Shown here: in pieces, positions 1-59,432 of the stretch | Layout of the letters: each line of letters begins with the position of its first letter | How positions within the stretch are numbered: the first letter of the stretch is position 1 | From: an uncultured Prevotellaceae bacterium | GTDB lineage: Bacteria > Bacteroidota > Bacteroidia > Bacteroidales > Bacteroidaceae | Assembly: GCA_900313235.1 (NCBI GenBank) | Contig: OMQN01000008.1 | Coordinates: 1 to 59,432, forward strand | Length of the DNA: 59,432 nucleotides | Direction: 5' to 3' | The notes under the pieces: model-generated | Database searches by the model: none | What the model was told of the DNA's origin: nothing | What the model saw: the letters and a program-made list of their open reading frames with translations, nothing else | Made by a program: the position numbers and the translations under genes

Positions 1-429
1 GTTGGGCTGTTCGCTGTTATTCACTTTGACCACCACCTCGTTCATGCGCTTGTCGCGATATAAGAAAGGTGTCACGTCGATGGTGAAGGGGGTGTAGCCG
101 TAGCCGTGCTGTCCTGCCTTCTGTCCGTTGACGAAGACTTCGGCCTTCTGGTAGACACCCTCGAAGTGAAGCTTTACCAGTTCACCAATGGGAGTCTTGA
201 AGCTTTTGCGATACTCGCCATTACCTGCGGCATACCAGCCACCACCCGTGCCAGTAGGGCCTTTCTCAGGATCGGGAGCCGTAAAGATGTCCCAGTCGTG
301 AGGTAAATCTACACTGATGGTCTTACCGTTGTGAGTAAACTTCCAACCGTCATCGAAGAGTTGGTTTGTCTGTGCTGAGGCGCATATAAAGGCCACCAAC
401 ATCATGGTGCATAAAAAGAAACGCTTCAT
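1..429 (-). CDS. Glycoside hydrolase family 2 protein (beta-galactosidase-like), N-terminal part
   Basis: The reading frame starts at 429 and is open to the left window edge (143 codons seen). It begins with MKRFFLCTMMLVAFICASAQ, a signal peptide. It continues into the GH2 sugar-binding domain: LFDDGWKF, then DLPHDWDIF, GGGWYAAGNGEYRKSF and the jelly-roll motif FEGVYQKAEVFVNGQKAG. Family knowledge: GH2 enzymes with this N-terminus are secreted or periplasmic beta-galactosidases or related beta-glycosidases acting on plant or host glycans. The catalytic domain lies outside the window, so substrate cannot be assigned. A good promoter lies 45-75 bases upstream. Confidence 0.88.
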   Translation of the reverse strand, partial: MKRFFLCTMMLVAFICASAQTNQLFDDGWKFTHNGKTISVDLPHDWDIFTAPDPEKGPTGTGGGWYAAGNGEYRKSFKTPIGELVKLHFEGVYQKAEVFVNGQKAGQHGYGYTPFTIDVTPFLYRDKRMNEVVVKVNNSEQPN

Positions 430-473
430 GTCAGTAATAATAGAACAAATGGTTATAAGTTAGATTTATGCTG

Positions 474-504
474 CAAAGATACAAAGAAATATCTAATTAA
501 CCAA
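474..504 (-). promoter_or_regulatory. Promoter of the GH2 gene
   Basis: On the minus strand TATCTTTG (474-481) matches the Bacteroidota -7 box TAnnTTTG. TTGG at 501-504 lies 19 bases upstream as the -33 element. The start codon of the GH2 gene is at 429. Confidence 0.7.
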
Positions 505-727
505 GAATTCGCATAAAATAACATGAGGTGCAACCCTTCAAACGAGAAAAGCTGGAATCGTAGGGATGTGTCCAACTTTCTGGGTTCACTTCATCCTCTT
601 AAATCCTTGGGGTTCAAGATGAATAAGATACAGCTAACACAGATGCGAGATAGCTGTATTTGCATGCTAAGAACAGCTAAAACAGTGCTGGCTTAGCTGT
701 TCCCGCAGCTGTATCAGCTGTATATTT

Positions 728-1020
728 CAGAAAAGGACCCCACATTCCCCCGATGCCTTTATTTACAGGGGTTCCAGGGTGGGGAACCCATCTTGAGGTT
801 CCCCACAGATTCCCCATATATTCCCCCTTTCAATATATCTTAAATGCCCACCAATTATACGAATTGAACGATTTTTGGCACAAGACAGATTGACAACTGA
901 AGATTGACAGATAGGGTGGGGAACCTGTGGGGAATGTATGGGGAACCTCGGAAAGGGTTCCCCACCTCTCTATCCCTTTCTACATCGGCATTCCGAGAGA
1001 TTTGTGGGGAATGTGGGACA
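728..1020. repeat. Gene-free stretch with inverted GGGGAACC / GGTTCCCC repeats
   Basis: No credible gene is seen in 430-1102. GGGGAACC occurs at 781, 918 and 940, and its complement GGTTCCCC at 797 and 956. The pairs 781/797 and 940/956 face each other with 8-base gaps. Several looser GTGGGGAATGT and ATTCCCC words lie around them. Upstream (about 625-725) are runs built on AGCTGTAT and CAGCTGT words; similar words recur at 57449-57502. The meaning is unknown; it may be debris of a mobile element or a protein-binding array. Confidence 0.5.
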
Positions 1021-1041
1021 TATAGTCTTTTCGTTAATATG

Positions 1042-1081
1042 CAATAACCCTGCCTTCTCATACTAGAAAGCAGGGTTATTG
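1042..1081 (-). terminator. Hairpin terminator after the 509-aa LRR protein gene
   Basis: CAATAACCCTG at the left arm pairs with CAGGGTTATTG at the right arm, with the stem extended by a TTCT/AGAA segment around a short loop. It lies 22 bases beyond the stop codon of the minus-strand gene ending at 1103. Confidence 0.75.
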
Positions 1082-1102
1082 ATATCGGAGGTGGTGATTA
1101 CT

Positions 1103-2632
1103 TTAATTCACCACGACCTTACGCGTCGTTCCGTCTTTCATTCGAATGATGTTTAGGCCTGGCTGTGGTTCAATAAGATGTTTTCCATCAAGAGAGTAAG
1201 AATGACTATCCTTAACATCATTTTTTACTGTGTTGTTAATACCAGTCATATCTTTCTCTTCAACCCATACAAATTTCTTCCAGCCTTCACATGCTTTATA
1301 CAGGTTCATTGTACCTTTAGGAATGTAAAATGAGGCATTGTTGAATATGGTAGAGGAAAATGTATTCTCATTTATATCCATTGGTTCCATTATCATACTG
1401 TTAATCTCTACCATATCTCCTTTAATATTGTTGAAATAAAAGGCTTTGTCGTCAATGCTTTTTACACTGTTTGGGATTGTAATACTAGTGAGATTGTTAC
1501 AATTGCAGAAAGCCATATAACCAATGCTCGTCACGCTGTTGGGAATGGTGACGGAGGTAAGGCCAGAGCAATCGTTGAAAGCCATATAACCAATGCTCGT
1601 CACATTGTTTCCGATAGTGACAGAGGTGAGGCCAGAGCAATACTGGAAAGCACTGTTCCCAATAGTCGTTACGCTGTTTGGAATCGTAATACTTGTGAGA
1701 TTGCTACACCAATAGAATGCCTCGGCTTTGATGCTTGTTACGCTATTTGGAATCGTAATGCTAGTGAGTCCACACTGGTAGAATACCCCAGGTTCTATGC
1801 TTGTTACGCTGTTTGGAATCGTAATACTTGTAAGATTTCCACAATATTGGAATGCACTACTTCCTATGCTTGTTACACTATTTGGAATTGTAATACTCGT
1901 GAGTTTGCCGCAGTTTTTAAATGCATTGGATCCTATGTTTGTTACGCTGTTTGGAATCGTTATTGATTGTAGATTTCCGCAGTTAGCAAATGCCCAACTA
2001 TTAATTTCAGTAATTCCATTTGGTATATTTATATCTTTGAGAACAGTCTCATTCAGTATAAGTTCATACCTCTGAATATCACCAAAATACCCTTTATAGA
2101 AGTCCATCATACACCATTGGCTAAGGTCTTCAATATGTATTCTTTCCAAAGGTATTAAATTTGTATAGCTTGAGCCACTCCAATAACTAGCAAAAGCTTC
2201 TTTCCCGATTTTTTTTATTGTTGGTGGAAGATAAATATCAGTGAATTTATTATAGACACAATTCTTTCTATAGCTAGGGCTATTTTCGTTATCCGTATAA
2301 ATTAAGTTTGTAAATGTGTAATCTCCAATGGAAGTTACTTTTCTCAGACGTCCCATATAAGAAACCTCAGATGGTATTTTTAGAATATCGATATTTGAAT
2401 AACCAGTAGAATAATAGTGTATATAATCTCGATTAAAATTAGAATCATGTATTGTTCTACTATATATCCCCTCTGCTGTAACCTCGAGTTCTTTACCGTC
2501 ATTAGAGTAATTGTAATAGATAGTGACACCATCAGCATTTACAACTGCAATGTCGTAGGCGAAAACCTTCGTTCCTGCCATGCTCATTAATAGAGTAAGC
2601 AGAAAAGTAAATTTAAAATGATTCATAATCAT
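1103..2632 (-). CDS. BspA-like leucine-rich repeat surface protein (509 aa)
   Basis: A signal peptide (residues 1-25, ending in KVFA) is followed by a non-repetitive region with few LRRs (about 30-190), then about nine LRR_5 (BspA/Treponema pallidum type) repeats of 23 residues with the core SITIPNSVTSIG.AF..C. The protein ends in a conserved tail (DGKHLIEPQPGLNIIRMKDG, then a basic KVVVN end) shared with the gene at 2699-4669 and the one at 15185-15952. Family knowledge: BspA-like proteins are secreted or surface-bound and often bind host matrix proteins or other bacteria. Inference: exported, possibly through T9SS by its short C-terminal tail. MIMNH has two possible starts two codons apart; the outer one is used here. 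No promoter is clear in the 66-base gap upstream, so it may be read with the 656-aa gene through a leaky terminator. Confidence 0.87.
   Translation of the reverse strand: MIMNHFKFTFLLTLLMSMAGTKVFAYDIAVVNADGVTIYYNYSNDGKELEVTAEGIYSRTIHDSNFNRDYIHYYSTGYSNIDILKIPSEVSYMGRLRKVTSIGDYTFTNLIYTDNENSPSYRKNCVYNKFTDIYLPPTIKKIGKEAFASYWSGSSYTNLIPLERIHIEDLSQWCMMDFYKGYFGDIQRYELILNETVLKDINIPNGITEINSWAFANCGNLQSITIPNSVTNIGSNAFKNCGKLTSITIPNSVTSIGSSAFQYCGNLTSITIPNSVTSIEPGVFYQCGLTSITIPNSVTSIKAEAFYWCSNLTSITIPNSVTTIGNSAFQYCSGLTSVTIGNNVTSIGYMAFNDCSGLTSVTIPNSVTSIGYMAFCNCNNLTSITIPNSVKSIDDKAFYFNNIKGDMVEINSMIMEPMDINENTFSSTIFNNASFYIPKGTMNLYKACEGWKKFVWVEEKDMTGINNTVKNDVKDSHSYSLDGKHLIEPQPGLNIIRMKDGTTRKVVVN
1480..1985 (-). repeat. 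LRR-coding 69-bp DNA repeats
   Basis: Tandem units of about 69 bp (23 codons) encode the LRR_5 repeats. Unit-to-unit identity is high, with the conserved core GTTACGCTGTTTGGAATCGT on the plus strand. The same kind of units occur in the neighbouring gene at 3600-4490. Confidence 0.85.
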
Positions 2633-2654
2633 TGCGTTTTAAGTTATTATTTAA

Positions 2655-2690
2655 CAGTAGGAACTGGGAGCAACGTCCCTGTTCCTACTG
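2655..2690 (-). terminator. Strong hairpin terminator between the two BspA-like genes
   Basis: CAGTAGGAAC (2655-2664) pairs perfectly with GTTCCTACTG (2681-2690), and GGGA/TCCC extends the stem inside. It lies just beyond the stop of the 656-aa gene (2699). The downstream minus strand is AT-rich but has no long T run, so read-through into the 509-aa gene is possible. Confidence 0.75.
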
Positions 2691-2698
2691 CGATTACT

Positions 2699-4669
2699 TT
2701 ACTTCGCCACAACCTTACGCGTCGTTCCGTCTTTCATGCGAATAACGTTCACGCCCTTCTTCGGGGTGTCCACGCGTTTACCATCGATGGTGAATATCAT
2801 GGCACTGCCATTTTTGCTACCCATTATCTGGTCAATGCCAGTTTCTTGAGTGAATGTACCAGTAACTGTTACATCGTGTGCAGGCATTGTTGCAGGAATC
2901 TCACTCCATCCGCTGAAGGTATATCCTTCCTTGGTTGGTGCTGGTTCTGGCGTAATAGTTGCACCATACTCAACATCCAATGTTTTGTATACTACACCAT
3001 CCACCTTATAAGTCAGCTTATACTTGTTTACTTCGAATGTACCAGTAACAGTTACATCATGTGCAGGCATCGTTGTAGGTAATCCGGTCCAGCCGCTGAA
3101 TGTATATCCTTCCTTGGTTGGTGCTGGCTCTGGGGTAATCGTTGCGCCATACTCAACATCGTAGGACTTGTACACTTCTCCATCCACCTTATAAGTTAGC
3201 TTATATGTATTAATGCTGAACGTACCTGTAACAGTTACATCGTGGGCAGGCATCGTTGTAGGTAATCCATTCCATCCAGAGAAGGTGTATCCTTCCTTCG
3301 TTGGTTCAGCTTCAGGTGTGATAGTTGCACCTTCTTCAACTTGATATGACTTATATATATTATCGTCAATCATGTATGTGAGAATGTACATTGGCATGAT
3401 TTTTACTATGTTATTAAATCCACTCCATGGCTCAACTGCTTTGTAAGTATCGAGTGACTCTTCTGGCACATGAAGTGTAGCATATTCTATATAAGAATCT
3501 GTAAATGCATCACTATTTGTGCTTGGAACGTTTTCTGCATAGCAAAACATGTCAGTGAGGTCAGAACATTTTGCAAAAGCCTGAGATCCTATTGATTTTA
3601 TTCCACTCCCAATGGTGATGGAGGTAAGGCCTTTGCAACCATTGAAAGCATAATTACCAATACTCGTCACGCTGTTGGGGATGGTGACAGAGGTCAGGCT
3701 AGAACATTCATAGAAAGCTTTACCGCCAATACTCGTTACACTATTGCCTATGGTGAGGGAGGTTAGGCTAGAACAGCTATAGAAAGCATAATTACCAATA
3801 CTCGTCACGCTGTTGCCGATGGTGACTGAAGTAAGGCCAGTGCAGGAATTGAAAGCATAACTTCCAATAAACGTCACGCTGTTGGGGATAGTGACGGAGG
3901 TAAGGCCAGAGCAAGCAGAGAAAGCAGACTCGCCAATACTCGTCACGCTGTTGGGAATGGTGATGGAGGTAAGGCCAGAGCAATAATAGAAGGCACTACC
4001 GCCAATACTCGTCACGCCATCAGGGATAACCAAATTTGTGATTTCCGTATTTTCATCACTATAAAGATGATGAGCGTATTCCAACGGATTAGCAAACCCA
4101 CCGGAGAAAGAGATTCCGCACCATGCAGCAATATCACTGACAATTACCTTGGTAAGGCTAGAGCAATAATAGAAGGCACTACCGCCAATACTTGTCACGC
4201 TATTGCCAATGGTAACGGAGGTCAGGCTATAGCAATATTCGAAAGCATAACTGCCAATACTCGTCACGCTGTTGGGAATGGTGATGGAGGTAAGGCCAGT
4301 GCAGAAATTGAAAGCATTTTCACCAATACTCGTCACGCTGTTGGGAATGGTGATGGAGGTAAGGCCAGTGCAGAATTTGAAAGCATAATTACCAATACTC
4401 GTCACGCTGTTGGGGATGGTGACAGAGGTCAGGCTAGAACATTCATAGAAAGCAGAAGAGCCAATACTCGTCACGCTGTAAGTGACATTATCATAATTGA
4501 CAGTCTCTGGAATTGCTATATTTCCCACATATTTATCAGGATTTCCTGTTACCTCAGCTTGTTTAGCTTTAGCTACAAGATTATAATAAATACCGTCAAT
4601 CTCTACAGCATCAGCAAATGCAAAAAGAGGGAATAAAGCCAATAAAAACGTAAATAGATTCTTTTTCAT
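2699..4669 (-). CDS. BspA-like LRR protein with three Listeria-Bacteroides (InlB B-type) repeats (656 aa)
   Basis: The signal peptide MKKNLFTFLLALFPLFAFAD is followed by a domain start DGIYYNLVAK (seen in many Prevotella LRR proteins), about twelve LRR_5 units of 23 residues, one non-LRR insert (VIVSDIAAWCGISFSGGFAN), and a linker. Then come three tandem 61-residue Flg_new/InlB B-type repeats (cores KEGYTFSGW and MPAHDVTVTGTF), and the tail GVNVIRMKDGTTRKVVAK. Family knowledge: LRR_5 arrays mediate adhesion, and B-type repeats act as stalks or spacers. Inference: a long surface adhesin. The C-terminal tail is nearly the same as in its downstream neighbour, which suggests tandem duplication. 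It starts at the only Met that gives an intact signal peptide. Confidence 0.9.
   Translation of the reverse strand: MKKNLFTFLLALFPLFAFADAVEIDGIYYNLVAKAKQAEVTGNPDKYVGNIAIPETVNYDNVTYSVTSIGSSAFYECSSLTSVTIPNSVTSIGNYAFKFCTGLTSITIPNSVTSIGENAFNFCTGLTSITIPNSVTSIGSYAFEYCYSLTSVTIGNSVTSIGGSAFYYCSSLTKVIVSDIAAWCGISFSGGFANPLEYAHHLYSDENTEITNLVIPDGVTSIGGSAFYYCSGLTSITIPNSVTSIGESAFSACSGLTSVTIPNSVTFIGSYAFNSCTGLTSVTIGNSVTSIGNYAFYSCSSLTSLTIGNSVTSIGGKAFYECSSLTSVTIPNSVTSIGNYAFNGCKGLTSITIGSGIKSIGSQAFAKCSDLTDMFCYAENVPSTNSDAFTDSYIEYATLHVPEESLDTYKAVEPWSGFNNIVKIMPMYILTYMIDDNIYKSYQVEEGATITPEAEPTKEGYTFSGWNGLPTTMPAHDVTVTGTFSINTYKLTYKVDGEVYKSYDVEYGATITPEPAPTKEGYTFSGWTGLPTTMPAHDVTVTGTFEVNKYKLTYKVDGVVYKTLDVEYGATITPEPAPTKEGYTFSGWSEIPATMPAHDVTVTGTFTQETGIDQIMGSKNGSAMIFTIDGKRVDTPKKGVNVIRMKDGTTRKVVAK
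2852..3400 (-). repeat. Three 183-bp InlB B-type repeat units
   Basis: Near-identical units begin at about 2852, 3035 and 3218 (exactly 183 bp = 61 codons apart), each with the phrase for MPAHDVTVTGTF followed by a KVDG/IDD segment. Confidence 0.85.
3600..4490 (-). repeat. LRR-coding 69-bp DNA repeats
   Basis: Tandem 69-bp units with the plus-strand core CCAATACTCGTCACGCTGTT recur through most of this stretch, broken by one unrelated insert at about 4020-4150. Several pairs are almost identical over 60 bases, which offers a substrate for slippage or recombination with the array at 1480-1985. Confidence 0.85.
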
Positions 4670-4720
4670 AATGCGTAGTATTTAATTTGTAAATAAGTAT
4701 TTCTCATCATAGAAATGAAA

Positions 4721-5113
4721 CTAATGAATCATTTTTATTATTTCTTCTATTCTTTTTTTAAACTTATATGGCACAGCCTGTTGGGGATTATAAAGTTGCC
4801 AATATGTTTCTGCCAACTTTTGATCGTATGGTTTACCCTTTAGTAACAATGGTCTATTCGCCAATTCATCTAAAAAAACGCAAATATAGTGCTTGTGCTC
4901 ATTTTGCATATTTATGTCTGGACTATCCCAGTTATATATTGTATATTCAGAATCGTTAACAATAATCAAGCGTTTCAATGAGGAATGCAAATATGCTTGA
5001 CCTATAGTGTTGCCTTCTTCATCTGTTTTGTAACAATATACACCTTCATAATCCTTGAGAAATACCAAATTAACGATATATTTTTCAAGACAATTGTTTT
5101 TGGGGAATCCCAT
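4721..5113 (-). CDS. Hypothetical protein (about 130 aa)
   Basis: I do not recognise this protein. It is soluble, with no signal peptide or membrane segment. It is rich in aromatic residues and ends with a basic-hydrophobic helix (KFKKRIEEIIKMI). I chose the ATG at 5113 (MGFPKNNCLEKYIV) because AGGA stands six bases before it. The frame is also open to an ATG at 5161, which would add a basic, less protein-like segment of 16 residues. It stands alone, 50 bases downstream of the start of the 656-aa gene on the same strand. It may read a phenotype together with that gene, but nothing in the sequence says so. Confidence 0.55.
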   Translation of the reverse strand: MGFPKNNCLEKYIVNLVFLKDYEGVYCYKTDEEGNTIGQAYLHSSLKRLIIVNDSEYTIYNWDSPDINMQNEHKHYICVFLDELANRPLLLKGKPYDQKLAETYWQLYNPQQAVPYKFKKRIEEIIKMIH

Positions 5114-5161
5114 ACGCTTTCCTTTTTGCCTATCGCTCCCCCAACTTCGGCGGTTCAACAT

Positions 5162-5714
5162 AGTAATTATATGGAAACAAAAAGGGCGCGGGAGAAACTT
5201 TCTGTCGCTTATCTCACATCCTTGGCCTTCGCATTGCCCTTTCTACTGAGATAAACAACTCAGCCGGCCCACGCCATTGCGTATTATAGAGAATGCATGA
5301 AGCCAATAATGGCTATCAAGCATTGAGGTATAATACACCTTACGTGGACGCTTCGTTGCACTTATCTTCTAGTAGAAACCAAAGGTTGCGAAGTTTTGGA
5401 TGTAGAAGATAACGTTCTGAAAACGTCCTTCGAGGCCTGCCTTACAAGTGGCTTGTGGCCTCTGTTCCATCGATGTCTTGACGTGTCCAGCCACACGTGG
5501 TCCGGCCTTGTCAGTTGCAAAGATAGAGAATAAATTTGTAACTTCCAAATAATTCACGGAAAAAGTATTAGGACTGGCAATCGCCAGCCCTAATGATAGC
5601 AAGACAAATATCCTGTTAGAATCATTATGGATTATTATTCATCCTATATGTCCTTTTCGGTTATATCTTTTTCAGCCCTAGGCATTTTCGGTTTTAAGGG
5701 TTATACATTCTATA
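5162..5714. other. Gene-poor stretch with an orphan promoter
   Basis: No convincing gene is seen. A 77-codon minus-strand frame (5369-5602) reads through the promoter described below and looks accidental. The stretch holds an orphan copy of the toxin-antitoxin promoter (5518-5549) and, downstream of it on the minus strand, a GC-richer segment (about 5380-5520) that could be untranslated RNA or a decayed gene. Confidence 0.5.
5518..5549 (-). promoter_or_regulatory. Orphan promoter duplicated from the toxin-antitoxin promoter
   Basis: TATCTTTG (5518-5525) and TTTG (5546-5549) on the minus strand, 20 bases apart, form a consensus promoter. A 34-base block around it is identical to the promoter at 6292-6323. 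Similarity continues upstream (to about 5605 and 6375) with more mismatches. No recognisable gene follows it. Confidence 0.6.
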
Positions 5715-6056
5715 TTAGAATATCGACTCAATAGTCTTGTCGACAATCTCATTAAAATACTTTTCTTTAATTGATCCGAGACGACGATAAATGTCGCGCT
5801 CAACGTATCCAGCAATTATTTGGCATTTTACCTAACTTGGTTTGGCAAACGAATGGCCAATAAGCATTTCGTCAGTAAGTGGATATGAATACTGAGGATT
5901 GATTTTGTCATTTGATGTAATAAGAACCAGATACAACAATCCCATCTCATCCTCTTGTAGTTCATCGTTTGAAACGATAATTGCTGGATGAGGCTTGAAG
6001 GTTCCATCAGGGAAAAGGAAGTTGACCTCAACAATGTCTCTCTGATGGAACTTCAT
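5715..6056 (-). pseudogene. MazF/PemK-like mRNA-interferase toxin broken by an in-frame TAG
   Basis: From ATG at 6056 the frame reads DIVEVNFLFPDGTFKPHPAI, a typical MazF/PemK-superfamily start, and stops at TAG (5832-5834) after FAKPS. Reading on in the same frame gives VKCQIIAGYVERDIYRRLGS and then about 18 more residues to a natural TAA at 5715-5717. That gives 113 codons in all, the usual length for the family. The stop replaces what is probably a Tyr codon (TAC to TAG). Family knowledge: the C-terminal half holds a conserved part of the fold, so the 74-residue product is probably inactive. The gene overlaps the antitoxin stop by four bases (ATGA), the normal coupled arrangement. Alternative: a sequencing error. 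Confidence 0.8.
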
Positions 6057-6262
6057 AGGTAACGCGCTATTACGTGAGACATACTTTTCTTAGAGTGGCT
6101 CATAAAGGCCTCTCTTTCCTCAAGATAGGTCTCAGACTCCTTGTAGGTTTGTTCAGCAGGAGAGGTCGACCGTTGAGTAAACAATCCTGTAGCAAGTAAT
6201 GCGGCCAACTTGCGGCGGGCCAGGGCATTGTTTTGATTGTATGACAACGTAACTGTACACAT
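6053..6262 (-). CDS. Putative antitoxin of a MazEF-like pair (69 aa)
   Basis: This short protein, with KLAALLATGLF in its middle and EAFMSHSKKSMSHVIARYL at its end, lies directly upstream of the MazF/PemK-like toxin and overlaps it by ATGA. Position and size make it the cognate antitoxin. I see no clear AbrB or ribbon-helix-helix motif, so the family is unassigned. The promoter at 6292-6323 gives a leader of about 30 bases. The toxin is damaged but this gene is intact, so it may persist as an orphan antitoxin. Confidence 0.65.
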   Translation of the reverse strand: MCTVTLSYNQNNALARRKLAALLATGLFTQRSTSPAEQTYKESETYLEEREAFMSHSKKSMSHVIARYL

Positions 6263-6291
6263 AATCTTACTTGTAAGTAGGTTTCACATTG

Positions 6292-6323
6292 CAAAGATAG
6301 AGAATAAATTTGTAACTTCCAAA
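6292..6323 (-). promoter_or_regulatory. Promoter of the toxin-antitoxin pair
   Basis: On the minus strand TATCTTTG (6292-6299) and TTTG (6320-6323), 20 bases apart, form a consensus Bacteroidota promoter 30 bases before the antitoxin ATG. Confidence 0.75.
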
Positions 6324-6617
6324 TGAATTGAAGAAAAAAATAGGAATGGTAATCGCCTGCCATAGTGGTAGCAAGACTAATTTTGATTCCTCCCTATCGC
6401 TCACCCATAAAAACAGGGTTCACACTTATTGCACGATATATCAACGGTTTGCGCGTGAATGTGAAGGCAAATTTTAAGTAAAAACTTCTGTAAGGTATAC
6501 TTGGTGTGCCCAGATTATTGGGGGAAGAATGTGTCAATGCAGCCAATACTCGATTCATTATCTTCCTGTTTATTAGCAACTTAACCGTTTCAATCTGTGT
6601 CAATCGCTTGTAACCTC

Positions 6618-6750
6618 TTGACAAGGGCTTTTTTATTTCGTAACTTTGCATTGACATACTTATCAATCAAGAGTGTTAATCCAACGGAATGGAGTCGCCA
6701 GTTGATGTCAAGGGGCGCAAATGGCAGGCAGCTGACGACTCCGTTATTTT
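6618..6750 (+). ncRNA. Promoter-hairpin element, copy 1 (candidate small RNA or structured leader)
   Basis: TTG (6618) and TAACTTTG (6641-6648) form a consensus promoter (P1). The transcript would run through a conserved stretch of about 95 bases ending in a hairpin. GGAGTCG (6691-6697) pairs with CGACTCC (6736-6742), then CAGTTG pairs with CAGCTG inside, leaving a 24-base loop with the word AAGGGGCGCAAATGGCAGG. GTTATTTT follows, like a terminator. The same element occurs at 11684 and 14929. With copy 3 the similarity reaches further upstream (from 6531). A second promoter and a TPR gene follow. Whether P1 makes a terminated small RNA or an attenuating leader cannot be told from sequence. It resembles no RNA family I can name. 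Confidence 0.55.
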
Positions 6751-6827
6751 AAAAAGTATGAAAGATGAAAAAGAGTATGATTATATCGAAAGAAATGGTT
6801 ACCTTTGCAGAATTAATTAAACAATCA

Positions 6828-7979
6828 ATGATGAAAAGAACAATATTGACGTTGGTCGCTTTACTGGGCATGGTTTCTGCCTGGTCGCAAACAGACGAAA
6901 TAAGTAAGGAACAGGCAGATAAGCTGAACGCTATCACCCTCAAGTTGATGGAGCAGAAACGATATGACGATGCCATCAAAGCCAAGGAGCGTGAACTTGT
7001 CATACTGAAATCGCTGTATGGTGAAACGGATAGCACTTACATCAAACAGTTTGCTTTCAGCGCAAAGTTGTATTACAGGAACAAGCAGTCAGCAGAAGCA
7101 ATCAATGTGATAGAAAAGGCTGCAAACCTTTATGCTGCAAATGTCAGCAATAACGATGCTTTGTATGCGTATTATCTGGACAATCTGTCATTGTATCAGC
7201 TCTCAGTCAATGATTATGTCAAAGCTGCGGAAAACTGTAGGAAAGCATTAACTATCTATGAGAAGTTGGGTCGTAACGATTATGACTTGGCTGTTATTCT
7301 AATGCATATGGCAGAGGCTAGCCATTATATTGACCAGACATCAGAGGCTATCAAATATGAGATACGAGCTCTGAATATTATCAAGAAAATATGTGGCGAG
7401 CATTCTGATGAGTATCTTGAAGAACTGCCCTATCTGCACAAATACTATACTGCTGTAAACGACGAGAAAAACGCCAAGCAGGTGGAAGATAAGATAGCCA
7501 GACTAAACAAAGAAAAGGAAGAAGGCATTGTCGACCTTCCCGAGCCTATCATCTTCAAAAGTGCGGAAGAATGTCGTGAGCATAATAGCGATGCATTCGA
7601 ATGCATTAAATACTACCTGACTCATAAGGTTAGTGCCCCACAGATTGATCAGGCTGCAAGGTATATTCTTAATTGGAGCGAAGCAAGTGCTGATGTGACT
7701 ATCAATATTGGCAAAGAGATGGCCCCTCTGGCTTCCGAAAAGAACCCTGCTTATTTGGTTGCCTATATCGCCTCTTGCAGCTATGTCTGTCTGACGGAAA
7801 ACATGAAAGAGCTTGACGAGCAACATTTTATTCAGGCCATTGACATCCTCCTCCAGTTCTACAAACCCAACAGCCAGCTGACAGGCAAGGTTGACTTATT
7901 GGAAAACTACTTGAAGTTGCAAGAAAAGGGGAAATTGGAAAAGACCCTTCGCAAAGTTTTTGCGGAAGAGAAGAAATAA
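6828..7979 (+). CDS. Secreted TPR-repeat protein (about 383 aa)
   Basis: I set the start at 6828 (MMKRTILTLVALLGMVSAWS), which gives a clean signal peptide. The frame is open to 6765, but that extension crosses a TAnnTTTG box at 6800-6807 that should be the gene's own promoter, with a leader of only about 15 bases. After the signal peptide come helical repeats of TPR type (e.g. YAYYLDNLSLYQLSVNDYVK, AAENCRKALTIYEKLG, AIKYEIRALNIIKKICG) to about residue 230, then a helical C-terminal half with no repeat I recognise. Family knowledge: TPRs bind proteins. Inference: a periplasmic or surface-associated scaffold. The next gene starts 13 bases downstream, so the two are probably cotranscribed. Confidence 0.75.
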   Translation: MMKRTILTLVALLGMVSAWSQTDEISKEQADKLNAITLKLMEQKRYDDAIKAKERELVILKSLYGETDSTYIKQFAFSAKLYYRNKQSAEAINVIEKAANLYAANVSNNDALYAYYLDNLSLYQLSVNDYVKAAENCRKALTIYEKLGRNDYDLAVILMHMAEASHYIDQTSEAIKYEIRALNIIKKICGEHSDEYLEELPYLHKYYTAVNDEKNAKQVEDKIARLNKEKEEGIVDLPEPIIFKSAEECREHNSDAFECIKYYLTHKVSAPQIDQAARYILNWSEASADVTINIGKEMAPLASEKNPAYLVAYIASCSYVCLTENMKELDEQHFIQAIDILLQFYKPNSQLTGKVDLLENYLKLQEKGKLEKTLRKVFAEEKK

Positions 7980-7992
7980 TAGGCTCATTTTT

Positions 7993-9669
7993 ATGCATCA
8001 GAAGGATAAGAAATATGAACGAATAGCAATGCTTAAAAGTCGAAAAGCAGAATTAGACAGCGAAACATTAAAGTTGTTTAATGCTTTTTGTGATACAAAT
8101 TGTGGAGAAGATGATGGTTTTATAGACGTTTTATTTCCTATTCTTGCCCCAACGAAAATCGGCTTTGAAGATCTTTATGAGGGAGTGTTTAGTTCTTTTA
8201 TTCATTTCATATTGGATGACGAATATGCTTCCATTTTTTATAGCTATCTTCACTTAGAAGAAAATAGTTCATGTGTACGTTACCCCCTTATTAAGCCAAT
8301 GAGGAACAAACGTCCTGTCGCTCATGCCATTTATATTAATATTGCTATAACCAATTTCTTCTACCTCAATGCTTATGGATGGAGTGAGCGTCAGCTCTTT
8401 ATTGATGAATCATCTAAAGAGACATCCGCTTTGCCAGAACTAAGTGCTACAGAATGGCTCGCAGGACGAATATACCAAAATGATCAGCAAATAATTGACA
8501 GTCTTTTTCAATCCTTAATAGACGGTAGCTGGACAGAACGATGGCGCACTTATTTTTTATGGGCGATTTCACTCAGTGGAAATCAGAAGTTAATAGATCA
8601 GCTGTGCAATATACTGGGAAATGAAGCCTATCGAGGAATGAGTGATGATGTTGTCAGAGCTCTTTGTGATGGGCACGCCAACTGTATGCTAACTCTTTTA
8701 CATTTTACACTTGATTCCTATTTAAAAAATGGCGATTGGATGCTAAATGGAGTTTATGATGACTATGTCATAAATGAAATATTCCATAAGTTTGGTCTTG
8801 ACTATTTACCAATAGAGGAGGAGTATAATGCATTAACCCTACTCATTGGTTGTTTGGAAAGTGAGATACAAAGAAATGAAGCACTCTCGTCAGACGTCTT
8901 TCTCAATACGTACATAGGCTTGGCGACCACGGCCTTTTACAATGGTGAATTAGTATGGGATAAGGCTAATCAATTCAACAACGAAGGGTCGGAAATGCAT
9001 ATCAAAGCAGCCCTATTGTACTATAGTCATACGTGGACGATGCAAGCATACCACGTACTATCCACAAGGGTTATGGAAAAATGGAGTCATAATCTGTCTG
9101 TGATGGCTTATGCCGTTCCAGGATTTATGAACCGTATTGATATGACAGGGCGCTGGAAAGAAATCCATATGTGCGACATTTCTGAATTCTTGTGTACTGA
9201 AGATGACCTTAGAAAAATGTATTATTTCTTTAAAGACCTTCTTTCCAATCTTCCTCCAAAACTAACTTATCAGGAAATGACAGCATATTGGGAGTATAAA
9301 AAGCTGACACGTTCAGAGGTTATAGCAAAGATGGCAGCAATTGTATGGTTCCTTGATGACAAGAAGCTCAAGGACGACGTGATTGACTTTATAGACCAAA
9401 GTGAATGTATTGGAGTTTTCATAAAGCTATGCCTCGGAAAACCTCGTGGAAAAAAACAACTCAGATTTCTTATTCAGTCGCTTGGTTGCAGAAGAGAAGA
9501 TGCTAGATGCTGGGCATACTCCATAGTCAAAAATCTAAAGTTGTCTTCCAAAGAAATGGATCAAATAAAGAAGTTACAAAAATCAAAATACATAAAGACT
9601 CGCCAAATGGTAAAAGAAATAGAGGATTCACAGAGCCAGATTTTTGATTTCAGCCATTCAACTAAATGA
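7993..9669 (+). CDS. Hypothetical protein of about 558 aa, probably helical-repeat
   Basis: I do not recognise this protein. It has no signal peptide or membrane segment and is rich in aromatic residues and Trp, with helix pairs throughout. The C-terminal third (SLGCRREDARCWAYSIVKNL and onward) is basic. ATG at 7993 is preferred because it lies 13 bases after the TPR gene's stop. The longer frame from 7960 would overlap that gene, and a further ATG lies at 8029. Base composition is clearly lower in GC than the dcw region, which points to accessory or transferred DNA. It may be the working partner of the TPR protein. A terminator-like repeat follows at 9691. Confidence 0.6.
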   Translation: MHQKDKKYERIAMLKSRKAELDSETLKLFNAFCDTNCGEDDGFIDVLFPILAPTKIGFEDLYEGVFSSFIHFILDDEYASIFYSYLHLEENSSCVRYPLIKPMRNKRPVAHAIYINIAITNFFYLNAYGWSERQLFIDESSKETSALPELSATEWLAGRIYQNDQQIIDSLFQSLIDGSWTERWRTYFLWAISLSGNQKLIDQLCNILGNEAYRGMSDDVVRALCDGHANCMLTLLHFTLDSYLKNGDWMLNGVYDDYVINEIFHKFGLDYLPIEEEYNALTLLIGCLESEIQRNEALSSDVFLNTYIGLATTAFYNGELVWDKANQFNNEGSEMHIKAALLYYSHTWTMQAYHVLSTRVMEKWSHNLSVMAYAVPGFMNRIDMTGRWKEIHMCDISEFLCTEDDLRKMYYFFKDLLSNLPPKLTYQEMTAYWEYKKLTRSEVIAKMAAIVWFLDDKKLKDDVIDFIDQSECIGVFIKLCLGKPRGKKQLRFLIQSLGCRREDARCWAYSIVKNLKLSSKEMDQIKKLQKSKYIKTRQMVKEIEDSQSQIFDFSHSTK

Positions 9670-9690
9670 ACGATAATAGTTGAGCATCTA

Positions 9691-9765
9691 TTAACATGCC
9701 TCAACCCCAGTGCACATCGGTGTTTGAGGCATGTCATGTTAATAGGTTAATAGTTTTCTTGCAAC
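9691..9765 (+). repeat. Hairpin repeat, copy 1 (terminator-like)
   Basis: ACATGCCTCAA pairs with TTGAGGCATGT around a loop, followed by ATGTTAATAGGTTAATAG and TTTTCTTGC. The same unit occurs at 14088-14165 and, inverted, at 57270-57348. It lies between convergent genes (the 558-aa gene and fic), where a terminator is expected. This copy has a mismatch (C for T) just outside the stem. Confidence 0.75.
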
Positions 9766-9825
9766 CCCCTTTTTCTATCCCTTGGCAGTTTGTTAGAAAT
9801 AGTAAAAAGCTGCCTGTGCCCTCCA

Positions 9826-10716
9826 TTATTTATACGCAATCTTGAAATAGTTGAGCAATAACTTGTACTGGTCTTGAGCCGTCAGACAGGTATCCATAAG
9901 GAAACCGTTGACGTGGCCCCACTCTTTCAAACCACGATAATAGAACATTTTAAGCTCGTCGGTGATAATGAAAGGGACAATACCATTAGCCAGACACTCC
10001 TTGAATAGGAGCAAACGGCCAACACGACCATTGCCGTCCTGGAAAGGATGAATCTGTTCAAAACGTACATGGAAATCGATGATGTCTTCCAGCGTCTTTC
10101 GCTTGTTGTGATTATAGGTGGAGAGCAAAGCCTTCATCTGCTGATGCACCTCCTTAGGAGAACAAGTCTCCTGTCCGCCGACTTCGTTTGGCAGTCGTTT
10201 ATAATCGCCAACAGCAAACCAGTCCTTTCGGCTATCTGATGTGCCACTCTTCAATAGCAGATGGAGTTGTTTGATGAAACCCTCTGTCAACGAGTCCCCT
10301 GTATGGTCAATGATATAGTCGATACATCGGAAGTGGTTAACTGTTTCAACAATGTCGTCAACATTGACGGATTCATCGGTAATGCCAATGGTGTTCGTCT
10401 CAAAGATATAGCGTGTCTGATCGTGCGTCAGGCGACTACCTTCTATATGATTGGAGTTATAAGTCAGGTCAATCTGTGTACGATGATAGATACCACCCTT
10501 CAGCCTTGCCTCTTTCTGTTCTCGCAGTACTGCCAATAGAGGTGACACCTTCTTCTTGACTGCACCTCGCTGTGGCATAGCAGCATCGGCTGGGATGTTC
10601 CACGTCTTGCCAACGAGAAATGCACCATCAATCTTTCCGTTCGCACAATAGTTGCGAGCCGTTCGCTCCGAAATGCCATATTTCTCGGCAAATTGCATTA
10701 CTGATATATACTCCAT
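9826..10716 (-). CDS. Fic-domain protein with N-terminal helix-turn-helix (296 aa)
   Basis: Residues 1-50 look like an excisionase/MerR-type winged helix (MQFAEKYGISERTARNYCAN then GKTWNIP). The Fic core follows, with the full active-site motif HPFQDGNGRVGR near residue 225. The motif SNHIEG near residue 90 fits the (S/T)xxxE(G/N) inhibitory helix, which would make this an N-terminally self-inhibited (class II) Fic protein. Family knowledge: Fic enzymes transfer AMP or other nucleotide parts to a target Ser/Thr/Tyr in the cytoplasm. Inference: the HTH domain regulates its own promoter, which is flanked by two palindromes (10737-10806). The target is unknown, and no separate antitoxin is seen, as expected for class II. 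Confidence 0.9.
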   Translation of the reverse strand: MEYISVMQFAEKYGISERTARNYCANGKIDGAFLVGKTWNIPADAAMPQRGAVKKKVSPLLAVLREQKEARLKGGIYHRTQIDLTYNSNHIEGSRLTHDQTRYIFETNTIGITDESVNVDDIVETVNHFRCIDYIIDHTGDSLTEGFIKQLHLLLKSGTSDSRKDWFAVGDYKRLPNEVGGQETCSPKEVHQQMKALLSTYNHNKRKTLEDIIDFHVRFEQIHPFQDGNGRVGRLLLFKECLANGIVPFIITDELKMFYYRGLKEWGHVNGFLMDTCLTAQDQYKLLLNYFKIAYK

Positions 10717-10736
10717 CGGTCAAATAGTACTCACTA

Positions 10737-10806
10737 TTGCCTTCTATCGGCAAGTTATTAGTTCGTTTTCAACTGCAAATATACTACTTTTTGCCGATAG
10801 CGGCAA
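10737..10806 (-). promoter_or_regulatory. fic promoter flanked by two TTGCCG palindromes
   Basis: On the minus strand TATATTTG (10776-10783) is the -7 box and TTG (10804-10806) the -33 element. TTGCCGATAGCGGCAA (10791-10806) is a perfect palindrome with half-site TTGCCG that covers the -33 element. A second, slightly imperfect copy (TTGCC...CGGCAA, 10737-10753) lies just after the transcription start. This looks like a dual operator for a dimeric repressor, most simply the HTH domain of the Fic protein. Confidence 0.65.
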
Positions 10807-10834
10807 GTTTTTACCTATTTTTCTTGCAAAAACC

Positions 10835-11458
10835 TTATTTCTTTTCTTCATATTCTGCTTCCATTTCTTTAAGCTTATTTGTCATCTTCTCAATCAGTGG
10901 TACATAGTACTTGTGTACTTCCTCGGCTGTAGGCGTGTGGCCACCAGGGAAATGAAACGAGTGAGAGTAGTACTGTAGAAATAGTGGCTCAAAATGTGCC
11001 AGCGTGTCTTGTTCACCGAAGATGCCCCAAATACGATCCTTATAGGCTGGAATGTAGGTGTCAAACTGGTGTGCCTCCATCTCTGTAAACTCGGCAATTA
11101 GCTTTTCATCGATTATGAAGTCCTGCTGGCCATCTTTGCGAGGCGATTTATATTGATGTGCGCCAATTCGTGGCTTCAGGAATTCAGTCATCTTAAAATG
11201 TGGATTGCCCAGCAATGCCGGCAGGCCGAGTGTTGAGGCTATCATCTGCGCATAGAACGAACCACAACTATTGCCCACCAATACATCAGGCTTCTCACGG
11301 TCTATCAAGTCACGGATATAGTTGACAGCTTCCTTCGGATGCATTGGCAAGTCTGGCGTCAGTACCTCTACCTTGTCTTTTAGGGCCTCCTTCAATGCTA
11401 TAGCAGGCACACACTGGCCACTGGCATAGAATCCATGTAAGAATAGTATTTTCTTCAT
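10835..11458 (-). CDS. YqiA/YcfP-like alpha/beta-hydrolase (207 aa)
   Basis: The start is ATG at 11458 (MKKILFLHGFYASGQ). A longer frame from 11515 would run across the likely -7 box TATCTTCG at 11493-11500. The oxyanion motif LHGF is at residues 6-9. The nucleophile elbow is GNSCG (Ser near 73). The acid is probably in GEQDTLAHF and the catalytic His in GGHTP. Family knowledge: YqiA-type proteins are small cytoplasmic esterases acting on acyl-CoA or thioesters; the real substrate here is unknown. It stands alone, upstream of fic on the same strand but with fic's promoter between them. The C-terminus is highly charged (EMEAEYEEKK). Confidence 0.82.
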   Translation of the reverse strand: MKKILFLHGFYASGQCVPAIALKEALKDKVEVLTPDLPMHPKEAVNYIRDLIDREKPDVLVGNSCGSFYAQMIASTLGLPALLGNPHFKMTEFLKPRIGAHQYKSPRKDGQQDFIIDEKLIAEFTEMEAHQFDTYIPAYKDRIWGIFGEQDTLAHFEPLFLQYYSHSFHFPGGHTPTAEEVHKYYVPLIEKMTNKLKEMEAEYEEKK

Positions 11459-11683
11459 AATAATCAGGAGTTTCCTATTATTAAATCTGCTGCGAAGATA
11501 CGAAAAAACTTCCATACCACCAGCGATACGGAGGATTCTTTTGTGTTTAATTAGGAGTTTATTGATTTCAATGGGCTCTTTGAGCGCATTGCAGATGTGT
11601 CAATAAGGCTATCGACGGATCCGTTATTTGTCTGATTTATAGTATTTTGACTCTCCTATCCTGTGTCAATAGCGTATTGCCTC

Positions 11684-11820
11684 TTGACAAAGCTGTTTTT
11701 CTTTTGTACCTTTGCATCGACATACTTATCAATCAAGAGTGTTAATCCAAAGGAATGGAGTCGCCAGTTGGTGTCAAGGGGCGCAAATGGCAGGCAGCTG
11801 ACGACTCCGTTAATTTTAAA
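11684..11820 (+). ncRNA. Promoter-hairpin element, copy 2 (candidate small RNA or structured leader)
   Basis: TTG (11684) and TACCTTTG (11707-11714) have the same 23-base offset as in the other two copies. GGAGTCG (11757-11763) pairs with CGACTCC (11802-11808), with the inner CAGTTG/CAGCTG stem and the same loop, followed by GTTAATTTT. Similarity to copies 1 and 3 starts only at about 11670, so this copy lacks their longer upstream part. It is followed by a second consensus promoter and the DUF4153-like gene. Confidence 0.55.
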
Positions 11821-11859
11821 AAGAATGAAACTATGAAAACAAGAATGACTAAACTTTCC

Positions 11860-11890
11860 TTGCCTGTTTGTTGGAAATGTTGTATCTTTG
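11860..11890 (+). promoter_or_regulatory. Second promoter (P2) before the DUF4153-like gene
   Basis: TTG (11860-11862) and TATCTTTG (11883-11890) are spaced as in the consensus. The segment from TTTCCTTG through the -7 box resembles the P2 promoter at 15127-15157, so both promoters are conserved between copies 2 and 3. Confidence 0.7.
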
Positions 11891-11960
11891 CAGAATACAA
11901 GCATTAACCAAGCAATCAGGGACGAGTTACTCGAGAATATTAAAAATATGCTCCATAAAA

Positions 11961-13610
11961 ATGAATAGAAAACTGAAATCATTGATGCAGCAGTTGCTGC
12001 AAAGCCCACGGCGCTTTCCTGTTGAGTTTGCCCTGGGAATGGTGTTCTTTATCATAGCAGTGTGGGACAGTGAGTCATCCACATGGAATGAGACATCGGC
12101 ACGGATGGAGAGCGTAGTAAACAGTGACATCTTGTGGTTCTTCGTTCCGTTGATGGTGTTGACTTTCTGGCTCCATCGTGTTAACCGTTGGGCCTACATT
12201 GCATCGTCCTTCCTCTTCCTGCCCCTGATGGTCCTCGACCTGAAGCCGTTCCTGTGGACTTACGGTTTTGGATTCACCTACGTCTTAGCAGGTATTCTGT
12301 TGATAGTAGGCAACAAACGGATGAACAATCGCCCGTTTGCGGCTCATGCTCTGCATGTGGTCACTCAGATATTCTTCGGCTTACTCATTACCCTCATTCT
12401 CAATTTAGCGGTGATAGCTATTGTGGCCTCGTTCTTCTATATCTTCGGCATCGAAGAACCTAAGCATCTCTATGAACATATCATCCAGTTTATCTGGTTT
12501 GTGCTGGCTCCGCAGGTATGTTGCACGCTGATTCGTCAGAACGAGGACGAGGTTACAGAACCCTTCAAGATTCTCAGGCTCATTCTAAACTTCATCCTCT
12601 CGCCAGCCGTTATCATCTATACCGTCATCCTCTATACCTATTTTATAAAGATAGTCTTCGAGTGGGACTTGCCCAAAGGCGGAGTAGCTTGGATGGTAAT
12701 GGCCTTCATCACGGCTACATTGGTAGGTCGCGTGGCACAGTCGATACTCAGTCAGCGTTATTACGACTGGTTCTACAACCGTTTCACGCTGATAGCCATT
12801 CCACCACTCATCATGTATTGGATAGGTTCCATCTATCGCATCCGTCTCTATAGCTTTACAGAGAGCCGTTTCTACCTGATGGTGGCAGGTTTGCTGATGA
12901 CCATCTTCGTTGTAATGCTATGGAAGGAGCGGACCCGTAAGTACCAGCTTATGGCACTTATCTTTGGTGCAGCTATCATCCTCTTCACCTATATCCCTGG
13001 CATTTCTGCCAAGAGCATCGGACTGAGTTGTCAGAAGCAGCGACTCACCCAGCTTATTAGCGAAATGAAACTGACAGATGCCAAAACGGGCAAGTTGAAT
13101 GATGAGCTCGACATGAGACGCATCAAACAGGACAGTCTGTTGTGCGAGAAATACAAGGATGTCAGCAGCGTCATACACTATGTCCGCAATGAAATTGGAA
13201 CCGATGAGTTTGAAAAACAATATGGCGAATGGTCGCACTCGGAATATAGTTTCGACTATGATAAGAAAAAGACAAAATACTCTATATGTATTGACGACAA
13301 CCCTTATACTTATACAAGGAGAAAGCCTGTAGAGTTAGGTGACTACACCATTATGCTTCCTGAGAAGGATTATGATTGTGATTTCGAAAATGGAATTTTC
13401 ACCGTTAGCCGAGATAAGGGCGCTGTCGTCCTTGAATACCCCATCAATGCGATGATTAAGAAGGACACGATGCTGCTGCATCATCCTGAGCAACTGCTCA
13501 CCTATCGTAATGACTCGCTTATGATGGTACTCCATAGTATCAGCATTGATGATACCATTGTGACAGATGCCATCAGGTTCTCAGATTTCCAGCTGTTTAA
13601 GAAAAAGTAG
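11961..13610 (+). CDS. DUF4153-like integral membrane protein (549 aa)
   Basis: The start at 11961 (MNRKLKSLMQQLLQSPRRFP) is preferred. The frame reaches back to 11868 but would include the P2 promoter. About ten hydrophobic segments fill residues 20-370 (for example FALGMVFFIIAVW, VTQIFFGLLITLILNLAVI, GLLMTIFVVML). Then comes a soluble charged domain of about 180 residues, likely periplasmic or extracellular. The middle part (AVIIYTVILYTYFIK, then GGVAWMVM) is typical of DUF4153 proteins in Bacteroidales. Function unknown; the family is a membrane protein of unassigned role. It is followed 43 bases later by a small basic-protein gene. Confidence 0.7.
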   Translation: MNRKLKSLMQQLLQSPRRFPVEFALGMVFFIIAVWDSESSTWNETSARMESVVNSDILWFFVPLMVLTFWLHRVNRWAYIASSFLFLPLMVLDLKPFLWTYGFGFTYVLAGILLIVGNKRMNNRPFAAHALHVVTQIFFGLLITLILNLAVIAIVASFFYIFGIEEPKHLYEHIIQFIWFVLAPQVCCTLIRQNEDEVTEPFKILRLILNFILSPAVIIYTVILYTYFIKIVFEWDLPKGGVAWMVMAFITATLVGRVAQSILSQRYYDWFYNRFTLIAIPPLIMYWIGSIYRIRLYSFTESRFYLMVAGLLMTIFVVMLWKERTRKYQLMALIFGAAIILFTYIPGISAKSIGLSCQKQRLTQLISEMKLTDAKTGKLNDELDMRRIKQDSLLCEKYKDVSSVIHYVRNEIGTDEFEKQYGEWSHSEYSFDYDKKKTKYSICIDDNPYTYTRRKPVELGDYTIMLPEKDYDCDFENGIFTVSRDKGAVVLEYPINAMIKKDTMLLHHPEQLLTYRNDSLMMVLHSISIDDTIVTDAIRFSDFQLFKKK

Positions 13611-13653
13611 TAGATTACATAAACCCCAATTATTACAATACTGAAATAAAACA

Positions 13654-14040
13654 ATGAGTAAAACATATCATACAAAAAAGGCATTTAAGCAAAAGATTTA
13701 CAATATTATTCAATCACAAGAAAAGCTATCTGCTGAGAGTGGCGTAACGACTTTAGCCACTGAAGCTCAATTTCTCAATGCTTACTCAAAGGCAAAAGCC
13801 CAACATACCAGACACCCATCAGGAACGAAAGCAACTGGTCTAAAACAATGGTTTAAAGGCAAACCGAGAGTAGCGGATCAGAGAGACCACTTGGGCGAAA
13901 CAGAAGTACAAAGTTCACGATTAAGAATTGATCGTAGGGCAGGTAATCATTTTGCTCGCCTAAAGATTAAAAAGGATCTCCGCACACTAATGAATGGCTT
14001 GAATACTAAAGAAGAGTGCTCAGAGAGTCCGTCACTCTGA
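13654..14040 (+). CDS. Small basic hypothetical protein (128 aa)
   Basis: I do not recognise this protein. It is rich in Lys, Arg, Gln and Thr, has no signal peptide or membrane segment, and looks flexible and nucleic-acid-binding in composition (e.g. TGLKQWFKGKPRVADQ, RLRIDRRAGNHFARLKIKKD). It lies 43 bases downstream of the DUF4153-like gene on the same strand and is followed by the hairpin repeat. The N-terminus (KTYHTKKAFKQKIYNII) is a basic helix. It could be a truncated phage or mobile-element protein. Confidence 0.5.
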   Translation: MSKTYHTKKAFKQKIYNIIQSQEKLSAESGVTTLATEAQFLNAYSKAKAQHTRHPSGTKATGLKQWFKGKPRVADQRDHLGETEVQSSRLRIDRRAGNHFARLKIKKDLRTLMNGLNTKEECSESPSL

Positions 14041-14087
14041 CGCATTGATTCCAATGCATATTCCATGTTTATTAATAGTTTGGCGAA

Positions 14088-14165
14088 CATTTAACATGCC
14101 TCAAGCCCCGATGTAGAAAGGGCTTGAGGCATGTTATGTTAATAGGTTAATAGTTTTCTTGCAAT
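14088..14165 (+). repeat. Hairpin repeat, copy 2 (terminator-like)
   Basis: AACATGCCTCAAGCCC (14093-14108) pairs perfectly with GGGCTTGAGGCATGTT (14120-14135), followed by ATGTTAATAGGTTAATAG and TTTTCTTGC. This is the best-preserved copy of the three. It lies between the convergent small basic-protein gene and the TonB-C lipoprotein gene. Confidence 0.85.
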
Positions 14166-14206
14166 GAACTGTCATAGCGATCCCTGTGCTTCCGAATCCC
14201 ATGGCT

Positions 14207-14650
14207 TCATTCTACTCTGAAAGTGATAGGAATCATGTATTTGGTTCTGACAGCTTCTCCATTCAGTTTGCCAGGAGCCCATTTCGGCATACTGCTTACT
14301 ACCCGTAGCGCTTCCTCGTCGAGAGACTGATAGACACTCTTCACGACTTTGGGTTCCGTGATGCGTCCATCTCTTTCCACCACAAAGGAAACGATGACAC
14401 GCCCTTGCACACAGGTATCCTCACAATCGTCTGGATAGCGAATGTTCTCTGTCAGATAGTCGAACAGTGCTTTCTGGCCACCAGGGAATGAAGGCATTTG
14501 CCCCCATCCACAGCAAAAGAGCTTCGTGGATGCTTTCTTCACAGCGGGAGGCGCAGGCATGGTTTCCATCGCACACTCTGTCATTTCACTACAAGACGAC
14601 AAGACAGTCAGAACTGCCATAATACCAATAATAGATTTAGTACTTGTCAT
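14207..14650 (-). CDS. TonB C-terminal-domain lipoprotein (147 aa)
   Basis: The N-terminus MTSTKSIIGIMAVLTVLSSC has a lipobox (LSSC), so Cys20 is probably lipidated. The TonB_C domain (residues 60-147) has MPSFPGGQKALFDYL, RYPDDC, QGRVIVSFVVERDGRI and the end YMIPITFRVE, all standard for the family. Family knowledge: TonB-C proteins of this short lipoprotein type in Bacteroidales are predicted to touch TonB-dependent receptors, but lacking the transmembrane anchor and proline spacer they are unlikely to carry energy from the inner membrane. It is a lone gene with its own promoter (14682-14712). Confidence 0.85.
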   Translation of the reverse strand: MTSTKSIIGIMAVLTVLSSCSEMTECAMETMPAPPAVKKASTKLFCCGWGQMPSFPGGQKALFDYLTENIRYPDDCEDTCVQGRVIVSFVVERDGRITEPKVVKSVYQSLDEEALRVVSSMPKWAPGKLNGEAVRTKYMIPITFRVE

Positions 14651-14681
14651 AATTCATATATTTTTTATGGGTTTGATGTTG

Positions 14682-14712
14682 CAAAGATACAACAAGAAAA
14701 CAGCGATGTCAA
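14682..14712 (-). promoter_or_regulatory. Promoter of the TonB-C lipoprotein gene
   Basis: On the minus strand TATCTTTG (14682-14689) lies 20 bases after TTG (14710-14712). The start codon is about 30 bases downstream. Confidence 0.7.
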
Positions 14713-14928
14713 GAGGCATCGAGCGATAGACACAAATGGAAAACTTATTCTGTTGAATATCAGGAACTTGAATTCTTCTAAAACCCAGTATTGACACAAC
14801 AAGGTTGCACTGAGCAATCAGATCATTGGGGATTGCAGAGTGTGTCAATGTAGCCAATACGGGGATTGTTATCTTCCTGTTTATTAGCAACTTAATTGTT
14901 TCAATACGTGTCAATCACTTGTGGCCTC

Positions 14929-15062
14929 TTGACAAGGCCTTTTTTATTTAGTACCTTTGCATCGACATACTTATCAATCAAGAGTGTTAATCCAAGAGAA
15001 TGGAGTCGCCAGTTGGTGTCAAGGGGCGCAAATGACAGGCAGCTGACGACTCCGTTATTTAA
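14929..15062 (+). ncRNA. Promoter-hairpin element, copy 3 (candidate small RNA or structured leader)
   Basis: TTG (14929) and TACCTTTG (14952-14959) are followed by the conserved segment. The hairpin is GGAGTCG (15002-15008) with CGACTCC (15047-15053), inner CAGTTG/CAGCTG, then GTTATTT. Upstream similarity to copy 1 extends back to about 14843. Just after the hairpin an ATG opens a nine-codon frame, MNDEKEREK. Copy 1 has the related start MKDEKEY in the same place. Confidence 0.55.
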
Positions 15063-15126
15063 AAAAGAATGAACGATGAAAAAGAGAGAGAAAAGTAATA
15101 TGTTTGTAAAAAATATTCATTTTTCC

Positions 15127-15157
15127 TTGTATGTTTGTAAAAATAAATGTAACTTTG
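15127..15157 (+). promoter_or_regulatory. Second promoter (P2) before the small BspA-like gene
   Basis: TTG (15127-15129) and TAACTTTG (15150-15157) have consensus spacing. The start codon at 15185 follows about 20 bases after the expected transcript start. Confidence 0.75.
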
Positions 15158-15184
15158 CACACTGAATTAATCACACTCATAACA

Positions 15185-15952
15185 ATGAAAAAACTATTAT
15201 TATTTATCGTATTGATGATGTTGCCTTTTGCGGCGAATGCTAAGGTAAAGATTAATGGCATTTATTATGCCTTGGATGACGAGAACGAAACAGCTGAAGT
15301 GGTGTTCGGAGGGTATTCGGGAGATGTCGTGATACCATCGACGGTGACCCAGAATGATGTGGTGTATACCGTGACAAGTTTTGCGAAGAACGCTTTCTAC
15401 AACAGTCCCCAGATGACTTCTTTAACGATTCCGAAGAGTGTTACTTCGATTAAATATCATAGAGGATTTTTCTATAACTGTAATAAGCTGGCTTCCATCG
15501 TTGTGGAGGAAGGGAATCCCAACTATGACTCTCGCGAAGGGTGTAATGCGCTTATTGAGACGGCCAGCAACAAACTGTTGTACGGAACCCCAAGCTCGTT
15601 TATCCCCAATAGTATTGCGACCATCGGAGTAGCAGCAATGACGCATCTAAATGTTACTACGCTTACTATTCCCAACAGTGTGACAACCATCGAAGACGGT
15701 GCGTTTTCTGGCTGTACTGAACTGACCTCTGTCTATATTGGTACAGGTCTGGAGCACATCGGTGAAAATATATTTAATGAGTGCAATCAACTGAAAACGG
15801 TTGAGATAAACAGCAATGCGCTGGTCTCTAAGAATTACACCAGTGAAGAGATAAATGTATCAGGTGACGGCAAGCTGCTGGCAGCGCCCCAGCGTGGCCT
15901 GAACATCGTCAAGATGAGCGATGGCACGACGAAAAAGGTGGTAGTGAGATAA
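15185..15952 (+). CDS. Short BspA-like LRR surface protein (255 aa)
   Basis: The start at 15185 (MKKLLLFIVLMMLPFAANAK) gives a clean signal peptide. The open frame from 15131 would run across the promoter. The start domain (KINGIYYALDDENETAEVVF) matches that of the 656-aa LRR protein. Only about five LRR_5 units follow (SLTIPKSVTSI, TLTIPNSVTTIEDGAF, SVYIGTGLEHIGENIF), then the tail GLNIVKMSDGTTKKVVVR. Family knowledge: secreted adhesin or ligand-binding protein. It is driven by the two-promoter element upstream. A shorter cousin of the genes at 1103-4669. Confidence 0.85.
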   Translation: MKKLLLFIVLMMLPFAANAKVKINGIYYALDDENETAEVVFGGYSGDVVIPSTVTQNDVVYTVTSFAKNAFYNSPQMTSLTIPKSVTSIKYHRGFFYNCNKLASIVVEEGNPNYDSREGCNALIETASNKLLYGTPSSFIPNSIATIGVAAMTHLNVTTLTIPNSVTTIEDGAFSGCTELTSVYIGTGLEHIGENIFNECNQLKTVEINSNALVSKNYTSEEINVSGDGKLLAAPQRGLNIVKMSDGTTKKVVVR

Positions 15953-16045
15953 TACATAGTAAATACCTATTTCTTAACCACAATCTGGCCAAGTTGTTGA
16001 AGGCTCGCAGCCTGTCTACTGCCATCCTGTTATATTCATTAAGGA

Positions 16046-18037
16046 TTATTCGCTCTCTTTCTTGTACTGTATGGCCAGCATGGTGAGGTCGTCGCTCTGC
16101 TCGGCAGCACCGGCAAAGAATCGGACGGCAGCAGCCATACGCTGGACAAAGGGCATGGGCTGGCTTTCTCCATTCTCTAACAGTTCCTTGGCCATCGACA
16201 GGACTTGCTCATCGCCAAATTGCTGATGGTGTACGTTTTCTGCCTCGTTGAGGCCGTCCGTAAACAGGAAGATGGTGGTCTGTGGGACAATGGTCGTTTC
16301 CTGGACGGTGTAATCCCAGTCATCCACCACGCCTATGGGCAGGTTGGCATCGCAAGGCAAGATGCTTACGTCCTTACCTATCAGCAGCGGTGCATCGTGA
16401 CCTGCATTGCAATAGCGCAGCACACCCGTCTGTAGGTCGAGGACGCCCACAAACATGGTGACGAACATATTCATCTCGTTACCCTCACTCATCGAATCGT
16501 TGAGCGCTTTAGCGATGATGTGAGGTTCTGGAACATGGGCAGAGATGTTGCGGAACAGCGAGCGTGCCACAGCCATGAACATAGAGGCGGGCACACCCTT
16601 GCCGCTGACATCGCCAATGCAGAAGAAGAGTTTCTCGTCGCGGATAAAGAAGTCGAAGAGGTCGCCACCCACGGCCTTGGCAGGCGTCACCTGTCCATAG
16701 ATATCCACATCGTTACGTTCCGGATATGGTGGGAAGGTCTTGGGCAACATGGACATCTGGATGGCGTGGGCAATGTTCAGCTCACTCTCGATGGTAGCCT
16801 TCTCGGCAGTTGTCTTCGTCAGTTGCTCCGTATATTGCGATAGCGACTGCTGCATCTTCTGGAAGGAGTCACGCAACAGTTGTATCTCGTCCCGACTATT
16901 CAGTGGCGGCAGTGGTGTGCGGAAGTTGCCCTTTGCTACATCGTCGGCAGACAGTGCCAGCAGTCTGATGGGGAAGGTGGCTTTACGGATTGCATTACGT
17001 CCAGAAACCAACACGACCAGTATGCCAATGACGATAAAGAAGAGCAGGAGTCCTCCAATGACATAGGAAACTATTTCCATGATAACCTTTGGGAACACCA
17101 ATCCTACCGTCCATGTAGTATACTTGATGGGGTGGTAGCTGACATAAGACTCTATCGTTTCTATTTCCAGTTCGACATTGTCTGTATAATCCTCCCTATC
17201 AGCAATCATCCCCTGGCATATAGATTCTGGATCGTTCGTCACATAGTCCTGTAGCTTTTTGTTGATGATGCGCTTTTTGTCAGGATGTGCCAAAAAAGTA
17301 CCAGTAGAGTCAGTGACAAAGTAGTAAATACGGTGATGGTTAACCCACTCCACAGAGTCTTCCTTCCTAGCCGGTTGGAACAGTAACTTGTCACTAAACC
17401 AACTAAGTGAGAGGTCTACTCCTAATACGGCAACGACGCGCTGATGGCGGTCGTGGATAGGTACCAGGTATGACACCAATGCCGTCTTCTTGTCAACACC
17501 ATCAAAGAAGGGACTTCCCCAATAGCAACTGTCTCTGGAGACAGCCTCCCGGAACCATTTCGCCTGAAGATAGTCGTGGTCTTTGTCGCCGATGGTCTTT
17601 GTCTCGATAGTGTCGTTGTCACGGCGTACGGCATAGGGGCAGAACCAGTGGCCTTTCTGTGGATAGTAGTCGGCAATGAAGCTGATACCACAACTGCGGA
17701 TGCGCTTATTTGTACGTACCATGCACTCCATGATGTCATAAAGCTTGTCGGGGTTGTCAAGGTTGTCCTCAATGTAGGGAGCTGTATTGACAGATGCTAC
17801 AGAAACATCCGACGTGATGCGGCGTACCTCTTCATATCGTCCTTTCAGTAGCTTTTGTCCAAACTCTTCAAAGACCACATAGGATGAGCCGAAAATCATC
17901 CAGAAGAGGAGAAACGACGGTATGCCCATGAAGATGAACATGCGCAGCATAATACGGCGTGTCAGCCTCTTGCCAAAGGATTTGGGATAAGGGTTATCGG
18001 ACTTCTTCCAGAATCTTGATAGCAGGTTTTTAAACAT
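16046..18037 (-). CDS. Membrane sensor protein with SpoIIE-type PP2C phosphatase domain (663 aa)
   Basis: One transmembrane segment (about 30-52) leads into a dCache-type sensor domain of about 260 residues (with AVLGVDLSLSWF). A second membrane helix (SYVIGGLLLFFIVIGILVVL, about 320-345), a HAMP region (RLLALSADDVAKGNFR) and a coiled coil follow. The PP2C/SpoIIE domain has GDVSGKGVPASMFMAVA, FVGVLDLQTG, DGLNEAEN and SDDLTMLAIQY. Family knowledge: such RsbU-like phosphatases read an outside ligand and dephosphorylate anti-sigma-factor antagonists. No partner STAS or kinase is nearby. It begins 19 bases after agcS and shares the tail of the dcw transcript, so it may be read with the division genes. 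Confidence 0.85.
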   Translation of the reverse strand: MFKNLLSRFWKKSDNPYPKSFGKRLTRRIMLRMFIFMGIPSFLLFWMIFGSSYVVFEEFGQKLLKGRYEEVRRITSDVSVASVNTAPYIEDNLDNPDKLYDIMECMVRTNKRIRSCGISFIADYYPQKGHWFCPYAVRRDNDTIETKTIGDKDHDYLQAKWFREAVSRDSCYWGSPFFDGVDKKTALVSYLVPIHDRHQRVVAVLGVDLSLSWFSDKLLFQPARKEDSVEWVNHHRIYYFVTDSTGTFLAHPDKKRIINKKLQDYVTNDPESICQGMIADREDYTDNVELEIETIESYVSYHPIKYTTWTVGLVFPKVIMEIVSYVIGGLLLFFIVIGILVVLVSGRNAIRKATFPIRLLALSADDVAKGNFRTPLPPLNSRDEIQLLRDSFQKMQQSLSQYTEQLTKTTAEKATIESELNIAHAIQMSMLPKTFPPYPERNDVDIYGQVTPAKAVGGDLFDFFIRDEKLFFCIGDVSGKGVPASMFMAVARSLFRNISAHVPEPHIIAKALNDSMSEGNEMNMFVTMFVGVLDLQTGVLRYCNAGHDAPLLIGKDVSILPCDANLPIGVVDDWDYTVQETTIVPQTTIFLFTDGLNEAENVHHQQFGDEQVLSMAKELLENGESQPMPFVQRMAAAVRFFAGAAEQSDDLTMLAIQYKKESE

Positions 18038-18056
18038 GGTGTCGTGATGTCTTTGG

Positions 18057-19421
18057 TTAGGTTAAGTCGTCTTCCATCTCCTCGTCCAAGCGGTTGGCCC
18101 ACAGGTATTTCTTTGTCTCACGGGCAGCTACACCACTCAACAGCAGGAGTGCTATCAGGTTAGGAATGGCCATCAGCGCATTCATACAGTCGGCAATGTT
18201 CCAAATGATGTCGAGGTTAATGATGCTGCCAAAGAACAGGGCAACGATATAGAGGATGCGGTAGAAACGGTTGATGCGCTGTCCCTCAATGTAGTTGACG
18301 GCGCTTTCACCATAGTAGCTCCAGCCCAGAATGGTGCTGAAGGCAAAGGTCAGAATGCCAAAGGTCAGCAGTGGTGCACCGACATAGGGAATCTTGGAGA
18401 ATGCGACTTTTGTCAAGGAAGCACCATCGGCATAAGAGATGTCCGGATAGGCAATGATACTGCTAACGAGTACCAGTCCTGTCATGGCACAGATGATGAC
18501 GGTATCCCAGAAGGTTCCTGTGCTGGACACCAACGCCTGGCGCACAGGGTTGCGTGTCTGAGCGGCAGCAGCCACGATTGGTGCAGAACCCATACCACTC
18601 TCATTAGAGAACAGACCACGGGCAATACCGTAGCGTGCCGCCATCATCACCGTGGCACCCACAAAGCCGCCACCGGCAGCAGAGGGATTGAAAGCCGCAT
18701 TGACGATGAGCTGGACAGCGGGCCACACGTAGGCATGGTTGATGCAGAGGATGATGATGCACCCTAAGACATAAAGTACGGCCATGAAGGGCACAAGGAT
18801 GGTGCAAACGCGAGCGATGGCCTTGACACCACCCAAGATGACGGCAGCTGTCAACAGACAAACCACCACTCCGACAATCCACGTAGGGATGCTGAACGTT
18901 TCATGAGCCAGCAAGGCAATGCTGTTGGCCTGTACCGTACAGCCGATGCCAAACGATGCCAACGCAGTAAAGACGGCAAAGAGCACCGCCAGCCATTTCA
19001 TATTCAGACCACGCTCCAAGGCATACATAGGACCTCCATACATCTGTCCGTTTTTCGCCTTGACGCGGTATTTCACGGCCAACAGTCCTTCCGCATACTT
19101 CGTTGACATGCCGAAGATACCTGTCAGCCAGCACCACAATACAGCACCAGGGCCTCCCAGTGCTACGGCAGTGGCCACACCGACAATGTTACCTGTGCCG
19201 ATGGTTGCTGCCAGCGCAGTGGCTAAAGCGCCAAACTGGCTGACATCTCCTTCAGCACCTGGGTCTTTCTTCACCGACAGACGGATGCCTGTCAGCAACT
19301 TTCTTTGTGGAAAGCGTAGCCGGAAGGTCAGAAACACATGGGTTCCTAACAACAAGATTATCATCGGCCACCCCCATAGGAAGTTGCTTAACAGTGAGAA
19401 AAACGCATTGATGGTCTCCAT
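18057..19421 (-). CDS. Alanine/glycine:cation symporter (AGCS family, 454 aa)
   Basis: About 11 membrane helices. Family motifs include GTGNIVGVATAVALGGPGAV near residue 75, then WLTGIFGMSTKYAEGLLAVK. GLFSNESGMGSAPIVAAAA near residue 270 is the AGCS signature. Family knowledge: takes up alanine or glycine with Na+ (AlsT/DagA type) at the inner membrane. It starts 16 bases after the ftsZ stop, so it belongs to the dcw transcript. Inference: it might supply alanine for peptidoglycan, but the link is from position only. Confidence 0.9.
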   Translation of the reverse strand: METINAFFSLLSNFLWGWPMIILLLGTHVFLTFRLRFPQRKLLTGIRLSVKKDPGAEGDVSQFGALATALAATIGTGNIVGVATAVALGGPGAVLWCWLTGIFGMSTKYAEGLLAVKYRVKAKNGQMYGGPMYALERGLNMKWLAVLFAVFTALASFGIGCTVQANSIALLAHETFSIPTWIVGVVVCLLTAAVILGGVKAIARVCTILVPFMAVLYVLGCIIILCINHAYVWPAVQLIVNAAFNPSAAGGGFVGATVMMAARYGIARGLFSNESGMGSAPIVAAAAQTRNPVRQALVSSTGTFWDTVIICAMTGLVLVSSIIAYPDISYADGASLTKVAFSKIPYVGAPLLTFGILTFAFSTILGWSYYGESAVNYIEGQRINRFYRILYIVALFFGSIINLDIIWNIADCMNALMAIPNLIALLLLSGVAARETKKYLWANRLDEEMEDDLT

Positions 19422-19436
19422 GCCGTTACCTTAGTA

Positions 19437-20759
19437 TTATGCAAATTTAATAGTACCCTGGATGACCTCTGACGGAGCCTCAGTCTTTTGCTGGGGGTCT
19501 TCACCACTGGCCTGCTGGTAGATGCTGTCCAGTATCTCACGGGTACGTTTATAGGTCGGCGTCTGTTCAACGGCAGAGATGACATCGTCGTTGTCCAGGT
19601 CCTCGGGGCGGAACAGGAAGATATGCGGACGACGCTTGTAACGCTTGCTGGAGCCGTCGCCACCATAGTAGCGGTTGCGGCGATCCTGGCGCTGTGCCTC
19701 CTTCTCCTGTTCGGCAGCAATGCGTGTTGCCTCCTCTTGGGTGTTATGACGCTGGCGGTGGTTGGTCATACCGTCAACGCGGTCGATGCCAAAGCCTGTG
19801 GCCAGAATGGTAACCTTTACCTTCTTGCCCAACTCAGGGTCAGTGGCCAAACCCCATTTGATTTCGAAGTCGTTGCCGAACTTACCCATGAAGTCATTGA
19901 TGTCGTTCATCTCCTCCATCATCAGTGAGTCCTTGCCATCCTTGTTGCCTGCGAAATTGATGCTCAGCAGAATCTTCTTGGAGTTGAAGACGTCGTTCTC
20001 GTTGAGCAGCGGTGAGTTCAAGGCGTCTTCGATGGCCTTGCGCACACGGCCTTCGCCCTCGCCATAACCTGTAGACATGATGGCTACGCCGCCATCCTTC
20101 AGCACGGTCTTTACATCGTTGAAGTCCAAGTTGATGATGCCGTGAACGGTGATGATTTCTGCGATAGACTTGGCAGCCACTGAGAGCGTGTCGTCAGCCT
20201 TGCCGAATGCATCGAGTACGGTAAGTTCCGGATAGATCTCGCGTAGACGCTCGTTGTTGATAACCAGTAGGGCGTCGACGTGTTTCGACATCTCTTCGAC
20301 ACCGTCCAGCGCCTGGTCAATCTTGCGGTCACCCTCAAAGCGGAAAGGAATGGTGACGATACCTACCGTCAGAATACCCATCTCCTTAGAGACACGGGCT
20401 ACCACTGGAGCAGCGCCTGTTCCGGTACCACCACCCATGCCGGCAGTGATGAAGGCCATGCGGGTGCCGTCGTTGAGCACTTTCTTGATATCTTCAATAC
20501 TCTCTTCTGCAGCGGCACGAGCCTTCTCTGGGCGGTTACCTGCGCCGAGTCCCTCCTTGCCCAGTTGCAAGTGTACGGGTACGGGAGAGTCGTTGAGTGC
20601 CTGGTTGTCGGTATTACAGAGCACGAAAGTTACATCGTGGATGCCTTCACGATACATGTGGTTGACAGCATTGCCGCCGCCGCCACCAACACCAATCACC
20701 TTAATGATGCTGTTTTCCTTTTCGGGTTCTCCGAAGTCGAGCAATATGTTGTTGTCCAT
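19437..20759 (-). CDS. ftsZ: Cell division protein FtsZ
   Basis: Tubulin-like GTPase that forms the division ring. The GTP signature GMGGGTGTGAAPVVA is near residue 110, with IKVIGVGGGGGNAVNHM at the N-terminus. Length (440 aa) exceeds E. coli FtsZ (383) because of a longer C-terminal linker that is Gln/Arg-rich (about 340-395). The C-terminal tail (PSEVIQGTIKFA) does not look like the canonical FtsA-binding tail, although FtsZ and FtsA are here side by side. It is 60 bases downstream of ftsA in the same transcript. Confidence 0.97.
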   Translation of the reverse strand: MDNNILLDFGEPEKENSIIKVIGVGGGGGNAVNHMYREGIHDVTFVLCNTDNQALNDSPVPVHLQLGKEGLGAGNRPEKARAAAEESIEDIKKVLNDGTRMAFITAGMGGGTGTGAAPVVARVSKEMGILTVGIVTIPFRFEGDRKIDQALDGVEEMSKHVDALLVINNERLREIYPELTVLDAFGKADDTLSVAAKSIAEIITVHGIINLDFNDVKTVLKDGGVAIMSTGYGEGEGRVRKAIEDALNSPLLNENDVFNSKKILLSINFAGNKDGKDSLMMEEMNDINDFMGKFGNDFEIKWGLATDPELGKKVKVTILATGFGIDRVDGMTNHRQRHNTQEEATRIAAEQEKEAQRQDRRNRYYGGDGSSKRYKRRPHIFLFRPEDLDNDDVISAVEQTPTYKRTREILDSIYQQASGEDPQQKTEAPSEVIQGTIKFA

Positions 20760-20819
20760 CTTTCTTAAATTTGAAATTAGTAATTAGGAATAAGTAATTA
20801 TGATTACGCTGCTTCCTGT

Positions 20820-22271
20820 TTATTCTTCCTCAGGACCAAGAATGGTCTCACCAAGAGTCTTGAGTTTCTTCCATCCCTTGTTCCAGAAACTGTTCTCCTT
20901 CCGGATGCGCTCTTCTTCACGGGCCATGGCCTCAGCCTCCTCACGGGCAATGCGCTCCTCCTCTTCTTTCTTGAGGCGGGCCTCCTCTTCGGCAAGACGC
21001 TTCTCCTCAGCCGTACGTACCACACCGGCAGGTGTCTCCGTGGCCTGACGGGCACGGCGCTGTTCGGGGGTGTCGGCAGGTGACTGGCGCTGGTTGGCAA
21101 AGAGGTCGCCGTTGGGGTCATACTCATTGCCAGCGCAGTTGATGTCGCCCTTGGCCAACAGTCCCAGCACCGTATTCATCCGTCCGTCACGGGCTGTCAC
21201 CTCGGGAATTTGTGACGTAATGGTCTGCGTGACAAACTTAGCGATGCGTATCTTGTCGATATGTGTATAGTTCTGGAAGGCCTTTTCGATATCCTTCATG
21301 TTTGAGCCACCACCCGTCAAGATGATGCCTCCCAGCAATTTGTCGCAGTATTCCTCAGGGACCTGGCACCACACATTGGCGATGATTTCCTCCAGACGGC
21401 CCTCGACAATCTCAATGAACTTACGTGTCTCTACCTGGCGATCCTGGTCGATAGAGTACTTCATGTTATTGTCAATGTCGTTGTTCTCGGTATAGGCAGT
21501 GCCGTATTTAATCATCATGTGCTCTGCCACACGGTCTTCCATCTGCAACGAGGCAATGTCTTTGACAATGTTGTTGAAGCCAAGGGGAATAACTGCCAGA
21601 TGGCGCAGGATGTTCTTTGAATAGACACAGACGGTGGTAGTCTCTGCGCCCAGGTCGACAAGTGCACATCCTGAACGGCGCTCGGTCTCTGTCAGCACGC
21701 TGTCAGCAAGTGCGAGTGGAGAGAGATACATCTCTGCTACGTTGATCCCTGCATTCTCAAAACACTTGTTGAGGTTCTTGTAGAAGGTCTTACGCTGCAG
21801 GATGTTCAAGAAGTTTCCTTCGATGTGCGTACACTGGATACCGACAGGGTCAAGCTGATACTGGGAGTCAACCTTGTATTCCTGTACAGCAGCATCGAGA
21901 ATTTCCTGGTCAGGATAGTTTATATTGCGGTTGGCATCCATCAGTTCGATGACCATATCTTGCGTAACAACGGAATCGCTGGGAATATCCTTGGCAATGA
22001 CGTTGTGAATAGAGCGGATAGACTGACCAGCCACACCTACATATACTTGTGTGATGGTTGTCTTCAATTGCTTCTCCAGGCGACTGACAATGTTTGTCAG
22101 ACTCTGGGCAGTCTTGTCGATGTTGTAAACCACACCCTTACGGATAAATGACGAAGAATCTTCCTTGACACATGCCAGCACCTGAATGCTGCCGTCGAGG
22201 TTCTTCTTACCCGCGATACCGGTCATCTTGGATGATCCCAGTTCGATAGCTACGATAAATTCCTTTGGCAT
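20820..22271 (-). CDS. ftsA: Cell division protein FtsA
   Basis: Actin-like ATPase that tethers FtsZ to the membrane. It starts with FIVAIELGSSKMTGIAGKKN (phosphate 1 loop); the inserted SHS2 domain begins around 85. The adenosine motif is GGIILTGGGSNMKDI near residue 317. Length 483 aa is longer than E. coli FtsA (420). The extra part is a highly charged segment (about 405-460, alternating Arg/Glu/Ala, likely a single long helix), followed by an amphipathic end (FWNKGWKKLKTLGETILG), the expected membrane-targeting helix. In the dcw order it lies between ftsQ and ftsZ. Confidence 0.96.
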   Translation of the reverse strand: MPKEFIVAIELGSSKMTGIAGKKNLDGSIQVLACVKEDSSSFIRKGVVYNIDKTAQSLTNIVSRLEKQLKTTITQVYVGVAGQSIRSIHNVIAKDIPSDSVVTQDMVIELMDANRNINYPDQEILDAAVQEYKVDSQYQLDPVGIQCTHIEGNFLNILQRKTFYKNLNKCFENAGINVAEMYLSPLALADSVLTETERRSGCALVDLGAETTTVCVYSKNILRHLAVIPLGFNNIVKDIASLQMEDRVAEHMMIKYGTAYTENNDIDNNMKYSIDQDRQVETRKFIEIVEGRLEEIIANVWCQVPEEYCDKLLGGIILTGGGSNMKDIEKAFQNYTHIDKIRIAKFVTQTITSQIPEVTARDGRMNTVLGLLAKGDINCAGNEYDPNGDLFANQRQSPADTPEQRRARQATETPAGVVRTAEEKRLAEEEARLKKEEEERIAREEAEAMAREEERIRKENSFWNKGWKKLKTLGETILGPEEE

Positions 22272-22290
22272 CTCTTACATATTTTAATTC

Positions 22291-23034
22291 TTATCTTTTC
22301 TTGCAAATAATCTGATTGTCGAACTCGACATTGATATAGGAGTACTTGTTCCAGCCAGCCTTTGAAAGACCGTACCTATAGAACTTCTCCAGGCGCGACA
22401 GTTTCCGTTCCAGGTTGGTCGGACTGCCCAGATAGACGATGTGGTCGCCTACGCGGGGCACCATTTCTATCGTGCCGTCGGCCAACACGTTGAGCTGCTC
22501 AATCTGGGATCCCCACAGCGGCGTGTTCAGCAGATAGCAGCCGATGTTCTTCAGCACCTTTTGGGCATATTTCTGTTGGATGGCACCTGTTGCTACCACC
22601 AGGTTGCTGGCAAAATGCGTGTTCGGCATGATGTTGCCATGTTCGTCGACATAGTAGTCGTCACCATTGTCCGCCATGACACGAATGACGGGCAGGCGCT
22701 GGTCAATCTTGATGTTGACAAGGCCCGTCTGCGTCTTGTAACACTGGACATCCTTGACGAAAGGATTCTTCTGCAGCTGTTCTTCGATGTTGCGGACGTT
22801 CACATGGCTCATCTGGTCACCGATGGGATAGCATCTGGAGCGCTGGAGTAGGGTCTTGATTTCTTCTTGGTTAAGAAAACCCTTTACGGAACCATCCTCT
22901 ACCTGGATGTTCACCTCACGGCACACATTGTCCGACTCATCAGGGCTATTGAAAGCCGTGACGGCCAGTACCAGGTAGACTGCCAGTGCGATGTCGGCCA
23001 GTACGAGAGCTGTAGTCTTCCAGTTAATCGTCAC
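22291..23034 (-). CDS. ftsQ: Cell division protein FtsQ
   Basis: One membrane segment near the N-terminus (TTALVLADIALAVYLVLAV, residues 7-25), then a POTRA domain (about 40-110) and the FtsQ beta-domain. Family knowledge: it joins early and late division proteins in the periplasm. Starts inside the murC stop (ATGA overlap, 23031-23034), so it is translationally coupled to murC. Sequence is divergent, as usual for FtsQ in Bacteroidota, but gene order makes the call firm. Confidence 0.9.
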   Translation of the reverse strand: MTINWKTTALVLADIALAVYLVLAVTAFNSPDESDNVCREVNIQVEDGSVKGFLNQEEIKTLLQRSRCYPIGDQMSHVNVRNIEEQLQKNPFVKDVQCYKTQTGLVNIKIDQRLPVIRVMADNGDDYYVDEHGNIMPNTHFASNLVVATGAIQQKYAQKVLKNIGCYLLNTPLWGSQIEQLNVLADGTIEMVPRVGDHIVYLGSPTNLERKLSRLEKFYRYGLSKAGWNKYSYINVEFDNQIICKKR

Positions 23035-24413
23035 AATGAATATTTTTCTTTAAGTACTCTTGTTATCTCAGGAACCTGATTGTCGAGGTCACCAGCTCCT
23101 AAGACGATGAGCACATCGACATCATGCGTTTTAATGAAGGGGATGACCTGGTCCTTTTGGATCATCTGTTTTTCGATGCCAGGACGCAGGTTGTCGTAGA
23201 TGAGTCCTGAAGTGACACCCTCAATGGGTTGCTCACGAGCAGGATATATCTCGGTGAGGATAACCTCATCGAGCAGACTCAGCGCATCAGCGAAGTCGTG
23301 GTAGAAGTCGCGCGTACGGGTATACAGATGAGGCTGGAAGATGGCCGTAATCTTACGGTTCTTATACAGTTCACGAATGCTGCGCGCACTCTGCAGAATC
23401 TCCTTCGGATGGTGGGCATAGTCGCTCAGGAACACCAGTTTGTCGGTCTTGATCTTGAAGTCGAAACGACGCTCCACCCCGCTATAGGTCATCAGACCGA
23501 TGCGCAGCTCCTCAGCAGTACATCCTGCCAGCTGTGCCATCGCCATTGCTGCGATACCGTTCTCGATATTGATGGGTACGGGCTGTCCCAGTTCGATATT
23601 CTTTACCGATTCGATGGGTGAGATGAAGTCGAAGGTGATTTCGCCATTCTCAATGCGGATGTTCTCTGCATGGAAGTCGCCTTCTGTTAGCGCATAGTCG
23701 TAGCGGCGCACACCAGCAGGCAGATTCTCCTTCATCTCCAGACCGCGGTGGATGATGAGTGCTCCCTGGGGTTGAATCAGTTCCGTATAATGACGGAAAC
23801 TCTCCAGATAAGCCTCTTTCGTACCATAGATATCCAGATGGTCAGGGTCTGTAGACGTGATCACCGTCATATAAGGGCTTAACCAGTGGAACGAACGATC
23901 GAACTCGTCGGCTTCGATGACAACATAGTCTGAGTCCGAGAGAATGTAGTTTGTGCCATAGTTCTTCGAGATTCCACCGAGGAAGGCGTTACAGTCCAGA
24001 TGGCTCTGGTGCATGATGTGGGCACACATCGTCGACGTTGTCGTCTTACCATGCGTACCAGCCACACACAGTCCTTTGTGCTCGCGGGTCAGCGTGCCCA
24101 GCACCTGTGCACGTTTCTGTATCTCAAAACCGTTCTCACGGAAGTAAACGAGTTCTTTGTGGTCAGCGGGGATGGCAGGGGTATAGATGACCAAACAGCT
24201 ATCCTTCTTACGGCAGGTATGAGGAATCTCATCGACATTCTCTTCATAGTGGATGAGCATACCTTCCTTCTCCAATTGGCGCGTCAGAGTGCTGGGAGTC
24301 TTGTCGTAACCGGCAACAACCAGACCACGCTTGATGAAGTAACGGGCGATGGCACTCATACCGATGCCACCGGCACCTACAAAATAAACAGCTTTAATAT
24401 CTTTGATATTCAT
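23031..24413 (-). CDS. murC: UDP-N-acetylmuramate--L-alanine ligase (MurC)
   Basis: Adds the first amino acid of the peptidoglycan stem peptide in the cytoplasm. AVYFVGAGGIGMSAIARYF is the N-terminal UDP-binding motif, and the ATP loop is GTHGKTTTSTM near residue 112. Length about 460 aa, as usual. I chose the start at 24413 (MNIKDIKAVY); the frame allows a start seven codons earlier (24434), very close to murG. Overlaps ftsQ by four bases. Confidence 0.96.
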   Translation of the reverse strand: MNIKDIKAVYFVGAGGIGMSAIARYFIKRGLVVAGYDKTPSTLTRQLEKEGMLIHYEENVDEIPHTCRKKDSCLVIYTPAIPADHKELVYFRENGFEIQKRAQVLGTLTREHKGLCVAGTHGKTTTSTMCAHIMHQSHLDCNAFLGGISKNYGTNYILSDSDYVVIEADEFDRSFHWLSPYMTVITSTDPDHLDIYGTKEAYLESFRHYTELIQPQGALIIHRGLEMKENLPAGVRRYDYALTEGDFHAENIRIENGEITFDFISPIESVKNIELGQPVPINIENGIAAMAMAQLAGCTAEELRIGLMTYSGVERRFDFKIKTDKLVFLSDYAHHPKEILQSARSIRELYKNRKITAIFQPHLYTRTRDFYHDFADALSLLDEVILTEIYPAREQPIEGVTSGLIYDNLRPGIEKQMIQKDQVIPFIKTHDVDVLIVLGAGDLDNQVPEITRVLKEKYSL

Positions 24414-24451
24414 TACAGTAGCAGTATTTTTCACTTTTCACATTATCCTTT

Positions 24452-25567
24452 TTACTTCTCCGCCAGTTTGATGACTTCCTTGGCGATGATGTCTGCTGAG
24501 TCTGGCAGTGCCATCTTCAGGATATTCTCGCTAAGACTTTTCAGCTTTGCAGCATCCTGTACGGTGTCGATGGCCATGGGCAACAGCAACTTTTCTGCCT
24601 CGCGGTCTTTGACATAGAGGGCAGCGTCTTTGTGGACCAGTGCCAGTGCATTCTTCGTTTGGTGATCTTCGGCCACATTGGGTGAAGGAACGAGAATAAC
24701 TGGAACTCCCAACAGGCAAAACTCACTGATGCTGCCTGCTCCGGCACGACTGATGACCAGGTCGGCAGCCTTATAGGCAGCACCCATGTCACTGATGAAG
24801 TCGGTGACTACCAGGTTGTCGGGCTTGCCGTCCTTCAGACGTTCGGCAATCTCGGCACTATAGTACTTGCCTGTCTGCCAGATGAACTGTACATCTGCAT
24901 GCTGGCGAACGAGGTCGAGGTGCTGCAACACACTCTCATTGATAGTACGGGCACCCAACGAGCCACCCACCAAAAGAATGGTCTTCTTGTCGGGGTCGAG
25001 ACCAAAGGTCTTGACAGCCTCTTCACGCGTCAGAGTTGTATCGAGCAACTGCTGGCGGACAGGATTTCCTGTGAGCATCAGCTTCTCAGCGGGGAAGAAT
25101 CGTTCCATACCCTCATATGCCACACATATCTTGGAAGCCTTCTTGGCAAGGGTCTTGTTGGCCAGTCCTGCATAGCTGTTCTGCTCTTGCAGCAGGGTAG
25201 GAATGCCCAGTGCATTGGCGGCACCCAGGGCAGCACTGCTGGCATAGCCTCCTACACCGACAGCCACCTGCGGATCAAACTGGCGAAGCAGTTTCTTGGC
25301 CATGTGCTTACTGCGCAGATAGTCTATCGCCACCCCGATATTGCCCAACTTCCATAACGGGCGGAGAAAACCACGGATGGGCAGACCTTCGATGTCGTAG
25401 CCGGCAGCAGGCACACGCTGCATTTCCATACGACCCTGTGCACCTACAAACAGAATCTTGGCATCAGGGCGCAAAGCCTTGATGGCATTGGCAATAGACA
25501 CGGCAGGGAAGATGTGACCTCCTGTGCCGCCACCACTGATAATGACTCTTAACTCCTTTTCTTTCAT
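24452..25567 (-). CDS. murG: UDP-GlcNAc:undecaprenyl-PP-MurNAc-pentapeptide GlcNAc transferase (MurG)
   Basis: Makes lipid II from lipid I at the inner face of the membrane. N-terminal GGGTGGHIFPAVSIA (donor-fold motif); LVGGSLGARTINESV and the donor-binding end SRAGAGSISEFCLLGVPVILV. Length 371 aa, as usual. It begins 9 bases after ftsW. Confidence 0.97.
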   Translation of the reverse strand: MKEKELRVIISGGGTGGHIFPAVSIANAIKALRPDAKILFVGAQGRMEMQRVPAAGYDIEGLPIRGFLRPLWKLGNIGVAIDYLRSKHMAKKLLRQFDPQVAVGVGGYASSAALGAANALGIPTLLQEQNSYAGLANKTLAKKASKICVAYEGMERFFPAEKLMLTGNPVRQQLLDTTLTREEAVKTFGLDPDKKTILLVGGSLGARTINESVLQHLDLVRQHADVQFIWQTGKYYSAEIAERLKDGKPDNLVVTDFISDMGAAYKAADLVISRAGAGSISEFCLLGVPVILVPSPNVAEDHQTKNALALVHKDAALYVKDREAEKLLLPMAIDTVQDAAKLKSLSENILKMALPDSADIIAKEVIKLAEK

Positions 25568-25576
25568 ATGCTTTTT

Positions 25577-26830
25577 CTAACTATTTCTTGCTTCTACTAC
25601 TGCTTCTTCCTTCTTGACCTTTGCCGAACGGCTGACGCTCAAGATGGCACCGATATAGGCACAGTTGATGATGGTTGACGTACCACCTTTAGAGATGAGC
25701 GGCAAAGGCTGACCAGTGACAGGTGCCAAACCGACAGCTACCATCATGTTGAACGTGGCCTGTATCACCAATAGCAATCCCAGTCCCATAGCCAGGAATG
25801 CAGGGAAGTTGTTCTCACATCTGCTGGCAATACGTGCACACCGATAGAGCAGGAAGATATACAGACTTAAGACCACGAAGGCACCAAGGATGCCAAGCTC
25901 TTCGATGATGATGGCATAGATGAAGTCTGAGAAGGCCTGCGACAGGAAGTCACGCTCAGTACTCTTGCCAGGACCCTTACCAATGACACCGCTCGACACG
26001 ATGGCGATATTGGCATGTGCCACCTGTGCATCCTTGTCAAGGTCATACTCTTGGGGAGAAGGTTTGGGTTTGCCAAACTTCATAATACGACTCTTCCACG
26101 TGTCGGCACGATGGAACATCTTCTCGATGGCATTCTTTTTCTTCGGTTGAGTGACGACCTGCTCGGTCTGTGCCAGTTCTGCTTCTTCGTTGCTGTTGTC
26201 GTGACCTACAAGCATCACCATACAAAGGACGAAGACCACGAACACGATGATGCCACCAGCCAACTTAGCCAACTGGCGGATGGGCACCAGACCGATAAAC
26301 ATCATCAGGTACACCACGGCAAAGAGCATAGCAGCGGTGGACAGGTTCTCCAGACCTATCAGGAAACAGGCCGGTACCGTGATGCGCATAATCCACTTAA
26401 AGGTGTTCTTGTCGGCACCGTCCTCACGTTGCATGGCTGCCAACACTTGGGCTACGGCCAGTACGATGGTTCCCTTGGCAATCTCTGAAGGCTGGAAGGT
26501 AAAGCCGAACAGACTAATCCAGCGTCCTGCATCACCCACCTTGGTACCTGCAAAGAGTACCCATAGCAGTGTTACGGCGGAGATGAGCATCAGGAATGGT
26601 GTCATCAACTTGAAATAACGGCAAGGTATGTTCAAGGTAATGATGGCCACCAGCACACCCATCACAATGGTTCCAGTGTGGTAGACGATGGGGCCGATGT
26701 AGTTCTGGCTCTTATAGGTGAGTCCGCTGGATGCGGAGAACACCTCCACGATGCTCACCATACAGAGAAAGAAGAAGATCATCCAGACGACCTTGTCTCC
26801 CTTGAAGAGATTGCCTAATTTCTTGTTCAC
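25577..26830 (-). CDS. ftsW: Septal lipid II polymerase of the SEDS family (FtsW)
   Basis: About nine or ten membrane helices. Motifs include GRWISLFGFTFQPSEIAKG and, at the C-terminus, PVTGQPLPLISKGGTSTI. It carries a cytoplasmic or periplasmic insert of roughly 70 residues (about 215-275; HDNSNEEAELAQTEQVV, then a basic stretch KNAIEKMFHRADTWKSRIMK), which is a Bacteroidota feature. Family knowledge: septal glycan polymerase working with FtsI (PBP3), encoded in the same transcript. Confidence 0.95.
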   Translation of the reverse strand: MNKKLGNLFKGDKVVWMIFFFLCMVSIVEVFSASSGLTYKSQNYIGPIVYHTGTIVMGVLVAIITLNIPCRYFKLMTPFLMLISAVTLLWVLFAGTKVGDAGRWISLFGFTFQPSEIAKGTIVLAVAQVLAAMQREDGADKNTFKWIMRITVPACFLIGLENLSTAAMLFAVVYLMMFIGLVPIRQLAKLAGGIIVFVVFVLCMVMLVGHDNSNEEAELAQTEQVVTQPKKKNAIEKMFHRADTWKSRIMKFGKPKPSPQEYDLDKDAQVAHANIAIVSSGVIGKGPGKSTERDFLSQAFSDFIYAIIIEELGILGAFVVLSLYIFLLYRCARIASRCENNFPAFLAMGLGLLLVIQATFNMMVAVGLAPVTGQPLPLISKGGTSTIINCAYIGAILSVSRSAKVKKEEAVVEARNS

Positions 26831-26877
26831 CGTTTTATTGGACTATTTGACGATTTTACTATATACTATTGGATGAT

Positions 26878-28209
26878 TTAAAGAGCGCGGGCCAGTTCTT
26901 TAAACTGTTCACCACGGTCTTCCATATTCTTGAAGAGGTCGAAGCTGGCACAGCAGGGTGACAGCAGCACCGTCATGCCCGGTTCTGCCATCTCGTAACA
27001 GGCCTGGACACACTCTTTCATGGAGTGGGTGTCACGTACTGGGATGCCCAGCGCGTCAAAGTTGTCGTGTAACTTCTGGTTGTCTGCACCGAGATACACC
27101 AGACCGGCACATTTCTCCTTGACCAGTGGCTTGATGGGGTCGTAGTCGTTACCTTTGTCCTTGCCACCGATGATGAGGATGGTCTTGGTCTTCATCGATT
27201 CCAGTGCATACCAGCAGGCATCGACATTGGTAGCTTTGGAGTCGTTGACATACTGTACGCCACGTACGGTGCATACCTTCTCCAGACGGTGTTCAACACC
27301 GGGGAAGTTGCTGAGCGACTGGCGAATGACGTCTTTCTTGATACCAGCGATGTTGGTAGCGATACCTGCTGCCAACGAGTTATAGATATTGTGTTTGCCC
27401 GTCAGACTCAGTGCCTCCTGTTCCATATTGAATGGCTCAGGCTGCTCAATGGTGTACTGGCCGGCCTCGATATAACCGATAGAGCCCTTCTCCTTCAGTT
27501 CTGAGAAAGGGTACTGTATAGCTTGAATGTCGTACTTCTCCAGCTCACGCTTGATGATGGGGTCATCGTTCCAGTAGATGAAGGCATCCTGAGGCGTCTG
27601 GTTCTGGATGATACGCATCTTGGCATCAACATAGTTCTGCATCTTGAAGTCGTAACGGTCCAGATGGTCAGGTGTGATATTCAGCAAGATAGCAATGTTG
27701 GCACGGAAGTCGTACATGTTGTCCAGCTGGAAAGAACTCAACTCAATGACATAGTAGGCATGAGGGTCCTCAGCCACCTGCAGTGCCAGTGAGTTACCGA
27801 TGTTGCCTGCCAAACCGACGTCATAACCGGCATTCTTGAAGATGTGGTAGATGAGCGACGTGGTGGTAGTCTTACCGTTAGACCCGGTAATACAGATCAT
27901 CTTAGAATCGGTATAGCGTCCGGCAAACTCAATTTCGCTGATGATGCCAATGCCACGCTCCTTAATCTTTACAATCATCGGGGCAGTATCGGGAATACCA
28001 GGGCTCTTGATGATTTCGTCGGCAGAGAGAATCTTCTCCTCGCTATGCTGGCCTTCCTCCCAGGCTATCTGGTGGTCGTCAAGCATCTTCTTATACTTAT
28101 CGCTAATCTTCGACATGTCACTGACAAACACGTCGAAACCCTCTTTCTTGGCCAGTACGGCAGCTCCTGCTCCGCTTTCGCCAGCTCCTAATATGACAAT
28201 CTTACTCAT
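26878..28209 (-). CDS. murD: UDP-N-acetylmuramoyl-L-alanine--D-glutamate ligase (MurD)
   Basis: Adds D-Glu to the UDP-MurNAc-L-Ala. The N-terminal Rossmann motif is IVILGAGESGAGAAVLAKKE, the ATP loop is GSNGKTTTTSLIYHIF near residue 110, and the substrate motif is SSFQLDNMYDF. Length 443 aa. It overlaps mraY by four bases (ATGA, 28206-28209). Confidence 0.97.
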   Translation of the reverse strand: MSKIVILGAGESGAGAAVLAKKEGFDVFVSDMSKISDKYKKMLDDHQIAWEEGQHSEEKILSADEIIKSPGIPDTAPMIVKIKERGIGIISEIEFAGRYTDSKMICITGSNGKTTTTSLIYHIFKNAGYDVGLAGNIGNSLALQVAEDPHAYYVIELSSFQLDNMYDFRANIAILLNITPDHLDRYDFKMQNYVDAKMRIIQNQTPQDAFIYWNDDPIIKRELEKYDIQAIQYPFSELKEKGSIGYIEAGQYTIEQPEPFNMEQEALSLTGKHNIYNSLAAGIATNIAGIKKDVIRQSLSNFPGVEHRLEKVCTVRGVQYVNDSKATNVDACWYALESMKTKTILIIGGKDKGNDYDPIKPLVKEKCAGLVYLGADNQKLHDNFDALGIPVRDTHSMKECVQACYEMAEPGMTVLLSPCCASFDLFKNMEDRGEQFKELARAL

Positions 28210-29477
28210 CTTACTTTCAATGTTATAATCGTTAATGCTGCTAATATGATGCTGATAATCCAGAAACGGATCGTGATCTTCGACTCATGGAACGGACGGT
28301 GCGGCCATCCCTTCAGTATATAAGTGCTGGTGGCATCGAGCTGTGAGTCCAGGCGACGGAAGGTATCGTGGATGGGCGTGGCACGGAACACACGTACACG
28401 CTTGCCCTTTCTCTTCTGTATCTTAAACCACTGAGTCTGGATGATGACACTCAGGCTCTCTATGAAGAAGATACCACACAGGATGGGAAGCATCAGTTCT
28501 TTATGGATGATGATGGCACAGACGCCGATGATGCCACCGATGGCCAGTGAACCTGTATCGCCCATGAAAACCTGTGCAGGAAAGGCATTATACCACAGGA
28601 AACCAACCATGGCACCCACGAAAGCTGCCAGGAATACTACCAGCTCCTGAGACTGAGGGATATACATGATGTCGAAATAGGCTGCATAGACAATATGCGA
28701 CGACACATAGGCGAAGATGGCCAGTGCCACACCCACAATGGCCGAGTTACCGGCACACATACCGTCCATGCCATCGTTCAGATTGGCACCGTTAGATACG
28801 GCTGTCACCACAAAGATGGTCATAAAGACAAACAATACCCAGCCGGCGGCTACCTTGTACTTGCCACAGAATGACATCACATCTGAATAGTTCAGGTTGT
28901 GATTCTTGATGAACGGAATGGTGGTCTTCAGCGACTTGACGGCATTGGGATTGTGTTTGATGACGACCTCCTTATTCTGCTGAGGTACAGACACATTCTC
29001 TCGTACCACTGCATCAGGACTCAGCCACAGCGTCAGACCCACGATGAAGCCGATAGACAGCTGACCAATAATCTTGTAACGACCCTTCAGACCATCTTTG
29101 TTCTTACGGAAAATCTTGATATAGTCGTCCATGAAACCCAGGAAACCCAGCCATACCGTAGTGCCTATCATCAGCAAGAGGTAGATGTTGCGCATACGGC
29201 CCAGCAGGATAACGGGTACCAGGATGGCCACGATGATGATGATGCCGCCCATAGTAGGAACCCCTTTCTTCTCTATGCCAAACGGGTCAATACTGGGGTC
29301 ACGTGCTGTCTCTGAAATGTTGCGGCGCTTCATCCATTTGATGAAGTACTCGCCAAACCATGCCGATATCAAGAGTGACATGATAAGGGCTAACAGAGCG
29401 CGGAACGAGATGTACGACCAGATGTGAGAACCTGGGATGTTGAACTGTTCAAGAAATCTGAAGATGTAATATAGCAT
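28206..29477 (-). CDS. mraY: Phospho-MurNAc-pentapeptide transferase (MraY)
   Basis: Makes lipid I on the inner membrane. About ten membrane helices. DDYIKIFRKNKDGL holds the catalytic Asp pair, and NGANLNDGMDGMCAG and FMGDTGSLAIGG are the other Mg/substrate motifs. Length 423 aa is longer than E. coli MraY (360) because of an insert (about 165-205) between helices, as in other Bacteroidota. Confidence 0.97.
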   Translation of the reverse strand: MLYYIFRFLEQFNIPGSHIWSYISFRALLALIMSLLISAWFGEYFIKWMKRRNISETARDPSIDPFGIEKKGVPTMGGIIIIVAILVPVILLGRMRNIYLLLMIGTTVWLGFLGFMDDYIKIFRKNKDGLKGRYKIIGQLSIGFIVGLTLWLSPDAVVRENVSVPQQNKEVVIKHNPNAVKSLKTTIPFIKNHNLNYSDVMSFCGKYKVAAGWVLFVFMTIFVVTAVSNGANLNDGMDGMCAGNSAIVGVALAIFAYVSSHIVYAAYFDIMYIPQSQELVVFLAAFVGAMVGFLWYNAFPAQVFMGDTGSLAIGGIIGVCAIIIHKELMLPILCGIFFIESLSVIIQTQWFKIQKRKGKRVRVFRATPIHDTFRRLDSQLDATSTYILKGWPHRPFHESKITIRFWIISIILAALTIITLKVR

Positions 29478-29514
29478 GTTCTTTTGTTTTTTATATCGTT
29501 ATAACGTCATGACG

Positions 29515-30975
29515 TCATTGTGAGATTCCGAAGATTTCCCTTACTACCTCACGGTCGTCGAAGTGGTGCTTGACGCCCTTGATTTCCTGATAGTCCTCAT
29601 GACCCTTGCCGGCAATGAGAATGACGTCGCCCTTCTCGGCCATCATGCATGCGGTGCGAATGGCTTCTTTACGGTCTACGATGCTGACGACTTTCTTCAT
29701 CTGCTTCTGGTCGAGACCTGCCAGCATGTCGTTGATGATGTCCTGCGGTTCTTCAAAACGAGGATTGTCGGACGTGATGATGACACGGTCGCTCTGCTTG
29801 ACAGCCTCCTGGGCCATCAGCGGACGCTTACCTTTATCGCGGTTGCCACCAGCACCACATACGGTGATGATCTTTCCCTGTTTGCCTTCCATGACCTCGT
29901 GGATGGCATTGAGCACGTTCTCCAAAGCGTCAGGGGTATGGGCATAATCCACAATGGCGGTGACTCCTTCTTCCGAACGGATGGGCTCCAGTCGACCAGC
30001 CACGCTCTTCAGCGTGCTGAGTACCACGAGGATGTCTTCCGGTTTCTTGCCCAGCATGATGGCAGCACCATAGACTGCCAACAGGTTGGAAACGTTGAAC
30101 TTACCAATAAACTGTACGCCAACCTCCTGGCCGTTGATTTCCAGGTACATACCCTCGAAATGACATTCGATGATGCGAGCGCGGAAGTCGGCCATGCGCT
30201 GCACGGAGTAGGTCTTTACCTGTGCCTTGCAGTTTTGTACCATCACGCTGCCGTTTTTGTCGTCGCCATTGGTAATGGCAAAAGCATCCTTTGACAATCC
30301 GTCGAAGAAAGCCTTCTTGGCATCGCGGTAGTTTTCGAAGGTCTTATGGTAGTCCAAGTGGTCGCGGGTAAGGTTGGTAAACAGACCACCGGCAAACTTC
30401 AGACCGCCAATGCGCTGTTGGGCAATGGCATGGCTGGAGCACTCCATGAAAGCATATTCACAACCTGCCTCCACCATCTGGTGCAACAGTTTGTTCAATT
30501 CGATAGGGTCGGGGGTAGTATGGTCTGCAGGAATAGCTTCTCCCTCGATGTAGTTACATACCGTAGAGAGTAGACCACACTTATGACCGAACTTACGGAA
30601 CATATTATATAATAAGGTGGCGATGGTGGTCTTACCGTTGGTGCCTGTGACGCCTACCAACTTCAGATGCAGCGATGGCTCACCATAGAAGATAGTAGCT
30701 ACCGGACCCACGGCAGCCTCCGTAGAAGCTACCTGCACGTAGGTTACTCCTGTTGCAGGGTCCTCGGGCAGGTCCTCACATAACACGGCTATCGCACCCA
30801 GTTCTAATGCCTTGGGTATAAAACGGTGTCCGTCGGTCTGAGTACCTTTGATGGCCACAAAGAGATGTCCCTTCTCTATCTTTCGTGAATCGATATTCAC
30901 ACCAGTGATGTCAACTTCCGCATTACCGATGATGGTAATGGGGTGAACGTATTTCAACAGTTCGTTTAATTTCAT
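29515..30975 (-). CDS. murE: UDP-MurNAc-tripeptide synthetase, meso-diaminopimelate type (MurE)
   Basis: The ATP loop [14 protein letters not shown] is near residue 111. The motif DNPRFEEP near residue 405 has the DNPR pattern typical of the meso-DAP-adding enzymes, in contrast to the Lys type. So the peptidoglycan probably carries meso-DAP. Length 486 aa. The gene is 37 bases before mraY; no murF follows, unlike in E. coli. Confidence 0.96.
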
Positions 30976-31002
30976 ACACCTTATTATATTTATACTTTTT
31001 CT

Positions 31003-33198
31003 TTATTCTAATGTCAGTACGCACTCTCCATTCTTGATGATGGCACTACCTGCGGGTATGCTCTGGCGCTTTACCTTGCCGCGTCCGTGCAACCTTACCC
31101 GTAGACCATATGTCTCCAGCAAGAATACCGCATCCTTGGCACCCATACCCGTCACGTCGGGAATTGACGTTTCACTGGGTCTGTTTTTCGATAGCGCCAC
31201 ACCGTCGCGTCGGCGCTCTGCTCTGCCCCAGATGGGGTTGCCGTTCGAATAGCTGCCACTCCAGTGATTATTGGTCTTTATGCCTAAGTCTGATAGTACC
31301 AGACTGGCGGCAGCAATGTTGCCGTTCTTGACGTCGGGGATGATGATAGAATGCTCGTCGCGGGCATCGTCGACAGACATCTTCAGGTGACGTGCCATCA
31401 CTCCTTCTGCAATATGGTGGAAGACGACACCACTCATGCCACCACCCGATGCGGGCAGACCGGTCTTTTTAATACAGACAATACACGTATACAGGGGGTT
31501 GTCTGCTGGGAAGAAACCAGAGAACGACAGCCAATAGCGGGTGGTGCCAGTATGATAGCTGCCATGCTGGTCGGCAACCTGTGCCGTTCCAGTCTTTCCT
31601 GCCACCTTAAACCGAGGTGAACCAGCCTTTTTGCCTAATCCCTGACTGACGACATGCTCCAGGATGGTCTGCATGGTCTTGATAGCCTGTGGCTTGGCGA
31701 TACGTTCTTTGATGACCTCTGGCTGGAATTCGGCAATGGTCTCTCCATTCTTCACAATCTTCTTGACAAAGCGTGGGCGCATCATCTTTCCATTGTTGGC
31801 AATGGCATTATAGAAAGTCACCGTATTGATAGGTGCTATCTGTGTCTCGTAACCAATAGACATCCATGGCAGCGCTGTCTTGCTCCAGTTCTCATACTGG
31901 CCACGCTGGTTCTTCTGGGGCATTCGGATGCGTGGAGGCAGATAACCCACCAACGGCAAATTCAGGTCTTCATGGATACCCACACGATAAAGACCCTTGA
32001 CATAGCGCTCAGGCTCCTTGCCGTAGAACTTGTCAATGACATGGCTGACACCGATATTGGAACTGACTTCCAGTGTACGGGCCACATTGATGTCGCCATA
32101 GCCACCGCGACGCCAGTTGTGGTCTTTCATCTGACGACCATGCATATCCATGACACCGCTACCCGTATGAATGACATAGCTGGTGTCGACAATTCCGTCA
32201 TCCAGGGCCACCAGGAACGATGCCACCTTGAAGACGGAACCTGGTTCACAGCGATAGCTGATAGCGCTGTTCACAGTTTCTGCATATTGGTAGTTGTCGG
32301 AACTGTCACCCGTGCGCATCATATTGACAATGGCCTTGACGTCGCCAGTCTTTACTTCCATCAGGATGGCCACACCCATCTCGCCGTTGACCAGCTTCAG
32401 TTCATCTATCAATGCCCGTTCAGCGATATCCTGCATGTTGACATCGATGGTGGTGACAATGTCGGCACCATCCACAGGCATCATGACGGGGATGTTCATG
32501 TATTTGTTCAGAATCTTGCGGCGGCCGGTGATGCCGGGTGTACCACGCAGAATGGAGTCGTATGACAGTTCAAGACCGTAGTAGGCTGAATCCTTGGCGC
32601 CGAACAGTCCGCCAACGGTGCGCTTGGCCAGTGAACCGAAGGGGCGGTTGCGCGAGTTGAAGACTTCTTCCGTAAAACCGCTCTTGTTCTTGGACATGTT
32701 GAAGAAGGGAAGCTGCTTCACCGCCATATAGGTATTGTAGTCTATGCGTTTCGGCCAGATGTTGCACCAACGGGAACCCATCTTCTGCTGTCCTGTCTTC
32801 TTGTCATAGACCATCTTGTGGCGACCTTTCTCCAGGATGGTTTTGAACTCCTCCGCCGTACGCGTGGGGAAAATATGATGTAAACCCTCGCAGACAGAGT
32901 CCAACTTGTCCAGCCATAAGGAGTCGTCTTCAAACCCTGAAGCCTGGAAATCCATGTAGATTTTGTACTCGGGAATGGAGGTTGCCATCAGTTGTCCGTC
33001 ACTGCTCAGAATGTTACCGCGATTGGGTTTCACGATAACACTGTCCCTCTTCAGACGTCCAGCGACCTCGGTCCAATACTGTTTCTGGGCGGTCATGATA
33101 TAGAAGGCCTTACCGATAACGGCAACACCTACAAGCGTCAGCACTAAGGCTATCGCCATGTAGCGAGGCATCACTTTGTTGTTGTCAAACTTGCTCAT
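31003..33198 (-). CDS. ftsI: Septal penicillin-binding protein FtsI (PBP3-like) with PASTA domains (731 aa)
   Basis: N-terminal membrane anchor (MAIALVLTLVGVAVIGKAF), dimer domain, then a transpeptidase with SVFK near residue 318 (active-site Ser), SSNIGV near 380 (SxN) and KTGTA near 534 (KTG box). About 120 C-terminal residues have two PASTA-type segments (HSIIIPDVKNGNIAAASLVL; SIPDVTGMGAKDAVFLLETY). PASTA domains are common on FtsI-like PBPs of Bacteroidota. Overlaps the ftsL-like gene by four bases, so coupled. Confidence 0.95.
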   Translation of the reverse strand: MSKFDNNKVMPRYMAIALVLTLVGVAVIGKAFYIMTAQKQYWTEVAGRLKRDSVIVKPNRGNILSSDGQLMATSIPEYKIYMDFQASGFEDDSLWLDKLDSVCEGLHHIFPTRTAEEFKTILEKGRHKMVYDKKTGQQKMGSRWCNIWPKRIDYNTYMAVKQLPFFNMSKNKSGFTEEVFNSRNRPFGSLAKRTVGGLFGAKDSAYYGLELSYDSILRGTPGITGRRKILNKYMNIPVMMPVDGADIVTTIDVNMQDIAERALIDELKLVNGEMGVAILMEVKTGDVKAIVNMMRTGDSSDNYQYAETVNSAISYRCEPGSVFKVASFLVALDDGIVDTSYVIHTGSGVMDMHGRQMKDHNWRRGGYGDINVARTLEVSSNIGVSHVIDKFYGKEPERYVKGLYRVGIHEDLNLPLVGYLPPRIRMPQKNQRGQYENWSKTALPWMSIGYETQIAPINTVTFYNAIANNGKMMRPRFVKKIVKNGETIAEFQPEVIKERIAKPQAIKTMQTILEHVVSQGLGKKAGSPRFKVAGKTGTAQVADQHGSYHTGTTRYWLSFSGFFPADNPLYTCIVCIKKTGLPASGGGMSGVVFHHIAEGVMARHLKMSVDDARDEHSIIIPDVKNGNIAAASLVLSDLGIKTNNHWSGSYSNGNPIWGRAERRRDGVALSKNRPSETSIPDVTGMGAKDAVFLLETYGLRVRLHGRGKVKRQSIPAGSAIIKNGECVLTLE

Positions 33199-33665
33199 TC
33201 CGGTACTTCTATAATATAGGGGGGCTGATCTGCCTGATGCAGCAGCGAGTCCTTGTTCTGTTTCAAAATATCCAACACCCGACTTTCACGGCATTTCTCC
33301 GTCAGGAGACTCGACGAACTGAGTGCCCTGAATTTGGCATCCTTCAACTGCTGTTCCATCTTGTCAATGGTCAGCATATCCTGCTGGCATTGGTAGCGGA
33401 AGGCTACATAGACGATAGAGAAGGCCACAATCAAGACAAACAGCCAGATATGGGAACGCACCATATCGGAGGTCAGCAAGTCACCACCGAGGATTGTGCG
33501 CAGATTCAGCTGTGAAGAAGGTTTGGGATCTTCCTCACTCACCGTTTCCTTGATTTTCTTCAGCGTCTCCTTCAGGTCGTGCTCCTGTTCCTCCTTGGCA
33601 TTGTCAGTAGGGGTAGGAGTGTCAATCTTGAGAGTCAGCTCTTCTTTTATCTGTTCGTCTGCCAT
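33195..33665 (-). CDS. FtsL-like division protein (156 aa)
   Basis: An acidic cytoplasmic N-terminus (about 1-68, highly charged) precedes one membrane segment (HIWLFVLIVAFSIVYVAF, about 70-88), then a periplasmic coiled coil (about 92-140). Position between rsmH and ftsI and this architecture fit the Bacteroidota FtsL-like protein (FtsL/DUF family). The N-terminus is much longer than in E. coli FtsL, and no FtsB is encoded nearby. Stop overlaps ftsI start by four bases. Confidence 0.8.
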   Translation of the reverse strand: MADEQIKEELTLKIDTPTPTDNAKEEQEHDLKETLKKIKETVSEEDPKPSSQLNLRTILGGDLLTSDMVRSHIWLFVLIVAFSIVYVAFRYQCQQDMLTIDKMEQQLKDAKFRALSSSSLLTEKCRESRVLDILKQNKDSLLHQADQPPYIIEVPE

Positions 33666-33673
33666 GAATAATC

Positions 33674-34597
33674 TTATATTTTCTCTGCTATGCGGAGTTT
33701 AGCGCTACGGCTGCGCGGATTCTCCGCCTGTTCTTGTTCGCTGGGTACGATGACTTTGTTGTTGACCAGTTTGAAAGGTGACTGGAAACGTCCGAAAAAA
33801 TCCTGTTCCACTTTCCCTTCAGCATTGCCCGATTTCATCACATTTTTCACGATGCGGTCTTCCAGGGAGTGATAGGTGATGACACTGAGTCGACCACTCT
33901 TTCCCAAAAGTCGTGTAGCACCTTTCAGCATTTCGCGTAAGGCATCCATTTCGTGGTTCACCTCGATGCGCAATGCCTGATAGATCTTGGCCATGTCCTT
34001 TTTCCACTGGTTGTTAGGATTGTCAATATCTATTCCCAGAACCTGCAAGAGTTGGCCGGTAGTTTCTATGTGCCCTTGTTGACGTGCCTTCGCCAGCGTC
34101 TTGGCAATGCGTCGGGCATCTTTCAATTCACCATAGAGGTAGAGCACATCGGCCAGCTGCTCTTCGGTATAGTCGTTCAGTATGTCGGCAGCAGTTTTTC
34201 CCGCACGGTTGTTCATGCGCATGTCCAATGGTGCGTCATAGCGAAACGAGAAGCCACGTGTCTCGTCGTCAAAATGGTGACTCGACACACCCAGGTCGGC
34301 TAATAGTCCGTCAATATGCTCCACGCCATAATACTGCATCCAGTTCTCTATATATCTAAAGTTGCTGCGCACAAAGGTAAATCTATCATCGTCGACGATG
34401 TTTTTTTCTGCGTCAGCATCTTGATCGAAGCTGTACAGATGCCCCATGGGACCTAAGCGGGAGAGTATTTCCTTGGAATGACCGCCACCGCCGAAAGTGA
34501 CATCCACATAAATGCCGCCGGACTGGATGTCCAGTCCGTCAACGCTCTCTTTCAAGAGAACGGGTACGTGATATGTCTCCACTGTAGTTATCATCAT
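33674..34597 (-). CDS. rsmH: 16S rRNA (cytosine-1402-N4)-methyltransferase (RsmH/MraW)
   Basis: Begins MMITTVETYHVPVLLKESVD; the SAM motif VTFGGGGHSKEILSRL is near residue 38; ADLGVSSHHFDDETRGFSFR is the family signature. Length 307 aa. Follows mraZ by 3 bases, so cotranscribed. Housekeeping role in ribosomal decoding-centre methylation. Confidence 0.97.
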   Translation of the reverse strand: MMITTVETYHVPVLLKESVDGLDIQSGGIYVDVTFGGGGHSKEILSRLGPMGHLYSFDQDADAEKNIVDDDRFTFVRSNFRYIENWMQYYGVEHIDGLLADLGVSSHHFDDETRGFSFRYDAPLDMRMNNRAGKTAADILNDYTEEQLADVLYLYGELKDARRIAKTLAKARQQGHIETTGQLLQVLGIDIDNPNNQWKKDMAKIYQALRIEVNHEMDALREMLKGATRLLGKSGRLSVITYHSLEDRIVKNVMKSGNAEGKVEQDFFGRFQSPFKLVNNKVIVPSEQEQAENPRSRSAKLRIAEKI

Positions 34598-34600
34598 TTA

Positions 34601-35083
34601 TCAACCAATGAGTGTATCCTCGCCCATGAGTTCCTCCAAGGCTTTGCCAAATTCATCTGGGTTCATCTGGGACTGATCCGTCTTGGTGTTACTCCATATC
34701 TCTATGGTGTCCCCCATGCCTACGAACTTGATGTCCAGGTCTATGTCAGCCATGCGCAGATAACGCTTGGGTACCAGAAAACGGCCATTGCCGTCGAGCG
34801 TCAGTACTTCTACCTCGCTGACGAATTGTCGAAAGACTTGCTGGTGCTGTTTGTTCCAGCGGTTCAAACGTTGGCGCAAAGCGTCCATCTGTTCGTTCCA
34901 CACATTTTCAGGATAGAGTACCAGGCAAGGCTGAAAGACGTCCTTGCGCAACACCAGGCGCAGACTGTTGTCTGCGTCATCAGGGCCATTGCTGCCTGCC
35001 TGCAGTATCTTGCGGAATGCTGCGGGAAGAAAGGCGCGGCCTTTGGCGTCCATTTTTGCCTCTATGTTACCTAAAAAGCGCAT
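34601..35083 (-). CDS. mraZ: Transcriptional regulator MraZ
   Basis: First gene of the dcw transcript. Begins FLGNIEAKMDAKGRAFLPAA (first AbrB-like domain) and has a second one around GNGRFLVPKRYLRMADI. Family knowledge: MraZ is a ring-shaped DNA-binding protein that represses its own operon by binding repeated boxes. The matching boxes are seen at 35131-35156. Length 160 aa. Confidence 0.95.
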   Translation of the reverse strand: MRFLGNIEAKMDAKGRAFLPAAFRKILQAGSNGPDDADNSLRLVLRKDVFQPCLVLYPENVWNEQMDALRQRLNRWNKQHQQVFRQFVSEVEVLTLDGNGRFLVPKRYLRMADIDLDIKFVGMGDTIEIWSNTKTDQSQMNPDEFGKALEELMGEDTLIG

Positions 35084-35114
35084 GCGTACTTATATAAAAA
35101 ACTAGTTTCGGATG

Positions 35115-35122
35115 CAAAGGTA
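35115..35122 (-). promoter_or_regulatory. dcw promoter -7 box (TACCTTTG)
   Basis: TACCTTTG on the minus strand matches TAnnTTTG. The mraZ start codon lies about 30 bases downstream. The -33 region falls within the MraZ boxes, which would explain repression. Confidence 0.7.
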
Positions 35123-35130
35123 TACATTTT

Positions 35131-35156
35131 CCTCCACATTCCCCCACTTTTCCCCA
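35131..35156 (-). promoter_or_regulatory. MraZ operator: three 10-bp-spaced boxes
   Basis: On the minus strand TGGGGA, TGGGGG and TGGAGG start exactly 10 bases apart. Family knowledge: MraZ boxes are TGGGN repeats separated by five bases, i.e. a 10-bp period. The third box is imperfect (TGGAG). Confidence 0.85.
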
Positions 35157-35237
35157 CTTTTTTGAGTGAAAAGATGCAAAAGATTGCTTATTTGCGCAAA
35201 TTTTCTTTAAAAGTGCAATTTTTAGAACATTTTTCCG

Positions 35238-35245
35238 TATATTTG
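35238..35245 (+). promoter_or_regulatory. Promoter -7 box of the acyltransferase/peptidase operon
   Basis: TATATTTG matches TAnnTTTG on the plus strand, 27 bases before the ATG at 35272. The -33 element is weak. It is divergent from the dcw promoter; about 115 bases separate the two -7 boxes. Confidence 0.65.
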
Positions 35246-35271
35246 CATGCCGTTTGTACTAATAGAGAGAA

Positions 35272-36096
35272 ATGGGACAGATAACAGAGAAGACTATTGA
35301 CATTGATGGTATCCTAAAAAACAAGATGGGGAGCAAAGCCAAATGGCTTCCTCGTCCCTTGGTGGCATGGCTGAAGCGTATTGCCCACCAAGACCAGGTC
35401 AACGCCTTCCTCTGGGAGTCGCGCGACAAAGTTGGGACACCCTGGCTGGAGGCCTGTGTGGACTACCTGCAAATGACGCTCGAAATCGAAGGTAAGGAGA
35501 ATTTGCCGGACCCTAATGACGGACGCCTGTACACTTTCGTCTCCAACCATCCGTTGGGTGGGGAAGACGGGGTGGCCTTGGGTGCACTCATCGGGCGTCA
35601 CTACGACTCGCGCTTCCGCTATCTGGTCAACGACCTGCTCATGTACTTACCAGGTTTGGCACCGCTGTGCATTCCTATCAACAAGACCGGCAAGGCGAGT
35701 CGCAACTTCCCCGCCATGGTAGAGGCAGGTTTTCAGAGCGATAACCACATGCTGATGTTTCCTGCCGGACTCTGCTCACGCCGTCACAACGGTGTTATTC
35801 GCGACATTCCGTGGAAGAAGACTTTCATCGCCAAGAGTGTGGAATATCAGCGTGATGTAGTTCCCATCCATTTCGGTGGGCAGAACTCTGGATTCTTCTA
35901 TCGTCTGGCGAACTTCTCCGACCAATTCCTTCCCTTCAACTTGGCTATGCTCTTCTTGGTCGACGAGATGTACAAGAACGTAGGAAAGACCTTCCGTGTT
36001 GCCATCGGGAAACCGATTCCCTGGCAGACCTTCGATCATAGCAAGAGCCCGATGGAATGGGCTAAATTTGTGCAAGACATCGTCTATAATCTATAA
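35272..36096 (+). CDS. glsA: PlsC-type O-acyltransferase, GlsA-like (glycine lipid synthesis)
   Basis: The acyltransferase motif NHPLGGEDG (about residue 90) replaces the usual HX4D, with FPAGLCSR (about 165) as the second motif. No transmembrane segment is obvious. Family knowledge: in Bacteroides thetaiotaomicron, a GlsB N-acyltransferase and a GlsA O-acyltransferase make glycine lipids and flavolipin (two-step acylation); the gene order here (GlsA-like then GlsB-like) suits this. The start at 35272 has an AG-rich region AGAGAGAA just upstream. The assignment as GlsA is by motif and neighbour only; a lyso-ornithine-lipid acyltransferase is the alternative. Confidence 0.75.
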   Translation: MGQITEKTIDIDGILKNKMGSKAKWLPRPLVAWLKRIAHQDQVNAFLWESRDKVGTPWLEACVDYLQMTLEIEGKENLPDPNDGRLYTFVSNHPLGGEDGVALGALIGRHYDSRFRYLVNDLLMYLPGLAPLCIPINKTGKASRNFPAMVEAGFQSDNHMLMFPAGLCSRRHNGVIRDIPWKKTFIAKSVEYQRDVVPIHFGGQNSGFFYRLANFSDQFLPFNLAMLFLVDEMYKNVGKTFRVAIGKPIPWQTFDHSKSPMEWAKFVQDIVYNL

Positions 36097-36119
36097 AACC
36101 CCATTATCTGACAAACTCA

Positions 36120-37118
36120 ATGGAACAACCTATTATCCAGCCCATTTCCAAGAAAGTGCTCAAAAGCGAGCTCACTCCTGACAAGCAGTTGCGCTTGACG
36201 AACAAGAGTAACAACGAGATTTATGTCGTTACTGCTCATCATGCACCTAACGTGATGAAAGAAATTGGTCGACTGCGCGAGATAGCGTTCCGCGAAGCTG
36301 GCGGTGGTACTGGCAAAGAGGTCGATATCGACGAGTTCGATATCTGCGAGAACTGCTATAAGCAGCTTATCGTATGGAATCCTGAGGAGGAAGAGATTAT
36401 CGGGGGATATCGTTATCTGCTGGGTACTGACTGGGAATACGACGAGAAGGGGCAGCCCAAGTTGGCTACCAGTCACATGTTCCATTTCTCGGAGAAGTTC
36501 CTGAAGGAGTATGCTCCTTATACGGTGGAGTTGGGGCGCTCGTTTGTGGCGTTGCCTTATCAGTCCTCGCGAATGGGTGCCAAGAGTCTCTTTGCTCTTG
36601 ATAACCTGTGGGATGGCTTGGGTGCACTGACGGTGATACGCCCCGATGTGAAATACTACTTTGGAAAGATGACCATGTACCCCAGCTACATCCGTAAGGG
36701 TCGCGACATGATTCTCTATTTCCTGAAGAAGTATTTCGACGACAAGGAAAATCTGATTATCCCGATGAAACCGCTCGAAATAGAGACTAATCCTGTTGAG
36801 CTGGAAGCTCTCTTCTGTGGTAAAGACTTTAAGAGCGACTATAAGATTCTTAACGGTGAAATCCGTAAGTTAGGCTATAACATTCCACCGCTTGTCAACG
36901 CCTATATGGGTTTGTCTCCTACGATGAAACTTTTTGGTACGGCAATTAATTATGGTTTTGGAGATGTCGAAGAGACTGGCATCCTTATTGCTGTCGATGA
37001 GATTTTCGAAGAGAAACGCAAACGCCACATCGACTCGTTCATCAAAGAGCATCGCGACGAACTGCAGTTGACCTCCGGTGCTAATAAGATTATCTACAAG
37101 GATAAGGATTGCAAGTAG
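36120..37118 (+). CDS. glsB: GNAT-like N-acyltransferase, GlsB-like (glycine lipid synthesis)
   Basis: 332 aa with a hemolysin/OlsB-like fold: EIGRLREIAFREAGGGTGKE, then GGYRYLLG and ELGRSFVALPYQ. Family knowledge: the OlsB-like enzymes N-acylate an amino acid with a 3-hydroxy acyl group. Starts 24 bases after glsA. The next gene starts one base after its stop, so all read as one transcript. Confidence 0.8.
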   Translation: MEQPIIQPISKKVLKSELTPDKQLRLTNKSNNEIYVVTAHHAPNVMKEIGRLREIAFREAGGGTGKEVDIDEFDICENCYKQLIVWNPEEEEIIGGYRYLLGTDWEYDEKGQPKLATSHMFHFSEKFLKEYAPYTVELGRSFVALPYQSSRMGAKSLFALDNLWDGLGALTVIRPDVKYYFGKMTMYPSYIRKGRDMILYFLKKYFDDKENLIIPMKPLEIETNPVELEALFCGKDFKSDYKILNGEIRKLGYNIPPLVNAYMGLSPTMKLFGTAINYGFGDVEETGILIAVDEIFEEKRKRHIDSFIKEHRDELQLTSGANKIIYKDKDCK

Positions 37119-37119
37119 C

Positions 37120-37983
37120 ATGAAGTACTTCTACCAAGTTGCCGGTCATGTGTTCTCTGTAGAGTTGCCTGAAGGCTGCTCTGTTATCGATGAAATGGGG
37201 CAATATGAACCCTTCCTGACTGACGAATGTGGCCAGGTCGTCTTCTCTTTACGTGTTGTTGACAAGGAGCATTTTCCACAAATAGACGGCATGACTACAG
37301 AGCTGAACCAAGACGATGATGGATCGCAGATTCTTGCTGGTAATCTTCATGGACAACCTTTTTTTGAGTTCCAGCTGTGGGGGCGTTGTGCGGCACGTTT
37401 GGTTACTGACAACTGCTATCAGCATGCTGACGTCCTGTTGGTCGACGAGCCTCTGTTTGGCATCAACAATGCGTTGATGGTGATGTATGCGTTGTCTACA
37501 GCCAACCTGCAGACTGCCTTGTTCCATTCCTCTGTGGTCAGCTGTGGTGGTTATGGCTATATGTTCCTGGGCAAGAGTGGTACGGGTAAGAGTACACATT
37601 CCCGTCTGTGGCTGAAGCATATCAGTGGTACCGAACTGGTCAACGATGATAACCCCGTAGTGCGTCGGATGCCCGATGGATTTTATGTTTTTGGCTCTCC
37701 CTGGAGTGGCAAGACACCTTGTTACCGCCATGTCAGCTATCCCTTGGGGGCTGTGGTACAGCTCAGTCAGGCACCTTATAATAAGATACAGCGTCTGCGC
37801 TCGCTGACAGCCTATGCCGCGCTGGTTCCTTCTATCTCTGGCAAGCGCTGGGACAAACAGGTTGCCGAGGGACTGCACCAGACGGAGAACATGATGGCTG
37901 GCGAGGTAGCGGTGTGGCATCTGGAATGCCTGCCCGACGAGGGTGCAGCGCGTCTTTGTTCTGAAACGATCAGGAAAGTATGA
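37120..37983 (+). CDS. HPr-kinase-like / PEP-carboxykinase-fold protein (287 aa)
   Basis: The start at 37120 (MKYFYQVAGHVF) lies one base after the GlsB stop; the longer frame from 37078 would overlap GlsB. Motifs: Walker A GKSGTGKSTHSRLW near residue 157; ELVNDDNPVVRR (acidic pair); GSPWSGKTPCYR. Family knowledge: HprK-like kinases in lasso-peptide and similar clusters phosphorylate precursor peptides; other members of the fold act on metabolites. Here it is linked to PqqD-like, peptidase and ABC exporter genes, so a role in peptide maturation is inferred. It overlaps the next gene by four bases (ATGA). Confidence 0.8.
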   Translation: MKYFYQVAGHVFSVELPEGCSVIDEMGQYEPFLTDECGQVVFSLRVVDKEHFPQIDGMTTELNQDDDGSQILAGNLHGQPFFEFQLWGRCAARLVTDNCYQHADVLLVDEPLFGINNALMVMYALSTANLQTALFHSSVVSCGGYGYMFLGKSGTGKSTHSRLWLKHISGTELVNDDNPVVRRMPDGFYVFGSPWSGKTPCYRHVSYPLGAVVQLSQAPYNKIQRLRSLTAYAALVPSISGKRWDKQVAEGLHQTENMMAGEVAVWHLECLPDEGAARLCSETIRKV

Positions 37984-38435
37984 ATAATCCCCCGTCCGAT
38001 AATGAGATTATCCATAGTGCCATTAAGTTGGTACAGGAGGGCTTGCGTGTAACGTTCCCCGTCAAGGGCTATAGCATGCTTCCCTTTATTATCGGCAGTA
38101 AGGAGAGTGTCGACCTTGTGAAGCCAGAGAACATCCTTGTGGGACATGTGGTGCTGGCATGGGTCGATGGTTGTCGCTTTGTAGTTCACCGTATCATCGA
38201 AATCAAGGGCGACGAGGTGGTACTGATGGGCGACGGCAATATTGCGGGTGTGGAACACTGTCGACTGGAGGATGTGGCAGCGTTGGCTATCAATGTCGTG
38301 ACGCCTAAGGGCAAGCACCATCCACTCTATTCTCCATGGCGTGTCAGAGCCAGTCGCCTGTGGTGGCGCCTGCTACCTTTGCGTCGATGGATTCTAGCTA
38401 TTTATCGTAGAACAATATTAAAAATATTCTATTAA
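37980..38435 (+). CDS. S24/S26-family peptidase, Ser-His (ER/SipW) type (151 aa)
   Basis: Catalytic Ser motif KGYSMLPFI (about residue 32). The second motif FVVHRIIEI has a His where bacterial signal peptidase I has Lys, then LMGDGN. This is the pattern of ER/archaeal Sec11 and SipW-type enzymes. Unlike them, no N-terminal transmembrane anchor is seen. The C-terminus is basic and amphipathic (RRWILAIYRRTILKIF). Inference: a maturation protease for a small peptide, or a non-secretory cleavage enzyme. It ends overlapping the PqqD-like start by one base (TAATG). Confidence 0.78.
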   Translation: MNNPPSDNEIIHSAIKLVQEGLRVTFPVKGYSMLPFIIGSKESVDLVKPENILVGHVVLAWVDGCRFVVHRIIEIKGDEVVLMGDGNIAGVEHCRLEDVAALAINVVTPKGKHHPLYSPWRVRASRLWWRLLPLRRWILAIYRRTILKIFY

Positions 38436-38704
38436 TGAAACAGAAAGAAGGATTTGTATTACGCACCGTATGTGGCGAACATGTGATAGTGGGCGAAGGA
38501 TTGGGAACGATTGACTTCGGTAAGCTTATCAGTCTTAACGAGACAGCCGCTTGGCTATGGGGAAAGGCCGGTGAAATGGGCGATTTTACGATAGAAACAC
38601 TCGCTGAAGCACTCTGCGAGGAGTATGATGTGGATGCTCAGCAAGCCCGCGATGACGTAGAAAAGATGGTGCGTCAGTGGCAGGAAATCGGCATCATTGA
38701 ATGA
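38435..38704 (+). CDS. PqqD-like protein (89 aa)
   Basis: PqqD-fold protein: FVLRTVCGEHVIVGEG at the N-terminus, then LISLNETAAWLWGKAG and ALCEEYDVDAQQARDDVEKM. Family knowledge: PqqD is a RiPP recognition element that holds the leader of a precursor peptide for the modifying enzyme. Length is typical for stand-alone PqqD. It is translationally coupled to the peptidase upstream. Confidence 0.88.
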   Translation: MKQKEGFVLRTVCGEHVIVGEGLGTIDFGKLISLNETAAWLWGKAGEMGDFTIETLAEALCEEYDVDAQQARDDVEKMVRQWQEIGIIE

Positions 38705-38732
38705 TAACAGCTAATAGTTTACTGCCAGCAGC

Positions 38733-40358
38733 ATGACGTACGTCCTTTGGATTATCCGTAACATGGCGGGTATCAGGTGGAACACCCTGGTGCGCATCAT
38801 AGTAGGCATCACACAAGTGATGCTGGGGCTCGTGATGATCTGGTTCAGCAAACAGTTTATTGATGTCACCATCCGCACGGGCACTGACCAGGATGTTGCC
38901 AATATGGTGATATTGCTCATCTCACTGGTGGTTACAGCCATCTTGCTGCGTCAGCTCTACTATTACCTGACCACGAAGGCTCATACTCACCAGTCGAACA
39001 CCATCCGTCTTCGCGTCTTCAGCAGTCTGTTTCGTCGTCAGATGTATGAAGACCAGTTGCATTCAGCTGATGTCACCTCGCGACTCTCCAAGGATATCGA
39101 TACCGTGGCTGATGTCACCACGTCGCTGCTTCCGCAGTTTATTGTTACGGGTGTGCAACTGACGGGTGCGTTCCTATTAATGTATTCTATGGATGCTCGG
39201 CTGGCATTGGCATTGTTGCTCGTCACCCCTTTAGTGGTGGCTTTTGGAAAACTCTTTGCCCACCGTTTGCGTGATATGACACTTGATATCCGCAAGCAGG
39301 AGAGTACCATTCAGATGCAGGTACAGGAGAGTATGGAACATAATGCCGTGCTGCGCTCATTAGGTAGCGAACAGTGGGTGACAGGGCGACTCAGCGATAT
39401 GCAAGACCAACTGATGGGCCGTGTTCTGCGCCGCACTCGTTTCACCGTTGTCTCGCGTCTTCTGCTGGCCTTCACCTTCAGCTTGGGCTACCTTGTCGCG
39501 TTCATCTGGGGCGGTCTGCAGTTGCGAGCAGGTATCATCACCTTTGGCGTTATGACATCGTTCCTACAGCTGGTGGGACAAATCCAGCATCCTATTCTCA
39601 ACATGCTGGGCATGATGCCTCAGTTCTTCTATGCTATGGCCAGCATCGACCGCTTAGAGGAACTTACGAAATGTCCCCCACAGGAACCTGCCACGGGACA
39701 AGAGATGCTTGTTGGTCCCCTGGGCATCCGAGTCAGCAATGTCAGTTTTACCTATGCCTCTGGCGACCGTGAGGTGCTCCATCATTTTTCGTACGACTTC
39801 CTACCAAGTTCCAAGACGGCGATTATGGGAGCGACGGGTATCGGCAAGACAACACTCTTCCGCCTAATGCTTGCTTTCGTCCAGCCTAATTGCGGTGAAA
39901 TCGCCCTTTTTGGAACCGGAAAGCAGTCATATGCTGTCAACGAATATACGCGAAAGCATTTTGTCTTTGTACCTCAAGGCAACACGTTGATGAGTGGCTC
40001 TGTGCGCTACAACCTACAGTTGGCGCGTCCCGAGGCTACCGACGACGAACTGCGCCAAGTGCTCCATGTAGCTATGGCCGACTTCGTTTATAGCCTGCCC
40101 AACGGTATTGACACCCTTGTAGGTGAGCGTGGTATCGGACTCAGCGAGGGACAGGCGCAGCGTATTGCCATAGCTCGTGGACTGTTACGCCCGGGAGGCA
40201 TCCTGTTACTCGATGAAATCAGCTCTTCTCTTGATGAGCAGACTGAGCACGAACTCTTCCGTCGCCTCTTCGAGTACTGCCACGACAAGACGATGATCTT
40301 CATCACTCACCGTCCTGCCGTGAGCCAACTCTGTGACGATGTCATCCATTTGAAATGA
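38733..40358 (+). CDS. ABC exporter, fused permease-ATPase (541 aa)
   Basis: Six membrane helices (about 15-290; ABC type-1 exporter fold) with an ATPase domain: Walker A GATGIGKTTLFR near residue 365, signature LSEGQAQRIAIARG, Walker B ILLLDEISSSLD and H-loop FITHR. Family knowledge: type I ABC exporters, here probably a homodimer. No peptidase C39 domain is present, so processing must be done by the peptidase gene upstream. It ends 11 bases before the convergent MaoC-like gene. Confidence 0.9.
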   Translation: MTYVLWIIRNMAGIRWNTLVRIIVGITQVMLGLVMIWFSKQFIDVTIRTGTDQDVANMVILLISLVVTAILLRQLYYYLTTKAHTHQSNTIRLRVFSSLFRRQMYEDQLHSADVTSRLSKDIDTVADVTTSLLPQFIVTGVQLTGAFLLMYSMDARLALALLLVTPLVVAFGKLFAHRLRDMTLDIRKQESTIQMQVQESMEHNAVLRSLGSEQWVTGRLSDMQDQLMGRVLRRTRFTVVSRLLLAFTFSLGYLVAFIWGGLQLRAGIITFGVMTSFLQLVGQIQHPILNMLGMMPQFFYAMASIDRLEELTKCPPQEPATGQEMLVGPLGIRVSNVSFTYASGDREVLHHFSYDFLPSSKTAIMGATGIGKTTLFRLMLAFVQPNCGEIALFGTGKQSYAVNEYTRKHFVFVPQGNTLMSGSVRYNLQLARPEATDDELRQVLHVAMADFVYSLPNGIDTLVGERGIGLSEGQAQRIAIARGLLRPGGILLLDEISSSLDEQTEHELFRRLFEYCHDKTMIFITHRPAVSQLCDDVIHLK

Positions 40359-40369
40359 TGTTTCTGTTT

Positions 40370-40834
40370 TTAATTAAAATAGTATAAGAATGCTGCAATA
40401 CCCTCTAGAGCAGGTTTGCGCTGTCCTTCTATCTCAATGGTAAACTTGATCTCAGCCTTGCAGATGCCACGCAGATTCTGAATAGAATGCAGCTTCGTTA
40501 CCAGACGCACCTTGCTACCCGTAATGACAGGCTGACCAAAACGCATGTCCGTCATTCCGTAGTTCACCAGCATCTTGATATTGTTCACTTCGATAATCTG
40601 GTCCCACATGTATGGCAGCAGTGACAGTGTCAGATAGCCATGTGCTATCGTTGACTTGTAAGGGCTCTCCTCTTTGGCACGCTCCACATCAACATGAATC
40701 CACTGATGATCCAATGTAGCATCAGCAAACATGTTGATACGCTCCTGATCCACCTGCAACCACTCTGAATGGCCCAGTTCCTCACCCAAATGAGCGGCAA
40801 ACTCATCGTATGAGTTAATAACTAATTTTCCCAT
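40370..40834 (-). CDS. MaoC-like (R)-specific enoyl hydratase (154 aa)
   Basis: MaoC hot-dog fold; the active-site region FADATLDHQWIHVDVERAKE (Asp and His) then GYLTLSLLP. Family knowledge: hydrates trans-2-enoyl-CoA to (R)-3-hydroxyacyl-CoA. Given the 3-hydroxy acyl chains of the glycine lipids whose genes lie convergently at 35272-37118, an involvement is possible but only by proximity. Confidence 0.85.
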   Translation of the reverse strand: MGKLVINSYDEFAAHLGEELGHSEWLQVDQERINMFADATLDHQWIHVDVERAKEESPYKSTIAHGYLTLSLLPYMWDQIIEVNNIKMLVNYGMTDMRFGQPVITGSKVRLVTKLHSIQNLRGICKAEIKFTIEIEGQRKPALEGIAAFLYYFN

Positions 40835-40884
40835 AATCTTCTTTGTTAAATAATTAATTTGCCTGCAAAGTACGAAAATGTGCT

Positions 40885-40956
40885 ACCCTGATAGTTAAAT
40901 GGATATAACAAGGCTCTCCTAAAGCTTAGTTCCGAGTTCGATTCTCGGTCGGGGTA
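40885..40956 (+). tRNA. tRNA-Arg (anticodon CCT)
   Basis: The cloverleaf is: acceptor ACCCTGA (40885-40891) with TCGGGGT (40949-40955), with one T-G pair; D-arm GTT...AAC; anticodon stem AGGCT/AGCTT around loop CTCCTAA (anticodon CCT at 40918-40920); T-arm CCGAG-TTCGATT-CTCGG; discriminator A at 40956. The CCA end is not encoded, as is normal in Bacteroidota. The tRNA begins with A rather than G, and its D-stem is short, so the borders may be off by a base. Confidence 0.85.
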
Positions 40957-40968
40957 CTCCTAACAAAC

Positions 40969-41002
40969 AATCTCCCCAGAAGCGCCTGCTTCTGAGGAGA
41001 TT
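40969..41002. terminator. Bidirectional hairpin terminator (tRNA-Arg and cohesin-like gene)
   Basis: AATCTCC pairs with GGAGATT, then CAGAAGC with GCTTCTG, with one mismatch (C/A) between the two parts and a four-base loop. It sits 13 bases after the tRNA and 24 bases beyond the stop of the minus-strand gene. Confidence 0.8.
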
Positions 41003-41025
41003 TGCTATTCATAGATGTGCTATTC

Positions 41026-42897
41026 TTACTTGATTGCAACCTTTCTGCCATTGATGACATAGATACCGCGCTTCAGCTGCAGCACCTCGTCAACAGTCAT
41101 GTCGCGACCAACCAGTGAGCCAGAGACAGTGTATACATTCAATGCCTTGCTGTCACGGAAGATAGCCTTGACTCCTACCGTCTCCTTCCATGTGGCGGTG
41201 TACGTACGGTTGCCGATACTACCCTTGGCGATGGTTACCACCTTGGTTGCCTCAGTAAGACCGGTACCCGTCCAACCTACGAAGTCATAGCCCTCACGCG
41301 TCGGATTCTTCAGCGTAATAGCGTCACTCTCAATAGTGTAAGTTGTGGGGTTCGTCTCACCCTCTGCCAACTGACCACCAGCTAGTTCGTAGGTGATGGT
41401 ATAGGTGATTGGCGTCCATGTAGCGGTAAATGCGAGAGGACCCGTACTACCCTTGGCGATGGTTACCTCCATAGAGGTTCCTTCAATACCTGTTCCAGTC
41501 CAACCAGCGAAGGTGTAGCCCTCACGTATTGGGTTCTTCAGGGTAAACGTCTCCGTCTCCATAGTGTATGTTGCGGGGTTCGTATCACCTTCTGCCAACT
41601 GTCCACCAGCCAGATTGTAGGTGATCGTGTACTCTGCAAGCGTCCAGAGCGCATTGAATGTCATGTTACCACTTGGTACTGTAGCAGGCAGCTCAGGATC
41701 CCAACCGGTGAGGACATATCCTGTCTTCTCGACATCCTCAGGAGCCTTCAGTTCAGTACCGAAGTCCAACGTCTTTACTACGTCAGGCTTACCATTGTTC
41801 AGTTTGAAGGTCATGATGTACTGGTTAACAGTCCATGTGGCATTAAACGTCATATTCTCTGCAGGGATAGTAGGCGGAATAGTGGTATCCCATCCTGCAA
41901 ACGTATGACCTTCCTTCGTTGGAATAGGAGCAACCAGTTCTGTACCATAGTTCTGCGTAATTACAATGTTCTCCTCGCCATTGTTCAGAACGAATGTCAT
42001 GGTATACTGATTGATAGCCCACTGAGCAGTAAACGTCATGTTCTCTGCAGGAATCGTCGCGGGAACTTCAGGAGTCCATCCTGTGAAGCTATGACCCGTC
42101 TTCACAAAGTCTGCAGGAGCAGTCAATTCCGTACCGTAGTCTTGCTTCTTGACGATATTTGCCTCGCCATTGTTCAAGACGAATGTCATGGTGTACTGAT
42201 TAGGAGCAAAGTTAGCTGTCAGTGTCACATTGCCATTAACGACGAATGAATATGATTCCAAAGCAGAAACCACTGTACCCTCAGAAGACCAGTTGACGAA
42301 GTGGTACCCCTCATTAGGAGTAGCTGTCAAGGTAACCTCCTCACCAGACTCGTAGGTTCCGGCACCAGTAACCACACCCATCTTCTCGTCTGAAGCCGTA
42401 GCGGCAATCGTGAACTCCTCATAGACAGTCAATGTCGCTGTGCAGCCAGCATAATGAGCATTATACTGTGCGTCGCCAAGTTCCACATTTGCTATTCCTA
42501 TATCGTACTTGCCGTAGGCCATGTTCTCACTTACGCTCACCTTGAAGGAGAGTACTGCGCCAGATGTTCCGTCGACAGCCGCTACAGAGCCGTACTCCTT
42601 GTTAGCCGTTATCACGAAACGCTGTCCATTAGTATTGAGCACATGCGACACAATCTCATTATTGGCCTTAAAGCGGTCGCTTACCAGACTGACATCCGAT
42701 ATGGTGACACCTGTTGGCAAGACGAAATCACCCTGCAAAGACGTGATAGCATAGTCAACGTTCTGCAGCTCTATATTTACTGTTGTCTGTTGACCTGGCT
42801 TCAGTTTCAAGTCTGAAAGTGATACAGCAGGTTCAGTAGCAGCCAATGTCTTTAACCCCAGGAACAAGGTTAAGAATAATATCAAATTCTTCTTCAT
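41026..42897 (-). CDS. Secreted cohesin-like protein with InlB B-type repeats (623 aa)
   Basis: Signal peptide MKKNLILFLTLFLGLKTLA. Residues about 22-150 look like a cohesin domain (VSLSDLKLKPGQQTTVNIEL and the end YNAHYAGCTATLTVYE). After that come a bacterial-repeat domain (about 150-230) and about five Flg_new/InlB B-type repeats (YTMTFVLNNGEANIV; GHSFTGWTPE; TYTATWKE). The C-terminus (GSLVGRDMTVDEVLQL, then RGIYVINGRKVAIK) is a T9SS-like sorting tail. Family knowledge: cohesins bind dockerins. The dockerin-bearing protein is the gene just upstream, four bases away. Last gene of the minus-strand secreted-protein operon. Confidence 0.85.
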   Translation of the reverse strand: MKKNLILFLTLFLGLKTLAATEPAVSLSDLKLKPGQQTTVNIELQNVDYAITSLQGDFVLPTGVTISDVSLVSDRFKANNEIVSHVLNTNGQRFVITANKEYGSVAAVDGTSGAVLSFKVSVSENMAYGKYDIGIANVELGDAQYNAHYAGCTATLTVYEEFTIAATASDEKMGVVTGAGTYESGEEVTLTATPNEGYHFVNWSSEGTVVSALESYSFVVNGNVTLTANFAPNQYTMTFVLNNGEANIVKKQDYGTELTAPADFVKTGHSFTGWTPEVPATIPAENMTFTAQWAINQYTMTFVLNNGEENIVITQNYGTELVAPIPTKEGHTFAGWDTTIPPTIPAENMTFNATWTVNQYIMTFKLNNGKPDVVKTLDFGTELKAPEDVEKTGYVLTGWDPELPATVPSGNMTFNALWTLAEYTITYNLAGGQLAEGDTNPATYTMETETFTLKNPIREGYTFAGWTGTGIEGTSMEVTIAKGSTGPLAFTATWTPITYTITYELAGGQLAEGETNPTTYTIESDAITLKNPTREGYDFVGWTGTGLTEATKVVTIAKGSIGNRTYTATWKETVGVKAIFRDSKALNVYTVSGSLVGRDMTVDEVLQLKRGIYVINGRKVAIK

Positions 42898-42901
42898 GGA
42901 A

Positions 42902-44404
42902 TTAAGGATTTAAGATCTTGTTAATAATTGCAGTAACATCACCTTCATCTACTCCACCACTGTTGTTCATATCAGCGGCATCAGCATTGAAGTCAGGAGC
43001 GTTACCATTCAGCAAATACTCTACACACAGGTTAGCGTCAATAGCAGAAACGACGCCGTCACCATTGACATCACCCATCAACAACTCGTCTGACCATGTT
43101 GCTGTAAAGGAGAGGTTATTGATGCTGCCCTTAGGAATAGAAACCATAATGGTAGGTTCAGTGAGACCTGTACCTGTCCAACCAGCAAAACTATAGTTTG
43201 CCTTTCTTGGATTCTTCAGATAGATGGTCTCGTCCTCAACAGTATAGGTGGTCGGATTGGCATTATAGCCCTCTCGCCATACACCACCATCCAGATCGTA
43301 ACTGATCGTATAGACTATCGGTGTCCATGTGGCAGTGTATGTACGGTTTTCCATACTACCAGCAGGAATTATCACGGTCTGTGTGGGCTCAGTCAGACCA
43401 GTACCGGTCCAACCAGCGAAGGTGTAACCCCTACGCGTTGGATTCACCAGCGTGATGGTCTCACTCTCGATGGTGAAACTCTCTGGGTTCTGCATTTCCA
43501 CCTCACCACCAGCGAGATTATAGGTAATAGTGTATTCTATGGCCTCCCACTGTGCAGTATAGCTGCGGTTGTCATAGCTACCCTTGGCAACGGTCACCTG
43601 CTGTGTAGGAGCAGCAAGGTCAGTACCTGTCCATCCCAGGAACTCAAATCCTGTCTTCGTAGGATTCTTCAGGGTGAACGACTCACTCTCGATGGTATAA
43701 CTCTCTGGATTGGTAACGCCTTCATCCAAGGCACCGCCCTTTAAGTCATAGCTGATCGTGAACGTCACAGGTGTGAATACAGGCTTCAGTGTCAGGTCTT
43801 TTGTCATAGTGATGACATAAGGATTGTCCTCAATGGCAACATCACCGTCCAGCCATTTCGTGAAGGTGTAGTAGTTGTCTGCCACCGCTCTGGCTGTAGC
43901 CTGTGCACCTGCATAGTACGAACCGGCACCATATACGACACCTCCTACGATATTGTCAGTAAATGACAGTTGGTAGGCTCGGATGTTCAACGCTTTCGGT
44001 GACGAGGGAAGTCCCTCAGCGCCGTTAGGAGTAAAGGTGATGTTGGCCTCATCGCCTATGGCAACCTCTTTGTTGGCGTTCTTCACATAAACCTTGAAAG
44101 ACACCGTCTCACCACCTGCCTCTGCATTGCTGCGTACGCGCAGATAGCCATAATGTACGGTTTCCTCGCCGACAACAGCAGCCATGGTCTCACCCACGCC
44201 TCGACAGTCGTCACCGACAAATGCTGCTACCTCGTAGTTGCCCCAGTCGGTAATGGCTGTGCCGTTCATCTGCAGATTATAGTACACCGTCATATCATAT
44301 TGATATGCATTGATGTCACATGTCCAGTGTGTCTGGGCACTGAGGGCCGAAGCCCACAGTGCCAGCACAACGCTGAACAAAAGTCTTACATATTTTGTGT
44401 TCAT
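42902..44404 (-). CDS. Secreted InlB-repeat protein with C-terminal type I dockerin (500 aa)
   Basis: Signal peptide (MNTKYVRLLFSVVLALWASALSAQ), then a domain with NYEVAAFVGDDCRGVGE (about 50-170) that recurs in the large protein upstream, a bacterial-repeat domain, and about three Flg_new repeats (GFEFLGWTGTDL, RGYTFAGWTGTGL). The C-terminus has a dockerin with two calcium loops, DVNGDGVVSAID and DMNNSGGVDEGD, about 28 residues apart. No T9SS-like tail follows the dockerin, unlike in its neighbours, so it may be held on the surface by a cohesin partner. Confidence 0.88.
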   Translation of the reverse strand: MNTKYVRLLFSVVLALWASALSAQTHWTCDINAYQYDMTVYYNLQMNGTAITDWGNYEVAAFVGDDCRGVGETMAAVVGEETVHYGYLRVRSNAEAGGETVSFKVYVKNANKEVAIGDEANITFTPNGAEGLPSSPKALNIRAYQLSFTDNIVGGVVYGAGSYYAGAQATARAVADNYYTFTKWLDGDVAIEDNPYVITMTKDLTLKPVFTPVTFTISYDLKGGALDEGVTNPESYTIESESFTLKNPTKTGFEFLGWTGTDLAAPTQQVTVAKGSYDNRSYTAQWEAIEYTITYNLAGGEVEMQNPESFTIESETITLVNPTRRGYTFAGWTGTGLTEPTQTVIIPAGSMENRTYTATWTPIVYTISYDLDGGVWREGYNANPTTYTVEDETIYLKNPRKANYSFAGWTGTGLTEPTIMVSIPKGSINNLSFTATWSDELLMGDVNGDGVVSAIDANLCVEYLLNGNAPDFNADAADMNNSGGVDEGDVTAIINKILNP

Positions 44405-44418
44405 AGTATTACTACAGT

Positions 44419-47400
44419 TTACTTGTTAGTTTTAAGTATCTTCTCGTAGTAGGTCTTACCCTCTGCCTGGATGGTAACGATGTACATACCGTCAGCCAGA
44501 GACTTGGTAGTAATGGTAGCTCCAGTGCCAATATCACTGAGGCTCATCACGGTCACACCACCCATATTGGTCAGCGTCACACGGTTGATATACTTGCCAC
44601 CAGCATTGATGGTGAGGTGGTTGCCGGCAGCATCTACCAACAGGTCTCTATTCAACTGACTGATACCAGTAGCCTCGCTATCCAGCGTCAGCTTCATCGG
44701 TGCGAACCAGCTGCCACTATTGTCGGCTACGAAGGTCACATGCTCAGCAACAGTATAGTACTGCTCGCTGGTCTTGTCATATGCCATGAAGGTAATATCC
44801 TCACCACCGTCACCGAAGACGTTCATGAGCAGACGACCTTCCTTCCACTGACCTACGCCACGGCATTCAGTACCTACGAAGGCTGCTACGACGTACTCGT
44901 CATCAGCACTCTTAGTACCGTTAGCATAGAACTCAGCAAAAACAGGCATTACATTAGGATAAGCATGCTTGTCAAAGGTCCAGGGGCTGCCGATGAGCCA
45001 GTTGTGCTGGCCAATCTGGTTAACAGCATCCGATGCAGTGTTCGTATTGAACTGCAGGTCAGCAGTAGTAGCGGTCTTGAACATGTATCCCTGTCCGGGC
45101 TTCATGCCTTCCAACGTGCCTACCCACTTCGTGCCGTCATAGGTAGCAGTACCGCCCTGACCGACAATCATGTCACCTGCTGTAGCATCGAAGTACTCAA
45201 GAGCCTCGGCAACAGTCATCTCCAGATTCAGAGGATAGCCAATCCAGTTCCAGCCAGCCAGTACGCTGACGGTATTCTCATTGGCATTCATCTCAAAGCC
45301 TTGCATGGTCTTCTCCGTAGTTTTGCTCACCTGAACCTTATAGCCCATAGCAGGCTGCAGTTCTGTCAGTCCTCCTACGAGTCCATACTGAGGATCGTTG
45401 ACAGCCTCACTGGTCTGACTGACAATACGTACTACGTTCGATGCAATGTCAGCAACAGCGATAGGAGACTCCATGTTATGAGAGATCCATGTCCAGCCAG
45501 TAGCCATGTTGTAGTTGATGGTCGACTTCTTCAGACCGTAGTTGAAGGTCGTCACCTCACTAGGCTCCAGATCCTTACCAATAGCGATGGCCTTAATAGT
45601 TATATTATCATCATTGATGACAATTGGTGCACTATAGGTCAGCACGCTCTCACCAGCTTCTGCTGGGCTGCTACCGTCGAGTGTATACTTGATGACAGCA
45701 TCCTCTGTCTCACTGGTCAGCACGATCTTAGCGCCACGATACAACTGAGAACCTGATACGCGAGATGCTCTCGGCTCAATGGTCTTCAAGTTAGCGGCCT
45801 CCTTCACGTTGACGGTCAGCTGACCTTCCACGTCAGAGTCTGCCATAGCGAAGCCAACCACTGTAGAACCAGGCAGCTCACCACTGATGACCAACTCAGC
45901 CTGTCCATTCTCGTCAAGCTGCAGCTGAGCAACATTCACTGTTGCCACGAGCTCCGACAGCGACTGTACATTGATGGTCTTGCCCTTAGCAGCCTCAGTA
46001 GGCAGTGCGGCAATCGTCAGTGTACGAGTCTCGCCATAACCGACATTCACCAGATCAAGGTCAGAGTCGATCTTGATGATGCGAACGATAGGCTCTACAA
46101 CGAACTTCTGTGTATAGTTGGCCTGCATCTGTACGCCTGCATAGCTCTCGACAGCCTTGTTCACGATCAGCTGCATCTCGTCATTAGAGGTCAGCTCCTC
46201 GCTAGGATCTATCTCGAAGAATACCTTAGAGGCATAGTGCTCTGCTGCGCCCTCGTAAGCGGCTTCATCGTCCAGCAGATTGATAGTACCTGCTATCGGA
46301 GTACCGTTCTTAGTGACAGTGATGTTCTCTGCTGTCAAGGTAGCGGGATCCATATATTTGTCAAAGGCGAATTCAATACCCTGAGCAAAGGCCTTACCGT
46401 CAACGACGCTAGGCTGTCTCATCTGTACCATCGGCAGATTAATATCCAGCTGTGGTGGAGGAACGGGCAGCCACTCAGAGTTAGTCTTCAAATAGCCTTC
46501 CTTCTCCAGACGAACCTGCCAGAGTCCATTGGGCACATCCCACTGGTACATACCGTTCTCGTTAGTGAACTGCGGGTTCTGCTGGGCATAGTCCTCAGCA
46601 TTCCAGAGTACGATATTCTCCTGCTTGTCGCCATACTCGTCCTCTACCTCTTCCTTATAATAGATGCTGGCAGTGACGCCCTGTAGGCGGTTAGAAGAAA
46701 CGGCCTCATAGACAAATCCTGACGGGTCGAGAATCGGGTTGCTGTGCTCGTTACCCTCGTCATCGCTATCCTCACTCTGTGTCATCTGAACGCCATTGAT
46801 GACATACTTCACCTTAACCGTAGTAGGCAGGCCGTATGAAGTGTAGCGATGGCTGGCCACCCAGATCTTCTTCTTGTCATTATAGGCAGCGTCCAGGATG
46901 TCGTAAGTGTTATCATTCTTATAGACTACCAACTGCACATTGCTAATCACCTCCGGATTATTGGCTGTAAAGGAGATTGTGAACGTGAAATCAGTAGTGG
47001 TATAGAACATGTAGGATGTCGGATTAGCCTTCTTCTCTATCATGTCCCATTCAACCTGTTGTGTCTGGTGCAACCAGCCATTGTAGAACGACATACCTAC
47101 CTGCTCAGGCAGGATGGCATCCTTGTCAAGGGTGACAGGCTTGGTGTCTGTTGTCAGCTCAGCATTCTGTGGAGTGGTGATACGTGCATAGACAGGATGT
47201 TCGCTCTTGTCTGCAGCCTCTTCACCCAGGTCACACAGTGCCGTCCACTTACCGTTAGCCTTGGCAACGGTCTTACCTACCAGCATTTCGTCAGCATATA
47301 CATAGACGTCAGACTTGGCAGTAGCAGTACCAGAAGCGGTGAACTGCGGATTGGCAGTAGTTACAGGAACGGTAATGGTGACACCCTTCACGTTGGTCTG

Positions 47401-50400
47401 TGCAGAACCGATAGGCTGCAGCACATTCTTACCACTGAAGGTAAAGCTGACGCTGGCACTGGGCTCATACATACCTTCCTTAGTAGGAATAACACAGAAG
47501 CGAACCTGCTCTGTCGAGTTACCGATGGGCACTACGAGCTGGTTGCCGTTGAGGGTATATCCTGTGAGGTTCTTGCCGAGCATTACAGAGTTGGCCACGA
47601 ACTCACAGTCAGGAGTCATGTCGACAATAAGGTTGACATTGCTGACTTGTCCTACAAAGGCTTCCTTGAAGTCTACCTGTCCGCGCAGGGTTAGATACTG
47701 TCCGGCAGTCACCTGACTCTTGTTGGCAGTAAATGAAGTGTTGCTACCTGTGTAGTACAGCTTGGTCTCATCAAAGAATGGTACACGTGCGAAGGTAACC
47801 ATCTGATAAGCGCCGCTGACAACATTTACGTTCTGGCGGACATAGTCCACACCATTGCGCAAGCCGCTTTCGGCAAACTGTGCCAACAGACCCACACTGT
47901 TGAAGAACAGGCTGTTACCCATGGTTACCAATGTGTAGGTGCCATCGGGGAGTTCGCTGATAACCAGCTGCTTGTTGGCATAGTCATAACGCTTCACCAT
48001 CTGTCCGTTAGCGTCGTAGAGAATACCTACACAAGCATTGTTATCGCTCTCGTTATAAGAAGCCTTGATACCACCCAACTGCTTGATGACGAAGTTAGCA
48101 CTGGCGGCATCCTTATCATCCACTACGGCAGTGGCGGTCAGCGGTAAGAACTTCTGGTTCTTGCTGCTTGCTGTTACAGTGAACTTGGTGCCCTCAGCAT
48201 ATTTCTCCATCAGGACAATCTTCGGGAACTGGACGCTCATCTCTGTCAGTGCCACGCCAGCCTCATCGACGATGGTGTAAGCCACGTTGGCAGCGTCGTC
48301 ATAGTCGGTCTCATCACCCTCAATGGGTTGATAGCGCAATGAGAGGTTGATGGTGGTACCATTGACGTCTCTCAGCTCAAAGGCTGGGATGGTCTCGGTG
48401 AGCACCTCAGGCTTCAGGGTCTGTGCAATATATCCCGTCTTCGAGGCAGTAATCTCTGTGGGTGCTACGAACACCTTCAGCGACCACTGACCCTCAGCAT
48501 TCGTCTTGGTGACGAAAGTCTTGGAATACTGGCCATTGATAGTCTGTGAGACAGCTACTACGGCATCCTCCAACGGTGCGTTGTCCTTGTTGTGGTCTGT
48601 TACAGAACCAGCAATCGTCAACTCCTGCAGGGGAACCAGCTGTACCGGGATGTTACCATCGCCTTCTGCTGTTACAGTATACTCACCAGGTGCTGGCAAC
48701 TGATACTTCTTAGCCAGACTCTCAGGAAGTGTGATGTTATACTTCACCACATTGCCATCCAGCAGGTTCTTTACGGTGGCTCCCTGTGTCAGGAAGTTAC
48801 CGTTCTTATCAGTCCACGAAATGGTTACCTGGCTGGTCACATCTGTCTCATCGGGCTCTACGACTGCCAGCGATACGCTCTTCAGCACCTTCAGTGCCTC
48901 AAAGGTCACGCTGACATTTTTGTCTTTCACCTCGACGTTAGCAATCTCTCCGAGCACGTCACCATTGGCATTCTTCAGACTGATATTCCAAGTGGTGTTC
49001 TTGATGATATTGCTGAAGGTGTAAACCGTCTGGTTGGTGATTACATAGCGCAGGCGCTGACCACTCTGTGTATTGCATGCCTCCAGGTACATATCCTTAT
49101 AAGCGGAGATGTCCGTACCTGCTGGGAAGTTCACCTCCAGGTCACAAACCTCTGAAGTGAACGGCAGGATAGCCTGTACGACCTGCCATGCATCAGACTG
49201 CTGATAGAGTGACAGTGACGAAGCGGGAACGAATACAGTGACGTTGCTTGCTATATTCTGCTCGCCATAGCCAAAGCTATAATCATAGAGTGTTGGCGGA
49301 GTGACAGCATGGATATTCAGTGTTGTCAGTGAGGTACAACCAGCAAATGCATAATAATAGATCTCTTGTATGCTTGCCGGCAGACTGATTGTCGTCAGCG
49401 TGGTGTTGCCATTGAACGCATAGTCTGGGACGTAGTTCAAACCTGTTGTACGACTCATATCAAGTACCGTACAGTTCTGACAGTTATTGACAACGTTGGA
49501 AGCATCCCACGTGCTTACCTCACCAATGATGGTGACTGACTTCACCTTACTCATGTTGCCGCCTGTAGCATTGTATGCGGCAGAATAGGCATCGCCAGGA
49601 GTAAAGTCATCCAGGACGAGCTCACCCGTCTCTGCATCAAACCTGTTGCTGCCAGGGTTACCTGGATTGACAGGATTGAACTCATAGACAGCCGTCAGGG
49701 TAATGTTCTTCTCTGGCATCGTGAATTGCAACTCACGCTGTGTAGAGATCTTGTTGCCGTCAATCTGCCACTCACGGAAGGTAAAGCCATCGCGGTTGTT
49801 ATAAGCATAAATCCAGGTAGTGTTTCCTGCTCCAATCCTACTGATCTTAGGCAGGTTGAAGGAGCCTGCATTCTCAGGTTGACTGACAAGCGTCAGCTTG
49901 TAGCTGTTCTCTGCCGAGGCAGGGTCACCTGGGTTCGACGGGTCAAACTCGAAGATAGCTTCGATATTGACATCATGAGCAGGCATGGTGTAATAGAAAT
50001 ATTGTTCTGTTGACACGATGCCACCGTTTGCCAGCCAGTGTTTGAAACGATAGCCGGAGTAGCTGTAGGCATAAAGCCATGGTATTATTCTTCGTATTCG
50101 TACTGACAGTCATGTAATGAGCCTCGAAGGCATACGATGCATCTGTCGAATAGAGGAGTGTGAAGCCGTAGAATCCCAGTTTTGAACCTTCAGCATAAAT
50201 CTTATAGGTGCTACCTGTCTTGACAGGGAAGGTATACGTGCCACGGTATTGCTGTGCTACGGTCAGACCGTTGAAGTCAGCAAGTGCCTGACCATCTTCT
50301 AAGATATAGAATGGCTTGTTGGCGTTGAGTACAACACCTACAGTTACATAACCATTGGTATTAGCCTGGATGGCGTATACGGTACCGCCCTCACTGCTAC

Positions 50401-50698
50401 CATTTTCACCATTGCCACGAAGGTAGGCACTGAAATCGTTAATGGAATAGTCCCAGGTGGCTTCTGTAAAGTCGCTACCACCTTCGACACCAAACGTCAG
50501 TGTGGCCACAGTTTGTTGTGTCAGTTCACCACTTTCGTCAAGCATGTAGCCTATGATGTCCTTCGTTTCTCCAGCTATATGTGTCTCGCCGCCCTGCACG
50601 TAGTATCCTGACGTGTAGAACTCCGCCTCTTTGCCATCCTGGGCAAAAAGCCCAAGATGGAAGAGACAGATGGCGAATAGGCTTAATAGTCTGTTCAT
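44419..50698 (-). pseudogene. Giant secreted repeat protein, split by a frameshift near 50080 (about 2090 aa)
   Basis: Two frames overlap: 49973-50698 (signal peptide MNRLLSLFAICLFHLGLFAQ, then 220 residues) and 44419-50016. At about 50068-50090 one base seems to be missing: after VSTNTKNN the continuation in the other frame is PWLYAYSYSGYRFKHW. That matches a second copy of this repeat further on (NTTWIYAYNNRDGFTFREW). Joined, the product has: bacterial-repeat domains, LRR_5 repeats (LDMSRTTGLNYVPDYAF), carboxypeptidase-regulatory-like domains, a chitobiase-C-like segment (DAVIKYTLDGSSPA), a DDEYVVAAFVGTECRGVG domain shared with the dockerin protein, and a classical T9SS tail (GKTYYEKILKTNK). 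No slippery run lies there, so programmed shifting is not suggested. A sequencing error or a true mutation are both possible. Confidence 0.8.
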
Positions 50699-50737
50699 AA
50701 CTTCTGTATTTTGACGTTATTCACTATTAATTACTAC

Positions 50738-53700
50738 TTACTTCACAACGGTCTTCTTGCCGTTCTGGATGTAGAGACCCTTCGTCGGAGCGTTAACACG
50801 CTGACCCTTCAGGTTGTACCAGTTATCACTATTCTTGCCGTCGGTGGCAATAGCCTTGATACCTGTTACCTCACCATTGCCGAAGCGTACTGCGAAGCGA
50901 CCCTCGATGATACCCTTGGTAGCCTGGAAGGTATAGGTGCTACCACCATCAATGCGTGTCTCCATACCTGTGAGACGGTCGATGAGGTAAACCTCGTTCT
51001 CCACCTTGGTATTCAGAGCAATCGTGTAGCTGCCTGCTGTGCCGATGCTCAGCCCCAGCTCTACGATGCCATCCATAGCAGGACGCTCGTTGATAGCGTA
51101 GCGTACATCACCATTGGTAGTGAAGATCTGTGCTGCAGTAGCCTCAGGACTCATGAACTTCGAAGCATCACGACCAGCCTCATAGTCAGCCTTAGCAGTA
51201 GCGTCAAGGACAATACGTGTGCGGTCGCCCTGTACATCCTCACTACCGCTGAGAATCAGGTTGAAGACATAGTGCTCCTTGTTCTCAGCAGCACGTTTAG
51301 AGTTGGTGTCCCAATTTCTGAAGCCCAAATCGGCCTGACGACCCTCCTTGATGAAGGTGAGTGTCTCCTGGTCAAGCGGACGCTGGATGAAGAATGCCTG
51401 TCCTGGGTTCAGGATGTAGTTGTCCTCACCAGGTACGTATGCTTGGTAAACACTGTTATATCCATTCCAGATAGTGATAGGAGCAGTGGTTTGCATGCCA
51501 CGGATGTCATAGAATGCAGGATATGGGTTACCGATGAGGTTCCAGCTGCGGTTCTGGCTGAACTCGCTGATGAACTCGTCGAGCTCTACTGTCACGTCGC
51601 CAGTAGTGAAGAGGTTGTTCTTCTTTGCATTGTCCAAAGCGGTAACGGAGAAGGTGTTTTCATAATTACCGTCATCACCTTCTGCACTCTGCCAGATATA
51701 GCCCTTGCCAGCCTCCAGCGTCATATCAGGAGTCATGTCAATCCATGTCTCACCCATCTTGCCATCGGCACGGTTCTTACCGTCGTAACGGCGGATTACC
51801 AGCGGAGCATTGTTCTGCTGCGTATTGATAATGTCGCTAACCTTTACATCGAATGGGAAGGTCAAGAAGTCCCAACGATAGGATATAGTCTCCAGCGATA
51901 CAGAAATATTGTCTGCGCGCATCGGAGCATTTGCTACCAGCGAACCGTATGCATAGCGGTACCAGCTATAGGTACCCGTTGCATCGTCGTATGTACTAGA
52001 GTAGCTGCTGCGGCGTGGACTCCAGAGCATGTTGAAGTTGCTCATCGAGACAGTGCTGTTGCCATTCAGAGTCAGGCTACCGAATCCATTATAGTCTGAG
52101 TATCCAATTGTTACATTAGGCTTGACGCTTGTACCAAGACCCTCTGGCCAATCCAGTGTGATAGCACGGGCAATGAAGATATCCTCAGGCATCATGTCTG
52201 TACCGACAATGTTGAACATGTTCCAATAGTAATTCGACTGGAAGGCACTTACGGCTATTGAAGGAACATACAACGTACACTTCTGAGCATAGTATTCTTC
52301 CATGAGATAGTCATACAGTGATACCGGCATAATAGTATTATAGGTAATACTCTTCAGATTCTCGCAGCCATAGAAAACATAGTAACTGATTTCTTGCAGT
52401 GTTCCAGGCAGCTCTACTTCTGTCAGATTATAATTCCATGCGAAAGCATATTCGCCAAGTCTCTGCAGGTTCTTAGGCAGTACGACTTTGTTCAGGTTGC
52501 GGCCAGAGAACATCCAGCTCCAAATCTCAGTGATATTGGTTTCCTTTATGTTGAGCATCTCTAACTCATACATATTCTGGATGAAGTTGATATCATCATA
52601 GTCCAGTGTTCCGCTAACGGTCAGTCCTACAATGCTTGACGCATCGAAGCCCTTCTCGTTGATCAGTGACTTGAGCGTGCCTGGCGTTGTGACGTTGATA
52701 GTCAGATAAACCTTTGACAAAGCATAGTAGTAATCGTTCATGATGCTTGTCATTCTCCAGAGTTCCTCCTGGTTATACGCACCACTGTTCAGTGCAGCAC
52801 GAACTTCAATCATCTTGTTGATAGCTTCTACTGCGAGGGTGGCGTCAGCATCAGGATTGTTCTGAATGACAGTCTCTATACGTACCATCAGGTCTTCCAG
52901 TGCCTTGTACTGCGTGTCCATGTTGACGACAGATTGAGTCAGACTTCTCAGCTGGGTAAAGCTGTTTCTGATGGTGTCTACATCACTCTCAATCGTTATG
53001 GCCTGAGCCGCTTCAATGAGTGTTCTCAGATCAGCTGCTCCAGGAACGTTGGCATAGTTCAATTTCTCCAAAGCAGCATTAGATGTCTGAATTTGGGCAG
53101 TCAACAGTGCGAACAAATTCTCCTGAGAGTCACCATTGTACATGTAAGGTTCGGTATTAGCACCAATTCTTACATAGAAGTTCTCAGAACCCTCCTGGTT
53201 AATCAGAGATTCCTGACTATTAGAAACTCTCCATACCACGTTTCGGATGTGATAATCGCGAGCTTCTTTGACAACAGCCATGTCAAATGCGATAGACTTC
53301 ATGTTGTCAGCCTCAGAAGGAACAGTGAATGCTGTGCGGTAGTGCTGCCAATATGGAGTGAAGTTAATCTCACCGAGAGCATCCCAGTGGAGATACTCAG
53401 AAGGTCCTTCGTGGAATTCAGTCCTTGTCGATGCATAGTCAGAACTCATATAATCGAACTCGAGAACTGCTGTCTCGCCGGCCGCAAGGTTGCGGTTAGC
53501 AACAATCCAGAACTGGTTGTCCCATACTTCGCCAGTACCACCTTCTTCTTCTCTGATACCATCCGTGTCATTGTCAGAAAGGTCGTCTCTCTCCATAGCG
53601 TAAACAATGACTTCCGTTGGGTTAGGAGTAACATATTCTTCTTCTCCTCCCTTTGTGACTCTATAAACGGTAAGCCACTGCCATTCAATCTCAGCAGTTG

Positions 53701-56641
53701 TTGTTCCAGGCTGTGCAACGAGGTTACAAGAAGAACCACCGATACCACTATACGACCATTCAATCTCCTGCCAATCAGTGTCGAGAGTGATAGTGCTGCC
53801 GAGTTGTTCACCAGAGGCCCAACCCCAACCCATGTTGACGTTGATGGCGCAATAATCTGAAGCTCTTACTTTTGCTCTAATAATGTAATTGCCATCAACC
53901 TCGGTCGGAATATTGTCAGCAATGAAATACTGGTGCCAAGTTGGGTTGTCGTACTCAACCTTGTGGTATACAACTCCACTAGCGGTGGTTACTGTACCCA
54001 CTTCGTAGAAGTCTCCTTCTTCCATTTCTTCATCGGTCTTGTAACCATACGTAGCACCACGGTCAATCATATAACCATCTTCAAACTCAGGTACAAACCC
54101 CATCACGTAGAATGGGAATCCAGAATAATTTGAATAGTCAATGTTGTAAACCATTTCCAATTTTCCAGAAACGGGCTCACAGACACAGTCCAACTTGTTG
54201 CTGCCATCACGATAGAAATAGAACAGCACGTTGTACAAACCGCTTCTGTCAACAGAGAAGGTGACATTCCAACCATCAGGCTCACCATTCTCACCGTAGT
54301 TGATGTCCCATGAGTGGTTGCCAACAACCTTATATTCATAGGTCACACCAGCTTCCAGTCTGACATTCTTCTTCTCCAACAGGAATTTGCCAGGGCCAAT
54401 CTGTCTCATATCATTACTTCTGTCAGTGGGATCCCAATATGAACCAAACACCTCACTTGAACCGGCAATAGTCCAGACGATGTCCTCCTCTTCATTATTA
54501 TATATATAGGGGCTGGTGCCAGCACCAAGCTTCACGTAGAAGTTTGCTGTACCTCCTGCGTTAATCAGGTTCTCATAAGTCTGACCGTAATCAAGACTCT
54601 CGTCAAACAGATACCACTGGACATCCTTAATGTAGTAATCGCAAGCTTCCTTAATCTCAGCCATATTGAAGCCGATACTCCACATGCCGTCAGCTGCATC
54701 CGGAACAATGAATTCCTTTTCGAATAGCTGCCATTCGTCAGTGAAGGTTACATCACCAATAGCAGCCCAGTGCATGTAAACGCCTGGCTCCTCAGCGTAG
54801 CACATGGTACTAGTCTTAGCCTCAGCAATAGAACTCTTATAGGCGAACACGAGTTTCGTTACCTCACCAGCCTTCAGAGCACGGTTAGTCTTGATAAAGA
54901 ACTGGTTGTCCCAAGTCTGGCCTTCATGTCCTTCACCACCTACTTCTACGCCAGCGGGATCATCCATTTCTTCTCTTACAGTTATACCAGAGTCAGAGTA
55001 TGAATCCATCAAGTCTTCGCGCTCCGGAGCATTAATGACAATATTTGTCGTGTTGGTATAGATATCAATTGGTTCTAACTCCTTATATGGAGTTCCCTCG
55101 AGCATCTCAAAAGCCATGGCGTTGTATTCGGTATCAAGATAAACCTTCCAAACACCAAGACCGGGAACATTCAGCTTCGCATTAGCTGAAGCTACATACT
55201 CATTCCAATCCTTAGGATCATTCTTAATAGTGCCATAAGGTTTCAGGGTGGCACCCTTGAAGGCTGCATCATCCCCACGAGTGGTAGAAATCATCAGCTG
55301 GTCAACATAGCTATCACCATTACCCTTTTCACCAATAGTAGCAACATAGTTGTAATCGTCAAGAGCTTCGAACTGAATAGCGTTGTCCAGATCGTAGTAT
55401 GAGTCAGGGTCGTTCTGGTTGATACCAGCCAGGAAGTAACCCTCGTCCAACTTCATGTACTGCCATGAGAGGTCGTCGAAGTAGAAGTTTACAGCATCCT
55501 TAACTTCTGAGTTCAAATTGAATGCGATGGACCAACCACCGGCCATATCGTCACCAATGGACATTGTACCATCGAAGGTCTTCCAATCGTTGGTGAAAGT
55601 GATGTCACCAATAGCGTGCCAGATGAGGTAATCCATTGGAGTTTGCTTGTGTATCTGGGTGTTTGTAGTTACATCACCACCAGCATAGTCACACTTGTAA
55701 CGGAATTTAATCTTTAGATTAGTACCAGCCTTCCAAGCATGCTTAGACTGAATCCAGAACTGGTTGTCCCATGCAGAAGCATCACCCTCAGTATCAGCAA
55801 TAGCGGCATGTACAACGAATACATTGTTGCCATCAACGGTTTCGATGTCAGCAGGGAATGGATTCCAATTATCACCGCCATCAAGATATGAGAAATCATC
55901 ATTTCCAAGATTTCTTCCCTTTGTTCTTGCCCATGCACATATCTTATAGTTATTGTCCATGTCGTTGTACTTGATGTCAGCAAGACCTAAGTCTTGCCAA
56001 GTAGTTTCGGCATCACCATTGGTAATGTCTTCAAGCCACTCAATAGGTTTCTGGCTTTCTCTCTGCCATTCATAAACGGTAATGCTCTGCCATTCGATAG
56101 TCTCAGTGCAACCACCAGGCTGTGCAATAAGAGAACAAGAAGTACCGCCAATACCACTGTACTCCCATTCTACTTTCTGGAAGTCAGCGCTATCAGGGAT
56201 AGCAACAGAAATGCTGGCAGGATCTTCACCCCAGTTCCAGCGCATTTGAACAACAGCGCTACAAGCAGCACTAGCCTTAACTTTAGCAACTACTTTGTAT
56301 TTACCATCAAGCTTGGTCTGGATGTTGTCAGCAATGAAATACTGGTGCCAACCGGGTACATCCAACAAAACCTTGTGGTAAACAGCACCACCAGCGGTAG
56401 CAACTGTACCGACTTCCGTTCCATCAGTAAAATCTACCATTTCGTCATCGGTCTTGTAACCATACTGGGCTCCATAGTCGGTCATACAACCATTGTCGAA
56501 CTCAGGTACATACCCCATCACGTAGAATGGGAAGCCCCGATAAGTGGAATAGTCAATCGTGTAGACTTGATTCCACGAACCTTGTGCATTTGCTCCCAAG
56601 AACAATGCCAAGAATGCAAATAGTGTAAGCAATCTTTTCAT
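50738..56641 (-). CDS. Giant secreted modular protein with carbohydrate-binding-like and LRR domains (1967 aa)
   Basis: The signal peptide (MKRLLTLFAFLALFLGANAQ) is followed by repeated jelly-roll-like modules. Module A (GFPFYVMGYVPEF to EWQSITVYEW) occurs near residues 20-190 and again near 830-1010. Module B (AWDNQFWIQSKHAWKAG to a YFDDLSWQ-type end) occurs near 289, 574 and 1039. The B modules resemble CBM4_9-type binding domains (guess by pattern). An InlB/SLAP-like region, one LRR_5 block (1343-1440) and a C-terminal domain follow, with the tail GLYIQNGKKTVVK. Inference: a large cell-surface glycan- or host-binding protein. First gene of the operon, with its promoter at 56742. Confidence 0.85.
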   Translation of the reverse strand: MKRLLTLFAFLALFLGANAQGSWNQVYTIDYSTYRGFPFYVMGYVPEFDNGCMTDYGAQYGYKTDDEMVDFTDGTEVGTVATAGGAVYHKVLLDVPGWHQYFIADNIQTKLDGKYKVVAKVKASAACSAVVQMRWNWGEDPASISVAIPDSADFQKVEWEYSGIGGTSCSLIAQPGGCTETIEWQSITVYEWQRESQKPIEWLEDITNGDAETTWQDLGLADIKYNDMDNNYKICAWARTKGRNLGNDDFSYLDGGDNWNPFPADIETVDGNNVFVVHAAIADTEGDASAWDNQFWIQSKHAWKAGTNLKIKFRYKCDYAGGDVTTNTQIHKQTPMDYLIWHAIGDITFTNDWKTFDGTMSIGDDMAGGWSIAFNLNSEVKDAVNFYFDDLSWQYMKLDEGYFLAGINQNDPDSYYDLDNAIQFEALDDYNYVATIGEKGNGDSYVDQLMISTTRGDDAAFKGATLKPYGTIKNDPKDWNEYVASANAKLNVPGLGVWKVYLDTEYNAMAFEMLEGTPYKELEPIDIYTNTTNIVINAPEREDLMDSYSDSGITVREEMDDPAGVEVGGEGHEGQTWDNQFFIKTNRALKAGEVTKLVFAYKSSIAEAKTSTMCYAEEPGVYMHWAAIGDVTFTDEWQLFEKEFIVPDAADGMWSIGFNMAEIKEACDYYIKDVQWYLFDESLDYGQTYENLINAGGTANFYVKLGAGTSPYIYNNEEEDIVWTIAGSSEVFGSYWDPTDRSNDMRQIGPGKFLLEKKNVRLEAGVTYEYKVVGNHSWDINYGENGEPDGWNVTFSVDRSGLYNVLFYFYRDGSNKLDCVCEPVSGKLEMVYNIDYSNYSGFPFYVMGFVPEFEDGYMIDRGATYGYKTDEEMEEGDFYEVGTVTTASGVVYHKVEYDNPTWHQYFIADNIPTEVDGNYIIRAKVRASDYCAINVNMGWGWASGEQLGSTITLDTDWQEIEWSYSGIGGSSCNLVAQPGTTTAEIEWQWLTVYRVTKGGEEEYVTPNPTEVIVYAMERDDLSDNDTDGIREEEGGTGEVWDNQFWIVANRNLAAGETAVLEFDYMSSDYASTRTEFHEGPSEYLHWDALGEINFTPYWQHYRTAFTVPSEADNMKSIAFDMAVVKEARDYHIRNVVWRVSNSQESLINQEGSENFYVRIGANTEPYMYNGDSQENLFALLTAQIQTSNAALEKLNYANVPGAADLRTLIEAAQAITIESDVDTIRNSFTQLRSLTQSVVNMDTQYKALEDLMVRIETVIQNNPDADATLAVEAINKMIEVRAALNSGAYNQEELWRMTSIMNDYYYALSKVYLTINVTTPGTLKSLINEKGFDASSIVGLTVSGTLDYDDINFIQNMYELEMLNIKETNITEIWSWMFSGRNLNKVVLPKNLQRLGEYAFAWNYNLTEVELPGTLQEISYYVFYGCENLKSITYNTIMPVSLYDYLMEEYYAQKCTLYVPSIAVSAFQSNYYWNMFNIVGTDMMPEDIFIARAITLDWPEGLGTSVKPNVTIGYSDYNGFGSLTLNGNSTVSMSNFNMLWSPRRSSYSSTYDDATGTYSWYRYAYGSLVANAPMRADNISVSLETISYRWDFLTFPFDVKVSDIINTQQNNAPLVIRRYDGKNRADGKMGETWIDMTPDMTLEAGKGYIWQSAEGDDGNYENTFSVTALDNAKKNNLFTTGDVTVELDEFISEFSQNRSWNLIGNPYPAFYDIRGMQTTAPITIWNGYNSVYQAYVPGEDNYILNPGQAFFIQRPLDQETLTFIKEGRQADLGFRNWDTNSKRAAENKEHYVFNLILSGSEDVQGDRTRIVLDATAKADYEAGRDASKFMSPEATAAQIFTTNGDVRYAINERPAMDGIVELGLSIGTAGSYTIALNTKVENEVYLIDRLTGMETRIDGGSTYTFQATKGIIEGRFAVRFGNGEVTGIKAIATDGKNSDNWYNLKGQRVNAPTKGLYIQNGKKTVVK

Positions 56642-56741
56642 AGGTCTTTGTTTTTTAAGTTATTAGTATATATAGAATTATGTATAATTAGTTGGATTCT
56701 TTCTCAAAAAGGTTAGCTCAGTTAGGCGCACTCTGACGGGG

Positions 56742-56773
56742 CAAATATACGAATTAAATATGTAAATTCCAAA
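56742..56773 (-). promoter_or_regulatory. Promoter of the secreted-protein operon
   Basis: TATATTTG (56742-56749) and TTTG (56770-56773) on the minus strand, 20 bases apart, form a consensus promoter. About 100 bases of leader lead to the start at 56641. The next promoter-like region in the operon is not seen, so all four genes may share this transcript. Confidence 0.7.
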
Positions 56774-56999
56774 TAAATTTTAAACTTTATTAAGTGTTTG
56801 TTTACACAAAAAGACCAATTTTGTAGAAATTCTGAACACAATACGCAATACTAAGAATCCTAAACTGCCCTGTCAGCCTCAAGAAGCCACCTTTTATCGA
56901 CAGAATCTCCTTGTCATAATAATTTCAACTAAACGGCTATAGGAAAAATAGACCAGTGTCCTAGAACACCTGAGACTGTCAGAGTAAGATTATAAAAAG

Positions 57000-57022
57000 C
57001 TGACAGGGAAGTCTCCTGTCAG
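57000..57022. terminator. Short hairpin, terminator-like
   Basis: CTGACAGG (57000-57007) pairs perfectly with CCTGTCAG (57015-57022) around GAAGTCT, followed by AAATTTGTT on the plus strand. No upstream gene is visible on that strand, so its role is unknown. Confidence 0.4.
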
Positions 57023-57057
57023 AAATTTGTTATGACAGGTACTTGGTACTTGTCATA

Positions 57058-57266
57058 CGCAGCGTATTGCCATAGCTCGTGGACTGTTACGTCCGGGCGG
57101 CATCCTGTTACTCGATGAAATCAGTCCTTCTCTTGACGAGCAGACTGAGCACGAACTCTTCCGTCGCCTCTTCGAGTACTGCCACGACAAGACGATGATC
57201 TTCATCACTCACCGTCCTGCCGTCAGCCAGCTCTGCGATGCCGTGATTCGTCTGGATGAGGCGTAA
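57058..57266 (+). pseudogene. Relic of an ABC exporter ATPase (C-terminal about 69 codons)
   Basis: The frame from CAGCGTATTGCC reads RIAIARGLLRPGGILLLDEI, then SPSLDEQTEHELF, then FITHRPAVSQLCDAVIRLDEA and a stop. It matches the end of the ABC exporter at 40156-40358, with about seven mismatches in the first 180 bases by eye and a different last ten codons. Upstream of 57058 the match ends abruptly (no start, no Walker A), so this is a truncated second copy. Confidence 0.85.
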
Positions 57267-57269
57267 CAG

Positions 57270-57348
57270 TTGAGAAGCAAAAAACATTTAACCTATTACC
57301 ATAACATGCCTCAAACCCCGATGCTCAAAGGGTTTGAGGCATGTTAAA
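57270..57348 (-). repeat. Hairpin repeat, copy 3 (inverted)
   Basis: AACATGCCTCAAACCC (57303-57318) pairs with GGGTTTGAGGCATGTT (57330-57345). Read on the minus strand, the order hairpin, TAATAGGTT, TTTTTTGC matches copies 1 and 2. In that orientation it would end the GH31 gene at 57564; on the plus strand it follows the ABC relic. Confidence 0.8.
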
Positions 57349-57563
57349 TGTCTGCCAACTATTATCGTTCATTGTTTGCTATTCTTCATTCAATCAAGAA
57401 CCAGTTTCTCCCCTGATTGATATTACCAGGCTGAAAACGTGCCAGATACAGCTGATAATGATGAAATTCTCTAGAGAATTTTTGCTAAATACAGCTAATA
57501 CAGAAACGAGACAGCCTGATAGAGACAGGCCGTTCCGTATCTGTAGAATCAAGAAACGATACG

Positions 57564-59432
57564 TTATTTCTCCAGTTCGAAGACAGGAATGAAAGTCTTG
57601 TCAATCTGTGTTGTTACAGTCTGACCGCCCTCATAATATTTTCCGCTATGGCGGTCGCGCCAACGGCCACGAGTCTTGGGCAGGTAGGTCTTCCACTCCG
57701 TGACGTCAGGCTCCGTGACAGGGCTGATGAGCAGCTTGGGGCCGAACATATACTCATATTTCTGAGCCAGCGCTTGCGGGTCGTCGGCAAAGTCGAAGAC
57801 CAGAGGACGCATCAGCGTGTAACCCTCCTCGCTGACGCGACGGGCACACTCCTCGATATACGGACGCAGCGCCTCGCGCTCCTTGATGCAGTTGGCAATA
57901 ACGGCCTGAGCCTCCTTGCCGTAGTTCCACGGCTCCGTATTGCTCATATAGCCATGAACACGCATCAGGGGAAGATAGACCGACAGCTCTATCCAGCGCA
58001 GCATGCGGTCGATGTAAGCCTGGTCCTGATACTGATTTTGCGGGCGGAAGAAGCCGCCAGCGTCGTAGGTCCACCAAGGCATGCCGGCAGCTTGTACTCC
58101 CAGTCCGGCAGTAATCTGTCGGCGCAGTGTTTCCCAGTCGTTGCCCACATCGCCACTCCATACCGCAGCACCATAGCGCTGAATACCAGGATAGGCACAA
58201 CGGGTCAAGATGAAAGGTTCTTGCTGACCGCAAGCCTTCAGCCCTTCATAAACGGTCTTGTTGACCAGCAGGGGGAAGACGTTACGCACGGCATTGCCAC
58301 GCCAACGGCCTGCATTGACCATGCGCCCTGCCAGATCGTCGTTCTCAGGCTCCGTAGCATCCTGCCACCAGGCATCGATGCCCAGTGGCACCAGTCGCTC
58401 GGCAAAGTTTTTCCAGTAGGCAGCAGCGGCCTCACTGTTGAAAAAGTCTATCCAGTCGGTATGAGGGATATAGTAGTTGTTGGCGAGCATCTGTTTGCCC
58501 ACCTCTGAGTTCTTGTCTATCTTCGACCATACGCTGACCATGAAGCGGATGCCCATGTGGTGCAGATAGTCCGTCAGCGCCTTGGGGTCGGGGTAGTTGT
58601 CTTCGTCAAAACGCATGGCATTCCATCCGTACTTGCCCCAGTACTGCCAGTCCTGTACCAGCATACCTACGGGGATGCGCTCCTTCTTAAAGCGGTTCGC
58701 CGTCTGCAGGATCTCGTCAGATGAGTGGAAGCGCTCACGGCAGTGGATATAGCCCAATGCCCACGATGGCATGGGTGCACAGGGGCCTGTCAGTTCGCGA
58801 TAGGTTGCTATCACTTCGTCGGGGGAACCGACAAACACCGTGTAGTCCACTTTGTCAGCTACGGGCGACTGGAACGTTGTCTCATTCTTCACCAGATGAT
58901 AGAACAGTACGGGTCTGTCGCCACCAGTCAGCTCTGCGGAAACCTTATGGTTGCCAGCCTTCAGATGGACGATAACCGAACTCGTAGGCGGCAGCCATAC
59001 GTTCTGCATGTCCATCACCTTCTTGCCGTCAATCTCCAGATGGTGGCGGCGTGCCATCTTCTGACCGACGTCCAGCAGCAGGGCATAGTCGCCCTCCTTG
59101 GCAATACGTAGCGTAGCCTCAAAGATGTTTTGTTGGCGCACCTCCCTCTTGTTGCCCTCTGTCGTCGTCACGTCGACGGTCTGTTGGCTGTTAGCTGTTG
59201 GCTGTTGGTTCTTGACAAGCGTCACGCTTTCGCTGCTGGGGTTATACTCCGCCATACCGTAGTTGTTCCACAGCATGCCATAGCCCTTGCTCGACAGCAC
59301 CATAGGCAGCGAAATCTGTGTGTTGACCTGAGTCAGACGGCGCGAGAGTCCGCGTACATTGGTATAGCCGTCCTGAAACTGCCCCAGACCATAGAGGTAT
59401 TCATCCTTGGGCGACACAAAGGTCATCGTGGC
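57564..59432 (-). CDS. GH31 alpha-glycosidase (alpha-xylosidase-like), 3' part
   Basis: The frame is open to the right window edge (about 623 codons seen). EYLYGLGQFQDG is near the N-terminal beta domain. A PA14-like insert (about 100-180 of the seen part; WLPPTSSVIVHLKAGNHKVS) follows. The catalytic barrel starts at WALGYIHCRERFHSSDEI; GMLVQDWQYWGKYGW; the nucleophile Asp is in WWQDATEPE and the acid/base Asp in AVWSGDVGNDW. Family knowledge: this subset with PA14 acts mainly as alpha-xylosidases on xyloglucan, but alpha-glucosidase is possible. The start and any signal peptide are outside. Confidence 0.88.
   Translation of the reverse strand, partial: ATMTFVSPKDEYLYGLGQFQDGYTNVRGLSRRLTQVNTQISLPMVLSSKGYGMLWNNYGMAEYNPSSESVTLVKNQQPTANSQQTVDVTTTEGNKREVRQQNIFEATLRIAKEGDYALLLDVGQKMARRHHLEIDGKKVMDMQNVWLPPTSSVIVHLKAGNHKVSAELTGGDRPVLFYHLVKNETTFQSPVADKVDYTVFVGSPDEVIATYRELTGPCAPMPSWALGYIHCRERFHSSDEILQTANRFKKERIPVGMLVQDWQYWGKYGWNAMRFDEDNYPDPKALTDYLHHMGIRFMVSVWSKIDKNSEVGKQMLANNYYIPHTDWIDFFNSEAAAAYWKNFAERLVPLGIDAWWQDATEPENDDLAGRMVNAGRWRGNAVRNVFPLLVNKTVYEGLKACGQQEPFILTRCAYPGIQRYGAAVWSGDVGNDWETLRRQITAGLGVQAAGMPWWTYDAGGFFRPQNQYQDQAYIDRMLRWIELSVYLPLMRVHGYMSNTEPWNYGKEAQAVIANCIKEREALRPYIEECARRVSEEGYTLMRPLVFDFADDPQALAQKYEYMFGPKLLISPVTEPDVTEWKTYLPKTRGRWRDRHSGKYYEGGQTVTTQIDKTFIPVFELEK

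What the first reader, a model, noticed from the sequence alone, without database searches (positions are those of the whole stretch)
6531..15157. Three-copy promoter-hairpin-promoter element before three unrelated genes
At 6618-6750, 11684-11820 and 14929-15062 the same unit recurs: TTG and TAnnTTTG at exactly the same 23-base offset, then about 95 conserved bases with a 7+6 bp stem (GGAGTCG/CGACTCC and CAGTTG/CAGCTG) and the loop word AAGGGGCGCAAATGGCAGG, then T-rich sequence. Each copy is followed by another promoter and a gene: a TPR protein, a DUF4153-like protein, a BspA-like protein. P1 plus the hairpin looks like a self-contained unit making a terminated RNA of about 100 bases, or an attenuating leader. 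Copies 1 and 3 share a longer upstream part (from 6531 and 14843) that copy 2 lacks. I do not know an RNA family that fits.
Basis: partly seen in the sequence, partly recalled or inferred. Interest (0 to 1): 0.82.

Follow-up and report, generated by a model that had tools for sequence, protein, structure and literature searches.

The report
Regulator-linked small RNA genes in Prevotella
The three repeated units look like copies of an uncatalogued small RNA gene of Prevotella, each with a two-box promoter that is found almost only in genomes carrying one particular membrane protein, which points to a signalling circuit that the databases searched do not list.

Summary
Three copies of one unit lie at 6531-6756, 11597-11822 and 14842-15067: two GTGTCA boxes 60 bp apart, a TTG-N20-TAnnTTTG promoter and a two-hairpin RNA of about 105 nt. 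Copy 2 does not lack the upstream part. A covariance model found the RNA in 19 of 398 genomes of the genus. In 28 distinct copies, 12 of 20 pairs of the long hairpin show two-sided changes and 97% of cells pair. Rfam 15 has no match.

The unit belongs to a larger system. The promoter pattern is in 60 of 398 genomes (reversed control 0); a membrane protein, "REG", is in 60 of 398; 55 have both. REG is often divergent from the RNA. Two further RNA types hold the same place beside more distant REGs. A fourth box promoter (14682-14797, minus) precedes a TonB_C gene.

Best reading: free-standing small RNA genes switched by REG, copied to new sites. 12 of 45 RNA loci end against a convergent gene, so an obligatory attenuating leader is unlikely; five loci still look leader-like. 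Transcription, REG's DNA binding and RNA targets are untested. New variant of a known kind.

The parts
6531..6648 (+). two-box promoter of copy 1: GTGTCA 6531-6536 and 6597-6602, TTG 6618-6620, TAACTTTG 6641-6648
   Evidence: pattern matches
6649..6752 (+). RNA copy 1 (ends estimated): 5' hairpin, then long hairpin 6688-6745 and T-rich tail
   Evidence: folding; covariation
11597..11714 (+). two-box promoter of copy 2: GTGTCA 11597-11602 and 11663-11668, TTG 11684-11686, TACCTTTG 11707-11714
11715..11819 (+). RNA copy 2 (ends estimated), long hairpin 11754-11811
14842..14959 (+). two-box promoter of copy 3: GTGTCA 14842-14847 and 14908-14913, TTG 14929-14931, TACCTTTG 14952-14959
14960..15064 (+). 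RNA copy 3 (ends estimated), long hairpin 14999-15056
14682..14797 (-). fourth two-box promoter (gap 58, second box GTGTCT, one mismatch), divergent from copy 3
14207..14650 (-). TonB_C protein gene behind the fourth promoter, 147 aa
   Evidence: PF03544 E=1.4e-19; TIGR01352
6765..7979 (+). TPR protein after copy 1 (start codon uncertain; a later ATG is at 6828)
11868..13610 (+). DUF4153 protein after copy 2 (start codon uncertain), behind its own promoter 11860-11890
15131..15952 (+). BspA-type LRR protein after copy 3 (start codon uncertain), behind its own promoter 15127-15157

Best explanation
Each copy is a free-standing small RNA gene of a regulon run by a membrane protein, REG. Shown by computation: this strand has a conserved, covarying hairpin behind a 5' hairpin; it is not coding; its promoter has two GTGTCA boxes at fixed spacing; that promoter type and REG occur in nearly the same genomes, and REG is often the divergent neighbour of the RNA. 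Inferred: REG senses something at the envelope, binds the boxes through its conserved C-terminal domain and switches on the RNA and a few TonB_C and lipoprotein-like genes; transcription starts a few bases after TAnnTTTG and mostly ends at the long hairpin, giving an RNA of about 100 nt. Least sure: the conserved 5' loop (UACUUAUCAAU) pairs with target mRNAs in trans. In the window's lineage the promoter-RNA unit has been copied next to TPR, DUF4153 and BspA-type genes, of which the last two keep a complete promoter of their own.
For: Covariation: 12 of 20 hairpin pairs with two-sided changes; 97.0% of 700 cells paired against 89.7% shuffled and 33-48% when slid, covariation score reached by 0 of 500 shuffles. 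RNA in 19 of 398 genomes. Two-box promoter in 60 of 398, reversed control 0; REG in 60 of 398; 55 shared. REG divergent from the RNA in 17 of 31 named loci and in 8 of 8 type C loci L103-L110. Convergent gene after the RNA in 12 of 45 loci. At least 5 T in 9 bases behind the stem's G-C part in 23 of 28.
Against: No transcript data. The hairpin was not listed by the terminator scan, and 5 of 28 copies have fewer than 5 T in 9. In the shuffle control one measure, further pair types, is not exceptional (27 against 25.6; 131 of 500 reach it), and the 5' helix has no two-sided change. 33 of 45 loci have a same-strand gene next. REG's DNA-binding domain is only weakly supported (GerE in 2 of 20 members, best E 0.074; no PDB match). 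5 genomes have the promoter without REG and 5 REG without it. In the window's own genome the RNA copies are on another contig than REG. A search for start-codon targets of the 5' loop found one plausible case in 18.
Confidence: 0.7

Rival explanations
1. Cis-acting leader: the RNA is the 5' part of the mRNA of the following gene, and the hairpin attenuates it or is read through under some condition.
For: 33 of 45 loci have a same-strand gene next. In L018, L019, L020, L021 and L089 a TonB_C gene follows 114-133 or so bases after the RNA start with no second promoter between, and elsewhere TonB_C genes are driven directly by the box promoter.
Against: 12 of 45 loci are followed by a convergent gene. 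The following genes are unrelated. Copies 2 and 3 of the window and several relatives have a complete second promoter before the gene.
Confidence: 0.2
2. Both: the RNA is made as a terminated small RNA that acts in trans, and regulated read-through also feeds downstream genes where they lie close.
For: Mixture of convergent and directly adjacent same-strand contexts.
Against: No direct evidence for read-through; overlaps with the best explanation, which already allows it at some loci.
Confidence: 0.3
3. Mobile or selfish repeat that spreads promoters, with no role for the RNA.
For: Three copies in 8.5 kb, varied neighbours, patchy occurrence.
Against: Repeated position beside REG in diverged lineages, fixed box spacing, covariation with many G-U pairs, and no match in viral contigs for the 5' pattern.
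Confidence: 0.04

Closest known systems
GibS / FopS small RNAs of Bacteroides thetaiotaomicron (PMC11697453; passages seen by term search)
   Same: Multi-copy (FopS: 14 paralogues) small RNAs of a related genus, with a Rho-independent terminator hairpin and Bacteroides-type promoters.
   Different: [quoted passage not shown] here a conserved 5' hairpin comes first and the long hairpin has a different build. No two-box promoter or neighbouring REG is described in the passages seen.
Small RNA genes beside their own regulator (OxyS/OxyR, GcvB/GcvA, SgrS/SgrR; recalled, the passages seen do not describe the gene order)
   Same: Small RNA gene divergent from a transcription regulator that is thought to control it.
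   Different: REG is a membrane protein without a clear relative in Pfam; the promoter has two boxes about 58-60 bp apart; the RNA has no Rfam family; copies lie away from the regulator.
HMP2_1032 and HMP2_4205, candidate structured RNAs in Bacteroidetes (PMC8040213; passages seen)
   Same: Hairpin candidates of 106 and 132 bp near TonB and TPR genes respectively.
   Different: Described as palindromic terminators, without regulator or promoter element. Their sequences are in supplements that could not be opened, so identity is neither shown nor excluded.

Membership tests
Free-standing bacterial small RNA | own promoter | tested here: met
   Bacteroidetes-type TTG-N20-TAnnTTTG with two upstream boxes; by sequence only
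Free-standing bacterial small RNA | conserved RNA structure | tested here: met
   type A; type C
Free-standing bacterial small RNA | intrinsic terminator at the 3' end | tested here: inconclusive
   hairpin with T-rich tail in 23 of 28, but not listed by the scan
Free-standing bacterial small RNA | not tied to a downstream gene | tested here: met
   convergent gene in 12 of 45 loci
Free-standing bacterial small RNA | transcript of discrete size | not testable with these tools
   no RNA-seq at hand
Free-standing bacterial small RNA | base-pairing target | tested here: inconclusive
   one crude search only; 1 of 18 non-self hits at a plausible start codon
Attenuator or riboswitch leader | always 5' of a same-strand gene | tested here: not met
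   12 of 45 convergent
[quoted passage not shown]
   5' helix paired in 97.9% of cells in 28 copies, though without two-sided changes
GibS/FopS | R1 seed sequence | not tested
   seed letters were not obtained
Any Rfam 15 family | score at or above gathering threshold | tested here: not met
   window and 20 related loci; only tRNA matches
Regulator-small RNA divergent pair | small RNA gene divergent from the regulator gene | tested here: met
   17 of 31 named loci, 8 of 8 type C loci; not so for the window copies
Regulator-small RNA divergent pair | regulator binds and controls the RNA promoter | not testable with these tools
   only co-occurrence, 55 of 60, and adjacency
LuxR/GerE regulator (for REG) | GerE domain above Pfam's cut-off | tested here: not met
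   2 of 20 members match, best E 0.074, 13.1 bits seen for P0002 against cut-off 23.5; a distant HTH is not excluded

The most novel reading that the evidence does not exclude
A Prevotella-specific envelope signalling system not yet described: a one-piece membrane-spanning regulator (REG) reads a two-box promoter with about 58-60 bp between the boxes, and its oldest target is a divergently transcribed small RNA whose 5' loop is kept across RNA types that otherwise differ. The promoter-RNA unit also works as a portable module that is copied in front of new genes, as seen three times in 8.5 kb here.
Probability: 0.45. Interest if true: 0.75.

Novelty: new variant of a known kind. Interest (0 to 1): 0.62.

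Why it matters
Seven literature searches listed no paper that describes a Prevotella small RNA family; subscription papers and preprints are largely not held. If right, this finding gives a covarying RNA family, its likely regulator, a precise DNA motif and a small regulon at once, in a genus with many rumen species. Type C versions lie in nearly complete genomes, so cultured species may allow direct tests of how a membrane protein controls an RNA in Bacteroidota.

Tried and rejected
Coding reading of the hairpin (ATG GAG TCG CCA ...): of 11 copies with the exact string, 5 have a stop at codon 12 and one (L018) is frameshifted. The script's 'no ATG' label for the other 17 only means that the exact string is absent.

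Start-codon pairing by the 5' loop: TTGATAAGTATG in 16 RNA-bearing genomes gave 26 hits, against 4 for the reversed control. Eight are the RNA genes themselves; of the other 18, one (L140) begins an ORF of over 100 codons and five lie in one recurring coding sequence (where these five were wrongly labelled RNA-antisense). Not supported, though a crude test.

Phage origin: the 5' pattern has no match in viral contigs. Rfam below cut-off: four chance-level hits.

Matches set aside before counts: L032 (5' hairpin only), L034 and L035 (promoter without RNA) counted as CM matches but not in the 28-row alignment; L004 and L008-L011 are promoter-like or partial matches. Identical or truncated copies were dropped by script.

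The LuxR row is now 'not met'. Searches were added. Odds were lowered slightly for the best explanation only because the rivals are now listed in full.
Full report
What is in the window. Three copies of one unit lie at 6531-6756, 11597-11822 and 14842-15067 on the plus strand. Read 5' to 3', a unit has GTGTCA, 60 bases, GTGTCA, 15 bases, TTG, 20 bases, TAnnTTTG, then about 105 bases that fold into a short 5' hairpin and a long hairpin, then a T-rich stretch. A scan of the whole window that allowed three mismatches found these three promoters and one more, at 14682-14797 on the minus strand with one mismatch; the reversed and the complemented window gave none. The fourth stands in front of a TonB_C gene (14207-14650, minus). 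The statement that copy 2 lacks the upstream part is not right: its boxes are at the same spacing and only the bases between them differ.

It is a structured RNA. A covariance model from five copies of three genomes found 19 of 398 genomes of the genus, 16 of them not in the model; the weakest, G243, has only the 5' part. Twenty-eight distinct type A copies were aligned by sequence alone with MAFFT. RNAalifold gave 20 pairs in the long hairpin, 12 of them with changes on both sides. For a fixed structure of 25 pairs, 97.0% of 700 cells are paired, against 89.7% after shuffling and 33-48% when the 3' side is slid; no shuffle of 500 reached the covariation score or the number of pairs changed on both sides, but 131 of 500 reached the number of further pair types. 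The second stem occurs as CAGUUG/CAGCUG, CAAGUG/CACUUG and CGGGUG/CACCCG. A C-A opposition between the first two stems is kept in 27 of 28, with U-A in the other. The 5' helix is kept in 97.9% of cells but has no two-sided change, so it rests on folding and conservation only. Many G-U pairs point to pairing in RNA of this strand rather than in DNA (inference). The hairpin is not coding.

Two related types. Beside more distant REG proteins the same promoter leads into type B, CAYCGACAUACUUACCAAUGUCAACUGCAAACCAAC in most copies, plus a different GC-rich hairpin, and into type C, near GACAAUAAGUUCCAAUAUAUGUCAUCUGCA, plus another hairpin with a T tail. For type C RNAalifold gave 22 pairs, 6 with changes on both sides, from 8 sequences. 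That the three types share one ancestor is inferred from place, promoter and shared start, not proven by alignment.

The promoter and its likely regulator. The two-box pattern is in 60 of 398 genomes of the genus and the reversed pattern in none. A protein that I call REG is in 60 of 398 by profile (E<=1e-15). Fifty-five have both. Box only: G051, G123, G288, G364, G404. REG only: G022, G056, G183, G232, G371. Fisher's p is 1.8e-55; for the RNA against REG, 16 of 19, p is 7e-12. The genomes are related to each other, so these p-values are only a guide, and each search scored a limited number of candidates per genome. In a family-wide sample REG was in 5 of 251 genomes and 1 of 30 genera. REG is about 275-330 aa beside types A and B and longer (about 390-440 aa) beside type C. 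It has an invariant cysteine near the N-terminus, a hydrophobic stretch in the middle and a very conserved C-terminal 100 residues with LTPKET and QAxRSTKSRL motifs; lipoprotein-like start, membrane anchor and helix-turn-helix are my reading of the alignment.

Gene neighbourhood. The pattern TTTGCANYGACRTACTTAYCAA found 31 loci in the GTDB collection: titles name Prevotella or Prevotellaceae in 27, Bacteroidales in 3 and no taxon in 1; the 7 titles that name an animal all name a ruminant. Of the 31, 23 are type A and 8 type B. REG lies in 22 of 31 and is divergent from the RNA in 17 of 31; 26 of 31 have both exact boxes. Some of the nine without REG are cut short. In type C loci L103-L110 REG is divergent in 8 of 8. 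Other two-box promoters lead into TonB_C genes, several followed by a radical SAM activase, or into lipoprotein-like genes. Of 79 distinct exact two-box promoters in the loci fetched by then, 25 lead into type A, 8 into B, 9 into C and 37 into something else. In the window's own genome REG, a TonB_C gene and the activase are on another contig (REG at C146:8480-9322) with a two-box promoter but no RNA seen there, while all three RNA copies found are in the window.

Free-standing gene or leader. One search examined 46 distinct RNA loci, window copies included, with open reading frames of 100 codons or more as genes; one lacked flank. Of the other 45, 12 are followed by a convergent gene (7 of 29 type A, 5 of 7 type B, 0 of 9 type C) and 33 by a same-strand gene. 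So a same-strand gene is not required. In L018 (read as L043), L019 (L047), L020, L021 and L089, however, a TonB_C gene follows directly with no second promoter between, which fits read-through. I take a small RNA gene as the basic state, with possible read-through at some loci.

How it probably works. REG at the membrane receives a signal and acts at the boxes; the RNA and a few envelope genes respond. Promoter pattern, adjacency and co-occurrence are shown; binding, activation and signal are inferred. The RNA most likely acts in trans through the conserved loop of the 5' hairpin. This is the weakest step: a simple search for perfect complements at start codons found one plausible case among 18 non-self hits.

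Known or new. Rfam 15 has no match at its cut-offs in the window or in 20 related loci other than tRNA. GibS and FopS of Bacteroides are the closest small RNAs in kind but differ in 5' structure (PMC11697453, passages seen). A survey of human microbiomes lists Bacteroidetes hairpins near TonB and TPR genes (PMC8040213, passages seen); their sequences could not be checked, so an earlier listing of one type cannot be excluded. Of a review on small RNAs (PMC8383071) I saw passages only, and they do not describe regulator-adjacent gene order. The other papers were seen as search listings. A small RNA beside its regulator is a known principle (OxyS/OxyR, GcvB/GcvA, SgrS/SgrR, recalled), so I file this as a new variant of a known kind.

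Noticed in passing
window 9692-9764, 14092-14164, 57302-57346: A dispersed inverted repeat, TAACATGCCTCAA...TTGAGGCATGTTA, in the first two places followed by the same ATGTTAATAGGTTAATAGTTTTCTTGCAA; these two lie behind the gene groups of copies 1 and 2. A similar sequence is in L006 near 2816-2870.
   Followed up: partly
L032 (G243), about 1501-1580: An exact copy of the 5' hairpin of the RNA without the two-box promoter or the long hairpin, preceded by other strong inverted repeats.
   Followed up: partly
G019 and G404 (for example L126, L127): Larger two-box regulons: five and six promoters; two near-identical ones 0.93 kb apart in G019. G404 has six promoters but no REG match.
   Followed up: no
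two-box promoters in fetched loci: A further word TGATnnTCA recurs 29-30 bases before the second box, in up to 35 of 79 distinct promoters by a loose pattern.
   Followed up: no
L024 and L025, L026, L029, L101: In this clade the linker holds GATAAGT, complementary to ACTTATC of the 5' loop (9 bases, ATACTTATC/GATAAGTAT, in L024), so an alternative fold is possible (read).
   Followed up: no
window 9826-10716 (-): A Fic/DOC family protein gene with an N-terminal HTH-like match between copies 1 and 2.
   Followed up: no
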